Shown: positions 1 to 37,737 of the stretch, one piece after another
Layout of the letters: every line of letters begins with the position of its first letter
How positions within the stretch are numbered: the stretch's first letter is position 1
NCBI GenBank assembly: GCA_016342715.1
Contig: JAEINW010000022.1
Span: forward strand, 1-37,737
Direction: 5' to 3'
DNA length: 37,737 nt
Source of the DNA: Salinivirgaceae bacterium
GTDB taxonomy: Bacteria; Bacteroidota; Bacteroidia; Bacteroidales; SZUA-534
Position numbers and translations under genes: made by a program
Notes under the pieces: model-generated
What the model was told of the DNA's origin: nothing
The model's input: only the letters and a program-made list of their open reading frames with translations
Database searches by the model: none

Positions 1-331
1 GCTCCCTTAAAAAGGGAGGAACTTAGCGAACCTTGCTTGCAAGCTCATGAGCTCTTGCGAATAACAAAGCGTTCTCATTGTGAACGAAGTAAGTAACTAC
101 ATTCTACAAAATTGAAAAATTTGCTTCATTTTTTAAACACTCACGTTTCATTGAAAGTACTCCTAATAATAATGATAATAATAGCCTCGAAAGGCTTATA
201 TAATTCAACTTAGGGCAGCGCCCTAAGAATCAGTACAACTATACGAAACACCGCAAGTAAACATGTTAAATTAATAGTATATATCTACATGCGACGCAAT
301 CCTTTCTATTAAAAAACACTTTGTGAGCTAA
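1..331. other. Intergenic region with several small hairpins
   Basis: No gene is supported here. The stretch lies downstream of the minus-strand DUF4249 gene. It holds a hairpin at the very left edge (CTCCCTT/AAGGGAG), a palindrome AGCTCATGAGCT near base 43, a 5-bp stem at 183-196 and a perfect 8-bp stem at 209-227. Part of bases 20-85 (ACTTAGCGA, then AGCGTTCTCA) resembles the repeat found at 8611-8742 and 19986-20117, so it may be a diverged or rearranged relative. None of the hairpins is followed by a clear T-run on the minus strand, so I do not call a terminator. Confidence 0.5.
209..227. repeat. Perfect 8-bp stem hairpin
   Basis: CTTAGGGC, a 3-base loop AGC, then GCCCTAAG. It lies about 105 bases past the stop of the minus-strand DUF4249 gene. 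It could aid transcript ending or stability, but there is no T-run after it on either strand. Confidence 0.5.
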
Positions 332-1207
332 CTAATTACGATCAAAATCTTCGCTTACCACCACCGAACTTCTTGATACCGTGTACACCCTAAAAATTCC
401 AAGGGCATTGTTTGAGAAATTACTTTCAATATTTGCAGGCATTCCACCAAACATAGGATTGTAACCATAATACTCGTAAAATGAACTGTTTAAATAAGTG
501 AAAAATGCTTCATCAATATTATTCAATTCTAAAGTAAGCGAATCCCCTTTTTCGATAAATTCCATTTCGTTCTCGTCTTGAAAATAATAACAAGGAGCAT
601 TAAGAATTTTATTTCCGTTAAAAGCAACATCATCGGTAAAATTATATTTATTTAAGGTGTCAGAAACCAAGGTGTCATTTATATATGCCTTGAAAAAGTA
701 ATAATTTTTTTCAGGAGGATCGTATGAAAAACAAGTTAATACGGTAGCCTTCCTTTCCGATTTATAATAATACCCAGCAGAATCGATTAAAACTAAGCTG
801 CCCATGGTAGCCGTTCCCACATATTCATCGCTAATACCGTCGTTATTAACATCGATATTTGTTACGGTTAATTTATAGGTAGTTCCAGGAACTCCGGCAA
901 AGGCAATTTCAGAATAATAATGACCGGGTAAGCTGTCGTTTTCAAAGTAATTTATTACCGTATCATTAAATGTCAAAAAAACACTTGCATTTTTAATTAC
1001 TGGAAACGATGGATCGTTGATGGTTTTTGTTTGACTCAATACAACCTCATAAGTTTTAAACTCATTGGTTAGGGTAGCATCAATAATAATGTTTTTAACA
1101 AATTCACCCGGTTCTAAATCGATATATTCGGAGCACGACGTTGCGGTTAAAACAAAAAATATTAATCCTTGATATATGTGTTTTATTTTTATCATTTCAC
1201 GTGCCAT
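332..1207 (-). CDS. DUF4249-type outer-membrane-associated lipoprotein
   Basis: A 291-residue protein with an N-terminal hydrophobic stretch (about residues 12-22) ending in a lipobox, LTATSC, which puts the lipid-modified Cys at residue 25. The body is beta-rich, with no catalytic motif. It follows the TonB-dependent receptor gene directly: the receptor stop and this ATG share one base (TAATG), so the two are translationally coupled. That arrangement, plus the SEYIDLEPGE-type mature start, is typical of DUF4249 proteins, which accompany TonB-dependent receptors in Bacteroidota. A second ATG (M5, at 1195) gives a more usual signal peptide without the leading MARE, and either start is possible. 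The role is inferred to be a surface accessory to the receptor; the ligand is unknown. Confidence 0.8.
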   Translation of the reverse strand: MAREMIKIKHIYQGLIFFVLTATSCSEYIDLEPGEFVKNIIIDATLTNEFKTYEVVLSQTKTINDPSFPVIKNASVFLTFNDTVINYFENDSLPGHYYSEIAFAGVPGTTYKLTVTNIDVNNDGISDEYVGTATMGSLVLIDSAGYYYKSERKATVLTCFSYDPPEKNYYFFKAYINDTLVSDTLNKYNFTDDVAFNGNKILNAPCYYFQDENEMEFIEKGDSLTLELNNIDEAFFTYLNSSFYEYYGYNPMFGGMPANIESNFSNNALGIFRVYTVSRSSVVVSEDFDRN

Positions 1208-3570
1208 TAAAAAGTTATATTATAAGTTATTGAAGGTACATAAGTAAATAAGTAAGTCATTTCTGCTTTAATTTCTTTTGTTTTTTCATCACGCACAAAA
1301 TTTATAGCCCACGGATTCTTTCGTCCATAAGCATTGTACAAAGAAAAGTTCCATTCGCTTTTTATTCGCTTGCCTTCTTTCACACGGCTTTTTCGTGTAA
1401 TACCAATATCTAAGCGATGATAATCGGGCATTCGCACCTTATTCCTATCTCCTTCTTTATAATAAATTTGCATGACGTTCTCTATTTCATAAAAACCCGA
1501 AGGTATGGTCATGGGTGTGCCCGATGCGTACACCCAATTGGCAGAAACTGACCATTTATCATTTATTTGATAACTGCCAACAATAGCAATATCGTTGGGT
1601 TTGTCGTAAGGTGAATTGTAGACCTTTCCTGCGTTTACTAAGGGAATATCTCGTTGGCTTTTTGACAAAGTATAGCTAATCCACCCGTTAAGTTTTTCAA
1701 GATTATATTTGAGTTGAAATTCAGCTCCATATGAATAGGCATCACCGGTTCGCAACTCACCATCAATATGCCGGTTCAAAATAATTTCAGCGTGATCTTT
1801 AAAATCAATGTTGTTATTCATTTTTTTATAATATAACTCAGCTGAGGCTTCTAATTGATTAAACCAAAAATTTCGAAAATAGCCAACAGCAACCTGATCG
1901 GCCACTTGTGGTTTAATATTTGGATTTGAAGCTACCCAAATATCAAAAGCTGTTCCTCCGGTACTGTTCGATGCCATATGAATATATTGCCTTGTGCGCG
2001 AATAACTTGCTTTTATTGATGATATATCATTCAGTTGATACACAGCACCAAACCTTGGTTCTAAACCTTGATAAACATTATAAACATCGCCAGCTTTATG
2101 AGTGGAACTATCAATTACTTCGTAATTTGCATCGTAATTATACACCGTTCCTGATCCTACATTTTGAAAAACTGAAAAACGCATGCCATATTTTAAGGTA
2201 AGCTTATCGGTAATTTCTTGAACGTTGCTACCATAAATACCCCATTCTATGGCAGAATTTGGGGCAAGTTCATATTTTGAAAATGTTGAATCTGTTCCAA
2301 TAGGTTCAATAATTCCTGGGTAGAAATTATGATATATCGATGAAAAACCAAATTTTATAGTATTCTCGTTATCCAAAAGTATAGTGTTATCAAGACGAAA
2401 CCCATAATCGCTAATGTTCGAATTCCATAACATGCCAGTTGCAGCATCAAATTTTATTGAAAAATTATAGTCATATTTACTATGAATTAACGAGAATTTT
2501 GATGCAATGTTTTCATTGTATCGGTGAATCCAGCTAACAGTTGCGGCTGTATTCCCAAATCCGAATTTAAAACCTTCTTGATTAAAGGCATCCCGACCAT
2601 TATAAAAGTTTGCAGTAAGTGTATTTTTAATGTCAATACGATGCGTCAACTTCGCATTTACATCGTAAAAATAAAGTTGCACACCTTTTAAATCGTCTTC
2701 AAAATTTTGCAAGGCATACAAATAAAATTGCGCATTAAATAAGCGTCCTGCAACAAATAGCGAAGTTTTATCATTTATTATTGGACCATCAGCCGAAAAT
2801 CTGGTTGAAATAGGTCCAATTCCAGCGCTTCCTTCCCATTTTTCAGTATTTCCCTCGCTTACTTTAATGTCGAGCAACGACGATAATCGGCCTCCATAAG
2901 CCACTGGCATGTCGCCCTTATACAATTCAATTTCTTTTATCGCATCGTTATTAAACACACTAAAAAAGCCCAAAAAATGTGAAGCATTGTAAACGGGCGC
3001 ATCGTCGAGTAAAATTAAATTCTGATCCATATTTCCACCACGCACACTAAAACCCGAACTACCTTCTGAAGTCGATTGTACGCCAGGTAATAACTGAATG
3101 GCTTTAATAATATCAACTTCGCCCATTAAAGCCGGAATTTGACGAATGGTTTTAATTTTCATTTTTTCAACACTCATGTCCATTCTAGTAATATTAATAT
3201 CCGATCGTTCGCCCATTACCACAACATCTTCAATTTGTTGCGTTTCTTTTTCTAAGTAAAATGTTTGTGATTTGCTTTGGTCTATGGTTATTTGTTCGGT
3301 ATTTGATTTGTAGCCTATGTATGAAATAGTTAAATTATAGGTTCCCGAGGACAGTTTAATGTGAAATACACCGTTGATATCAGTTGCTGTTCCTGTTTTA
3401 AATTCTTCAATATAAACGGTAGCCCCAATCAAAGCTTCTTTGCTATCTTTATCAAGCACAGTTCCTTTTAATAGTATTGCATTATCAAAACCTCCTGCAA
3501 ATAATGGTGAATAAATAAAAAAGGAAACAAAAAACAAGGTCTTAAGAGATGCAAATTTTATGAAGTTCAT
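1207..3570 (-). CDS. TonB-dependent receptor with carboxypeptidase-like N-terminal domain
   Basis: An outer-membrane active transporter of 787 residues. A signal peptide covers about residues 1-25. Next comes a carboxypeptidase-regulatory-like beta-sandwich (about 33-115; LKGTVLDKDSKEALIGATV, SYIGYKS). The plug domain (about 135-240) contains SVRGGNMDQNLILLDDAPVY and ends AYGGRLSSLLDIKV. The rest is a 22-strand-type barrel ending with an aromatic-rich strand (YLFTYVPSITYNITF). It is the first gene of a two-gene operon with the DUF4249 lipoprotein, sharing one base. The pair resembles SusC/SusD-like systems in logic, but the partner is not SusD, so the substrate cannot be read from context. 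No FecR/sigma pair is adjacent. The divergent gap of 279 bp to the next gene probably holds both promoters. Confidence 0.92.
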   Translation of the reverse strand: MNFIKFASLKTLFFVSFFIYSPLFAGGFDNAILLKGTVLDKDSKEALIGATVYIEEFKTGTATDINGVFHIKLSSGTYNLTISYIGYKSNTEQITIDQSKSQTFYLEKETQQIEDVVVMGERSDINITRMDMSVEKMKIKTIRQIPALMGEVDIIKAIQLLPGVQSTSEGSSGFSVRGGNMDQNLILLDDAPVYNASHFLGFFSVFNNDAIKEIELYKGDMPVAYGGRLSSLLDIKVSEGNTEKWEGSAGIGPISTRFSADGPIINDKTSLFVAGRLFNAQFYLYALQNFEDDLKGVQLYFYDVNAKLTHRIDIKNTLTANFYNGRDAFNQEGFKFGFGNTAATVSWIHRYNENIASKFSLIHSKYDYNFSIKFDAATGMLWNSNISDYGFRLDNTILLDNENTIKFGFSSIYHNFYPGIIEPIGTDSTFSKYELAPNSAIEWGIYGSNVQEITDKLTLKYGMRFSVFQNVGSGTVYNYDANYEVIDSSTHKAGDVYNVYQGLEPRFGAVYQLNDISSIKASYSRTRQYIHMASNSTGGTAFDIWVASNPNIKPQVADQVAVGYFRNFWFNQLEASAELYYKKMNNNIDFKDHAEIILNRHIDGELRTGDAYSYGAEFQLKYNLEKLNGWISYTLSKSQRDIPLVNAGKVYNSPYDKPNDIAIVGSYQINDKWSVSANWVYASGTPMTIPSGFYEIENVMQIYYKEGDRNKVRMPDYHRLDIGITRKSRVKEGKRIKSEWNFSLYNAYGRKNPWAINFVRDEKTKEIKAEMTYLFTYVPSITYNITF

Positions 3571-3849
3571 GATTAATAATTATTATTTATTTCCTTAACT
3601 AATAAACAACAAAAACTACTATCATGTTGTCCTTTAATTGGTTTTTTTTTATGGTAAATATCAATGCAAATATTCAAATCATTTTTTGATAAGCAAAAGA
3701 GAATTCGATTAACTAGTATTTTTTATCGGTGAATAATGATTTTTGAATTATAATGAATAAAATTCAATTTGAATTTGGCAAATTGAGTAAAACGTAATTA
3801 CTTTATACATATATTCAAATATTTAATAAATCTACCAATATATTAAATT

Positions 3850-5034
3850 ATGTTGCTTAATTTCAAGTACTTAAAATATATAGTCCTACTGGTTTGTGTT
3901 TTTTGTCAATCATTAAATGCCAAAGCGTCTATAAACACTACCGAAGATATTGTTAATATCGTATTTTTTAATGAAAATGAAATTAATTATGTAGCTTTTC
4001 AAATTGAAGTTTTTGTAAAAAAAGGTAGCAGCTACGAACAGGGTAATTTGCGTACTGAAGGCTATAATGAAAACAAATTATGTGTTTTCAACTTGAACAA
4101 TGGGGAATTGCTTGCTGAAAAAATAATGGGTCGACAAGATAGTTTAAATGCAATATACTTAATTGGATACTCAAATGGGAATCTCTGGATTTACTCAAAA
4201 AAGCACAAATCGGGATTACAATCACTCGATCCACTTACTCTGGACAAAAAAATTAGTCTAGCTACCATATACAAAACAATTGATAATAATGTTGGCCTCT
4301 TTATCGACCCTGAATGGCGTGAAATAAGTAAGTTTTATTCTTACAACACCATTAATAATACACTTATATTAACAAGTTCCGATTCTATTAGCTATGAAAT
4401 GGATCCAAATTCCTTTTCGATATCGAAAACAAATTATAAAATTAACACTAAAACTGCACCAAAGAGTAAATCGGAAACTAACAACTATTTACTGCAAAAT
4501 ATATCATTGCTTGGATACAAGTATATGAAAATAAAGTGGGGTACAACAACTTTTGAAAATCCAACTTTCTTATATGGAAATTTTATTAATAACATTCAAA
4601 AAGATAAAAAATATTTATACTATAAAAGTTTAATCGACACTTTAAAAGATCCGGATAAAACTGTTTTAAAAAACATGAAAGCGCTGGAAAAAGGTCTTAA
4701 TGCTGATGAAACCTTGCTTTTACATAAAAACACATTCTTTGTGGTTGGAAAAAGCATGGAAGCAGGTAATGCCGTTCTTAATATCTCAAACCTACTAATA
4801 AATTCAAATAATACCCTGCAAAAAAACTGGGATAAATCAATATCCGGTATGTTTTATAATGTTTCTATGGCCAGATTTAGCAACGAATTTAAAGCCTATT
4901 TTGGAGAAAATGTACCCCCTAATTGCGATGCAAAATTCTTTTTAATTGATGATCAATTAATTATTATTTATTTATTACGGGTGTGCTACATTAATGCGAA
5001 TACTGGTGAAATTATTTGGCAAATTAAACTCTAA
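3850..5034 (+). CDS. Secreted protein of unknown function, propeller-like
   Basis: A 394-residue protein with a clear signal peptide (residues 1-26, ending in NAKA). I do not recognise the family with confidence. Repeated short units such as VFNLNNGELL, LWIYSKKHKSGL-LDPLTL and YINANTGEIIWQIKL resemble the blades of PQQ/WD-type beta-propellers, in which a value is read and then compared with a stored setting. A PA2928-type family is one possibility. There is no catalytic motif and no lipobox. The gene stands alone, divergent from the receptor operon and convergent with fbp, with only 20 bases between its stop and the fbp stop. Likely location is the periplasm or cell surface. Confidence 0.7.
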   Translation: MLLNFKYLKYIVLLVCVFCQSLNAKASINTTEDIVNIVFFNENEINYVAFQIEVFVKKGSSYEQGNLRTEGYNENKLCVFNLNNGELLAEKIMGRQDSLNAIYLIGYSNGNLWIYSKKHKSGLQSLDPLTLDKKISLATIYKTIDNNVGLFIDPEWREISKFYSYNTINNTLILTSSDSISYEMDPNSFSISKTNYKINTKTAPKSKSETNNYLLQNISLLGYKYMKIKWGTTTFENPTFLYGNFINNIQKDKKYLYYKSLIDTLKDPDKTVLKNMKALEKGLNADETLLLHKNTFFVVGKSMEAGNAVLNISNLLINSNNTLQKNWDKSISGMFYNVSMARFSNEFKAYFGENVPPNCDAKFFLIDDQLIIIYLLRVCYINANTGEIIWQIKL

Positions 5035-5054
5035 AAAACTGCTGTTATTTCCAA

Positions 5055-7031
5055 CTATTTAATTTCATTCACTTCTCGAATATAACCTTTTCTAAAAGCA
5101 ACCAGCAATTGTTCCAATTCCTCAATTTCTTCTTTTAAACGAATACCAACATCGGTGTCGCCCACTCGTTTTCTAACCGATGTTTTTTCCAACAAACTTA
5201 AGTCTGTAACAATATCTCTTTCCTCTTCGATAGCTTTTTGCTTTGATTCAAAAGGTTCATGAGCAGCTAACATTAATCCATAGGAATTATAAATTAATGT
5301 ATAACCAGCTATTCCTGTAACCGGCTGATAAGCTTTTGCCAAGCCCCCATCAATTACTATCATTTTTCCCTTACCCTTTACAGGATTTTCTCCTTTTTTT
5401 AGCTTAACAGGAACATGTCCATTTACAATATGAGAATGATCAGCGTCCATGTTAAATTCATTAAGAACTTTAATACTGAGTTCCTCCTGATCTCTTAAAG
5501 TAAAATACGGATTTTTTTCTTCTGCATGCGTTTCTTTATCGTTAATAAAATACCTTTCAAATGTTGCCATTTTTGTTTTTCCAAATAATGATGAATCAGG
5601 TCCTGGCCATAAATAATACACATAATCAAGCCCTACGCTATCATCGCCTGTATTTTGTTTGTAATAATAGCACTGACGGATTATTTCATCGTATTTATCA
5701 AGTAACGGTTTTCCCGAATAAAAAGTTCCCTCAATTTTCACTCTTTTAAATTCACCTTCGGGAGTCATTGGAATACATCCATGATACATTAAATTTGAAT
5801 TAAACACTTTATACATACCCCCTTTATTAAGAAGAAATTTCAAATGTCGTTGTAACTTATGGCTTCGTAAAAACGATTTTGCTAGCCGGTCCATTACTTC
5901 CTTCTCCTGATCAGTTAATGTATATGGATCTTGTGGATCGATAGTAGGAAAATTTGTGTCGTTCAATTGATAAGTCTTTCGGCCAATTTTTATAGTATAT
6001 TTTTCAAAATCAATCTGTTCCAACAAAAGTCGATCATCCATTTTAAACTCAGGCCTACGTTTTATTAATTGTCCTTCCAACTTAAATTGAATAATGGCTA
6101 TTGCTTTTTGCATTTGTTGAACCATGTAAATTTCATCTTCGTTGTAACTATGATCTCCTGTAAGTTTTGGTTTAAATGCAGCACAAGGATCATTCTTATA
6201 AACCTGCATAGCAAATGTTGCTAGTGGAAGCAGATTTATGCCATAGGCATCTTCAACGGTACTTAAATTATCGTAGCGAGCCGCAATTCTTATTAATGTT
6301 GCGATTAAGGGTTGCGAACCCATGGCAGCGCCCATCCATACCATATCATGATTTCCCCACTGCACATCCACACCATCGTACTTCAATAATTCCTCAATAA
6401 TCAAATCGGGGTGTGGCCCTCTATCAAAAATATCCCCCACAATATGCAATCTATCGATTACTAATCTTCGTATTAAGGCTGATAATTCAACAATAAATTC
6501 TTTAGCTCTACCAGTGCTTATTATGGTTTCCATAATACCATCGTAATACTGTTGTTTATTTAATTGATTCTCATCCACATGCAACAATTCCTCAATTACG
6601 TAAGCAAAATCTTTAGGCAACGATTTACGTACTTTTGAACGAGTATATTTCGACGATACTGAACGACATACTTTTGTTAATCGGTGCAAAGTTATTTTGT
6701 ACCATTCCTCAATTGCGGTCTCTTTTTTAAGAACCAGACGAATTTTTTCGTTGGGATAATATATTAAAGTGGCTAAACCATCTTTTTCCGCGTCTCGCAG
6801 GGTATCCTTAAATATTTCACCAATTCGTCGCTTTATAACTCCCGATGCACTATTTACAATATGTGTAAAAGCCTCATATTCACCATGTATATCGCTCATA
6901 AAATGCTCGGTACCCTTTGGTAAACTCAAAATTGCTTTTAAATTAATTATCTCTGTACTTGCTTTCTGTATTGAAGGGTATTTTTTAGAAAGTAATTTTA
7001 GATATTTTATTTCTTGTTCTGAAAAAGCCAT
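5055..7031 (-). CDS. fbp: Fructose-1,6-bisphosphatase, class III
   Basis: Hydrolyses fructose-1,6-bisphosphate to fructose-6-phosphate in gluconeogenesis; cytosolic. The 658-residue length matches the class III (FBPase_2) family of Bacteroidota and Firmicutes. Metallophosphatase motifs are in order: MSDIHGEYEAF (about 43-53), GDIFDRGPHPD (about 199-209) and WGNHDMVW (about 225-232). A late histidine motif, HSHIVNGHVPVK, lies near 535-546. The start at 7031 gives the normal family N-terminus (AFSEQEIKYLKLLSKKYP). It stands alone, convergent with the upstream orphan. Nothing looks truncated or unusual. Confidence 0.96.
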   Translation of the reverse strand: MAFSEQEIKYLKLLSKKYPSIQKASTEIINLKAILSLPKGTEHFMSDIHGEYEAFTHIVNSASGVIKRRIGEIFKDTLRDAEKDGLATLIYYPNEKIRLVLKKETAIEEWYKITLHRLTKVCRSVSSKYTRSKVRKSLPKDFAYVIEELLHVDENQLNKQQYYDGIMETIISTGRAKEFIVELSALIRRLVIDRLHIVGDIFDRGPHPDLIIEELLKYDGVDVQWGNHDMVWMGAAMGSQPLIATLIRIAARYDNLSTVEDAYGINLLPLATFAMQVYKNDPCAAFKPKLTGDHSYNEDEIYMVQQMQKAIAIIQFKLEGQLIKRRPEFKMDDRLLLEQIDFEKYTIKIGRKTYQLNDTNFPTIDPQDPYTLTDQEKEVMDRLAKSFLRSHKLQRHLKFLLNKGGMYKVFNSNLMYHGCIPMTPEGEFKRVKIEGTFYSGKPLLDKYDEIIRQCYYYKQNTGDDSVGLDYVYYLWPGPDSSLFGKTKMATFERYFINDKETHAEEKNPYFTLRDQEELSIKVLNEFNMDADHSHIVNGHVPVKLKKGENPVKGKGKMIVIDGGLAKAYQPVTGIAGYTLIYNSYGLMLAAHEPFESKQKAIEEERDIVTDLSLLEKTSVRKRVGDTDVGIRLKEEIEELEQLLVAFRKGYIREVNEIK

Positions 7032-7138
7032 AGTAGATAGTTTAGGTTTTGCTGCTTAGTTTTAGTTTTATAAAACTATGAATTAACGAAATCGATTGCA
7101 AAATTGTTGAATGATTAATTTATGTTTAAAAACCACAA

Positions 7139-7173
7139 AAAAATGGCTGCTAATTATCATTAACAGCCATTTT
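7139..7173 (-). terminator. Terminator of the alkaline phosphatase gene
   Basis: AAAATGGCTG, a 14-base loop, then CAGCCATTTT, a 10-bp perfect stem. On the minus strand it is followed by a run of T. It lies 24 bases beyond the alkaline phosphatase stop and before fbp, which is read in the same direction. Confidence 0.85.
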
Positions 7174-7196
7174 ATAAAAGTTTATCGTAAAATAAT

Positions 7197-8615
7197 TTAG
7201 AGTCCCATTAACTCTGCTATAATTTTTGGGATATCTGTGTTATCAATTTTCGTTTTAAATTGCTCTTGACCAGCTCCTATAGCATAAATAGGTACAGATG
7301 TTGCTGAATGATTATATGACGACCATGATATTCCAGCTTTTTCGTTTAATAAATAAACAACTCGTTCTGCGAAAGAATTTCCTTCCTTCTCTGACAAATA
7401 ATCTTTATCAGCTTCTCCTTTTAAATTGTTTGAAAAAGTTACCTGATATCCTTCATACAAAAATTCTTTTTCTTCCTTTGTTAAGGATAAACCCAATTCT
7501 GATTTTCCTAAACCAAAGTCTTTCGATACTGAATCCATAACTTGCTTGAACGAAACATTTTTATTTTCATTTTTTAAATTAGTCAGTTTTCGAATAAACT
7601 CTTGTCCCGATATTTTTTGATTTTCCAACACTCCTAATTTTGGAGATGCTCCATTTCCAAGAACAATGCCACCAGTCTCATGATCGGCGGTAACTAAAAT
7701 AAGCGTTTCATTAGGATGCTCCTGATAGAATTCAATAGCTTCAGCTACAGCATCAGAAAATGCTAATGTTTCATGAATCATAGTCACCGCATCGTTGGAG
7801 TGACAAGCCCAATCAATCTTTCCACCTTCAACCATCATAAAAAAGCCTTTTTCATTTTCTAACACTTCAATCCCTTTTTCAGTAAAATCAGCCAACGATA
7901 TACTCCCTGGCTTTTTATCAATTTCCCAATAAAATTCACCATCCGGGTATAATTCAGGATTAAAAGCCAAAACTTTTTCATCACCTTGTTTTATATTAAA
8001 AAATTCTTCCTGCGTATCAGTAATAGTATAACCCATACTTTCTGCTAATTCATAGGCATTTGCTTTTGTTAAATCTTTTCCTGTTGGATAATGAAAAGCC
8101 CCACCCCCAAAATAATCGAATTCGCTTTTCGGTAATTCTGTACTAATTTCATAATACATTCCCCTATAATTTTGATGCGCATAAAAACCTGCTGGAGTGG
8201 CATGATCGATAGCAACACTCGACAAAACACCTATTTTATAACCCGCTTTTTTAGCTTTCTCTGCAATGGTTTCATAATTAATGGTTAATGAAGTGTCTTT
8301 GCCAAGTACCCCATTGTTCGTTTTATACCCTGTTGCAAGTGCGGTAACTGCAGCCGATGAGCATGTTATCAAACTATTTACAGAGTAGGTAGTTTGATAT
8401 GACTGAATAGGAAAATTACTAAAAGACAAATCTTCTGGTTCATATTTGTCAGCAATAGCAGCCAAATATAATTCAGATATTTGAACCTGATTAAGCCCCA
8501 TCCCATCGCCAATAAATAAAAAAACATATTTTGGATGTTGGCTTGTAGGTTGGGTATTACAGCCTGAAAAGGCAATAAAAATTATAAGAAGGGTGTAAAA
8601 AAGACTTTTTTTCAT
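7197..8615 (-). CDS. Alkaline phosphatase, lipoprotein
   Basis: A phosphomonoesterase of the alkaline phosphatase superfamily (PF00245 type), 472 residues from the chosen start. The start at 8615 gives MKKSLFYTLLIIFIAFSGC, a compact lipoprotein signal with the lipidated Cys at residue 19. The longer frame to 8663 would add an implausible MVGRLFDRF leader that lies inside a repeat. Motifs seen: FIGDGMGLNQVQ (first metal Asp), CSSAAVTALATGYKT (nucleophile Ser), IDHATPAGFYAH, EGGKIDWACHSND, and VTADHETGG. The protein probably sits in the periplasm or on the outer membrane and releases phosphate from organic esters. No Pho-box can be judged from one site. Confidence 0.93.
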   Translation of the reverse strand: MKKSLFYTLLIIFIAFSGCNTQPTSQHPKYVFLFIGDGMGLNQVQISELYLAAIADKYEPEDLSFSNFPIQSYQTTYSVNSLITCSSAAVTALATGYKTNNGVLGKDTSLTINYETIAEKAKKAGYKIGVLSSVAIDHATPAGFYAHQNYRGMYYEISTELPKSEFDYFGGGAFHYPTGKDLTKANAYELAESMGYTITDTQEEFFNIKQGDEKVLAFNPELYPDGEFYWEIDKKPGSISLADFTEKGIEVLENEKGFFMMVEGGKIDWACHSNDAVTMIHETLAFSDAVAEAIEFYQEHPNETLILVTADHETGGIVLGNGASPKLGVLENQKISGQEFIRKLTNLKNENKNVSFKQVMDSVSKDFGLGKSELGLSLTKEEKEFLYEGYQVTFSNNLKGEADKDYLSEKEGNSFAERVVYLLNEKAGISWSSYNHSATSVPIYAIGAGQEQFKTKIDNTDIPKIIAELMGL

Positions 8616-8742
8616 CTGTTTGATTTTTTTATTAATGAATCGGTCAAATAGCCTGCCCACCATAAATAACTTAGCGAAGCGTTCTAACTGGCTTACTAAT
8701 GATTATTGTGGTTTGTATGTAATTAACTGCATGGCTATTTCT
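8611..8742 (-). repeat. Dispersed repeat R, copy 1 (in front of alkaline phosphatase)
   Basis: About 130 bp similar, at roughly three quarters identity by eye, to 19986-20117. Shared blocks include TTCATCTGTTT at the gene end, AATCGGTCA, CATAAATAACTTAGC, AGCGTTCT and TATGGCTATTT-like ends. Both copies sit upstream of minus-strand genes, and this one includes the ATG of the alkaline phosphatase. It could be a mobile repeat or a shared leader/promoter. Confidence 0.75.
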
Positions 8743-8780
8743 AATTATTATACTCAATAAACAATTATTAACTTATTTGT

Positions 8781-9257
8781 TTATTCTAAATTCTCGTGAT
8801 GATACATTTTTCCAGTAAAATCTTCAATTTTCACCTTAAAAATACAAACATTTTTAACAGATGGTTCCGCATAGCTAAAATCTCTATCAACATATTGTTT
8901 CATAAAAATATTTAAAGCTTCAATTTTTTTATCGTTTTCAGTAATAAACTCAACATTTCCATAAACCAAAACACTTCTATAAGCCATTCCATAACTACAA
9001 GCTACATGATCGTTGGCCATAAATAAATCATGATCTTTAGAAAAGTTTATACAAACTGCCGGATTATTTTTTAAAATATCAATCTTTTTACCCGTTTGAT
9101 CTGAATGCAAATATACAACACCATCATCATACCCAAAGTTAAATGGCAATAAATAGGGCTTTCCATATTGGTCAACCATTGCTACATGGCATGTTTGGCA
9201 CTTTTTAATTATTATTTCAATCTCCTCAAGCTTTTTTAAAAATGTTGTTTTTCTCAT
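8781..9257 (-). CDS. Pyridoxamine 5'-phosphate oxidase-family flavin-binding protein (NimA-like)
   Basis: A 158-residue protein of the split-barrel FMN-binding fold. The pattern is VAMVDQYGKPYLLPFNFGYDDGVVYLHS near residues 25-55, then GKKIDILKNNPAVCINFS, then YRSVLVYGNVEFI. This matches the NimA/flavin-nucleotide-binding branch of the PPOX superfamily rather than true PdxH. Members reduce small substrates such as nitroimidazoles or bind FMN, and the substrate here cannot be read. It is divergent from the peroxiredoxin gene, with a 183-bp gap that must carry both promoters, so a shared link to redox stress is possible but only inferred. Confidence 0.88.
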   Translation of the reverse strand: MRKTTFLKKLEEIEIIIKKCQTCHVAMVDQYGKPYLLPFNFGYDDGVVYLHSDQTGKKIDILKNNPAVCINFSKDHDLFMANDHVACSYGMAYRSVLVYGNVEFITENDKKIEALNIFMKQYVDRDFSYAEPSVKNVCIFKVKIEDFTGKMYHHENLE

Positions 9258-9440
9258 AATATTTTGATTTAAATCACTTTGCGTTTTAGCATTCCAGCTA
9301 TTTATAAGAATATACTTATATTATAAACACTCTCTATAATTCAATAGATTTTGCGAATATAATTCATTATTATGGAAAGTGAATGATTTCGTTTATTTGT
9401 AACAACAAAATAAAAATACTAACAATAAAAAAATATAATT

Positions 9441-10073
9441 ATGTCGATATTAGTTGGAAAAAAAGCTCCAAAATTTAGTGCAACAGCAGTTATCAATGGT
9501 GGTGAAATTATAAGCGATTTTTCGTTAGATCAGTTTTTAGGAAAAAAAGATGTGGTATTTTTCTTTTACCCCGCAGACTTTACCTTCGTTTGTCCAACAG
9601 AGTTAATTGCTTTTCAGAAAAAACTTGCTGAATTTGAAAAAAGAAATGTTGCTGTGGTTGCTTGCTCAACCGATCAGGAATTTTCTCACTGGAAATGGTT
9701 ACAAACCCCAAAAAATAATGGTGGAATTCAAGGGGTAACTTATCCATTGGTTGCCGATCCTTCAAACACTATAACTGAGAATTATGGAATATTAGCTGGA
9801 AATTACGAATATAACGACGAAGGCGAAATTACTTTTGTTGGTGCTGCTCAAGCATACCGTGGATTATTCTTAATTGACAAAGATGGAATTGTTCAACATC
9901 AGGTTGTAAACAATATGCCTTTAGGTCGAAGTGTTGATGAAGTTATTCGTATGGTTGATGCTTTGCAATTTTTCCGTGAAAATGGAGAAGTTTGCCCTGC
10001 CGATTGGCATAAAGGGGAAAAAGCAATGTCAGCTTCTCAAGAAGGTGTTGCCGAATATTTAGCTTCAAAATAA
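9441..10073 (+). CDS. ahpC: 2-Cys peroxiredoxin, AhpC/TSA type
   Basis: Reduces hydrogen peroxide and organic peroxides in the cytosol. The 210-residue protein has the peroxidatic Cys at residue 51 in the motif DFTFVCPTE, and the resolving Cys at 185 in the motif GEVCPADW, followed by an intact C-terminal tail. QAYRGLFLIDKDGIVQH is the usual central strand. These features match typical 2-Cys AhpC enzymes. No AhpF follows, so electrons probably come from another reductase or thioredoxin. It is a single-gene unit ended by a strong hairpin at 10101. Confidence 0.95.
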   Translation: MSILVGKKAPKFSATAVINGGEIISDFSLDQFLGKKDVVFFFYPADFTFVCPTELIAFQKKLAEFEKRNVAVVACSTDQEFSHWKWLQTPKNNGGIQGVTYPLVADPSNTITENYGILAGNYEYNDEGEITFVGAAQAYRGLFLIDKDGIVQHQVVNNMPLGRSVDEVIRMVDALQFFRENGEVCPADWHKGEKAMSASQEGVAEYLASK

Positions 10074-10100
10074 AAAAATTCATATTTGTATAGAATTTAT

Positions 10101-10126
10101 AACCGCTCCTTATGGGGCGGTTTTTA
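10101..10126 (+). terminator. Terminator after peroxiredoxin gene
   Basis: AACCGCTCC, loop TTAT, then GGGGCGGTT, a 9-bp stem with one G-T pair, followed by a T-run. It starts 27 bases past the stop codon. Confidence 0.93.
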
Positions 10127-10268
10127 TTTTTAATAGCCCATCAATCTTTCAAAATTCAGATAAATAGGAAGTTAATATTTCATTTCGCAGAAAACATTTT
10201 TTACCCTAAACAGTTTTATATATTATATAAGTTTTGCAACTTTACATTAAACTTAAAACCTAAACAAA

Positions 10269-11672
10269 ATGGATATAAAAAGACTATTTACAGCACTTTT
10301 GGTAAGCGGTATATTTTCATTTTCTGCCATATCGCAAAGCAACTATTTTGGAGTTACAGGCAACATGGTATCGGGCGATTTTGATAACGATGGATTTATT
10401 GATGACATCGCGGCTTTTAATACCGCAAGTGAATCTCCTACGCTCACCCTGTGGATTTCAAATCAAGGATTTATAAATGAAGAGCATCCCAATTGTTTGC
10501 TTCCTTTTGATTTCTTAAGTTCGAAATCGTTGCAATCAAAAATTGTGTCGGGCGATTTTGATAACGATGGCTTTGTTGACGATATCGCATCAATTTACGA
10601 AGTAGGTTTAAACAACACCAGCATAACTGTTTGGATAAATAACGACAAAACATTCAAAGCAACTCGTTTTTGGTATGGACCCGATTTTGATGCAAACCAA
10701 ACTTCAAAAACAATTGTTTCTGGTGATTTTGACAATGATGGTTTTAAAGATGATATTGCAGCATTTTATAATTACGAGCAAAAACAAACCAAAGTATATG
10801 TTTGGAAATCGAATGGTGAGAAATTCGCATGGCCAGGTACTTGGTGGATTGGAAATGATTTTAATGCCACAAAAATTCAAGGAACCATTGTTGCAGGCGA
10901 TTTTGATCACGACGGTTTTGAAGATGATATTGCCTCTTTATACAATTACGATGATGATTTTTGCAGAGCTTTTGTATGGATTTCGAACAAAAATAAATTT
11001 AACTGGCCATACACTTGGTTTGAACAAGAAAACTTTGCTGCAAAAAACCTTTCAGGCAATGTAGTTGCTGGAGATTTTAACAAAAACGGATTTAACGATA
11101 ATATTGCAGCATTATATAAGGATAATGAAAACAATTCGTCAGTGTTAGTTTTTGAGAAGGGGAAAAAAGGTTTTAACGAACCTGAAATTTGGTGGTATGG
11201 AAATAATGAAGCCATTACCACAAATTCTCGCTTGGTAAGTATTGATATTAATGAAAACAATAAATTTGATCAGTTTGCTGGAATGTTGATTGAGAATGAA
11301 ACTGCAACCATTCAAAATTGGACTGCCACAAATAGACAATTTACTTTACCTGAAAATTTATGGCAAACAATAGCACTATCGGTAGAAGACTGCGAAAAAG
11401 AAGGAAGCTGTTTACCCAATGAATTATTCAGGGAATTGACTGTGTATCCGAATCCATCAGAAGGTGAATTAACAGTTCAAATTCCATATACAGAAACCGA
11501 TGAGTTAGCAAATATTGTTATTTACAATACTTTAGGTAGCAAAGTATTTGAAATGCAAGCAAAACATGGATTTGAAATTCCTTTAAACCTTACACATTTA
11601 GATAAAGGAACCTATTTGTTACAAATCATTAGCAAAGAGAATAATACAAACAAAAAAATAATTATTAAATAA
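10269..11672 (+). CDS. Secreted FG-GAP-like repeat protein with T9SS C-terminal sorting domain
   Basis: A 467-residue exported protein. A signal peptide covers about residues 1-22. Then there are five clear repeats of the form VSGDFDNDGFIDDIAAF, at roughly 33, 93, 150, 207 and 265, plus a degenerate sixth near 323 (LVSIDINENNKFDQFAGML). Each carries a DxDxDG calcium-type loop, so the middle should form an integrin-like FG-GAP/VCBS beta-propeller. The last 80 residues (LTVYPNPSEGELTVQI, then IVIYNTLGSKVFEM, then LDKGTYLLQIISKENN, ending KKIIIK) are a type A sorting signal for the type IX secretion system. The product is probably anchored at the surface or released; its ligand is unknown. The first repeats are nearly identical in DNA, which suggests recent unit duplication. 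A terminator follows. Confidence 0.88.
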   Translation: MDIKRLFTALLVSGIFSFSAISQSNYFGVTGNMVSGDFDNDGFIDDIAAFNTASESPTLTLWISNQGFINEEHPNCLLPFDFLSSKSLQSKIVSGDFDNDGFVDDIASIYEVGLNNTSITVWINNDKTFKATRFWYGPDFDANQTSKTIVSGDFDNDGFKDDIAAFYNYEQKQTKVYVWKSNGEKFAWPGTWWIGNDFNATKIQGTIVAGDFDHDGFEDDIASLYNYDDDFCRAFVWISNKNKFNWPYTWFEQENFAAKNLSGNVVAGDFNKNGFNDNIAALYKDNENNSSVLVFEKGKKGFNEPEIWWYGNNEAITTNSRLVSIDINENNKFDQFAGMLIENETATIQNWTATNRQFTLPENLWQTIALSVEDCEKEGSCLPNELFRELTVYPNPSEGELTVQIPYTETDELANIVIYNTLGSKVFEMQAKHGFEIPLNLTHLDKGTYLLQIISKENNTNKKIIIK

Positions 11673-11695
11673 TTTTTCTATTATTTTATATTTTA

Positions 11696-11724
11696 AAAAC
11701 CTCGGAATGACCGAGGTTTTTTTT
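11696..11724 (+). terminator. Terminator after FG-GAP protein gene
   Basis: AAAACCTCGG, loop AATGA, then CCGAGGTTTT followed by more T. It ends only about 20 bases before the GTG start of tilS. Confidence 0.93.
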
Positions 11725-11743
11725 AATACACTATTTTTACATT

Positions 11744-13057
11744 GTGATAAATAAATTTGAGTCGTACATTAAAGAAAATCAACTTTGCCATAAAAAGGAT
11801 AACATTCTTATTGGGACTAGTGGCGGAGTTGATTCTGTAGTTTTAACCCACTTATTTTTAAACTGCGGTTATAATATTAGTATTGCCCATTGCAACTTTA
11901 GTTTGAGGGGTAAAGAATCTGATGATGATGAAGTGTTTGTTAAAAAGCTATGCCAAAAATATGGAGTAAAATCACATTTTATAAAATTTAACACCATTGA
12001 ATTTGCCAAACAAAATAAACTTTCAATTGAAATGGCAGCACGCAACTTACGGTATGATTGGTTCAATAGCTTGCTGCAAGAATTCAATTATTCACTAATT
12101 GCGACCGGACATCATTTAAACGATTCTATTGAGACCTTTCTGTTAAATTTAACTCGAGGAACTGGACTTAAAGGATTAATTGGCATTCCGGTTAAAAATG
12201 AGCATGTTATTCGCCCAATACTTTTTGCATCTCGCGAGCAAATTGAAAAATATGCTCAACAGGAAAAACTCTCCTATCGGAATGATTCAAGTAATAACTC
12301 CCAAAAATACATGCGCAACATTATTAGGCAACAAGTAATTCCTGCATTAAAAAAAATTAACCCAAGGCTTGAAAACACCTTCATAAATAATATCAGCACA
12401 CTGCAAGACACTTATTCAATTTTCAAAAATCAGATTGATTGTATAAAAACTAAAAGTTTAATTCAAGAAAAGAATAAAATTAAAATATTAATTAGCGAAA
12501 TAGATAATCGAAGTAATTCAAAAACCATTTTATATGAATTAATTAATGAATTTGGTTTTAACAGCAGCCATGTTGAGAAAATAATTTCAGCAACAGCCGA
12601 TTCAGGCAGGTTATTCTATTCACAAACGCATCAATTATTAATTGATCGACAATATTTAATTATTGAACCATTGCAAAAAACATCGCCATACTACATTATT
12701 AATACATATAATGAACTTAATAAGTTAAAACTTGGATTTAATGCTGAAATTTTAAGTGTAAATAATTTTTCTATCGATAAAAATCCACAAATTGCTTGTC
12801 TTGATTTAGAATTAATAAAATTTCCAGTTAAAATACGAAAATGGAAAGAAGGCGATTCATTTTATCCCTTAGGGATGAATAAAAAAAAGAAATTGAGTGA
12901 CTTTTTTATTGACGAAAAAATAGATCTTTTCAAAAAAAAGCATTTGTGGATTTTTGAATGTGATGCTAAAATTTTCTGGATAAGTGGTCATCGAATTGAC
13001 GATAGATTTAAAATAACTGATAATACCAATCAGATATTAAAAATAGAGATTCGTTAA
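11744..13057 (+). CDS. tilS: tRNA(Ile)-lysidine synthetase
   Basis: Attaches lysine to C34 of the CAU-anticodon isoleucine tRNA, turning it into an AUA reader; essential in most bacteria. The 437-residue protein has the PP-loop ATP motif SGGVDS at residues 26-31, then IAHCNFSLRGKESDDDE, ATGHHLNDSIETFLLNLTRGTGLKGL and the MRNIIRQQVIPAL segment. The C-terminal TilS domain includes RKWKEGDSFYPLGM and KKLSDFFIDEKI. The start is GTG at 11744, since no ATG is available near the conserved N-terminus. The gene follows a terminator and overlaps the convergent MBL-fold gene by 4 bases at the stops. Confidence 0.95.
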   Translation: MINKFESYIKENQLCHKKDNILIGTSGGVDSVVLTHLFLNCGYNISIAHCNFSLRGKESDDDEVFVKKLCQKYGVKSHFIKFNTIEFAKQNKLSIEMAARNLRYDWFNSLLQEFNYSLIATGHHLNDSIETFLLNLTRGTGLKGLIGIPVKNEHVIRPILFASREQIEKYAQQEKLSYRNDSSNNSQKYMRNIIRQQVIPALKKINPRLENTFINNISTLQDTYSIFKNQIDCIKTKSLIQEKNKIKILISEIDNRSNSKTILYELINEFGFNSSHVEKIISATADSGRLFYSQTHQLLIDRQYLIIEPLQKTSPYYIINTYNELNKLKLGFNAEILSVNNFSIDKNPQIACLDLELIKFPVKIRKWKEGDSFYPLGMNKKKKLSDFFIDEKIDLFKKKHLWIFECDAKIFWISGHRIDDRFKITDNTNQILKIEIR

Positions 13058-13818
13058 CTAATTTCTATTTTTAAGCCATCGTAAGCCGGTTTCATATTCG
13101 AAGGAAGTATATTTATTAATTCGTCGTACATATATTGCTTGTGACTAATGTGAGTTAAAAAAGCCTGTTTCGGATTCAATTCCTTAACCAAAGCAATCGC
13201 TTCATCAATTCCCATATGCGATATGTGTGGTCGTTTTCTAAGAGAATTTAAAACCAAAACATCCAAGTTTTTTAATTTATCTTTTTCCGTATCAGGTATT
13301 GTTTTAGCATCAGTTACATAGGCCATGTTTCCAATTCTATAAGCAAAAACAGGTAATTTGTGGTGGTAAACCTGGACTGGATTTATTTCATCGTCACCAA
13401 TACAAAATGAAGAATTATCAATGGCTTTTAAATCCATTTCAGGAATGCCAGGGTATTTATTGTCAGAAAAAACATAGGAATATTCTCTTATAATAGAATC
13501 TAAAACCCTTTTTTCAGCATAAATGCTCATGGGTTTATTCATTAAATAATTAAATGCTCTAACATCATCTAAGCCAGCCGTATGGTCTTTATGCTCGTGA
13601 GTAAGTAAAACGGCATCCACCCTACTTATTTTTTCACGCAACATCTGTTGTCTAAAATCCGGACCTGCATCAATAACAATTGCATTTGATGCAGTTTGTA
13701 TTAAAATAGAGCTCCTAAGTCTTTTATCCTTAGCATTGCTGGATGAACAAACCTCGCAATTACAACCAATTACCGGTATTCCATGAGATGCTCCTGTTCC
13801 TAAAAATGTAATTTTCAC
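13054..13818 (-). CDS. MBL-fold metallohydrolase, PhnP-like
   Basis: A 254-residue metallo-beta-lactamase-fold hydrolase, probably a cyclic phosphodiesterase. LGTGASHGIPVIGC opens the fold. The metal motif THEHKDH spans residues 73-79, followed by AGLDDVRAFN. Cys19, Cys21 and Cys24 (GCNCEVC) match the structural zinc site described for PhnP, the 1,2-cyclic phosphate phosphodiesterase. LTHISHKQY near the C-terminus gives the last His. No phosphonate genes are nearby, so a general phosphodiesterase role is safer than phosphonate breakdown. It is convergent with tilS (4-base overlap) and read in the same direction as the transporter upstream. Confidence 0.88.
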   Translation of the reverse strand: MKITFLGTGASHGIPVIGCNCEVCSSSNAKDKRLRSSILIQTASNAIVIDAGPDFRQQMLREKISRVDAVLLTHEHKDHTAGLDDVRAFNYLMNKPMSIYAEKRVLDSIIREYSYVFSDNKYPGIPEMDLKAIDNSSFCIGDDEINPVQVYHHKLPVFAYRIGNMAYVTDAKTIPDTEKDKLKNLDVLVLNSLRKRPHISHMGIDEAIALVKELNPKQAFLTHISHKQYMYDELINILPSNMKPAYDGLKIEIS

Positions 13819-13857
13819 TTCCTTTATATTTCTAAAACTAAAGATACTAGAGAAAAA

Positions 13858-14787
13858 TTATTTTGTATTATCAACATAAGTAATTTTGCTGCGAATACTA
13901 AGATATATTAAATAAACTAAAACCAAAACCGCCATAATAGCAGAAGGAACTGCCGCCTCTTTTCCAAACAATGCTAACGAAACTGAGGCCGTAAAGCCAG
14001 AACTTTTAACCGTTAGTAAGAGGTTTTGTGATACCCTATTGGAATAAGGTATTTTAAGATAAATAGCCATTCTATTATATAAGTAACCCAAAACAAACAT
14101 CGAAATAAAAAATATTAATGATATGGTAGCTAACACCTCAAAGTTCGAAAAGAAAACTTCTCTATTTAGCCCAACCGCCGTATAAATAATCAAAGCAAAA
14201 CCTAAATCAACTATTTTACCTTTAAATTTTTCAACCGCTTTATAAATGCTTTTTTGACGCAGTACTCTTGAAAGTAAAAATGGAATAATTATTATTTTTA
14301 TCATCACAACAATTATTTGCATGGGCTGCAATAAATTAGAACCTGAAAAAACTGTTATAATTATTGGCGCAATAATAATGCTGGCTAAATATGCTCCCAG
14401 GGTTCCAATCATGGTATAATTCATATTTCCACGCAAATAATGAGTGAAAGGAATTACCGCTACTCCTGGAGGCGATGCTGCTATAACCACTAAACCATAA
14501 AAAAGATATTCGTTTTTAACCAACACCCACGATAAGAGCAATAGAACTGAACTAAAAATAAAATAACCCAACAACACAGCGGTTCCCATTATTTTTAATG
14601 ATTTTGATACTGGTAATAAACCTGAAGTTGAGATTCCTGAAGTAGAAAATGTCATTACCAAGGCAAGGATGTAGATGTTATAATCTTTTAATACAATGGC
14701 TAAATCATTGAATGAAAGTCCGATTAAAATCGCAAAAATAAGAAATGTATTTCTATTAAAAAGTAGCTTATATAATTTTAAAATCAT
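13858..14787 (-). CDS. Bile acid:sodium symporter (BASS)-like membrane transporter
   Basis: A 309-residue integral membrane protein with about nine to ten hydrophobic segments. Features of the BASS/SBF superfamily are ALVMTFSTSGISTSGL near 45-60, IAASPPGVAVIPFTHYLRGN near 100-120, and the second-half crossover segment LTVKSSGFTASVSLALFGKEAAVPSAIMAV. The substrate is unknown; bacterial members carry bile acids, pantoate, arsenite or other anions. I chose the ATG at 14787 because the longer frame to 14838 adds only a non-conserved leader (MCLIILNCKT). It lies 39 bases upstream of the PhnP-like gene in the same direction, so the two may be co-transcribed. Confidence 0.75.
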   Translation of the reverse strand: MILKLYKLLFNRNTFLIFAILIGLSFNDLAIVLKDYNIYILALVMTFSTSGISTSGLLPVSKSLKIMGTAVLLGYFIFSSVLLLLSWVLVKNEYLFYGLVVIAASPPGVAVIPFTHYLRGNMNYTMIGTLGAYLASIIIAPIIITVFSGSNLLQPMQIIVVMIKIIIIPFLLSRVLRQKSIYKAVEKFKGKIVDLGFALIIYTAVGLNREVFFSNFEVLATISLIFFISMFVLGYLYNRMAIYLKIPYSNRVSQNLLLTVKSSGFTASVSLALFGKEAAVPSAIMAVLVLVYLIYLSIRSKITYVDNTK

Positions 14788-14994
14788 AGTATTAAAAGTC
14801 AAAAAAATAGTTTTGCAATTAAGTATAATTAAACACAAGATAGCTAATTATAACATTTAGTTTTTGAGTGCTTGATAACACTTCAAAACACCTCAAAGAT
14901 ATTTACTTAAAAAACTCATCCACTACAAATCAAGTAATTTTATACTTATTCGCTATATTTTTCATAGAATTCTTCGATATTTGCAAAAAAAAGC

Positions 14995-15702
14995 ATGGCT
15001 GGCAAAATATTTTTATTACCTATTACCCTTGGCGAAAGCAATCCCGAATCAGTAATTCCAAAGGAAGTAATTGCAAAAATAATTTCATTACGCATATTTA
15101 TTGTTGAAAATGTAAGAACCTCCCGACGGTTTTTACGATTATTAGACAAATCATTTCCCATTGATGATTCTATCTTTTATGAATTAAATAAGCACACCAA
15201 AGAATCTGAACTAACATCGTTTATTGCTCCAATAAAAAAAGGACAAGACATTGGAATTATGTCGGAAGCAGGCGTGCCTGGTGTGGCTGATCCCGGATCG
15301 AATGTGGTGGCATTGGCTCATCGAAATAACATTTCAGTTGTTCCTTTTGTAGGTCCATCATCCATATTACTTGCCGTAATGGCTGCAGGACTAAACGGGC
15401 AAAACTTTGCATTTAATGGATATTTACCTTTAAAATCGGGCGAAAGAATCAAAAAGATTAAAGAACTGGAACACCGTTCGAAAACCGAAAACCAATCGCA
15501 GCTTTTTATCGAAACGCCCTATAGAAATATGCATATGTTAAATGATATTATTTCATGTTGTCAACCAAACACCTTATTATCAATTGCTGTTGATATTACT
15601 TTAGAAACAGAATTTATTAAAACCGATAGCATTAAAAATTGGAAAAACACAAAAATAGATATCAGCAAAAGACCTGGTATTTTCACTATTCACAGTTATT
15701 AA
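14995..15702 (+). CDS. SAM-dependent methyltransferase, RsmI-like (tetrapyrrole methylase fold)
   Basis: A 235-residue protein of the RsmI/YraL branch. RsmI 2'-O-methylates C1402 of 16S rRNA. The protein begins KIFLLPITLGE, continues VENVRTSRRFLRLLDK, and has the family signature MSEAGVPGVADPGSNVVALAH at about 88-109. VVPFVGPSSILLAVMAAGLNGQNFAFNGYLP (about 116-146) is the second signature. It is shorter than E. coli RsmI (about 286 residues) and the C-terminal part is cut down. Bacteroidota often carry both RsmI and this shorter relative, so I avoid a firm symbol. It lies 76 bases before adenosine deaminase in the same direction. Confidence 0.85.
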   Translation: MAGKIFLLPITLGESNPESVIPKEVIAKIISLRIFIVENVRTSRRFLRLLDKSFPIDDSIFYELNKHTKESELTSFIAPIKKGQDIGIMSEAGVPGVADPGSNVVALAHRNNISVVPFVGPSSILLAVMAAGLNGQNFAFNGYLPLKSGERIKKIKELEHRSKTENQSQLFIETPYRNMHMLNDIISCCQPNTLLSIAVDITLETEFIKTDSIKNWKNTKIDISKRPGIFTIHSY

Positions 15703-15747
15703 TTCGGCAACTGTAAATATTTTTAGGAATTTTTACCAGCAATTACG

Positions 15748-15755
15748 TATATTTG
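15748..15755 (+). promoter_or_regulatory. Probable -7 element of adenosine deaminase promoter
   Basis: TATATTTG fits the Bacteroidota -7 consensus TAnnTTTG and lies 23 bases before the ATG. A matching -33 TTG was not clear, so this is a partial promoter call. Confidence 0.45.
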
Positions 15756-15778
15756 CATCAGAAATTAAAAATACATAT

Positions 15779-16837
15779 ATGACAAAGCTAACGAGAGAGT
15801 TTGTACATAGTTTACCAAAAGCTGAATTACATTGCCACTTAGATGGTTCAATGCGCGTTGACACCATTTTGGATTTGGCAAAACAAAATAAAGTAAAACT
15901 ACCAAAAGATAATCTTGAAGAGTTAACAGAATACTTAAATGTTGGCATGGATTGTCAAAGTTTAGAAGAGTATTTAAAAGTTTTTGATGTTACTTGTTCG
16001 GTTTTACAAACAAAAGAAGCTTTAATAAGAGCTACTTATGAACTTATTGAGGACTGTGCCAAAGAAAACATTTGGTATCTTGAAATAAGATTTTCTCCTA
16101 TTCTACATATTGATAAAGGCTTAAAACTAACTCAAGTTATTGATGCTGTAATTGAGGGAAAACACAAAGCAGAAAAAGAATTCAATACAAAAGTTGGAAT
16201 TATAGTTTGTGGATTGCGTCATACTACACCTGAGGTTTCATTAACCTTGGCCGAACTTTCTGTAGCCTACAAAAACCGAGGAGTTGTTGGTTTTGATTTA
16301 GCCGGAGCAGAAGATGGTTTTCCGGCAAAAGATCACAAATCTTCTTTCTATTTAATAATAAATAATAACATTAATACCACAGTTCATGCGGGTGAAGGTT
16401 ACGGACCAGAATCCATTCATCAAGCCATCCATGTTATTAGCGCCAATAGAATTGGTCATGGAACCAGATTGCGCGAAGATGGCGATTTATTGAATTACAT
16501 AAATGACCATAGAATTCCATTGGAAATGTGTATTACTTCAAATGTGCAGACAAAAGCTGTTGAATCATTTGAAAACCATCCGATTAAATTCTATTTCGAT
16601 TTAGGACTAAGAGTTACTATCAATACCGATAATCGTTTGGTATCGAATACCACATTAACCGATGAATATATGCTGGCCATTGAAAAATACAAATTCAATG
16701 CCGATGAAATTAAATATTTGATTCTTAATGGATTTAAATCAGCCTTTTTACCGTTAAAAGAGAAGGTTGAATTAATTCATCAAGTGACTAAAGATATGGC
16801 TGAAAAAGGATTAATTATTAAAAAGGATTATATTTAA
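15779..16837 (+). CDS. add: Adenosine deaminase
   Basis: Deaminates adenosine or deoxyadenosine to inosine in purine salvage; a cytosolic zinc enzyme. The 352-residue protein starts with the family motif LPKAELHCHLDGSM (zinc His pair at about 19 and 21). TTVHAGEGYGPESI (about 199-212) gives the next zinc His and catalytic Glu. NRIGHGTRL (about 222-230) and TINTDNRLVSNT (about 279-290, with the zinc Asp) complete the site. The NTDN form, rather than NTDD, is usual in bacterial members. Length and motifs are intact. It has its own probable promoter and a strong terminator. Confidence 0.95.
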   Translation: MTKLTREFVHSLPKAELHCHLDGSMRVDTILDLAKQNKVKLPKDNLEELTEYLNVGMDCQSLEEYLKVFDVTCSVLQTKEALIRATYELIEDCAKENIWYLEIRFSPILHIDKGLKLTQVIDAVIEGKHKAEKEFNTKVGIIVCGLRHTTPEVSLTLAELSVAYKNRGVVGFDLAGAEDGFPAKDHKSSFYLIINNNINTTVHAGEGYGPESIHQAIHVISANRIGHGTRLREDGDLLNYINDHRIPLEMCITSNVQTKAVESFENHPIKFYFDLGLRVTINTDNRLVSNTTLTDEYMLAIEKYKFNADEIKYLILNGFKSAFLPLKEKVELIHQVTKDMAEKGLIIKKDYI

Positions 16838-16858
16838 TCTTTGCAAGATATAAAAAGC

Positions 16859-16888
16859 AAAAGCGTTCTTTAAAGGACGCTTTTTTTT
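16859..16888 (+). terminator. Terminator after adenosine deaminase
   Basis: AAAAGCGTTCTT pairs with AAGGACGCTTTT across a very short loop, followed by an extended T-run. It starts about 22 bases past the stop. Confidence 0.92.
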
Positions 16889-17073
16889 ATTCTAGATGAT
16901 AGGCTTTAAGTTTTTTCTCGTAATATTATTCTTGGCTAGCAAAAGCATATTCATAGCTTAGAATGCCTGCTCCTTTTGCATCATAGCTACTCATTCTTCT
17001 TGGATTGATGGCCATTTGCAAAATTTTACCAATCATAACAATTTTACGATTAATTGTATTACAACATGTTTGT

Positions 17074-17811
17074 TTACTTATTTTGGTAGGCAAATATTGC
17101 AGCTCCAATCAATCCAGCATTATTAAGTAATTCAGCAGGTGCAAAGGGAGTTTTTATTGAAATAAACTCCTCAAATCTTTCTATTTTTTTACTGATTCCT
17201 CCACCGATAATAAATAAATCAGGATAAAATAATCTTTCATAATAGGCTAATGCCTCATTGAATCGTTTTCCCCATTTTTTCCAACTTAATTCTTCCTTTT
17301 TCCTAATTGCATCAGATGCATATTTTTCAATGGTACTATCAGAAAATTCAAGATGCCCAAGCTCTGTATTAGCTAACAAAATTTGATTGATGAATAGAGC
17401 AGAACCAATACCTGTACCAATAGTTAATAGTAATATCAAGCCGTTTTTATCTTTAGCTGCACCAAAGCTTACTTCAGCAATACCGGCAGCATCGGCATCG
17501 TTTAAAGCAACAATATTACACCCCGTTCCTTCAGATAAAAATTTATTTATTGGTGTTTCAATCCAACTCTTGTCAATATTAACTGCGCTTAATACGATTC
17601 CATTTTGCACCACGGCCGGAAAACCAACCCCCACCATTCCCTCGTAATCAAAAAAATCAATTAGCTCCTTAACTGTATCTTTTATGTTTTGCGGAGTTGC
17701 CGGTTGTGGGGTTTGTATTCTGTGTCGCTCAGTGATCAATTCTCCCGTTTCAATATTAACAAGGGCTCCCTTTATTCCCGATCCACCAATATCTATTCCC
17801 AAAATTTGCAT
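17074..17811 (-). CDS. ppgK: Polyphosphate glucokinase (ROK family)
   Basis: Phosphorylates glucose using polyphosphate and/or ATP; cytosolic. The 245-residue length fits polyphosphate glucokinases, which are shorter than sugar-kinase ROK repressors. The phosphate-binding motif [14 protein letters not shown] lies at residues 4-17, [14 protein letters not shown] near 60-73, the catalytic [11 protein letters not shown] near 103-113, the second phosphate loop [12 protein letters not shown] near 128-139, and ELGHLEF near 150-156. The ROK zinc motif with several Cys is absent, as expected for this branch. About 240 bases past its stop lies the adenosine deaminase terminator. A small overlapping frame at 16926-17108 is judged spurious. 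Confidence 0.88.
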
Positions 17812-17879
17812 ACTTGCTTGTATTTGTAAAATTTTACAATTAAGTTACTATTTATAACTCAATTATCAAAGGTATTAAA

Positions 17880-18313
17880 GAGGATGTCAAAAAAGCATGG
17901 CTCTTTTCTAATTTGTGAGTGATTGTTATTTTATTACTTATGATAGAAAAAACCTTCTGCTAAACCATTATTTAATAAGGTAATAAGGTTATTCTGTTTT
18001 CTATACTCTCACCTCTACTACGGTTCAATACTTGAAAATATGGTTTTAAAGATCGCTAATAAAACCTTATTTTTTAAATATTTACCTTAGTAGCATATTA
18101 CAAACATCTAACAAAGACCTTATTACCTACCTACCTATCTACCGTAGGCAGGCCTTATTTTAATAAAAAACAACCGTCAGTTAGAATACAGCCAAAAGCT
18201 TTAATTATTTAGTTAATAGTCACAGCGTGAATTTTCAATTAACTGATTATGTATGCCTTAACACTTTATATGTTAAACAAATATATTCACAGCGTGACTT
18301 TTTGGACAGCCTC
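17880..18313. mobile_element. 434-bp element with terminal inverted repeats (MITE or IS remnant)
   Basis: The left end reads GAGGATGTCAAAAAAG (17880-17895). The right end is the inverted relative: CTTTTTGGACAGCCTC (18298-18313), which reads GAGGCTGTCCAAAAAG on the other strand. About 14 of 16 positions agree with one shift. Inside is a second inverted pair, AGGTAATAAGGT near 17976 and ACCTTATTACCT near 18118, and a duplicated CACAGCGTGA. There is no open frame of useful length and no target duplication that I could confirm. It fills most of the otherwise empty 596-bp gap between ppgK and the MATE gene. Confidence 0.55.
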
Positions 18314-18364
18314 ACCATAAAAATAATTTTAAAATTGAGATATTAATTTTAAATATTAAAAAAG

Positions 18365-18396
18365 AAAAGCAAAGGCATGTCTACTCCTTTGCTTTT
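18365..18396 (-). terminator. Terminator of the MATE exporter gene
   Basis: AAAAGCAAAGG and CCTTTGCTTTT form an 11-bp perfect stem around a 10-base loop. It lies 13 bases past the MATE stop and gives a T-rich tail on the minus strand. Confidence 0.88.
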
Positions 18397-18408
18397 AATG
18401 TGCTTAAC

Positions 18409-19860
18409 TTATACTTTCTGACTTTTCCATTTGCCTTTTTTAAAAAAATACAATCCAAGTAAGGTCATTATCGATTCTGCGATTATGATTGCATAAAATA
18501 CTCCATTTTCGTCGAGCCCAACTTTCAATGCTAAAAAATATGCCAAGGGTATTTCAATAAGCCAAAATGCAATAAAATTTACTTTTGTTGGGGTTTTTGT
18601 ATCACCCGAACCATTAAAGGCTTGCACCAATACCATTCCCAAACCATAAAATATAAATCCATAAGATACAATCTGCAAACACTGCGACCCTATTTGGATA
18701 AGTTTTACTTCATCGGTAAAAAAACCAATAAATGGCTCGGGAATTATGATGAAAATAAAACTTATAATTCCCAAAACAATCATATTAATTTTTGCTACCG
18801 CCCAAACAGATTTTTCTGCTCTATCTGGTCTATTTGCTCCTAAATTCTGGCCAACTAAAGTTGCGGCAGCATTGCTTAGACCCCATGATGGAAGAAGAAA
18901 GAATAATACAATCCGAATTGCAATAGTATATCCTGCAACTGCCTCACTACCAAAATGTGAAATTACACGAACCATAAAAACCCAACTTGTAGTTGCTATA
19001 ATCATTTGTCCAATACCTCCTGCAGAAATATTTATTAAGTGCATTATTTTCTGCCAATTTATGTGTATTGGCAAATGTCTTATGCTTATTCTGCTAGATC
19101 CTTTGAATAAAATATATAATTGAAAAAATACGGCTACTCCTCTACCTATATTTGTGGCAACAGCAGCTCCAGCAATTCCCATTTCAGGAAATGGACCAAT
19201 ACCAAAAATTAACAAAGGATCTAAAATTATATTTAAACCATTTGCTAACCACAAAACGCGCATTGCTATGGCAGCATCGCCAGCCCCTCTAAATATTGCA
19301 TTATTTATAAATAATAGCATAATAACAATATTTCCTCCAAACATAATTATTGGATAGCTACTGTGCTCATTTAATATTACTTCTGAAGCTCCCATTAACT
19401 TAAGCATATCTTTTGCAAATACCATTCCTGGAACAGCAATCATAAGTGAAACAATTAGTCCTACAATAATGGCTTGCAATCCTTCTGCTGATGCTTCTTT
19501 GTTTTTCTTTTCTCCTATTCTTCGTGAAACAAGCGCCGTAGTACCCATGGCTAATCCAAATGCAATGGCATAAATTAATGTTAGAAGTGATTCTGTAATT
19601 CCCACAGTAGCAACCGCATCTGCGCCCATTTTTGATACAAAAAATATATCAACAACAGCAAATATTGATTCCATAATCATTTCCAATACCATTGGAATGG
19701 CCAATAAAAAAACAGCCTTGCTTATTGGGATTTTTGTAAAATCGCGATCGGATCCCGCAATAGATTCTTTAAGAGCATTCCAAAAACCTGAAATTGTGAA
19801 TGTTCTTTTATTTTTATTTAACTTAAGTGATAATATATATTTCTTTGTTTTTTTAGTCAT
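18409..19860 (-). CDS. MATE-family multidrug/sodium exporter
   Basis: A 483-residue inner-membrane exporter with twelve expected helices. After an N-terminal cytosolic tail rich in Lys (residues 1-45), the pattern FLLAIPMVLEMIMESIFAVVDIFFVSKMGADAVATVG marks the first MATE half. ATTALVSRRIGEKK and GAGDAAIAMRVLWLANGLNIILDPLLIFG follow. The second half includes WGLSNAAATLVGQNLGANRPDRAE and QAFNGSGDTKTPTKVNFIAFWLIEIPLAYFLA. The likely role is proton- or sodium-coupled export of cationic drugs; the substrate is unknown. A 45-codon frame upstream (19853-19990) runs into this start, and repeat R lies just beyond. Confidence 0.93.
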   Translation of the reverse strand: MTKKTKKYILSLKLNKNKRTFTISGFWNALKESIAGSDRDFTKIPISKAVFLLAIPMVLEMIMESIFAVVDIFFVSKMGADAVATVGITESLLTLIYAIAFGLAMGTTALVSRRIGEKKNKEASAEGLQAIIVGLIVSLMIAVPGMVFAKDMLKLMGASEVILNEHSSYPIIMFGGNIVIMLLFINNAIFRGAGDAAIAMRVLWLANGLNIILDPLLIFGIGPFPEMGIAGAAVATNIGRGVAVFFQLYILFKGSSRISIRHLPIHINWQKIMHLINISAGGIGQMIIATTSWVFMVRVISHFGSEAVAGYTIAIRIVLFFLLPSWGLSNAAATLVGQNLGANRPDRAEKSVWAVAKINMIVLGIISFIFIIIPEPFIGFFTDEVKLIQIGSQCLQIVSYGFIFYGLGMVLVQAFNGSGDTKTPTKVNFIAFWLIEIPLAYFLALKVGLDENGVFYAIIIAESIMTLLGLYFFKKGKWKSQKV

Positions 19861-19990
19861 TTTGTTTTCGTTTTCGTCTGTTCTTACTTCGATATCTGGT
19901 ATGGTTTTTAACCATACAAATAGAATTACTTGTTGTTGATTCCACTATTGGGAATACAAATGCGACATTAGATAAATCATAAATGTTCAT
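19853..19990 (-). CDS. Possible 45-residue leader frame overlapping the MATE start
   Basis: An ATG at 19990 opens a 45-codon frame whose last codons AAT GAC TAA contain the ATG of the MATE gene in another frame. The peptide starts MNIYDLSNVAFVF and ends in a strongly basic tail (RYRSKNRRKRKQND). Its ATG lies in the AACAGATGAA block shared with repeat copy 1, where the same block provides the alkaline phosphatase start. It could be a translated leader affecting MATE expression, or a chance frame. No homology is recognised. Confidence 0.2.
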   Translation of the reverse strand: MNIYDLSNVAFVFPIVESTTSNSICMVKNHTRYRSKNRRKRKQND

Positions 19991-20117
19991 CTGTTTATTT
20001 TTATTTTTTATTAAATCGGTCAGATGGAATACGCCATAAATAACTTAGCAAAGCGTTCTCACTGGCTTTGCCAGTAATCATTGCGGTTTGTATGCAATTT
20101 ATTGCTTATGGCTATTT
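19986..20117 (-). repeat. Dispersed repeat R, copy 2 (upstream of MATE gene)
   Basis: Partner of 8611-8742. It contains a perfect small hairpin, ACTGGC TTT GCCAGT, at 20061-20075, and its outer parts (CCATAAATAA and TTGCTTATGG) are inverted relative to each other, so the whole unit may fold. It lies upstream of the MATE gene on the same strand. Confidence 0.75.
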
Positions 20118-20659
20118 CATAATAAAATCCTCCGATTTTAAATTTGCTTAATAAAAAGTTTTCTTTGAATTTTGAATAAAAGGACGAATATCAATCAGTT
20201 TTCCCTAGCAGAATGCAGGGACAAACAGAACAATTATTGTTGATATATTCGTTGTAGTTTTCATAATACACAAAATAAATACATTTATTTATTTATTGCA
20301 ATAGTATTATAAAAATAACAGGTAAAATTAATTAGTGTGACTAATAAAACGAATAAATTCGAATATTTCCATCGCTCGCCCCCTGATCCCCTAAAGGTGA
20401 ACCACCTCACGTTGAGCGGGTTGATCCCTTTAGGGAACAAGAGGGCGTGTGCAAACAAAGGAAATAAGCTAGTTTTCTTAGAGCCACTAATTAGTAAATG
20501 CAACTTTTAGGGTTAAGGTGCGAAGTTCATTATATATTTACATTGTACAAATATATCATACCTGTGTGAGCACAAAATGACCAATATTAGGTGTTGGTTA
20601 TTTAAAATTATTATTTCTATATTAGTAAATCTTAATTATTAACCATAAAAAAAATAATT
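20118..20659. other. Non-coding stretch with a GC-rich hairpin block
   Basis: No convincing gene. An AT-rich part holds nothing recognised. Then 20374-20455 is much richer in G and C than its surroundings and contains the inverted pair CCCTAAAGG (20389-20397) and CCTTTAGGG (20427-20435). A 72-codon minus-strand frame (20285-20503) crosses this block but its peptide looks like translated repeat, so I do not call it a gene. The last 100 bases should hold the promoter of the following plus-strand gene. Confidence 0.5.
20389..20435. repeat. GC-rich inverted repeat (REP-like)
   Basis: CCCTAAAGG and CCTTTAGGG form a perfect 9-bp stem, extended after small gaps by TGAACC against GGTT. The spacer includes CACCTCACGTTGAGCGG. 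The base composition stands out from the AT-rich surroundings, as expected for a repetitive extragenic palindrome. Confidence 0.6.
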
Positions 20660-21091
20660 ATGTCTCAAACTATTACAATTTACATTTCTGCTGACACCCT
20701 AAAGTTAAAACAACTTTTCCCAGATGGTGGCGATATTACTGATCATACTATTATTGTTATGACAGATAGCAATGACAGCCCTGTTTATGAGTCAATATTT
20801 CGTGACAAATTAATTACAAGCGCACAATCAGATGATGCAATTAAATGGGTAATAAGCAGTGGCACTGAAAGAGTCTCTGTTAGTTTTACTGAATTTAGAG
20901 CTGACCAAAATGCTTCAAAAGTGTTTATAAATACACCAACAAAAAACCCAAGTAATCCTTCTGAATTTGATGCACAAATAAAATCTGGCATTAAAGGCGA
21001 GATTGATACAGAATATTTCTTATCCTTTTGTATTAATAGTGACGAAAGGATTGTTTGGACTTGGGATCCAATGATAAAAGTAAGATATTAA
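20660..21091 (+). CDS. Small cytosolic protein of unknown function
   Basis: A 143-residue protein with no signal peptide and no membrane segment. It is predicted to be beta-rich, with alternating hydrophobic strands (TITIYISADTLKL, IKWVISSGTERVSVSF, YFLSFCINSDERIVW). It ends in WTWDPMIKVRY. A WDP ending with a following Ile is reminiscent of AidA/PixA-type inclusion-body proteins, but the match is weak and I do not claim the family. It stands alone with its own strong terminator, 62 bases before the histidine kinase start. The lack of an operon partner gives no functional hint. Confidence 0.65.
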   Translation: MSQTITIYISADTLKLKQLFPDGGDITDHTIIVMTDSNDSPVYESIFRDKLITSAQSDDAIKWVISSGTERVSVSFTEFRADQNASKVFINTPTKNPSNPSEFDAQIKSGIKGEIDTEYFLSFCINSDERIVWTWDPMIKVRY

Positions 21092-21119
21092 CAATAATTT
21101 AAAAACCATTTAATTAACC

Positions 21120-21143
21120 AAGAGGCTGAATATTCAGCCTCTT
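21120..21143 (+). terminator. Palindromic terminator between orphan gene and histidine kinase
   Basis: AAGAGGCTGAA, then TA, then TTCAGCCTCTT, a perfect 24-base palindrome followed by ATTATAA. It lies 29 bases past one stop and 11 bases before the ATG of the histidine kinase, so it may also shape the kinase mRNA start. Confidence 0.8.
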
Positions 21144-21153
21144 ATTATAAATT

Positions 21154-22932
21154 ATGAAACATTTAATAGTATTTGCCTCAATTCTACATTTTTTTTTTCC
21201 TATAAACGTTCAAAGTCAAACTTTACTTGAAAAAGAATACAACGATGCCTATCAAATGGCTGTTAAAAATGAAGGAAGTCTTTCTTTGAAATACTCTTTC
21301 ATTGCTTTAGAAAAAGCAATAGAATTAAACAATCCAAATTATATAGCAAATTCATATTTAGAAATATGTTTTGATTACGATGAAATTGGAAACTATACAA
21401 ATGCCTTAAATTATGCTCTAAAATCAGCTTCCGAATATGAGAAATTAAATAACAAAAAGGGTCTTGCAGCTTCATATTCGATATTAGGAAATATATATGC
21501 TCATATTAGTAATTACAACCTAGCAATAGAGTATTTCAAAAAGTCAAATTTATTAAGAGAACATAAAGACTCAATATTAATTGAGCAGGTCAAATTAAAC
21601 ATTGGTGATGCCTATCGACAAATGCATAAATATGATAGTGCACTGTATTATTTTAACCAAACTTTAGCTGCTTTTTTAAAATATAATGACAGCATTGGAA
21701 TTGCCTATTGCTATTGCAATTTGGGCTTAGTCTATTTAAACTTAAACGAACAAGTAATTGGTGATTCCATATTGAATAAATCATTTGAATTACTTAAGCA
21801 TTTAGAAGATTACTTGCCTATTGTAATTGCAACATTTGAAAAAGCAGAATTAGAATTCAACCGAGGGCATCTTCTTGAAGCTAAAAAGTTAGCATTAGAT
21901 GCAAATTCTTTGGCAATAAAATTCAATTTTAAAACCGAAATTAGAGATATTCTATCTTTATTGTCAAAAATTGCTGAGAAAAATAATGATTACAAGAATG
22001 CATTCAATTATCTGAGTGATTATCAAGAATATAAAGATTCTCTTGTAAACGACAAAGTGGTTTCACAAATGGCCGAGATGCGTGCTGAATTTGAAATTTC
22101 GCAGAACGAAGTAGAAATGACCTACTTAAAAAGAATAAATAATGCAAGAGCCAATTTGCTCATTATAGCTGGCATAGGGCTTCTTGCCATTGTCATTTTA
22201 TCAATATTTTTATATATTCGCAACAAACAACGCAAAGAAGCAAACAAAAAACTTTCTGAATTTAACGAAGAGCTGCAACAAAAAAATTATATCATTCATA
22301 ACCAGCTGGAGGAAAAAGGAATTTTAATGAAGGAAATCCACCACAGGGTTAAAAATAACCTTCAAATAATTTCAAGCATTATCAACTTACAAAGCATGCG
22401 CATTGATAATAAAGAAACCATTGAAATATTCGACGAAATGCAACGACGAATTATGGCCATTTCTTCCATTCACCAAAAATTATATCAAAGCGATTCAGTT
22501 TCCATAATAAACATGAAAGATTATCTGGGCGAGGTAGTTGATGCCACCCATAGTGCTTTTAACAACAAAGATTTGAATGTGAGTTACCAAATAGCCATTC
22601 AAAATGTAAATTTAAATATTGATGCTGCAGTTTCTATCGGACTTATTGTAAATGAATTAACCACCAATGCATATAAATATGCTTTTTCGGCAGATAAAGA
22701 AAACCACCTGTTAATTTCTCTCAGTCACGACGGAAACTCCACGTGTAAATTATTAATTCATGATAATGGACCGGGCATTCCAGAAGGTAAAGATATTTTC
22801 AAGTCGAATTCTTTAGGTTTGCGAATGGTATCATTATTAACTCGGCAAATGAAAGGTGAAATAAGTGCTGAAAATAAAGATGGAACCATCTTTAGCATTA
22901 CATTTACTGACATTAAAAACAAGTTAACATAA
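21154..22932 (+). CDS. TPR-containing sensor histidine kinase, HisKA_2 type
   Basis: A 592-residue two-component sensor. A signal peptide covers residues 1-22, then tetratricopeptide-like helices at about 25-290 form an extracytoplasmic sensor. A coiled-coil stretch precedes a single membrane helix near 330-352 (LLIIAGIGLLAIVILSIFLYI). A second coiled coil (about 355-390) leads into the phosphoacceptor motif EIHHRVKNNLQIISSI, with His397 just before Arg. Then come the HATPase N box (LIVNELTTNAYKYAF, about 497-511) and G box (DNGPGIPEG, then NSLGLRMVSLL). The HisKA_2 dimer domain is typical of kinases paired with LytTR or output regulators in Bacteroidota. The response-regulator gene starts 48 bases later and is its likely partner. 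Confidence 0.93.
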   Translation: MKHLIVFASILHFFFPINVQSQTLLEKEYNDAYQMAVKNEGSLSLKYSFIALEKAIELNNPNYIANSYLEICFDYDEIGNYTNALNYALKSASEYEKLNNKKGLAASYSILGNIYAHISNYNLAIEYFKKSNLLREHKDSILIEQVKLNIGDAYRQMHKYDSALYYFNQTLAAFLKYNDSIGIAYCYCNLGLVYLNLNEQVIGDSILNKSFELLKHLEDYLPIVIATFEKAELEFNRGHLLEAKKLALDANSLAIKFNFKTEIRDILSLLSKIAEKNNDYKNAFNYLSDYQEYKDSLVNDKVVSQMAEMRAEFEISQNEVEMTYLKRINNARANLLIIAGIGLLAIVILSIFLYIRNKQRKEANKKLSEFNEELQQKNYIIHNQLEEKGILMKEIHHRVKNNLQIISSIINLQSMRIDNKETIEIFDEMQRRIMAISSIHQKLYQSDSVSIINMKDYLGEVVDATHSAFNNKDLNVSYQIAIQNVNLNIDAAVSIGLIVNELTTNAYKYAFSADKENHLLISLSHDGNSTCKLLIHDNGPGIPEGKDIFKSNSLGLRMVSLLTRQMKGEISAENKDGTIFSITFTDIKNKLT

Positions 22933-22980
22933 ATATTTTGTTACTTTTATTGCCATTTAATACCAAATAAAAAAAGCATC

Positions 22981-23718
22981 ATGGCAAATGTTAAAATACT
23001 TATTGTTGAAGATGAATTATTAATTGCAGAAGACATTCGCATGCAATTAGAAATTTTAGGATACGAGGTTAGCGGAATGGCCGTTAGCTACAACGAAGCA
23101 TTAGAATGTATAATGCAAGAATTACCCGACTTGGTTTTAGTAGACATTACCATTGAAGGAGCAAAAGATGGTATTGAATTGGGAAAATTTTTACGTGAAG
23201 AAGTAGATCTTCCATTCATTTATTTAACCAGTCATGCCGATAAGGTCACGGTAGCCAGAGCAAAAGAAACTCAACCCGACGCTTATTTATTAAAACCTTT
23301 TAAATCGGCTAATTTATTCACATCTATTGAAATGGCTCTTGCCACCGCTTCGTCAAATCACATAAAAGAAGATAGCGATGAAGCAAAGGACGATTTCATT
23401 TTAAAAGATTGCCTTTTTGTAAAAAAAGACAATGCTTTTATTAAAATTAAACTTGACGAAATAAAATATTTAAAATCAGAAGGAAATTACTTAACTATCT
23501 TTATAAATTCAAAAGAAAAGTATCAAATCAGAAGCTCTATTAGAAACTTTATTGAGAATTTACCTGAGGACATTTTCTTTCAAACTCACAAATCATATAT
23601 TATAAATTTAAAACACCTTGACCAATTCTCATACACCAATGTAACCATCGAAGGAGAAGAAATTCCTTTATCGAAAAGCAAAAGAGACTTATTATTTTCA
23701 AAAATGAAAACCTTTTAA
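22981..23718 (+). CDS. LytTR-family response regulator
   Basis: A 245-residue DNA-binding regulator. The receiver domain (1-125) has acidic residues E10 and D11, phosphoacceptor Asp55 (LVLVDITIEGAKDG), the switch region (YLTSHADK) and the conserved Lys in YLLKPF. A short linker (about 126-140) leads to a LytTR domain (about 143-245). This has YLKSEGNYLTIFINSKEKYQIRSSIRNF and FFQTHKSYIINLKHL, the usual LytTR landmarks. It is co-transcribed with the TPR kinase upstream. Target genes are unknown. A hairpin terminator follows. Confidence 0.95.
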   Translation: MANVKILIVEDELLIAEDIRMQLEILGYEVSGMAVSYNEALECIMQELPDLVLVDITIEGAKDGIELGKFLREEVDLPFIYLTSHADKVTVARAKETQPDAYLLKPFKSANLFTSIEMALATASSNHIKEDSDEAKDDFILKDCLFVKKDNAFIKIKLDEIKYLKSEGNYLTIFINSKEKYQIRSSIRNFIENLPEDIFFQTHKSYIINLKHLDQFSYTNVTIEGEEIPLSKSKRDLLFSKMKTF

Positions 23719-23740
23719 TTCGTTTTATTTTATTAAAATA

Positions 23741-23772
23741 AAATAGCTGACAACAGGCGTCGGCAGCTATTT
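23741..23772 (+). terminator. Terminator after the response regulator
   Basis: AAATAGCTG and CAGCTATTT form a 9-bp stem around a 14-base loop, in which GAC and GTC can pair as well. It follows an AT palindrome just past the stop. Confidence 0.65.
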
Positions 23773-23826
23773 AAATAGGGATGGGAAAGCATGTGTTGAA
23801 ATAAGTATATGCTTTTGGATTAATGA

Positions 23827-24306
23827 TTATTTCAATCGTTTCAAAGCACAACCTATTTCAAGGTCGTTATATAATTCAATAAAATCTTTGTCGTGCAACT
23901 GATTTCTATTACTAATATTGTAATACAGACTTATTACACATTTTATTGCATTTTTATAATCATCTTTAATATTTGCAATCATTGACAGCTTGTTAATGTC
24001 ATCCAAAACCGATCTTTCAAAATTCGTTCCATCTTTGCTTTCAATATTAAATTCTGCAATTACTTTTTCCTTAGGGTTTTCAGCCATTGGATTAAAAACT
24101 AAGTCGACATTATCTTTCGATTCATATACCGGCTGTTCGCTTAACACTAAATGGCTACTATGTAATTTAAAAAATTCGAAGAACTCTCTTTTAACTTCTT
24201 CACCCAAGCCATTGTTGTGGATAACATATTCTTTTAGCTTTGGCGAAATAGAATCACACCAATCAATTAAGGCCTTTGCTATGTGATCCATTGTAAACAT
24301 CATCAT
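23827..24306 (-). CDS. Protein of unknown function, possible nuclease-like fold
   Basis: A 159-residue cytosolic protein, second gene of a two-gene unit. Its ATG shares one base with the stop of the upstream gene (TAATG), which supports the start. The middle part, VDLVFNP (residues 69-75) followed by KVIAEFNIESKDGTNFERSVLDDINKL, has the layout of a restriction-like core: an Asp strand, then a strand with Glu, then a helix DINKL. However, the expected ExK is EFN, so activity is doubtful. I recognise no named family. The MMMFTM opening leaves several alternative starts. Confidence 0.6.
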   Translation of the reverse strand: MMMFTMDHIAKALIDWCDSISPKLKEYVIHNNGLGEEVKREFFEFFKLHSSHLVLSEQPVYESKDNVDLVFNPMAENPKEKVIAEFNIESKDGTNFERSVLDDINKLSMIANIKDDYKNAIKCVISLYYNISNRNQLHDKDFIELYNDLEIGCALKRLK

Positions 24307-24734
24307 TACAAAATAGTATTTTCTTCAAATATGTTAAATTTTCCTTTTATAAAATGTAACGATTCTTGATTGTTGCCATAAGTTATGCTAACAAAACAAC
24401 TTTTTGATGTTTTACTATTATCTATTACATTGGGTTCAATAATGTATTCTATTTCTCCTTCAATATAATAATCTTTGTTTACCACATGTTTAATTTGGCA
24501 TTTTCCATTTGCATCAAAACGATACTTTTTTGTTTCCATTTTACCATGTTCTAATAAATTAGAATTTAAACGAACATCAAAACAAATATCTTTTTTATCG
24601 ATGAATTCAAGCGTATGAAAATTAAAAATAAAGATTGGATCAAGTTTCGTTACCTTAGTTGGTACTTGAAAACAATATTTCTTCTCAATATTTTTTTCCA
24701 AAACATTAGGCGCTATTTCAATTAGCTTTTCCAT
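24306..24734 (-). CDS. Protein of unknown function (first of a coupled pair)
   Basis: A 142-residue protein without signal peptide or membrane segment, predicted to be mostly beta. Phrases such as FDANGKCQIKHVVNKDYYIEGEIEYIIEP suggest a beta-sandwich. No motif points to a function. It is followed by the 159-residue gene with a one-base stop/start overlap, so the products are probably made together and may bind each other. It is divergent from the BNR-propeller gene. Confidence 0.6.
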   Translation of the reverse strand: MEKLIEIAPNVLEKNIEKKYCFQVPTKVTKLDPIFIFNFHTLEFIDKKDICFDVRLNSNLLEHGKMETKKYRFDANGKCQIKHVVNKDYYIEGEIEYIIEPNVIDNSKTSKSCFVSITYGNNQESLHFIKGKFNIFEENTIL

Positions 24735-24957
24735 AAAGACGATTTTAGTTGCTTGCTTTTTTTATTTTCTAAATCAAATTTATACTACATTTACATTTCT
24801 ACCTAAACTTTGTGATGTACAGTACTAATTTTGGTATCTTCTATTGAATACTTGTGATTAACTACTGTATTTATTATTGATAAGTAACACAAACTTATAT
24901 TTCATGATAAAAATAAAAAACCTTATCTTTTTTGCTTTAAAAACTAAAACATGTAAC

Positions 24958-27900
24958 ATGACCATTTTAACACACTTAAAATCATTTTTTTTAATTGGAA
25001 TACTTTTAACATTATCTTTTGGAGAAGCACATACCAAAGAAAAATTAAAAACCGAAAACAAAGATACCTTAGTAAATTCATCTTTAGTTAGTGGGCTGAA
25101 ATTTAGAAGTATAGGCCCGGCATTTACCTCAGGGCGAATTGCTGACTTTGCCGTTAATCCAACAAATTATTCGGAATATTATGTAGCCGTAGCAAGCGGA
25201 AATATTTGGAAAACAACAAATAATGGAATAACATTTGAGCCTGTTTTTGATAATTACGGCTCCTATTCCATAGGTTGTTTAGCTATTGACCCCAAAAACA
25301 CTAACGTTGTGTGGGCGGGTACAGGCGAAAATAACCATCAACGCGCTTTAGGATATGGCGATGGTATTTACCTCACGGTTGACGGAGGAAAATCATGGAA
25401 GAATATGGGATTAAAAGAATCGCGCCATATTGGTATGATATTAATAGATGGAAGAAATTCAAATATAGTTTATGCTGCATGTGAAGGATCAACATGGGGA
25501 CCAGGAGGAGACCGAGGACTATTTAAAACCACTGATAAAGGTAAAACCTGGAATAAAGTTTTAACGATTTCAGAAAACACAGGTATAAATAATATTATTT
25601 GCGATCCAAGAAATCCTGATATATTATATGCTACCAGCGAACAACGTAGAAGACACGTGCATACCAAAATAGGTGGTGGACCGGAAAGTGCCATACACAA
25701 ATCGGAAGATGCTGGCAAAACATGGAAAAAATTAAAAGATGGGCTACCTGAAGAAGACATGGGAGGAATTGGCATAGCCATATCCCCACAAAATCCCGAT
25801 GTGATTTATGCCATAATTGAAGCAGCAAATAATGCAGGTGGCTTTTTTCGCTCAACAGATAGAGGCGAATCGTGGGAAAAGATGAGCGATCATTCATCTA
25901 GTGGACAATACTATAATGAGATTTATTGCGACCCCGTTGATTTTGATAAGGTGTATTCCGTTGAAACTTTTTCACAGCTCACAAAAGATGGAGGAAAAAC
26001 CTGGACAGCCTTGAGTACAAAAGATCGTCATGTAGACGACCATGCTTTATGGATTAACCCAACAAATAATAAACATCTAATTATAGGTGGAGATGGTGGT
26101 GCTTATATTACATATGATGGCGGTGAAAACTGGAGACAAGTTTCTAACCTTTCGGTAACTCAGTTCTATCGTGTGGCTGTTGATAATGAAAAGCCATTTT
26201 ATAACGTTTATGGAGGAACACAAGACAATGCTACTTTAGGTGGCCCATCAAGAAATTTAAGCAGTTTTGGAGTAACTTCAGGCGAATGGATTGTAACTGT
26301 TTTTGGCGATGGATTTTGGTCTCAGGTTGATCCAACAAATCCTAACATTGTTTATTCTGAATGGCAATATGGAAATGTGGTTCGCTACGATAAAAAAAGT
26401 GGAGAAAAAGTATTCATTAAACCACGCGAAAGAAAAGATGAATTAAGCTACAAATGGAACTGGAATTCACCAATAATAATTAGTCACCACTCTCCTACTC
26501 GACTGTACATGGCAGCTAACAAAGTATTCCGAAGCGATGACAGAGGTGATAACTGGAAAGTGATTTCGGATGATTTAACTACAAAAATTGACAGAAATAC
26601 CTGGCCTGTGATGGGTAAATACTGGAGTGTTGATGCCGTGGTAAAAGATGTGTCAACCTCACAATTTGGAACCATTGTTTCAATGGATGAATCACCCAAA
26701 CAAGAAGATTTACTTTATGTTGGAACCGATGATGGTTTGATTCAAATTACTGAAAATGCAGGTCAAAACTGGACCAAAATTAATAAATTCCCGGGAGTAC
26801 CTGAATACACTTACGTGAGTGATATTTATGCCTCACAATTTGACGCAAATACAGTTTATGCATCATTTGACAATATGAAAAGAGATGATTTTAAACCTTA
26901 CATTTTAAAAAGTAGCGACAAAGGAAAAAGCTGGGTATCCATTGCAGCAAACCTCCCTGAAAATGGAACGGTACATACTATTCAACAAGACCATATAAAT
27001 CCTAAATTGCTTTTTGTTGGAACTGAATTTGGAATATTTTTTACCATTAACGAAGGAAAAGATTGGGTTCAGATGAAATCAGGAATACCTACTATAGCTG
27101 TGCGAGACATTGCCATTCAAAAAGATGAAAGCGATTTGGTGTTGGCAACTTTTGGCCGTGGTTTTTATATTTTAGATGACTATTCTTCTTTAAGAGATTT
27201 AACCGAAGAATTAGCGAACAAACCTTCTTATTTATTTCCTATAAAAGATGCCTTGATTTACATGGAGACAAGCAAAATTTATGGTCAAGGAGCCACTTAT
27301 TTTGGGGCAAAAAATCCAGAGTACGGTGCAAATTTTTCTTTCTTTTTAAAAGAAGTTCCCAAAACAAAAAAGGAAATTCGTCATGAAAAGGAAAAAGAAC
27401 TATTTAAAGCAAGTAAACCCATTCCTCAACCAAGTGTTGAAGAACTTCAAGCAGAAGAAAATGAAATTGATCCTTATTTAATAGTGACCATAAAGGATTC
27501 AGAAAACAGTATTATTCGCACTTTAATTAACAAACCAGCTGAAGGAATTCAACGAATAAATTGGGATTTAAAATATAACAACCCTAAGGTTATTAATGAT
27601 GTAAAAGAATTTAATCCTTTTATGAAAAAAGAGGGTGGAGTTTATGTACTACCTGGAAGTTATTCAGTTGAAATAGCCATGGTTCATAACGGAATTTCAA
27701 CACCATTGGCTGGCACTAAAAAATTTGAAGTTAAACCTTTAAACAATACAACTATTCCAGCTAATAATAGAGCAGAAATGGTGGCTTTCCAAAAGCAAGT
27801 ATCAGAATATGCAAAAAGCATGAATGGAGCTGTATCGCTGCTTGAAAACCTTCAGGAAGAGGCTTTAGCTATTAAACAAACTGCTTTAACTTTAACAGGA

Positions 27901-28242
27901 GGATCTGCTGATTTGATGCAAAAAATCACACAACTTGAAAAACAGTTAAGCGATATAGAATTCAAATTTTATGGAACTGAGCCTAAAGCAAGTACTGAAG
28001 AAGTTCCTCCAGCAAAATACCCTTTGTATAACAGGTTAGATGATTTGATTTATTCACAAATGACCAGTACAACAAATATTACTGGAACTGCTAAAATGTC
28101 GTTCGAAATATTGAAAGAGAAATTTCCTCCAGTACTTTCTGAATTAAAAGAAATAACTGAAAAAACACTTCCAGAAATAAGGAAAATATTGGACGATTTG
28201 AAAGCTCCTTATACTCCTTACCGAGTGCCAAAATTAGATTAA
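24958..28242 (+). CDS. Secreted BNR/sortilin-like beta-propeller protein
   Basis: A 1094-residue exported protein from the chosen start. The ATG at 24958 gives a standard signal peptide (MTILTHLKSFFLIGILLTLSFGEAHT); the open frame reaches back to 24877 but with a poor leader. It has many Asp-box/BNR units of the form SxDxGxTW: GKSWKNM, GKTWNKV, GKTWKKL, GESWEKM, GKTWTAL, GENWRQV, GDNWKVI, GQNWTKI, GKSWVSI and GKDWVQM. These should build one or two large propellers like those of the VPS10/sortilin-related WD40/YVTN/BNR family. The last part (about 830-1094) has a beta-sandwich and a helical tail. Proteins of this family are common in Bacteroidota and are often annotated as glycosyl hydrolases without proof. 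A strong terminator follows. Confidence 0.88.
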   Translation: MTILTHLKSFFLIGILLTLSFGEAHTKEKLKTENKDTLVNSSLVSGLKFRSIGPAFTSGRIADFAVNPTNYSEYYVAVASGNIWKTTNNGITFEPVFDNYGSYSIGCLAIDPKNTNVVWAGTGENNHQRALGYGDGIYLTVDGGKSWKNMGLKESRHIGMILIDGRNSNIVYAACEGSTWGPGGDRGLFKTTDKGKTWNKVLTISENTGINNIICDPRNPDILYATSEQRRRHVHTKIGGGPESAIHKSEDAGKTWKKLKDGLPEEDMGGIGIAISPQNPDVIYAIIEAANNAGGFFRSTDRGESWEKMSDHSSSGQYYNEIYCDPVDFDKVYSVETFSQLTKDGGKTWTALSTKDRHVDDHALWINPTNNKHLIIGGDGGAYITYDGGENWRQVSNLSVTQFYRVAVDNEKPFYNVYGGTQDNATLGGPSRNLSSFGVTSGEWIVTVFGDGFWSQVDPTNPNIVYSEWQYGNVVRYDKKSGEKVFIKPRERKDELSYKWNWNSPIIISHHSPTRLYMAANKVFRSDDRGDNWKVISDDLTTKIDRNTWPVMGKYWSVDAVVKDVSTSQFGTIVSMDESPKQEDLLYVGTDDGLIQITENAGQNWTKINKFPGVPEYTYVSDIYASQFDANTVYASFDNMKRDDFKPYILKSSDKGKSWVSIAANLPENGTVHTIQQDHINPKLLFVGTEFGIFFTINEGKDWVQMKSGIPTIAVRDIAIQKDESDLVLATFGRGFYILDDYSSLRDLTEELANKPSYLFPIKDALIYMETSKIYGQGATYFGAKNPEYGANFSFFLKEVPKTKKEIRHEKEKELFKASKPIPQPSVEELQAEENEIDPYLIVTIKDSENSIIRTLINKPAEGIQRINWDLKYNNPKVINDVKEFNPFMKKEGGVYVLPGSYSVEIAMVHNGISTPLAGTKKFEVKPLNNTTIPANNRAEMVAFQKQVSEYAKSMNGAVSLLENLQEEALAIKQTALTLTGGSADLMQKITQLEKQLSDIEFKFYGTEPKASTEEVPPAKYPLYNRLDDLIYSQMTSTTNITGTAKMSFEILKEKFPPVLSELKEITEKTLPEIRKILDDLKAPYTPYRVPKLD

Positions 28243-28264
28243 TTACCTACAATAATATTTATAC

Positions 28265-28296
28265 AAAAAAGGTTGGCTTATGTGCCAACCTTTTTT
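28265..28296 (+). terminator. Terminator after the BNR-propeller gene
   Basis: AAAAAAGGTTGGC and GCCAACCTTTTTT form a perfect stem of 12 or more pairs around TTATGT. This marks the left edge of the accessory region, which is read in the opposite direction. Confidence 0.93.
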
Positions 28297-28419
28297 ATTA
28301 TCATTTAATCCGTTTACTACTTGTTCAGTTTTAATATATCTATTTCCTAATTTTATATTTAAGGCAATTAAAATGAGTAAAAGCAGCGGAGAATTTGAAA
28401 GCATGTTAGCCTTTATTTT

Positions 28420-28611
28420 TTATTTTTCAGGTCGTTTTCTTGCGTCTTTTATTAGAAAGGTAATTGAGAGCACAATGCCAATGAAGTAAACAAATGCTAG
28501 TGCTGGGTTCTCAAATTTTAGATTTTCAAAGTCGAATTCCTTAAACAAAGCTACACCTATAATGACTGCTGGAATTAACAAAACAATTGATAGTCCTTTT
28601 TTCTTTTCCAT
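28420..28611 (-). CDS. Small membrane protein, two helices
   Basis: A 63-residue protein with two hydrophobic stretches (about 7-24 and 39-54) split by an acidic turn (FKEFDFENLKFEN), and with basic residues at both ends (MEKKK and KDARKRPEK). That layout is normal for a small inner-membrane protein. No family is recognised. It follows the DUF6090 gene after 35 bases and is probably its operon partner. Confidence 0.6.
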   Translation of the reverse strand: MEKKKGLSIVLLIPAVIIGVALFKEFDFENLKFENPALAFVYFIGIVLSITFLIKDARKRPEK

Positions 28612-28646
28612 ATTATGTATTATAAAAGTTTTCTTTTTAGCTAATC

Positions 28647-29327
28647 TTATATTTCTTTCTTAATTTCATTTCGTATTCTTTCAGTTTTACTAATAACTGC
28701 AGAATAACAGTTTAAATTAAAATCCCTTTTATTTTGTATCTTCCAAAGATAAGTTAATAGTATTTTTTCTTCTTTCTCCGAAACTTTAAGTGGCGTATTT
28801 ATTCCGATTATAGTTTTATTCTTGTCTAAAATAAAATTATCAGCAATTATACAGTTAATTTTTTCGAAATAGTTTTTTTGAAATTGTGATTCATAATGCT
28901 CTTCTTCAAGCTTTCTTAAAATTGAGTAATCATATTCGTAAAGAGAAATAATTTCAGAGCGCAGCGAATCATCTTCAATTAATTCTAACCCTTTTGATTT
29001 TAAAGCGTCGTAACCTGATGTGTTTTGAATAGAAATAAAATCACGAGTTAGGTTGAAATAATGAATCATAACTGAGTCTGTAGATTCTAATTTGTTAGAT
29101 AATATATTTCTAAAATAGACTATAGCCTTAATTCCAGTTTTATGACCTGATTCATTCGCTCGTAAGTCTTCTAAGTCTTTATTTAGGCCGTTATATATTT
29201 CTGTTAAAATTTTATTTTCAGCATTATTATCTCGTCTATTGTCATTCCAGTTATTCAACGCAAATGCTGAAATAACGGCAATGAAAAGTGTTAAGAATTC
29301 AAAACTATATTTTTTCCAATTTTTCAT
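28647..29327 (-). CDS. DUF6090-like membrane-anchored protein
   Basis: A 226-residue protein with one N-terminal membrane helix (FEFLTLFIAVISAFALNNWN) followed by RRDNNAENKILTEIYNGLNKDLEDL. This opening is the hallmark of the DUF6090 family in Bacteroidota, whose function is unknown. The rest is helical and likely faces the periplasm. An AGGAG at 29336-29340 lies 8 bases before the second ATG (29327) but only 2 before the first (29333), so I chose 29327. The gene and the 63-residue protein form the first unit of the repeat-separated accessory region. Confidence 0.75.
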   Translation of the reverse strand: MKNWKKYSFEFLTLFIAVISAFALNNWNDNRRDNNAENKILTEIYNGLNKDLEDLRANESGHKTGIKAIVYFRNILSNKLESTDSVMIHYFNLTRDFISIQNTSGYDALKSKGLELIEDDSLRSEIISLYEYDYSILRKLEEEHYESQFQKNYFEKINCIIADNFILDKNKTIIGINTPLKVSEKEEKILLTYLWKIQNKRDFNLNCYSAVISKTERIRNEIKKEI

Positions 29328-29335
29328 ATTCATTT

Positions 29336-29340
29336 CTCCT
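29336..29340 (-). promoter_or_regulatory. Shine-Dalgarno sequence that decides the DUF6090 start
   Basis: AGGAG, unusual in this AT-rich Bacteroidota setting where most genes lack one. Spacing favours the ATG at 29327 over 29333. Confidence 0.6.
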
Positions 29341-29432
29341 GCTGCTTTTTATTGACAGTATCTTAAATTTAGTACTGACTTATAAACTATTAAAATAACG
29401 GTATTCAAAGTCTTGTGAGGCTTTATGTACTG

Positions 29433-29697
29433 TCATAGTATATTAATTTTACTCGCAAATATAAAAATATTTATTTGCGCTCGTGAATCTAAAAGTTGAA
29501 TAATAATCCCTTCCTAAAGAACCGGTAGGCAAGGTAGCAAATAATTTTCTATGAACTATTTCTCACAGCCTGCCCCGATTCCATCGAGGAACATTTTTAA
29601 AATTAAAGTATTTGTTAGTAATGATTAATTTGCGGTAAATCCAAGTACAAGCGAGTTTTTAGACTATACATGAGGCCGTATTTTTTTATATTTTGTT
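29433..29697 (-). repeat. Repeat B, copy 1
   Basis: About 265 bp, alignable end to end with 31586-31849 at roughly three quarters identity by eye, including 29 identical bases (29553-29581 against 31704-31732). It contains a CCCCGA/TCGAGG hairpin, a GGTAGGCAAGGTAGCA block, and outer segments that are inverted relative to each other. It fills the gap between the channel gene and DUF6090. Confidence 0.88.
29456..29463 (-). promoter_or_regulatory. Probable -7 promoter element inside repeat B copy 1
   Basis: TATATTTG on the minus strand, matching TAnnTTTG and pointing toward the DUF6090 gene 129 bases downstream. The same octamer is kept in copy 2. Confidence 0.4.
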
Positions 29698-29721
29698 GAA
29701 CCATGTTTTTATTTTGCATTT

Positions 29722-31509
29722 TTAATTCTGTAACATTTGACTTATTAGTGAAACACTAAAAATACTCAAAAGAAACCAGCCTAAAAACCCTTCGAGTATG
29801 GTAATATATCTTGAAACTCCCTTTACAGGAATGGCTCCAAAACCAAGTGTAGAAAAAGCATTAACGCTTAGTGTTGTGGAATTGAGCGCACGAATAAATA
29901 CTAGGCAAATCATATAAATTACAATTGAAAAGACAACAGTTAGACCTACAAATACTTTGCGCACAGGTTTAAGATCTATCCAACGACCTTGCAGCACTTC
30001 TGTTCGTCGGTAAATAAAGGTTAATATTTTATGTTTAATAATTGAAACCAGGTATAAGGGCTTACCCAGCAGAATAATAAAAGCAGGAATGTCAAGCTTG
30101 CTCTCTGCCATTTCTTTTTTATAAGCGGCAAAAGTTTTAAAATCCTCCTTGTAGTTCTCTGTATAAAAATCTTCCAATCGTTGCTCTGAGCGGAAATATT
30201 GCATTATTTTCCGATGCTGTTTAATCAGAAATGAACGGTTTATGCCATCCCAATCGCTATAAAAAAAGAAATATACAGCGGCGAAAATAAGAATGGTCCA
30301 CATTGATATGATCAATGATTGTACCGGATTAGTCCCGTATTGTGAAAAATATTTTAGAAAGAGGTTAAAGCGCCAATTGAACCATTTATGAATATTTGGA
30401 TTTTGTTGGTATAAATGGTGATACCTTCTGGTCTCCATATCTTTCATTTGTTTATAACAAGCGTTGGCAGATTCCATATCGCCCTGGGTTCTGTACATCG
30501 AAAAAAACTTTCGATAGGAGCTGTTCAGCTCATTAAAAAGGTCAACATCCGAAATTAGGGTATCTGTTTTATTGGTATAGGGTGCTTGTTCATAAGTCGT
30601 ATAATATCCAAGTCCCACCGAATCTAATTGGCTCCAATTAAAAGAAGTATTGTTTTTGGGAAAATTTAAACTATTAATTCCAAGCGGTAGCTTAAACTTA
30701 CATTTCTTAACTGTAAAGTTTTCTTTTATTGAACAATTATTAAAGTTCACAATACTGTTGGAAAAATCGATCCCTTGAATGCTAATAACATCATATTTCC
30801 CACCAATAAAAGATATGATTGGTATCACTTCAGTTGGCAATATTTTGCAATTGGACAAAATAAATGCATTTATCTTTTTTTCATTCTGACTAATCCTGAA
30901 AAGATACTGATAAGTTTGATTTTCTTTTTCAAATCCGTAACGTTGTCTAGTTTGTGCAATCTTATGGTCGGTATAGAGCGAACAATTCCTGAATGATAAA
31001 AGATTAATTTGTAATTCAAGGATGACAGTTCTCTGCAGTATAGAACAATACCAAAATTCTATTATTCCCAAATCAGAATGAAGAAAGTCCAGCCCTTGCT
31101 TAAAGGTGCAATTATAAAAAATAAGTTGGGCAGCTCCCTCACACCAATTAAAAGTGATATTATTCTGAAAAATTATATTTCTGACTTGACAGGTTTTGTT
31201 CTTCGGTAATTTGCAATTTTTAATTACAATTGTTGGAAATATAGTTTTTTCTCTTTTTTTATCCTTTTCTGAAGGCTTGATGTATCTGGGGTGCATAGGA
31301 GAATACAAAGAATCTTTACTTTCATCATAAAATATTTCGGTGTCTACTAACCGATATTCCTTGTCTTTGCATTTCTCCATTTCCTCAATCCATTCGCTTA
31401 TGGATATTTTTCTTTTGTACTTATTCTGAGAAAACAAGTGAGAAGAAAAGAAAAGAGTACTTAACAGAATTATAAAGAGAATTTTTTTTGCCTTGGTAAT
31501 TTTATTCAT
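29722..31509 (-). CDS. Beta-helix/pentapeptide-like protein fused to an ion-channel pore
   Basis: A 595-residue protein from the start at 31509, which gives MNKITKAKKILFIILLSTLFFSSHLFSQ as a signal or anchor segment; the longer frame to 31539 adds a non-conserved leader. Residues about 90-290 carry repeated NC(K/S/T) units (IIFQNNITF, LIFYNCTF, LSFRNCSLY, FILSNCKI, VNFNNCSI, KKCKF), as in a pentapeptide-like right-handed beta-helix. A helical linker (YRKFFSMYRTQGDMESANACYKQMKDMETRRY) leads to a membrane part. This has helices near 395-415, 523-545 and 567-590, and a pore-loop motif STLGFGAIP that resembles a K+ channel selectivity filter (TVGYG). Family members are annotated as pentapeptide-repeat or potassium channel proteins. 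It is bracketed by repeat B copies. Confidence 0.75.
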   Translation of the reverse strand: MNKITKAKKILFIILLSTLFFSSHLFSQNKYKRKISISEWIEEMEKCKDKEYRLVDTEIFYDESKDSLYSPMHPRYIKPSEKDKKREKTIFPTIVIKNCKLPKNKTCQVRNIIFQNNITFNWCEGAAQLIFYNCTFKQGLDFLHSDLGIIEFWYCSILQRTVILELQINLLSFRNCSLYTDHKIAQTRQRYGFEKENQTYQYLFRISQNEKKINAFILSNCKILPTEVIPIISFIGGKYDVISIQGIDFSNSIVNFNNCSIKENFTVKKCKFKLPLGINSLNFPKNNTSFNWSQLDSVGLGYYTTYEQAPYTNKTDTLISDVDLFNELNSSYRKFFSMYRTQGDMESANACYKQMKDMETRRYHHLYQQNPNIHKWFNWRFNLFLKYFSQYGTNPVQSLIISMWTILIFAAVYFFFYSDWDGINRSFLIKQHRKIMQYFRSEQRLEDFYTENYKEDFKTFAAYKKEMAESKLDIPAFIILLGKPLYLVSIIKHKILTFIYRRTEVLQGRWIDLKPVRKVFVGLTVVFSIVIYMICLVFIRALNSTTLSVNAFSTLGFGAIPVKGVSRYITILEGFLGWFLLSIFSVSLISQMLQN

Positions 31510-31585
31510 AGGTTTTATTTTATTGGCTTTAACGACCAATATAAAAAACAGTACGGATTTAATGACTTTTTCTTTATCGGTTCAT

Positions 31586-31849
31586 TCATAGTAAATTAAT
31601 TTTACTCGCAAATATAATAATATTTTAAAGCGCTCGTGAGCTAAAGGTTGAACGCTAATCCATGCCTGGATCGGTAGGCAAGGTAGCAATAATTTTTCCT
31701 TGTGAACTATTTCTCACAGCCTGCCCCGATTCACTCGGGGAACATTTTTGTAAATCAATTATGCTTGTGAGTAAAAATTAATTTGCGCTAAATCCAAGTA
31801 GACGTGACATTGCAGACTACTAATTACCCGTATTTTTTATATTTTATTG
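31586..31849 (-). repeat. Repeat B, copy 2
   Basis: Partner of 29433-29697, in the same orientation. The hairpin here is perfect (CCCCGA TTCAC TCGGGG, about 31724-31740), and CTCACAGC and GCTTGTGAG can also pair. It lies between DUF3307 and the channel gene, so the channel gene is flanked by direct repeats about 2.15 kb apart. Confidence 0.88.
31609..31616 (-). promoter_or_regulatory. Probable -7 promoter element inside repeat B copy 2
   Basis: TATATTTG on the minus strand, 99 bases before the chosen start of the channel gene. It suggests that the repeat supplies the promoter of the next gene. Confidence 0.4.
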
Positions 31850-31940
31850 TATGCTGGACTTTATCAATATGTTTTTTCTAAAATTATAAATAGATGTATC
31901 GGTATTTTCACTAATAAGAGCACTTTATAAGTTAATTCAC

Positions 31941-32525
31941 TTATATTAAAGAAATGAGTATCCCTAATATTGTAGCTATTCCAAAACTCAACAATGTCCC
32001 TACCAATACATACTCATTTTTCTTATTGTCTCTAAATCTTAATATTGATTTAGCTGCGATTATTAATCCGACTGCACTATATTGACCAACGAGTATCAGA
32101 GCTAAAACCAAGAATCTTTCCATCAAACCAATTAATTTACCAGCATTAGGTATATCCTTATTATCATCTTTAGAGCCTTCAATTGTAGGAATTGATATTT
32201 CTAAATAATTGAAAATGTTTTTAATGAGAATATTGGATGGTTTTGCACAAAAGATAAATCCAGCAGCAATTGCTATGTACTTAATAGGAATATCATATAA
32301 GAAATCCACACCACAATGATAATAATATGTGAAAGATATTATTATCATTAAAGTCAAATGAATTATTTGGTCTGTAAAAAAATAGAGACTTTCTTTTCTT
32401 CTAAATTTTAATTGAAAGTAACTTTTTAAAACATCCGTTGTGAAATGAAGTAAAGTCAATAAAATTGCACATTTTAAAAATCCATAATCAAATGATAGTA
32501 AATATGAAAACATAAAAATTACCAT
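31941..32525 (-). CDS. DUF3307 membrane protein, 5' end altered
   Basis: A 194-residue product from the first ATG, with several membrane helices. The C-terminal half (AGKLIGLMERFLVLALILVGQYSAVGLIIAAKSILRF, then EYVLVGTLLSFGIATILGILI) is the diagnostic DUF3307 pattern; its function is unknown. The family's conserved N-terminal motif (H/N-L-L-G-DF-x-x-Q) lies upstream of this ATG in the same frame: NLLGDFIFQPHSW is encoded at about 32575-32613. The frame stays open to 32672, where a TAG stops it, with no ATG, GTG or TTG between. The natural start therefore seems lost where the repeat at 32642-32695 joins the gene. It may be a recent pseudogene, or translation may begin internally. Confidence 0.7.
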   Translation of the reverse strand: MVIFMFSYLLSFDYGFLKCAILLTLLHFTTDVLKSYFQLKFRRKESLYFFTDQIIHLTLMIIISFTYYYHCGVDFLYDIPIKYIAIAAGFIFCAKPSNILIKNIFNYLEISIPTIEGSKDDNKDIPNAGKLIGLMERFLVLALILVGQYSAVGLIIAAKSILRFRDNKKNEYVLVGTLLSFGIATILGILISLI

Positions 32526-32641
32526 TGTATGCCAAAGATGATACCATGTAATAGCTTTGGTTTTTTTCTTAAAAGTCCAGCTATGAGGTTGAAAAATAAA
32601 ATCGCCTAGTAAATTACATAAAATGTAACTGTTTTTAAATA

Positions 32642-32695
32642 GTAGCCGATTGCGAGCTCTAAACTCACAAAACTACTAATGCTGAGACGGGCTAC
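32642..32695. repeat. Inverted-repeat-bounded junction (repeat C) at the DUF3307 5' end
   Basis: GTAGCC at 32642-32647 and GGCTAC at 32690-32695 bound a 54-bp unit. The unit runs into the DUF3307 reading frame and contains the TAG that closes it. It separates the rloB stop (32755) from DUF3307. Confidence 0.45.
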
Positions 32696-32754
32696 AGACC
32701 TTGATATTATTGACATATGGCAATTATTTATAATGCGTTGTGACCACCAGTACT

Positions 32755-33495
32755 TTATTCATATTTTTTCAATTCCTTAACTAACTTGAATACAGTAGTT
32801 GAAGATTCTTCAGCACCTGGGTTAGCATGGTCTAATCTATTATAAATTTTTTCGGCACGTTTAATAGCAATATCACACCTTGAGAATTTCTCTCCATCTC
32901 TATCTACATATACAATCTCATCAAGTAAATTAAAAAAATCCTGCTCTATCTTTTTTGAGCCTTCATAATCATAATGTATACCCAATTTATGAATGTAAGA
33001 ATTGATTTTATCACCGTAAACGCTTCTTTGAATTGCACCTCCTTGATGGTCTTCAAAATGTAAAATTAACCAGTATTCAAACGCTTGATTAGAATATGCG
33101 ATTCTAAACTTTAACTTCTTAGCGAGCAAAATTGCATTATTAAAATTTTCAAGTTGTTTTGGATTGTCTGGCTTAGGGTCTGCATCAAAGACACACCAAA
33201 TTTGGTCATAATCATTTTACTCTGATAGCTTCTTAGCTCTTTCCACTAGTGATAGTGTATTACGCCCCTCGCCAAAAGAATCTATTGTTAATGTTGAAAG
33301 TCTGAACTTATTAAAATATGACGGTTCCGTATTTCGCCCTTCACAATAAATAAGAATTGTTGGTTTTTCTTCTAATTCAGGAGCTTTACGTTCAAGAATT
33401 ACCTCACCTCTTCTGCGTGCTTTTATTTCAGCTAATCTGAGCTTTTGTTCTTCAGCTTTCTGTTTTTGGATTAGCTTTTTGTTTTGCATTTTCAT
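32755..33495 (-). pseudogene. rloB: RloB/AbiLii-like TOPRIM-type protein, interrupted by an in-frame TAA
   Basis: The frame reads 92 codons, a TAA at 33217-33219, then 153 more codons in the same phase to the true stop at 32755. Joined, this is a complete RloB-family protein of about 246 residues. Before the stop: a basic coiled N-terminus and the TOPRIM-like Glu motif LIYCEGRNTEPSYF (E52, G53). After it: DQIWCVFDADPKPDNP, with the DxD pair at 104 and 106, then the conserved NQAFEYWLILHFEDH. The stop separates the two metal-binding motifs, so the short product should be inactive. No ATG restarts the frame soon after. One base change (from AAA, GAA or CAA) or a sequencing error would explain it. 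It follows rloA by 12 bases. Confidence 0.85.
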
Positions 33496-33507
33496 ACTTC
33501 CGTAGGC

Positions 33508-34839
33508 TTATTGAATAATGTTATCAAAATCACCTAAAAATGGAACTGCTCCATACTTTCCCCTAATATAATTGTTTTCAAATGCTTCATTTTTTCTAAC
33601 TTCATCAGTTTTAAAATCAGCTAAAGAATATAATTTAGAAGCACCAAGTGTATCTTTTTTAGCAAACCAAATTTGGTCTCTACGGAATAATCCTGAACTT
33701 AATAAATTAGTATCATGAGAATTAAAAACTAACTGAGCGTTATTAGGGTTTAATTTTTTCGAATTAAAAATTGAAATAATCTTGCAAACTAAGTTAGGAT
33801 GAATCTTTGAGTCTAATTCATCAACAAACAATACTCCTCCAATATCAATAATTTTAATAATTTGACCGATAAGAGCAAAATACTTTCTTGTACCTGATGA
33901 TTCATCTTCAAGTAATGAAAACTCAACATCCTTCAAGTATTTTCCTTCTTCGTCGAATTGTTTGTGGTACATAATGACATCAGAAAATTTTTCTTGATTC
34001 TCATCCTTCATTGTTTTTTTTATGTATGAATTTAGACCTTTAATTGCATCTTTAAGTTCCTTTGGAACATCATCCATACTGTCAATATTCAGGTTTTCAA
34101 ACGTATGCTTTTTTAATTTAAAATCATCAATACCAATATCCGCATTTTGCAAAAAAGTTAAGATGCGCTTTTTTTGTTTGCTATCTTTTGAAAGTAGCAT
34201 TGTGTCATTTAGGTATCCTTCTTCTTTAAGCCCTGAGATAACCTTTAGTTCTTTAAACGAATATAAAATAGTTTCTGCTAATAAATCATTAAACTGAGCA
34301 AGCACAGAAATTAGTAAGGCATTATCTCTAACTAATTTTTCCTTAACTAATGTATCAAGTTTTGTAAACTTCTTTGTGTTATGAATGATTTCTTGATAAT
34401 CTCTGTAGAAAAGCTCATTTTCCTTTGTTTTGGTTTTATGATAAAGCCACTCAGCCACAACTTTATCTTTATCTACTTCAAAACCGTATCTATATAAATT
34501 ATTTTCCAGAAAGAAAACAATCTCAAACTCACTGCCTTGCTCAATTGATTCAGCATTAAGACGAAAAGGCTCAATTGCAATTGGGTCACCTTTTTGAGTA
34601 TCTTTTGAAGACATTAAGACAAAATGTCTCATGAAAATTAATGCTTCAATAAACTTACTTTTCCCTCCAGCATTAGCACCATAAATTACAGCACTTTTAA
34701 GAATTCGATAGTTGAACTTTTCGTTCAAAATAATATTTTCGACTTCTCTAGTATCTTTATCGTAGTTAGAAGCCAATAGGCTTAAGGTTGATTTTTCCTT
34801 AAAAGACCTATAATTAGCAACCGAAAATTGTAAAATCAT
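33508..34839 (-). CDS. rloA: RloA/AbiLi-like AAA ATPase
   Basis: A 443-residue OLD/ABC-type ATPase (AAA_15/AAA_21). It opens ILQFSVANYRSFKEKSTLSLLAS, with Walker A GANAGGKS at residues 54-61 (Gly58 where most relatives have Ser). The signature-like LLEDESSGTRKYF lies near 310-322 and Walker B GGVLFVDELDSKIHPN near 337-352. A switch motif NSHDTNLL follows near 383-390. With the RloB partner it forms a two-gene ATPase-nuclease defence unit, first described beside type I restriction loci and related to lactococcal AbiL. The ATPase is thought to sense infection and license the TOPRIM-like partner. The gene looks intact while its partner is broken. Repeat A lies upstream. Confidence 0.85.
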   Translation of the reverse strand: MILQFSVANYRSFKEKSTLSLLASNYDKDTREVENIILNEKFNYRILKSAVIYGANAGGKSKFIEALIFMRHFVLMSSKDTQKGDPIAIEPFRLNAESIEQGSEFEIVFFLENNLYRYGFEVDKDKVVAEWLYHKTKTKENELFYRDYQEIIHNTKKFTKLDTLVKEKLVRDNALLISVLAQFNDLLAETILYSFKELKVISGLKEEGYLNDTMLLSKDSKQKKRILTFLQNADIGIDDFKLKKHTFENLNIDSMDDVPKELKDAIKGLNSYIKKTMKDENQEKFSDVIMYHKQFDEEGKYLKDVEFSLLEDESSGTRKYFALIGQIIKIIDIGGVLFVDELDSKIHPNLVCKIISIFNSKKLNPNNAQLVFNSHDTNLLSSGLFRRDQIWFAKKDTLGASKLYSLADFKTDEVRKNEAFENNYIRGKYGAVPFLGDFDNIIQ

Positions 34840-34867
34840 AATATATGCATTTATTGCAATGTTTCTG

Positions 34868-34875
34868 CAAAAATA
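34868..34875 (-). promoter_or_regulatory. Probable -7 promoter element of rloAB
   Basis: TATTTTTG on the minus strand fits TAnnTTTG and lies 28 bases before the rloA ATG. No clear -33 TTG was found. Confidence 0.45.
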
Positions 34876-34947
34876 CGCAATTAATTTAATAAATGATGTT
34901 GATATTTTGTTTTTATTGCGAGAACTATGCGTCTCTTAGTATTGGTG

Positions 34948-35143
34948 CTAACTTACTAATAGAATCACCTTATTACTTCTATCCAACCAAAAAAATGCAT
35001 AAAAGTTGTTTTATCCATTCAAAATTTAAGCATGATTTTTATTTTTGAACCTTTTAAAACCCTTTACTAAAGTTTGACATTTTAAAACTAAACATAATAC
35101 TTTACAATAACAACCGTTAGGGCCTTTATATAATCGGTAAGCC
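34948..35143 (-). repeat. Repeat A, copy 1
   Basis: 196 bases that match 37542-37737 with four substitutions and no gaps (about 98%, counted by hand). The left edge is sharp at CTAAC, which reads GTTAG on the minus strand. It sits between the methyltransferase gene and rloA. A 39-codon frame (AYRLYKGPNGCYCKVLC...) stays open in both copies. Confidence 0.95.
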
Positions 35144-35398
35144 ATTAGCTCCCCGCTGCCCCGCTGCGCTGCCGTACGAGCTTGCGAGCTCAACGAAGTT
35201 AATATCCATGTTAAATATTTTAGGTTGGTGTAATATTTATTGCATGGATATTTCATATTATTATATAATGTTTATGTTGTGGTGTATTGTTTACAACATT
35301 TAGCTAAACGACAGTGCGGATTTAACAACTTGTAAGTATCCTTTTTGGCGGTTAGCAAATTTATTTATTTGTCGAACACAATTTACATAATTTAATTT
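35144..35398. other. Spacer with GC-rich patch and small hairpins
   Basis: No gene. It contains a GC-rich patch near 35152-35195 with GAGCT TGCG AGCTC, an ACAGTGCGGATTTAA block (35321-35335) that recurs as ACAGTACGGATTTAA near 31549-31563 upstream of the channel gene, and part of the structured sequence that leads into repeat B copy 3. The second copy of the upstream sequence would lie beyond the window. Confidence 0.5.
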
Positions 35399-35484
35399 CG
35401 GTGAGTAAATTAAATTGCGGTAAATTAAAGTACGAGCGAAGTTTCAAGCTAAACATTACCCGTATTTTTTTTAGCTTTTGTTAG
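35399..35484 (-). repeat. Repeat B, partial copy 3, overlapping the methyltransferase 3' end
   Basis: About 85 bp similar to the right parts of copies 1 and 2 (GTGAGTAAA, AATTGCGGTAAAT, TACCCGTATTTTTT). It begins inside the last codons of the methyltransferase gene at GTTAGGC (35480-35486) and contains a perfect AATTTAATTT/AAATTAAATT hairpin just beyond its left edge. Confidence 0.7.
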
Positions 35485-36679
35485 GCTCAGTAATTCCTAG
35501 TTTTATTTCTTCAATTACTAATTCCTGTGATTTAATTATTTTTATATCTGAGTTATATTTAAATAATCTATCTTCTCCATTCTCAGGTCTAGTTTGAATA
35601 ATGATTCTTAAAAAATACCCCTTCTTTTTTGTAGCTTTTTCAAGTTTTTCAATGCAATCGGAAATAGTTTCAATAGAAGATTGAATTTTTACAGGAACAG
35701 GTTTATCCCGGTAATTTTCCATAAGGAAACCATCAATTCCTGAGTTTCTTTGAACAGGGACAGCATCAATACTTTTTAAAATATTTAATTCTTTTTCGTT
35801 TTTTTGTATGTAGTCTGATTTTCCATTCTTTAAAAGTGCTGATTCAGAGATTATCATTTCATCAATTCGCTTAACTGCAAGATGCACAGCGTCAATCGAA
35901 ACGTCAATCCCTATGAAATTTCTACCAAGATGTTTAGCTGATACACATGTTGTCCCGCTACCACAAAATGGGTCAAGAACTAAATCTCCTTCATCCGAGC
36001 AAATTTTTAATATTTGATTTATTAATAGAACAGGTTTTTGAGTAGGATAACCAACTCTTTCTTTTGCTTTAGGATTTAAATAAGGAATTTCCCACAAATC
36101 AGATAATGGAACTCCCTTTTTCGCTTTACCTAAAACAACTTCTCCATCCTTATCTCTTTTATATATTGATTTTCCTGAAGTTGTTCTCACTCTGTCTTGA
36201 AGAATTTGGTCAACGTTTGTAGTTGCTGAATAATCTGTAAGTATTTTGTTAAATTTAAATTCTTCTGTTTTAGAATAAAAGTATATGTTTTGGTGTGAAT
36301 TTAAAAGACCTTTTTTCGAATTTGACCATCTTTTATATGACCAAATAATTTCACTTTGAAATTGTTTTTCACCAAAAACTTTATCCAAAACTAATCTTAA
36401 GTGGTGTGATGCTGCTTTATCACAATGCAAAAAAACGCTACCTGAGTTTTTTAATATTCGTTTGCATTCTTTCAAACAGGCTTCAATAAGATTTAAATAA
36501 TCATTTAAAGAATTCCAACTGTCGCTAAATTCATACTTTTTATCTTCACCTCTGGTTACAAGAGAATGAGATTTTTGAGTAAAAAATGGAGGGTCAAAAT
36601 AAACCAAATCAACAGAAAAGCTCTCCTGCTCTTTTAATCTTTCTACACAATTTCCGTGATATATTTTATTAATTTCCAT
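35471..36679 (-). CDS. Type II DNA methyltransferase, beta class (probably N6-adenine)
   Basis: 402 residues from the ATG at 36679, one base after the endonuclease stop; the ATG at 36703 would add eight residues and overlap the endonuclease. The catalytic motif DPPF (29-32, in VDLVYFDPPFF) comes first and the SAM motif LDPFCGSGTT (235-244) after it, the beta-class order. DPPF favours adenine N6 methylation. LWEIPYLNPKAKERVGYPTQKP precedes the SAM motif as usual. Residues 285-402 form an extension with GIDGFL (314-319) and VPVKIQSS (328-335), like a degenerate restriction-type core. It protects the genome from the adjacent endonuclease. The final codons carry GCCTAAC, which is part of the following repeat. 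Confidence 0.9.
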   Translation of the reverse strand: MEINKIYHGNCVERLKEQESFSVDLVYFDPPFFTQKSHSLVTRGEDKKYEFSDSWNSLNDYLNLIEACLKECKRILKNSGSVFLHCDKAASHHLRLVLDKVFGEKQFQSEIIWSYKRWSNSKKGLLNSHQNIYFYSKTEEFKFNKILTDYSATTNVDQILQDRVRTTSGKSIYKRDKDGEVVLGKAKKGVPLSDLWEIPYLNPKAKERVGYPTQKPVLLINQILKICSDEGDLVLDPFCGSGTTCVSAKHLGRNFIGIDVSIDAVHLAVKRIDEMIISESALLKNGKSDYIQKNEKELNILKSIDAVPVQRNSGIDGFLMENYRDKPVPVKIQSSIETISDCIEKLEKATKKKGYFLRIIIQTRPENGEDRLFKYNSDIKIIKSQELVIEEIKLGITEPNKS

Positions 36680-36680
36680 G

Positions 36681-37460
36681 TTATGCGTCTCTATCGTCTG
36701 CAATTTTTGTTAGTATTTCCTTTAAATCAAATCCTGTATAGGCTGTTAGAAAATCCCAAGCTTCATCTCCACCATAATATTCCCCGCCAACTCCTGCGTA
36801 AATAGTTTTTAAGGTTTCTTGAATTCTCTTGGCTTGTTCTCTTTGTGGATAATAGAACATAACTCTTATTGGTTTATAGCCATGACTTTTAATTGCCTTT
36901 ACTCTGGTATGCTCTTTAGTTATATGGTCGCCATCTGTTGTTGCATCTCTCCATTTTATTTCAATTGCATTGCCTTCGTCAAGAAAATCTATTTCAAAAG
37001 TTTTAGGTCTTGCTCCTTGATTATTTTCAACAAGAGTTTTACCGCCATTCAAATTTTTAAATTGAAGACACAATGAAGCTGCTTCTTCAAGGAAAGACCC
37101 CGCATATTTGTATAAGAATCGTCCTGTATTTTGGTATTCATCAATCAGACGACCTTCTTCAGTTGGAATTCCTAAAACTCTATAAATCAAATAATGTGAG
37201 TTGTCATCCAAAAGCATCTCTTCTTTTCTGGCTTCTATTTTTTCTCCAAGATTTTGTGCATATAATTCTGCTAACTCTTCAATTTTTAATGTAAGTAAAG
37301 GAAGTGGGGCACCTGCTTCTATCGCTTGTCGAATTTCATTATTGCCATATTCTTGGGCTTCCTCCATCATTATATTCTTTGCTTTATTTTTTGTCTCAAT
37401 GCCAATTAACTTGCAGTAATCAACAAGTTGTTTTTTATTTAAGCTTTCAATTTTTCTCAT
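36681..37460 (-). CDS. Type II restriction endonuclease, ApaLI-like
   Basis: A 259-residue endonuclease. Asp158 (FEIDFLDEG) and Glu167-Ile-Lys169 (AIEIKW) form a PD-(D/E)xK core. It is followed by RDATTDGDHITKEHTRVKAI and HGYKPIRVMFYYPQREQAKRI, which match my memory of the ApaLI-type family; ApaLI cuts GTGCAC. The N-terminal 140 residues are helical. The gene precedes its methyltransferase with one base between stop and ATG, so both come from one mRNA. No controller (C) protein gene is visible. The whole unit is flanked by direct copies of repeat A. The specificity is inferred from family and not shown by the sequence. Confidence 0.8.
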   Translation of the reverse strand: MRKIESLNKKQLVDYCKLIGIETKNKAKNIMMEEAQEYGNNEIRQAIEAGAPLPLLTLKIEELAELYAQNLGEKIEARKEEMLLDDNSHYLIYRVLGIPTEEGRLIDEYQNTGRFLYKYAGSFLEEAASLCLQFKNLNGGKTLVENNQGARPKTFEIDFLDEGNAIEIKWRDATTDGDHITKEHTRVKAIKSHGYKPIRVMFYYPQREQAKRIQETLKTIYAGVGGEYYGGDEAWDFLTAYTGFDLKEILTKIADDRDA

Positions 37461-37541
37461 TAATTAAGTTTAAAGTTTTTTGTAAAAATACTATTAATAT
37501 TATAATCTAATCTAGGAATATTGTGCGTTCTATTATTGAGC

Positions 37542-37737
37542 CTAACTTACTAATAGAATCACCTTATTACTTCTATCCAACCAAAAAAATGCATAAAAGT
37601 TGTTCTATCCATTCAAATTTTAAGCATGATTTTTATTTTTGAACCTTTTAAAATCCTTTGCTAAAGTTTGACATTTTAAAACTAAACATAATACTTTACA
37701 ATAACAACCGTTAGGGCCTTTATATAATCGGTAAGCC
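37542..37737 (-). repeat. Repeat A, copy 2 (runs off the window)
   Basis: 98% identical to 34948-35143 in the same orientation. The left edge is again CTAAC, preceded by GC to make GCCTAAC at 37540-37546. The repeat continues past the window end, so its true length is not known. Confidence 0.95.

Follow-up and report, generated by a model that had tools for sequence, protein, structure and literature searches.

A probable chromosomal cassette array with long attC-like sites in a Salinivirgaceae bacterium, and a candidate non-IntI integrase

The question raised by the locus

Is a one-directional run of accessory genes, separated by long non-coding repeats and without an integrase beside it, an array of mobile gene cassettes, and if so, which recombinase could serve it? 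Integrons are the main known bacterial device for stockpiling and shuffling genes; the use of folded single-stranded attC sites is ascribed to the IntI recombinase family and to the added domain that its members carry. The locus considered here occupies one end of a 37,737-nucleotide stretch of Salinivirgaceae DNA, referred to as the window. The original prediction proposed either a Bacteroidota cassette system using long folded repeats as recombination sites or a hot spot built by homologous recombination, and it is the former that is supported. The block from 28.4 to 37.7 kb is likely to be the distal portion of an integron-type cassette array on the chromosome, served by an integrase other than IntI (probability about 0.82), a reading that rests on no biochemistry.

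Layout of the window array

A series of cassettes runs in one direction from 37737 down to 28405, with long attC-like hairpin sites between units. Every listed gene of the block is on the minus strand, as had been claimed, as are the cassettes and sites below, and the block is probably a portion of a gene-cassette array of the integron type. The contig end falls within attC-like site A1 (37540..37737), a direct repeat with A2 that is thereby truncated; the GTTAGGC edge of A1 also bounds the restriction-modification cassette on its left, GTT at 37546 being complementary to AAC at 35480. This first cassette (35480..37546) encodes an ApaLI-like restriction endonuclease (36681-37460) and an N6/N4 DNA methylase (35471-36703), the stop codon of which overlaps the adjoining attC site of the B kind. 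That site (35303..35490; 188 nt; CTGAGCCTAAC...GTCGTTTAGC) has a 5' profile match of 72.8 bits (E 5e-21), the piece 35401-35482 being the 5' half of a B-type site, and it aligns with other sites and with the site on contig C322 described below. A short unit with no evident gene (34946..35309) holds attC-like site A2 (repeat 34937-35143) and has its right edge, GTTAGCACC, at 34952; the 5' edge of A2 is unsettled.

The RloA/RloB cassette (32737..34952; ends GTTAGCACCAATACT / ...AGTACTGGTGGTCACAAC) carries an RloA/AbiLi-type ATPase gene (33508-34839) and an RloB gene (32755-33495) that is interrupted at 33217-33219 by an in-frame TAA. It is followed by a spacer of a fourth sequence family (32585..32737), lying between complementary cassette ends, which is attC-like by position only, there being no structure data, and by the DUF3307 cassette (31847..32585; ends GCTGGACTTT / AAAGTCCAGC), which encodes a DUF3307 membrane protein (31941-32525). 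Site B2 (31525..31858; 334 nt), both halves of which match the profile (68.4 and 62.5 bits) and which is supported by its fold, separates this unit from the cassette of a 605-aa membrane protein (29695..31533; ORF 29722-31539, likely start near 31508). Site B1 (29372..29705; 334 nt) matches the profile in its 5' half (66.2 bits) and is also supported by its fold; its 3' end is degenerate. The last array cassette (28405..29378) encodes a 228-aa protein (28647-29333) and a 63-aa membrane protein (28420-28611), and has an R''-like AAGGCTAAC at 28405-28413. Ends are degraded in several window cassettes, among them the 605-aa cassette and this last one, for which complementarity of the ends is not demonstrable. 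A terminator-like hairpin (28260..28305, no strand assigned), identified by a self-complementary match and its fold, lies between the array and a chromosomal gene on the opposite strand (24877-28242).

The gene labels given earlier held in part: the ApaLI-like restriction enzyme, N6/N4 methylase, AbiL/RloA-type ATPase, RloB and DUF3307 calls stand, and no Pfam match was obtained for the proteins labelled DUF6090 and channel. Searches of the window for Rfam families and tRNA genes returned none.

The repeats as attC-like sites

Repeat A has two window copies (34937-35143 and 37531-37737) that are 96% identical; no full-length copy occurs elsewhere in the genome, where only a 35-nt partial match was found, or in 148 relatives. 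Repeat B (29420-29705 and 31586-31849 in the window) has 35 matches genome-wide over some 25 contigs; a profile HMM recognises about 30 of the matches as 5' halves of attC, and outside the window contig the repeat returns about 30 times, on some 22 contigs. At nearly every copy the 5' end of B lies only a few bases from the stop codon of a same-strand gene upstream; placement at gene-unit edges in fixed orientation holds across the genome. The sites have the properties of attC: imperfect inverted repeats with R''/R' ends (..AAC / GTT..), and a conserved structure with variable sequence. Two subtypes are distinguished, their 5' and 3' arms covary, and they fold into long hairpins; in the source genome they are 146-335 nt long and AT-rich. 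Some carry a Bacteroidota promoter-like TAnnTTTG near the 3' part. In a wider genome collection the B-type core pattern gave nine single matches, mostly attributable to chance, although one, in a Bacteroidetes MAG (L088), resembles a real half site.

Two corrections to the original prediction follow. Its three repeat families are better described as attC sites belonging to several families of sequence, and units are bounded by the GTT/AAC inside each spacer, not by the spacer's outer edge. Its pattern of gene, repeat, gene, repeat held beyond chance, as judged by the position of B copies at stop codons and by the cassette-end words.

Complementary cassette ends

Cassettes carry private complementary ends, as circular cassettes would. 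The restriction-modification cassette, GTTAGGCTCA...TGAGCCTAAC, ends in GTTAGGCTCA A TAAT on one side and, in complement, GTTAGGCTCA G TAAT on the other, and illustrates the general signature: complementarity over 10 bases, an A/G mismatch that is conserved at position 11, and 3-4 further paired bases. Both the unit edges at GTT and the private ends with their mismatch are shown by sequence. In the source genome A/G occupies position 11 in 7 of 11 end pairs, which were chosen by their first 9 bases only, and positions 12-14 match in 22 of 33 instances; among first cassettes behind the integrase the corresponding figures are 23/32 and, for each of positions 12-14, 24-27/32.

Cassette-end words find a better complement upstream than downstream (mean score 9.9 vs 7.9; 25 words, Wilcoxon p = 1.6e-4). 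The version of this test that uses 3' words was not significant overall (p 0.23), for which wrong boundaries and some degraded sites are probably to blame, and when boundaries were set automatically the test gave a weak result (permutation p 0.007), owing to several misplaced ones. A coarse shuffle test put only 15 of 33 first cassettes at p <= 0.05. The two IntI loci used as yardsticks (L075 and L092) showed no clear cassette chain, and no matching ends were found near an RE_ApaLI homologue in genome G496.

Movement of cassettes as units

If the array is built of cassettes, single units should be gained, lost or moved with breakpoints at the sites. Single units have been duplicated and transferred, and the breakpoints lie on the GTT of the site; this too is shown by sequence. 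Genome G440 contains an exact tandem duplication of a 640-nt unit as well as a distant copy of another cassette. G290 and G325 have their first cassette in common, identity rising from 0.3-0.4 to 1.0 exactly at GTT, and their integrases are only 40-60% identical. The 605-aa cassette of the window recurs in a genome of another family (G107) at 84% DNA identity, as the cassette only, without flanking sites.

A candidate integrase

The earlier statement that no integrase is visible held for the window only; a candidate is encoded elsewhere in the genome, on contig C322, a 4.2-kb contig unlinked to that of the window. It is a tyrosine recombinase of 368 aa with core-binding and catalytic domains, an extra N-terminal part and no IntI-specific domain. 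Its gene is followed on its own strand, at a distance of about 90 nt, by an attI-like site, TATATACAAAT|GTT, and directly after this by a cassette with ends GTTATGGGC...GCCCATAAC. In C322 and its relatives the first cassette begins at GTT beside the integrase, as judged by first-cassette ends and as expected of attI; the attI-like sequence motif is clear among close homologues only. The site after the C322 cassette is recognised by the B-type profile of the source genome (20.8 bits, E 4.7e-7), and blastn aligns it with the 35.4-kb site of the window (E 2.7e-4). Similarity of the C322 site to B-type sites is modest.

IntI is defined by an additional domain around patch III (PMC9668308, PMC2426708). 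The C322 protein scores 185.5 bits against TIGR02249, the IntI family model, under the cut-off of 265, and is under the cut-off of every NCBIfam model that it matched (NF040815, 201.8 bits); an insert of about 38 aa present in the IntI of contig C173 and of Kovacikia is missing from four family members in an alignment. In a recombinase tree the family lies outside the IntI clade, which is formed by three IntI (100/100) on a long stem, and branches apart from the genome's own Xer proteins (100/100). Only three IntI and three Xer were included, and a sister relation of the family to IntI is unresolved. The best Foldseek match is XerA (5hxy), with IntI4 (2a3v) close behind.

Distribution in relatives

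Members of the C322-type family turn up in 50 of 149 genomes of the order; for the phylum the count is 98 of 297 sampled genomes. In 23 of 37 cases the contig breaks off no more than 2.5 kb behind the integrase, and in 4 of 37 it does so in front. In complete genomes the integrase stands at the front of arrays that number 7 to about 20 cassettes and have the end signature of the source genome, an arrangement that is directly shown; in one of these, G332, seven successive cassettes start 44 nt behind the integrase, with attC gaps of 115-120 nt. Only shuffles serve as control in the cassette-chain search; opposite-strand chains do not, because the pair pattern reads the same on both strands.

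Alternative explanations

The array might instead be a cluster of attC sites served by a classical IntI. Contig C173 of the same assembly does encode a true IntI (470 bits against the cut-off of 265), and this enzyme could in principle act on B-type sites; the contig also carries a short attC-like hairpin site and a GyrI-like cassette whose edges are GTTATAAC/TTATAAC. However, the site on C173 measures about 60 nt and is rich in GC, whereas the array sites are 146-335 nt and AT-rich, and no B-type sites were found on C173. The tetranucleotide make-up of C173 is moreover the most deviant among the contigs (0.227 vs 0.09-0.19), and it is possibly a foreign replicon or a binning error. Within the order just 3 of 198 genomes have an IntI, while arrays of the same signature lie behind a C322-type integrase in many, and this explanation is considered unlikely.

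Less likely still is that dispersed repeats alone, recombining homologously and with no dedicated recombinase, shuffled the units. The sites are indeed long repeats, and repeat A provides two nearly identical neighbouring copies, but breakpoints that fall on one base, at GTT, between otherwise dissimilar sites run counter to such a process, which would not predict private complementary ends or the position-11 mismatch; orientation is also fixed. The last alternative, an ordinary genomic island in which the repeats are no more than terminators, untranslated regions or the ends of dead mobile elements, can be all but dismissed: the sites do come after stop codons, some with a promoter-like TAnnTTTG, but their arms covary, cassette ends are matched across 0.5-4 kb, and single units were transferred with edges at the sites.

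Relation to known systems

The integron-type reading, with a C322-type integrase, has its closest parallel in sedentary chromosomal integrons, with which the system shares cassettes arranged in tandem and in one direction, attC hairpins that end in GTTR, an attI-like insertion point by the integrase gene, unit-wise gain and duplication, and long arrays of mostly unknown genes. It departs from IntI integrons in an integrase below the IntI cut-off and without the IntI-specific domain, in having integrase gene and cassettes on the same strand, in the length of the source-genome attC sites (146-335 nt), and in cassette ends that pair along about 14 nt except for a constant mismatch at position 11, the rarity of which relative to classical integrons is unmeasured. 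The window resembles a CALIN, a group of attC sites without an integron integrase, in that attC-like sites and cassettes occur without intI. No integrase lies on the window contig, but the assembly breaks inside the array; unlike a CALIN, the genome encodes a platform integrase of another recombinase lineage with an attI-like site and first cassette, on a separate contig. The integrase resembles XerA, XerCD and XerH in fold and sequence, but has an extra N-terminal part, heads cassette arrays and branches apart from the genome's Xer. No paper on non-IntI integrons in Bacteroidota was found in the literature searched, which excluded preprints and most subscription journals.

A proposed mechanism and its implications

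In the proposed pathway a unit would consist of an accessory gene or operon plus half of a long attC-like hairpin, the other half residing in the next unit. The C322-type recombinase would cut folded attC sites at GTT and excise single cassettes as circles, which would then enter the attI-like site behind the integrase gene, on the same strand. The C322-type enzyme as catalyst, the folded single strand as substrate, the circular intermediates and the continuation of the window array to C322 are all inferred.

A bolder reading, towards which the balance tips only slightly, is that integrons of a second kind exist in about one third of Bacteroidota and that their integrase escapes standard searches because these require the IntI-specific domain; the recombinase lineage would lack the domain thought necessary for recombining cassettes, and the cassettes would be marked by matched ends of about 14 nt. 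Such arrays may have gone unnoticed across the whole phylum. If true, a phylum-wide cassette system without the IntI domain would redirect where integrons are sought, would offer for comparison a solution to single-strand recombination that is either independent or ancestral, and would add a large set of cassettes, here with restriction-modification and Abi-type defence genes, that surveys based on the IntI domain have left uncounted.

A cassette array in the window

The window (contig C353 in full) belongs to a 5.5-Mb assembly of 358 contigs; its left 28 kb is ordinary chromosome, and one of its proteins bears a T9SS sorting domain, which assigns it to Bacteroidota. Every gene between 37737 and 28405 lies on the minus strand, with spacers of 150-550 nt between neighbours, and the contig end falls within a copy of repeat A. 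The original prediction of minus-strand genes with repeats between them held; it had put the spacers at 250-600 bp. An in-frame TAA at 33217-33219 interrupts rloB, and the Abi/RloAB-type defence cassette is therefore probably inactive in the assembly, unless this is a sequencing error. A 35-nt direct repeat (94%; 8660-8694 and 20034-20068) lies in the chromosomal part and bears no relation to the array.

attC-like sites and complementary cassette ends

A genome-wide search for repeat B, proposed with the original prediction, yielded 35 matches on some 25 contigs, 20 of which were retrieved for inspection; pairs 2-3 kb apart are frequent. In nearly every copy the 5' end lies a few bases from the stop codon of the same-strand upstream gene, and the 3' end precedes the next gene. 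About 30 sites are recovered by profiles built for the 5' half and the 3' half. The B-type sites, of 146-335 nt, fold with their ends paired, and both arms vary in step between the subtypes, TAACACATGCTTATAAAAAATACGG being paired with CCGTACTTTTAATAGC..GTTA in one and CAACAAAATATAAAAAAATACGG with CCGTACTGTTTTTTATATCGGTCGTTA in the other. Likeness among sites ends with GTT(A/G) at one edge and with AAC at the opposite edge. A further B-type site is the spacer at 35.3-35.5 kb in the window. Repeat A and the spacer preceding DUF3307 belong to different sequence families; the original prediction had counted at least three repeat families. We read the window repeats as attC-like sites, for which the anatomy is shown and a folded single-strand substrate is inferred.

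Some B sites carry a TAnnTTTG Bacteroidota promoter-like motif near their 3' part (window 29433-29486 and 31586-31639), so the cassettes downstream might also receive their promoters from the sites. In Bacteroidetes bacterium isolate Glo_2 (L088:1040-1260) a B-type attC 5' half abuts the apparent C-terminal end of pheS, possibly a chimera or a cassette end that landed in a gene remnant.

Were the units circles integrated by recombination at the sites, complementarity would be expected between the two ends of each unit but not necessarily between those of neighbouring units. The unit with the restriction-modification genes extends from GTTAGGCTCAATAAT (37546) to ATTACTGAGCCTAAC (35480), that of DUF3307 from GCTGGACTTT to AAAGTCCAGC, and that of rloAB from GCACCAATACT to AGTACTGGTG. 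For 25 cassette-end words from the genome's sites, the mean match was 9.9 in the 3 kb upstream versus 7.9 in the 3 kb downstream (p = 1.6e-4), and the better matches fall at GTTR just 5' of the upstream gene, even where a site of another family stands there.

A candidate integrase on another contig

The original prediction saw no tyrosine recombinase in the window; a candidate with a cassette behind it was found on another contig, C322 (4.2 kb). Searching the genome with the IntI model returned a single true IntI (470 bits; contig C173) along with weaker matches that include the 368-aa C322 tyrosine recombinase. The latter lacks the IntI-specific insert; at 185.5 bits it misses the IntI cut-off (265), and it stays under the cut-off of every NCBIfam model matched. 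Its AlphaFold model (pLDDT 84) has XerA and IntI4 as nearest Foldseek neighbours, a predicted likeness. On the same strand, 3' of the gene, lie TATATACAAAT|GTTATGGGC, two genes, ...GCCCATAAC and a long hairpin site that fits the profile of the genome's own B-type sites. A tree of 37 sequences sets IntI apart as a well-supported clade and leaves Xer outside both IntI and the C322-type family; whether these two are sisters is unresolved.

Most family members have an extra N-terminal part of about 80 residues (alignment A1; L094:796-1035) made up of strands and helices (pLDDT about 85-90), in which a K...W...W pattern is conserved and which matches nothing in Pfam. It could serve to bind the hairpin or an arm site. 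At the C173 locus (L075, 1-9755) lies a canonical IntI integron whose attC-like sites are short, with GyrI-like and DUF262-like genes, adjoining phage-like genes on the opposite strand; of the contigs compared, C173 deviates most in tetranucleotide make-up and may therefore be a plasmid, a phage region or a binning error. Other tyrosine recombinases of the genome (L078, L080, L076, L056:6022-6234) are Xer proteins on C177 and C339 and an orphan of 289 aa on C153; a C-terminal fragment lies beside an attC array on C122.

The integrase family across Bacteroidota

Of 149 genomes of the order, 50 have a homologue, usually in one copy; in the phylum the count is 98 of 297. IntI was found in only 3 of the 198 genomes searched in the order. 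Across the phylum the family is located at the head of cassette arrays. A complete genome (G332) has seven consecutive single-gene cassettes, each with its own matched ends, the series starting 44 nt past the integrase; the attC gaps between them measure 115-120 nt and show the expected fold. Two further genomes (G440, G082) have arrays of some 15-20 cassettes. Shuffled sequence gave chains of at most two cassettes, and 44 chained pairs against 248 in real sequence. Draft contigs end within 2.5 kb behind the integrase in 23 of 37 cases and in front of it in 4 of 37; the last bases of one are ...ATGTT. The complete genome G317 (L176, L177) carries an element of about 1.9 kb in several copies, 98-99.9% identical, within two regions behind two integrase copies.

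Because array and integrase are on different contigs, what ties the window most strongly to the family is a signature in the cassette ends. Among 32 first cassettes behind integrases, chosen on their first nine bases alone, position 10 matches in half and position 11 in one; in 23, position 11 is A on the 5' side and G on the 3' side once complemented. Positions 12-14 match again (24-27/32). The same pattern appears in arrays of the window genome: 7 of 11 cassettes have A/G at position 11, and positions 12-14 match in 22 of 33, the window's restriction-modification cassette being among the carriers.

Mobility of single units

Unit-by-unit comparison of genomes, also proposed originally, revealed single units duplicated or transferred, with breakpoints at GTT or at cassette edges. 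G440 has a 640-nt unit in tandem duplicate (100% identity, overrunning the unit by 1 nt on the left and 3 nt on the right); another of its cassettes stands at the attI position with a copy 16 kb off (99.8% over 932 nt), the flanks being unlike and identity switching at GTT. Two genomes (G290, G325) share a first cassette despite integrases about 40-60% identical: identity, 0.3-0.4 ahead of the cassette, reaches 1.0 at the G of GTT and drops after the next GTTAG. The window's 605-aa membrane protein cassette recurs in G107, a genome of another family, where 1843 nt bounded by the cassette edges match it at 84% DNA identity; that copy is without B sites and adjoins another canonical cassette.

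An integron-like system

The sequences show how the sites are built, where the units have their edges, that copying and transfer go by units, and where the integrase family is located. In the proposed mechanism a C322-type enzyme would catalyse cassette recombination on a folded single strand, cassettes would pass through a circular intermediate, and the window array would continue to C322. One of the alternatives originally offered, a Bacteroidota cassette system with long folded repeats as recombination sites, is supported, its catalysis and folded substrate being inferred. Since the published definition of the integron rests on the IntI-specific domain (PMC9668308; PMC2426708; PMC9024848), the system is not a member by that definition. 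No description of such a system appeared in the literature searched, which leaves out preprints and most subscription journals. Unlike in the IntI-defined integron, the C322 integrase is without the IntI-specific domain, yet the behaviour is integron-like, and the system likely functions as an integron does, by a catalysis, a folded single-strand substrate and circles that remain inferences.

Follow-up and report, generated by a model that had tools for sequence, protein, structure and literature searches.

Restriction genes are among the listed cargo of integron cassettes (PMC8618304). Restriction units with long direct repeats are also already known, and the part of PMC3874152 that cites Nobusato 2000 and Furuta 2010 speaks of restriction-modification systems with a long target duplication. 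Surveys define integrons by IntI and/or clusters of attC sites and report almost no complete ones in Bacteroidetes; with IntegronFinder 2.0, Bacteroidetes proper yielded only In0 elements and one complete integron, in Salinibacter (PMC9024848). In the open-access literature searched, no paper was found that describes an IntI-free integron platform for this lineage, and an integron-like system in Bacteroidota-type bacteria has apparently been overlooked so far. If this is true, defence genes in these bacteria would travel by an integron-like platform that is missed by IntI-based searches, and the site-specific excision of a restriction unit would behave differently from its loss by recombination between long repeats.

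The stretch analysed here (the window) is an entire contig of 37,737 bases (C353) from a 358-contig draft genome. It carries a type II restriction-modification operon of the ApaLI type, with the PF09499 endonuclease, the adjoining methyltransferase and the two-gene order of such operons, and its proteins show no notable difference from them. Like the systems with long target duplication, this type II operon has long direct repeats (repeat A) around it, one of them cut by the contig end; unlike in those systems, the repeat stands apart from the operon, and a better border is found inside the repeats. The likeness to integron cassettes consists in complementary cores at matched ends, a predicted crossover of the G/TT type (the slash marks the point of exchange), an attC-like site after the genes, and, in relatives, a first cassette that adjoins a recombinase gene. 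However, the cores are 9-10 bp or longer, the cassettes appear dispersed, and the recombinases lack the additional domain of IntI and score below the cut-off for integron integrases. We consider it probable that the operon is a single integron-type gene cassette and that repeat A is a separate feature.

The restriction operon and its matched ends

The features of the window that bear on the operon are the following.

29385-29702, minus strand: family-B attC-like element, degenerate (fold z 0.4)
31538-31860, minus strand: family-B attC-like element (fold z -3.2)
34944-34952, minus strand: core-like GTTAGCACC where copy 1 of repeat A ends, near an AbiL-type operon
34948-35143, minus strand: first copy of repeat A (copy 1), upstream of the AbiL-type operon
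35201-35257, no strand assigned: dispersed 57-bp palindrome, located between copy 1 and the attC-like site (fold z -5.6)
35303-35489, minus strand: family-B attC-like site belonging to the restriction cassette, starting at the 3' core and ending in GTTTAGC (35309-35303)
35309-37545, minus strand: predicted gene cassette of 2237 bp, as delimited by the cores
35471-36703, minus strand: type II DNA methyltransferase (N4/N6), 410 aa (PF01555, E = 5e-55; PADLOC MTase_II, E = 1e-168)
35480-35489, minus strand: cassette 3' core R'' TGAGCCTAAC, overlapping the last methyltransferase codons
36681-37460, minus strand: ApaLI-like type II restriction endonuclease, 259 aa (PF09499, E = 9e-86; PADLOC REase_II)
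37537-37546, minus strand: cassette 5' core R' GTTAGGCTCA, the exact 10-bp complement of 35480-35489
37542-37737, minus strand: second copy of repeat A (copy 2), truncated where the contig ends, with a 77-base identical tail equal to the assembly k

A species-genome search returned 63 relatives of the endonuclease, the best of them 78% identical. They span the Bacteroidota as well as the Gammaproteobacteria, the Chloroflexota and other groups, a spread that indicates horizontal transfer. Of the 57 loci examined, most had the endonuclease and methyltransferase genes in this same order.

The preliminary description regarded the operon as a mobile unit with repeat A as its limits. Our analysis agrees with the mobile unit but not with these limits, since the recurring borders are 10-bp cores inside the repeats. 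The window holds exactly two occurrences of GAGCCTAAC, one per strand, and they flank the operon. The match extends to a perfect 10-bp complement (GTTAGGCTCA and TGAGCCTAAC), and each of these 10-mers is present once in the window. When the upstream sequence was shuffled 20000 times, a core pair of this kind arose in only 73 cases. The complementary recombination cores expected of an integron cassette, one at its 5' end and one where attC begins, are present with a perfect match over 10 bp, and the G/TT crossover in R' is predicted at 37546/37545.

The same geometry recurs in five relatives (L063, L068, L072, L075 and L110), where a pair of 9-10 bp cores, GTTGGGCACA or GTTGGGCAC, is present; one core precedes the endonuclease start by 72-90 bp, the other the methyltransferase stop by 18-19 bp. 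In these five loci the cassette is followed by long complementary arms that end in CCGTTG or similar and are attC-like, and L072 and L075 contain attC-like arrays. A sixth locus, L076, has a 9-bp core pair with similar geometry. Breakpoints away from the repeats, named in advance as evidence against units bounded by repeat A, are thereby found indirectly, as the cassette borders of relatives. Among the 48 loci in which both genes were delimited (47 relatives and the window), cores of at least 9 bp were present in only 7, the window included, so that the restriction family must also move or sit otherwise. We rejected an arrangement with the operon in plus orientation and repeat A as attC, since the minus orientation is favoured by the 10-bp core pair and by the geometry at the gene ends of the relatives.

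The attC-like site behind the genes belongs to family B, with the consensus ...AAC AAAATATAAAAAATACGG ... CCGTACTGTTTTTTATATCGGTC GTT.... The contigs sampled contain members of this family at some twenty or more positions, and the arms are complementary in most copies. At the restriction cassette, the 3' arm lacks about 11 bp relative to the sister copies and the site folds weakly (z -1.8 and -1.1), suggesting that it may be less active or inactive. The control attC sites fold far better than shuffles (z -7.5 in L075 and z -6.4 in L110). The earlier statement that everything between the repeats is single copy holds for the two genes, but the elements at 35201-35257 and 35303-35489 are both dispersed. 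The 57-bp palindrome at 35201-35257 has more than 15 copies in the genome. In many cases CTATCTGACCAATAAAATAAAATTATAAACAGATGAAA follows it at a gene start, and the palindrome was also seen in L017, L018, L021, L024 and L025.

Sister cassettes with matched ends were identified elsewhere in this genome. Contigs C191, C202, C126 and C321 each carry a stretch that ends in a family-B copy and has perfectly matched 10-bp cores at a spacing of 0.7-1.8 kb, so the restriction operon is one of several cassettes with matched ends. No flanking repeat resembling repeat A was found at the other cassettes tested, with C202 and C126 checked over 250-450 bp of left flank.

Read on the minus strand from 37545 to 35309, the proposed cassette would comprise the 5' core GTTAGGCTCA, the two genes, the 3' core TGAGCCTAAC overlapping the methyltransferase end, and the attC-like site. 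By exchange at the G/TT of such cores, a tyrosine recombinase would excise the cassette as a circle and reinsert it elsewhere. The predicted circle would join 35309 to 37545 (minus strand, ...CTGTCG/TTAGGCTCA...), and the empty site expected after excision would read ...ATTAGTAAG/TTTAGCTAAATG.... We infer both the recombination event and the identity of the recombinase that would serve this cassette.

Repeat A and the contig end

The two 196-base copies of repeat A (34948-35143 and 37542-37737) align without gaps and with exactly four mismatches, at 35011/37605, 35024/37618, 35060/37654 and 35066/37660, confirming what had been noted before. In a search of the genome against itself, one copy matched the other with E = 8e-93, a similarity not attributable to chance. 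Apart from one 35-bp AT-rich match, no other copy was found in the genome, and searches of 60 relatives (none of the same genus) and of 395 genomes of the class returned only short AT-rich matches, none of them convincing.

Copy 2 stops at the final base of the contig and may extend past this point. From the last mismatch at 37660, exactly 77 identical bases lead up to the contig end; when about 60 other contigs were compared, exact matches of contig ends to other sequence were often 77 bases long and never longer. Together, these observations mark a fork in a de Bruijn assembly with k = 77: the contig stopped at the point of merger between copy 2 and copy 1. A second assembly fork is seen at the other end of the window, where bases 1-77 are the first 77 bases of contig C177. 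No contig continuing copy 2 into a right flank was found in the bin. The smallest contig seen measures 4177 bp and short contigs are probably missing from the bin, so the missing exit contig weighs little. The recent arrival of the unit, proposed in the preliminary description, is not supported, as the border of copy 2 is hidden by the contig end and the copies are already 2% apart.

The same contig end would be expected if a 2594-bp unit of repeat A, operon and attC-like site existed in tandem or as a circle through homologous recombination at A, with the assembly graph looping into copy 1. Copy 2 indeed stops precisely at a 77-mer common to copy 1, the bin holds no exit contig, two other contigs, L145 and L148, loop back on themselves at their ends in this manner, and restriction systems flanked by direct repeats can be amplified in tandem through them (PMC3031569). 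We nevertheless regard this arrangement as quite unlikely: a short shared stretch after A would yield an identical graph, an absent exit contig is weak evidence in a bin that has probably lost its short contigs, and the copies differ by four bases. Excision or amplification via repeat A is, as such, possible in principle.

The position of copy 2 at a contig end in a 358-contig draft would also be in keeping with an assembly artefact, in which copy 2 is a mis-joined or strain-variant copy 1 and the cell contains no second repeat. An artefact appears very improbable in view of the four distinct mismatches spread along copy 2, its different left neighbour, and a left junction that coincides with a clean cassette core.

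Both copies of repeat A end in AGTAA/GTTAG on the minus strand, copy 2 before the cassette core and copy 1 before the core-like GTTAGCACC. For the latter (34944-34952), no matching partner was found in the window. The neighbouring AbiL-type pair (an AAA ATPase gene and an RloB-like gene, 32755-34839) has no matched core pair; its RloB-like gene is split by one in-frame stop into open reading frames of 92 and 124 aa.

Repeat A could alternatively be a target duplication of about 200 bp, generated when the restriction unit inserted. Its size suits the "order of 100 bp" mentioned in section 7 of PMC3874152, and the operons of relatives L090 and L106 lie between duplicated 3' ends of host genes. 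At the present locus, copy 1 does not abut the operon, as the attC-like site and the palindrome lie between them, the cassette cores provide a better and recurring border, and the 60 relatives and 395 class genomes yielded no empty site carrying one copy of A. We therefore judge insertion with target duplication unlikely.

Long direct repeats on both sides of the operon were observed in three relatives: L090 (5618-5784/7740-7905), L106 (5739-5864/7849-7974) and L117 (2816-3102/5166-5452). The repeats duplicate the 3' end of an AhpC/TSA gene in L090 (84%) and of a peptidase M54 gene in L106 (89%), which fits insertion with long target duplication at these two loci.

In the reading of the operon as an integron-type cassette, the cassette landed beside repeat A, and probably did so independently of A. 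When the cassette was removed in silico, the same point of repeat A recurred 357 bp on. Repeat A would accordingly be the sequence just before the insertion point, present again 357 bp beyond the far end of the cassette. Most simply, it would be a short tandem repeat with a unit of about 357 bp, and the cassette would have inserted at a unit junction. The assembly fork suggests that copy 2 goes on in the same way as copy 1; in that case the original site would have been a tandem repeat of about 357 bp, a reading that leans on sequence past the contig end.

Other identities of repeat A were considered and rejected. As an attC site, it does not show attC-like folding (z +0.1 to -1.4). As an attI site, it offers only a 6-bp inverted repeat with a 12-base gap before the core; in relatives, the clearer attachment sites have arms measuring 8-14 bp. 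Nor is there a recombinase beside copy 1. As a dispersed family, it has no further copy in the genome and no convincing one elsewhere. Direct repeats of another type, with a period of about 174 bp, are found at 10356-11125 of the window, inside coding sequence, where a protein motif of the SGDFDNDGF type is repeated.

Recombinases beside cassettes and across the class

No recombinase gene is present on the window contig, which is cut. In L063 and L072, the restriction cassette lies directly 3' of a tyrosine recombinase gene. Contig C322 encodes a recombinase of 385 aa that is 41% identical to the recombinase preceding the L072 cassette. The sequence GTTATGGGC is located 85 bp past its stop codon, and the complement follows 1.9 kb further, then an attC-like sequence; the matched ends of this cassette, directly behind the recombinase, measure 9 bp (L162, 745-3919). 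The recombinases of C322, L063 and L072 reach 185-195 bits against a cut-off of 265 for integron integrases, and their match skips profile positions of about 180-240, indicating that the IntI additional domain is lacking. They are not counted as IntI.

The one true integron integrase in the genome is encoded on C173 (470 bits against the cut-off of 265, IntI domain present). Downstream of it, and transcribed in the direction of the integrase, are GyrI/Cass2 and GmrSD (type IV restriction) genes with attC-like sequence between them; the region, integrase gene included, is L012, 5546-9641. This IntI adjoins other attC-like sites, and is at most a candidate for serving the restriction cassette.

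A survey of the class identified the recombinase family in 136 of 295 sampled genomes. Matched cassette ends were defined as a GTT-core at most 200 bp from the recombinase stop with a complement of at least 9 bp at 0.2-4.5 kb downstream. They were found after the recombinase in 23 of the 35 loci with enough downstream sequence, compared with 3.9 +/- 1.9 (maximum 8) in dinucleotide shuffles; some of the 23, such as L285 and L294, resemble chance pairs. At the sequence level, this result supports an integron-like platform with a different recombinase, while falling short of proving recombination.

We lean towards the view that the restriction unit is a cassette of a platform widespread in the class. 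In such a platform, the gene of an XerA/XerD-like recombinase without IntI domain would be followed, right after its stop codon, by an attachment site that is often palindromic, and the cassettes would carry complementary ends of 9-13 bp, all in a lineage with almost no complete integrons reported. Loci L262-L301 show XerA/XerD-like recombinases without IntI domain, followed by often palindromic sites and then by cassettes with complementary ends of 9-13 bp. Many of the attachment regions are palindromic, with arms of up to 14 bp, and 12 of the 23 attC-like stretches fold with z < -2.
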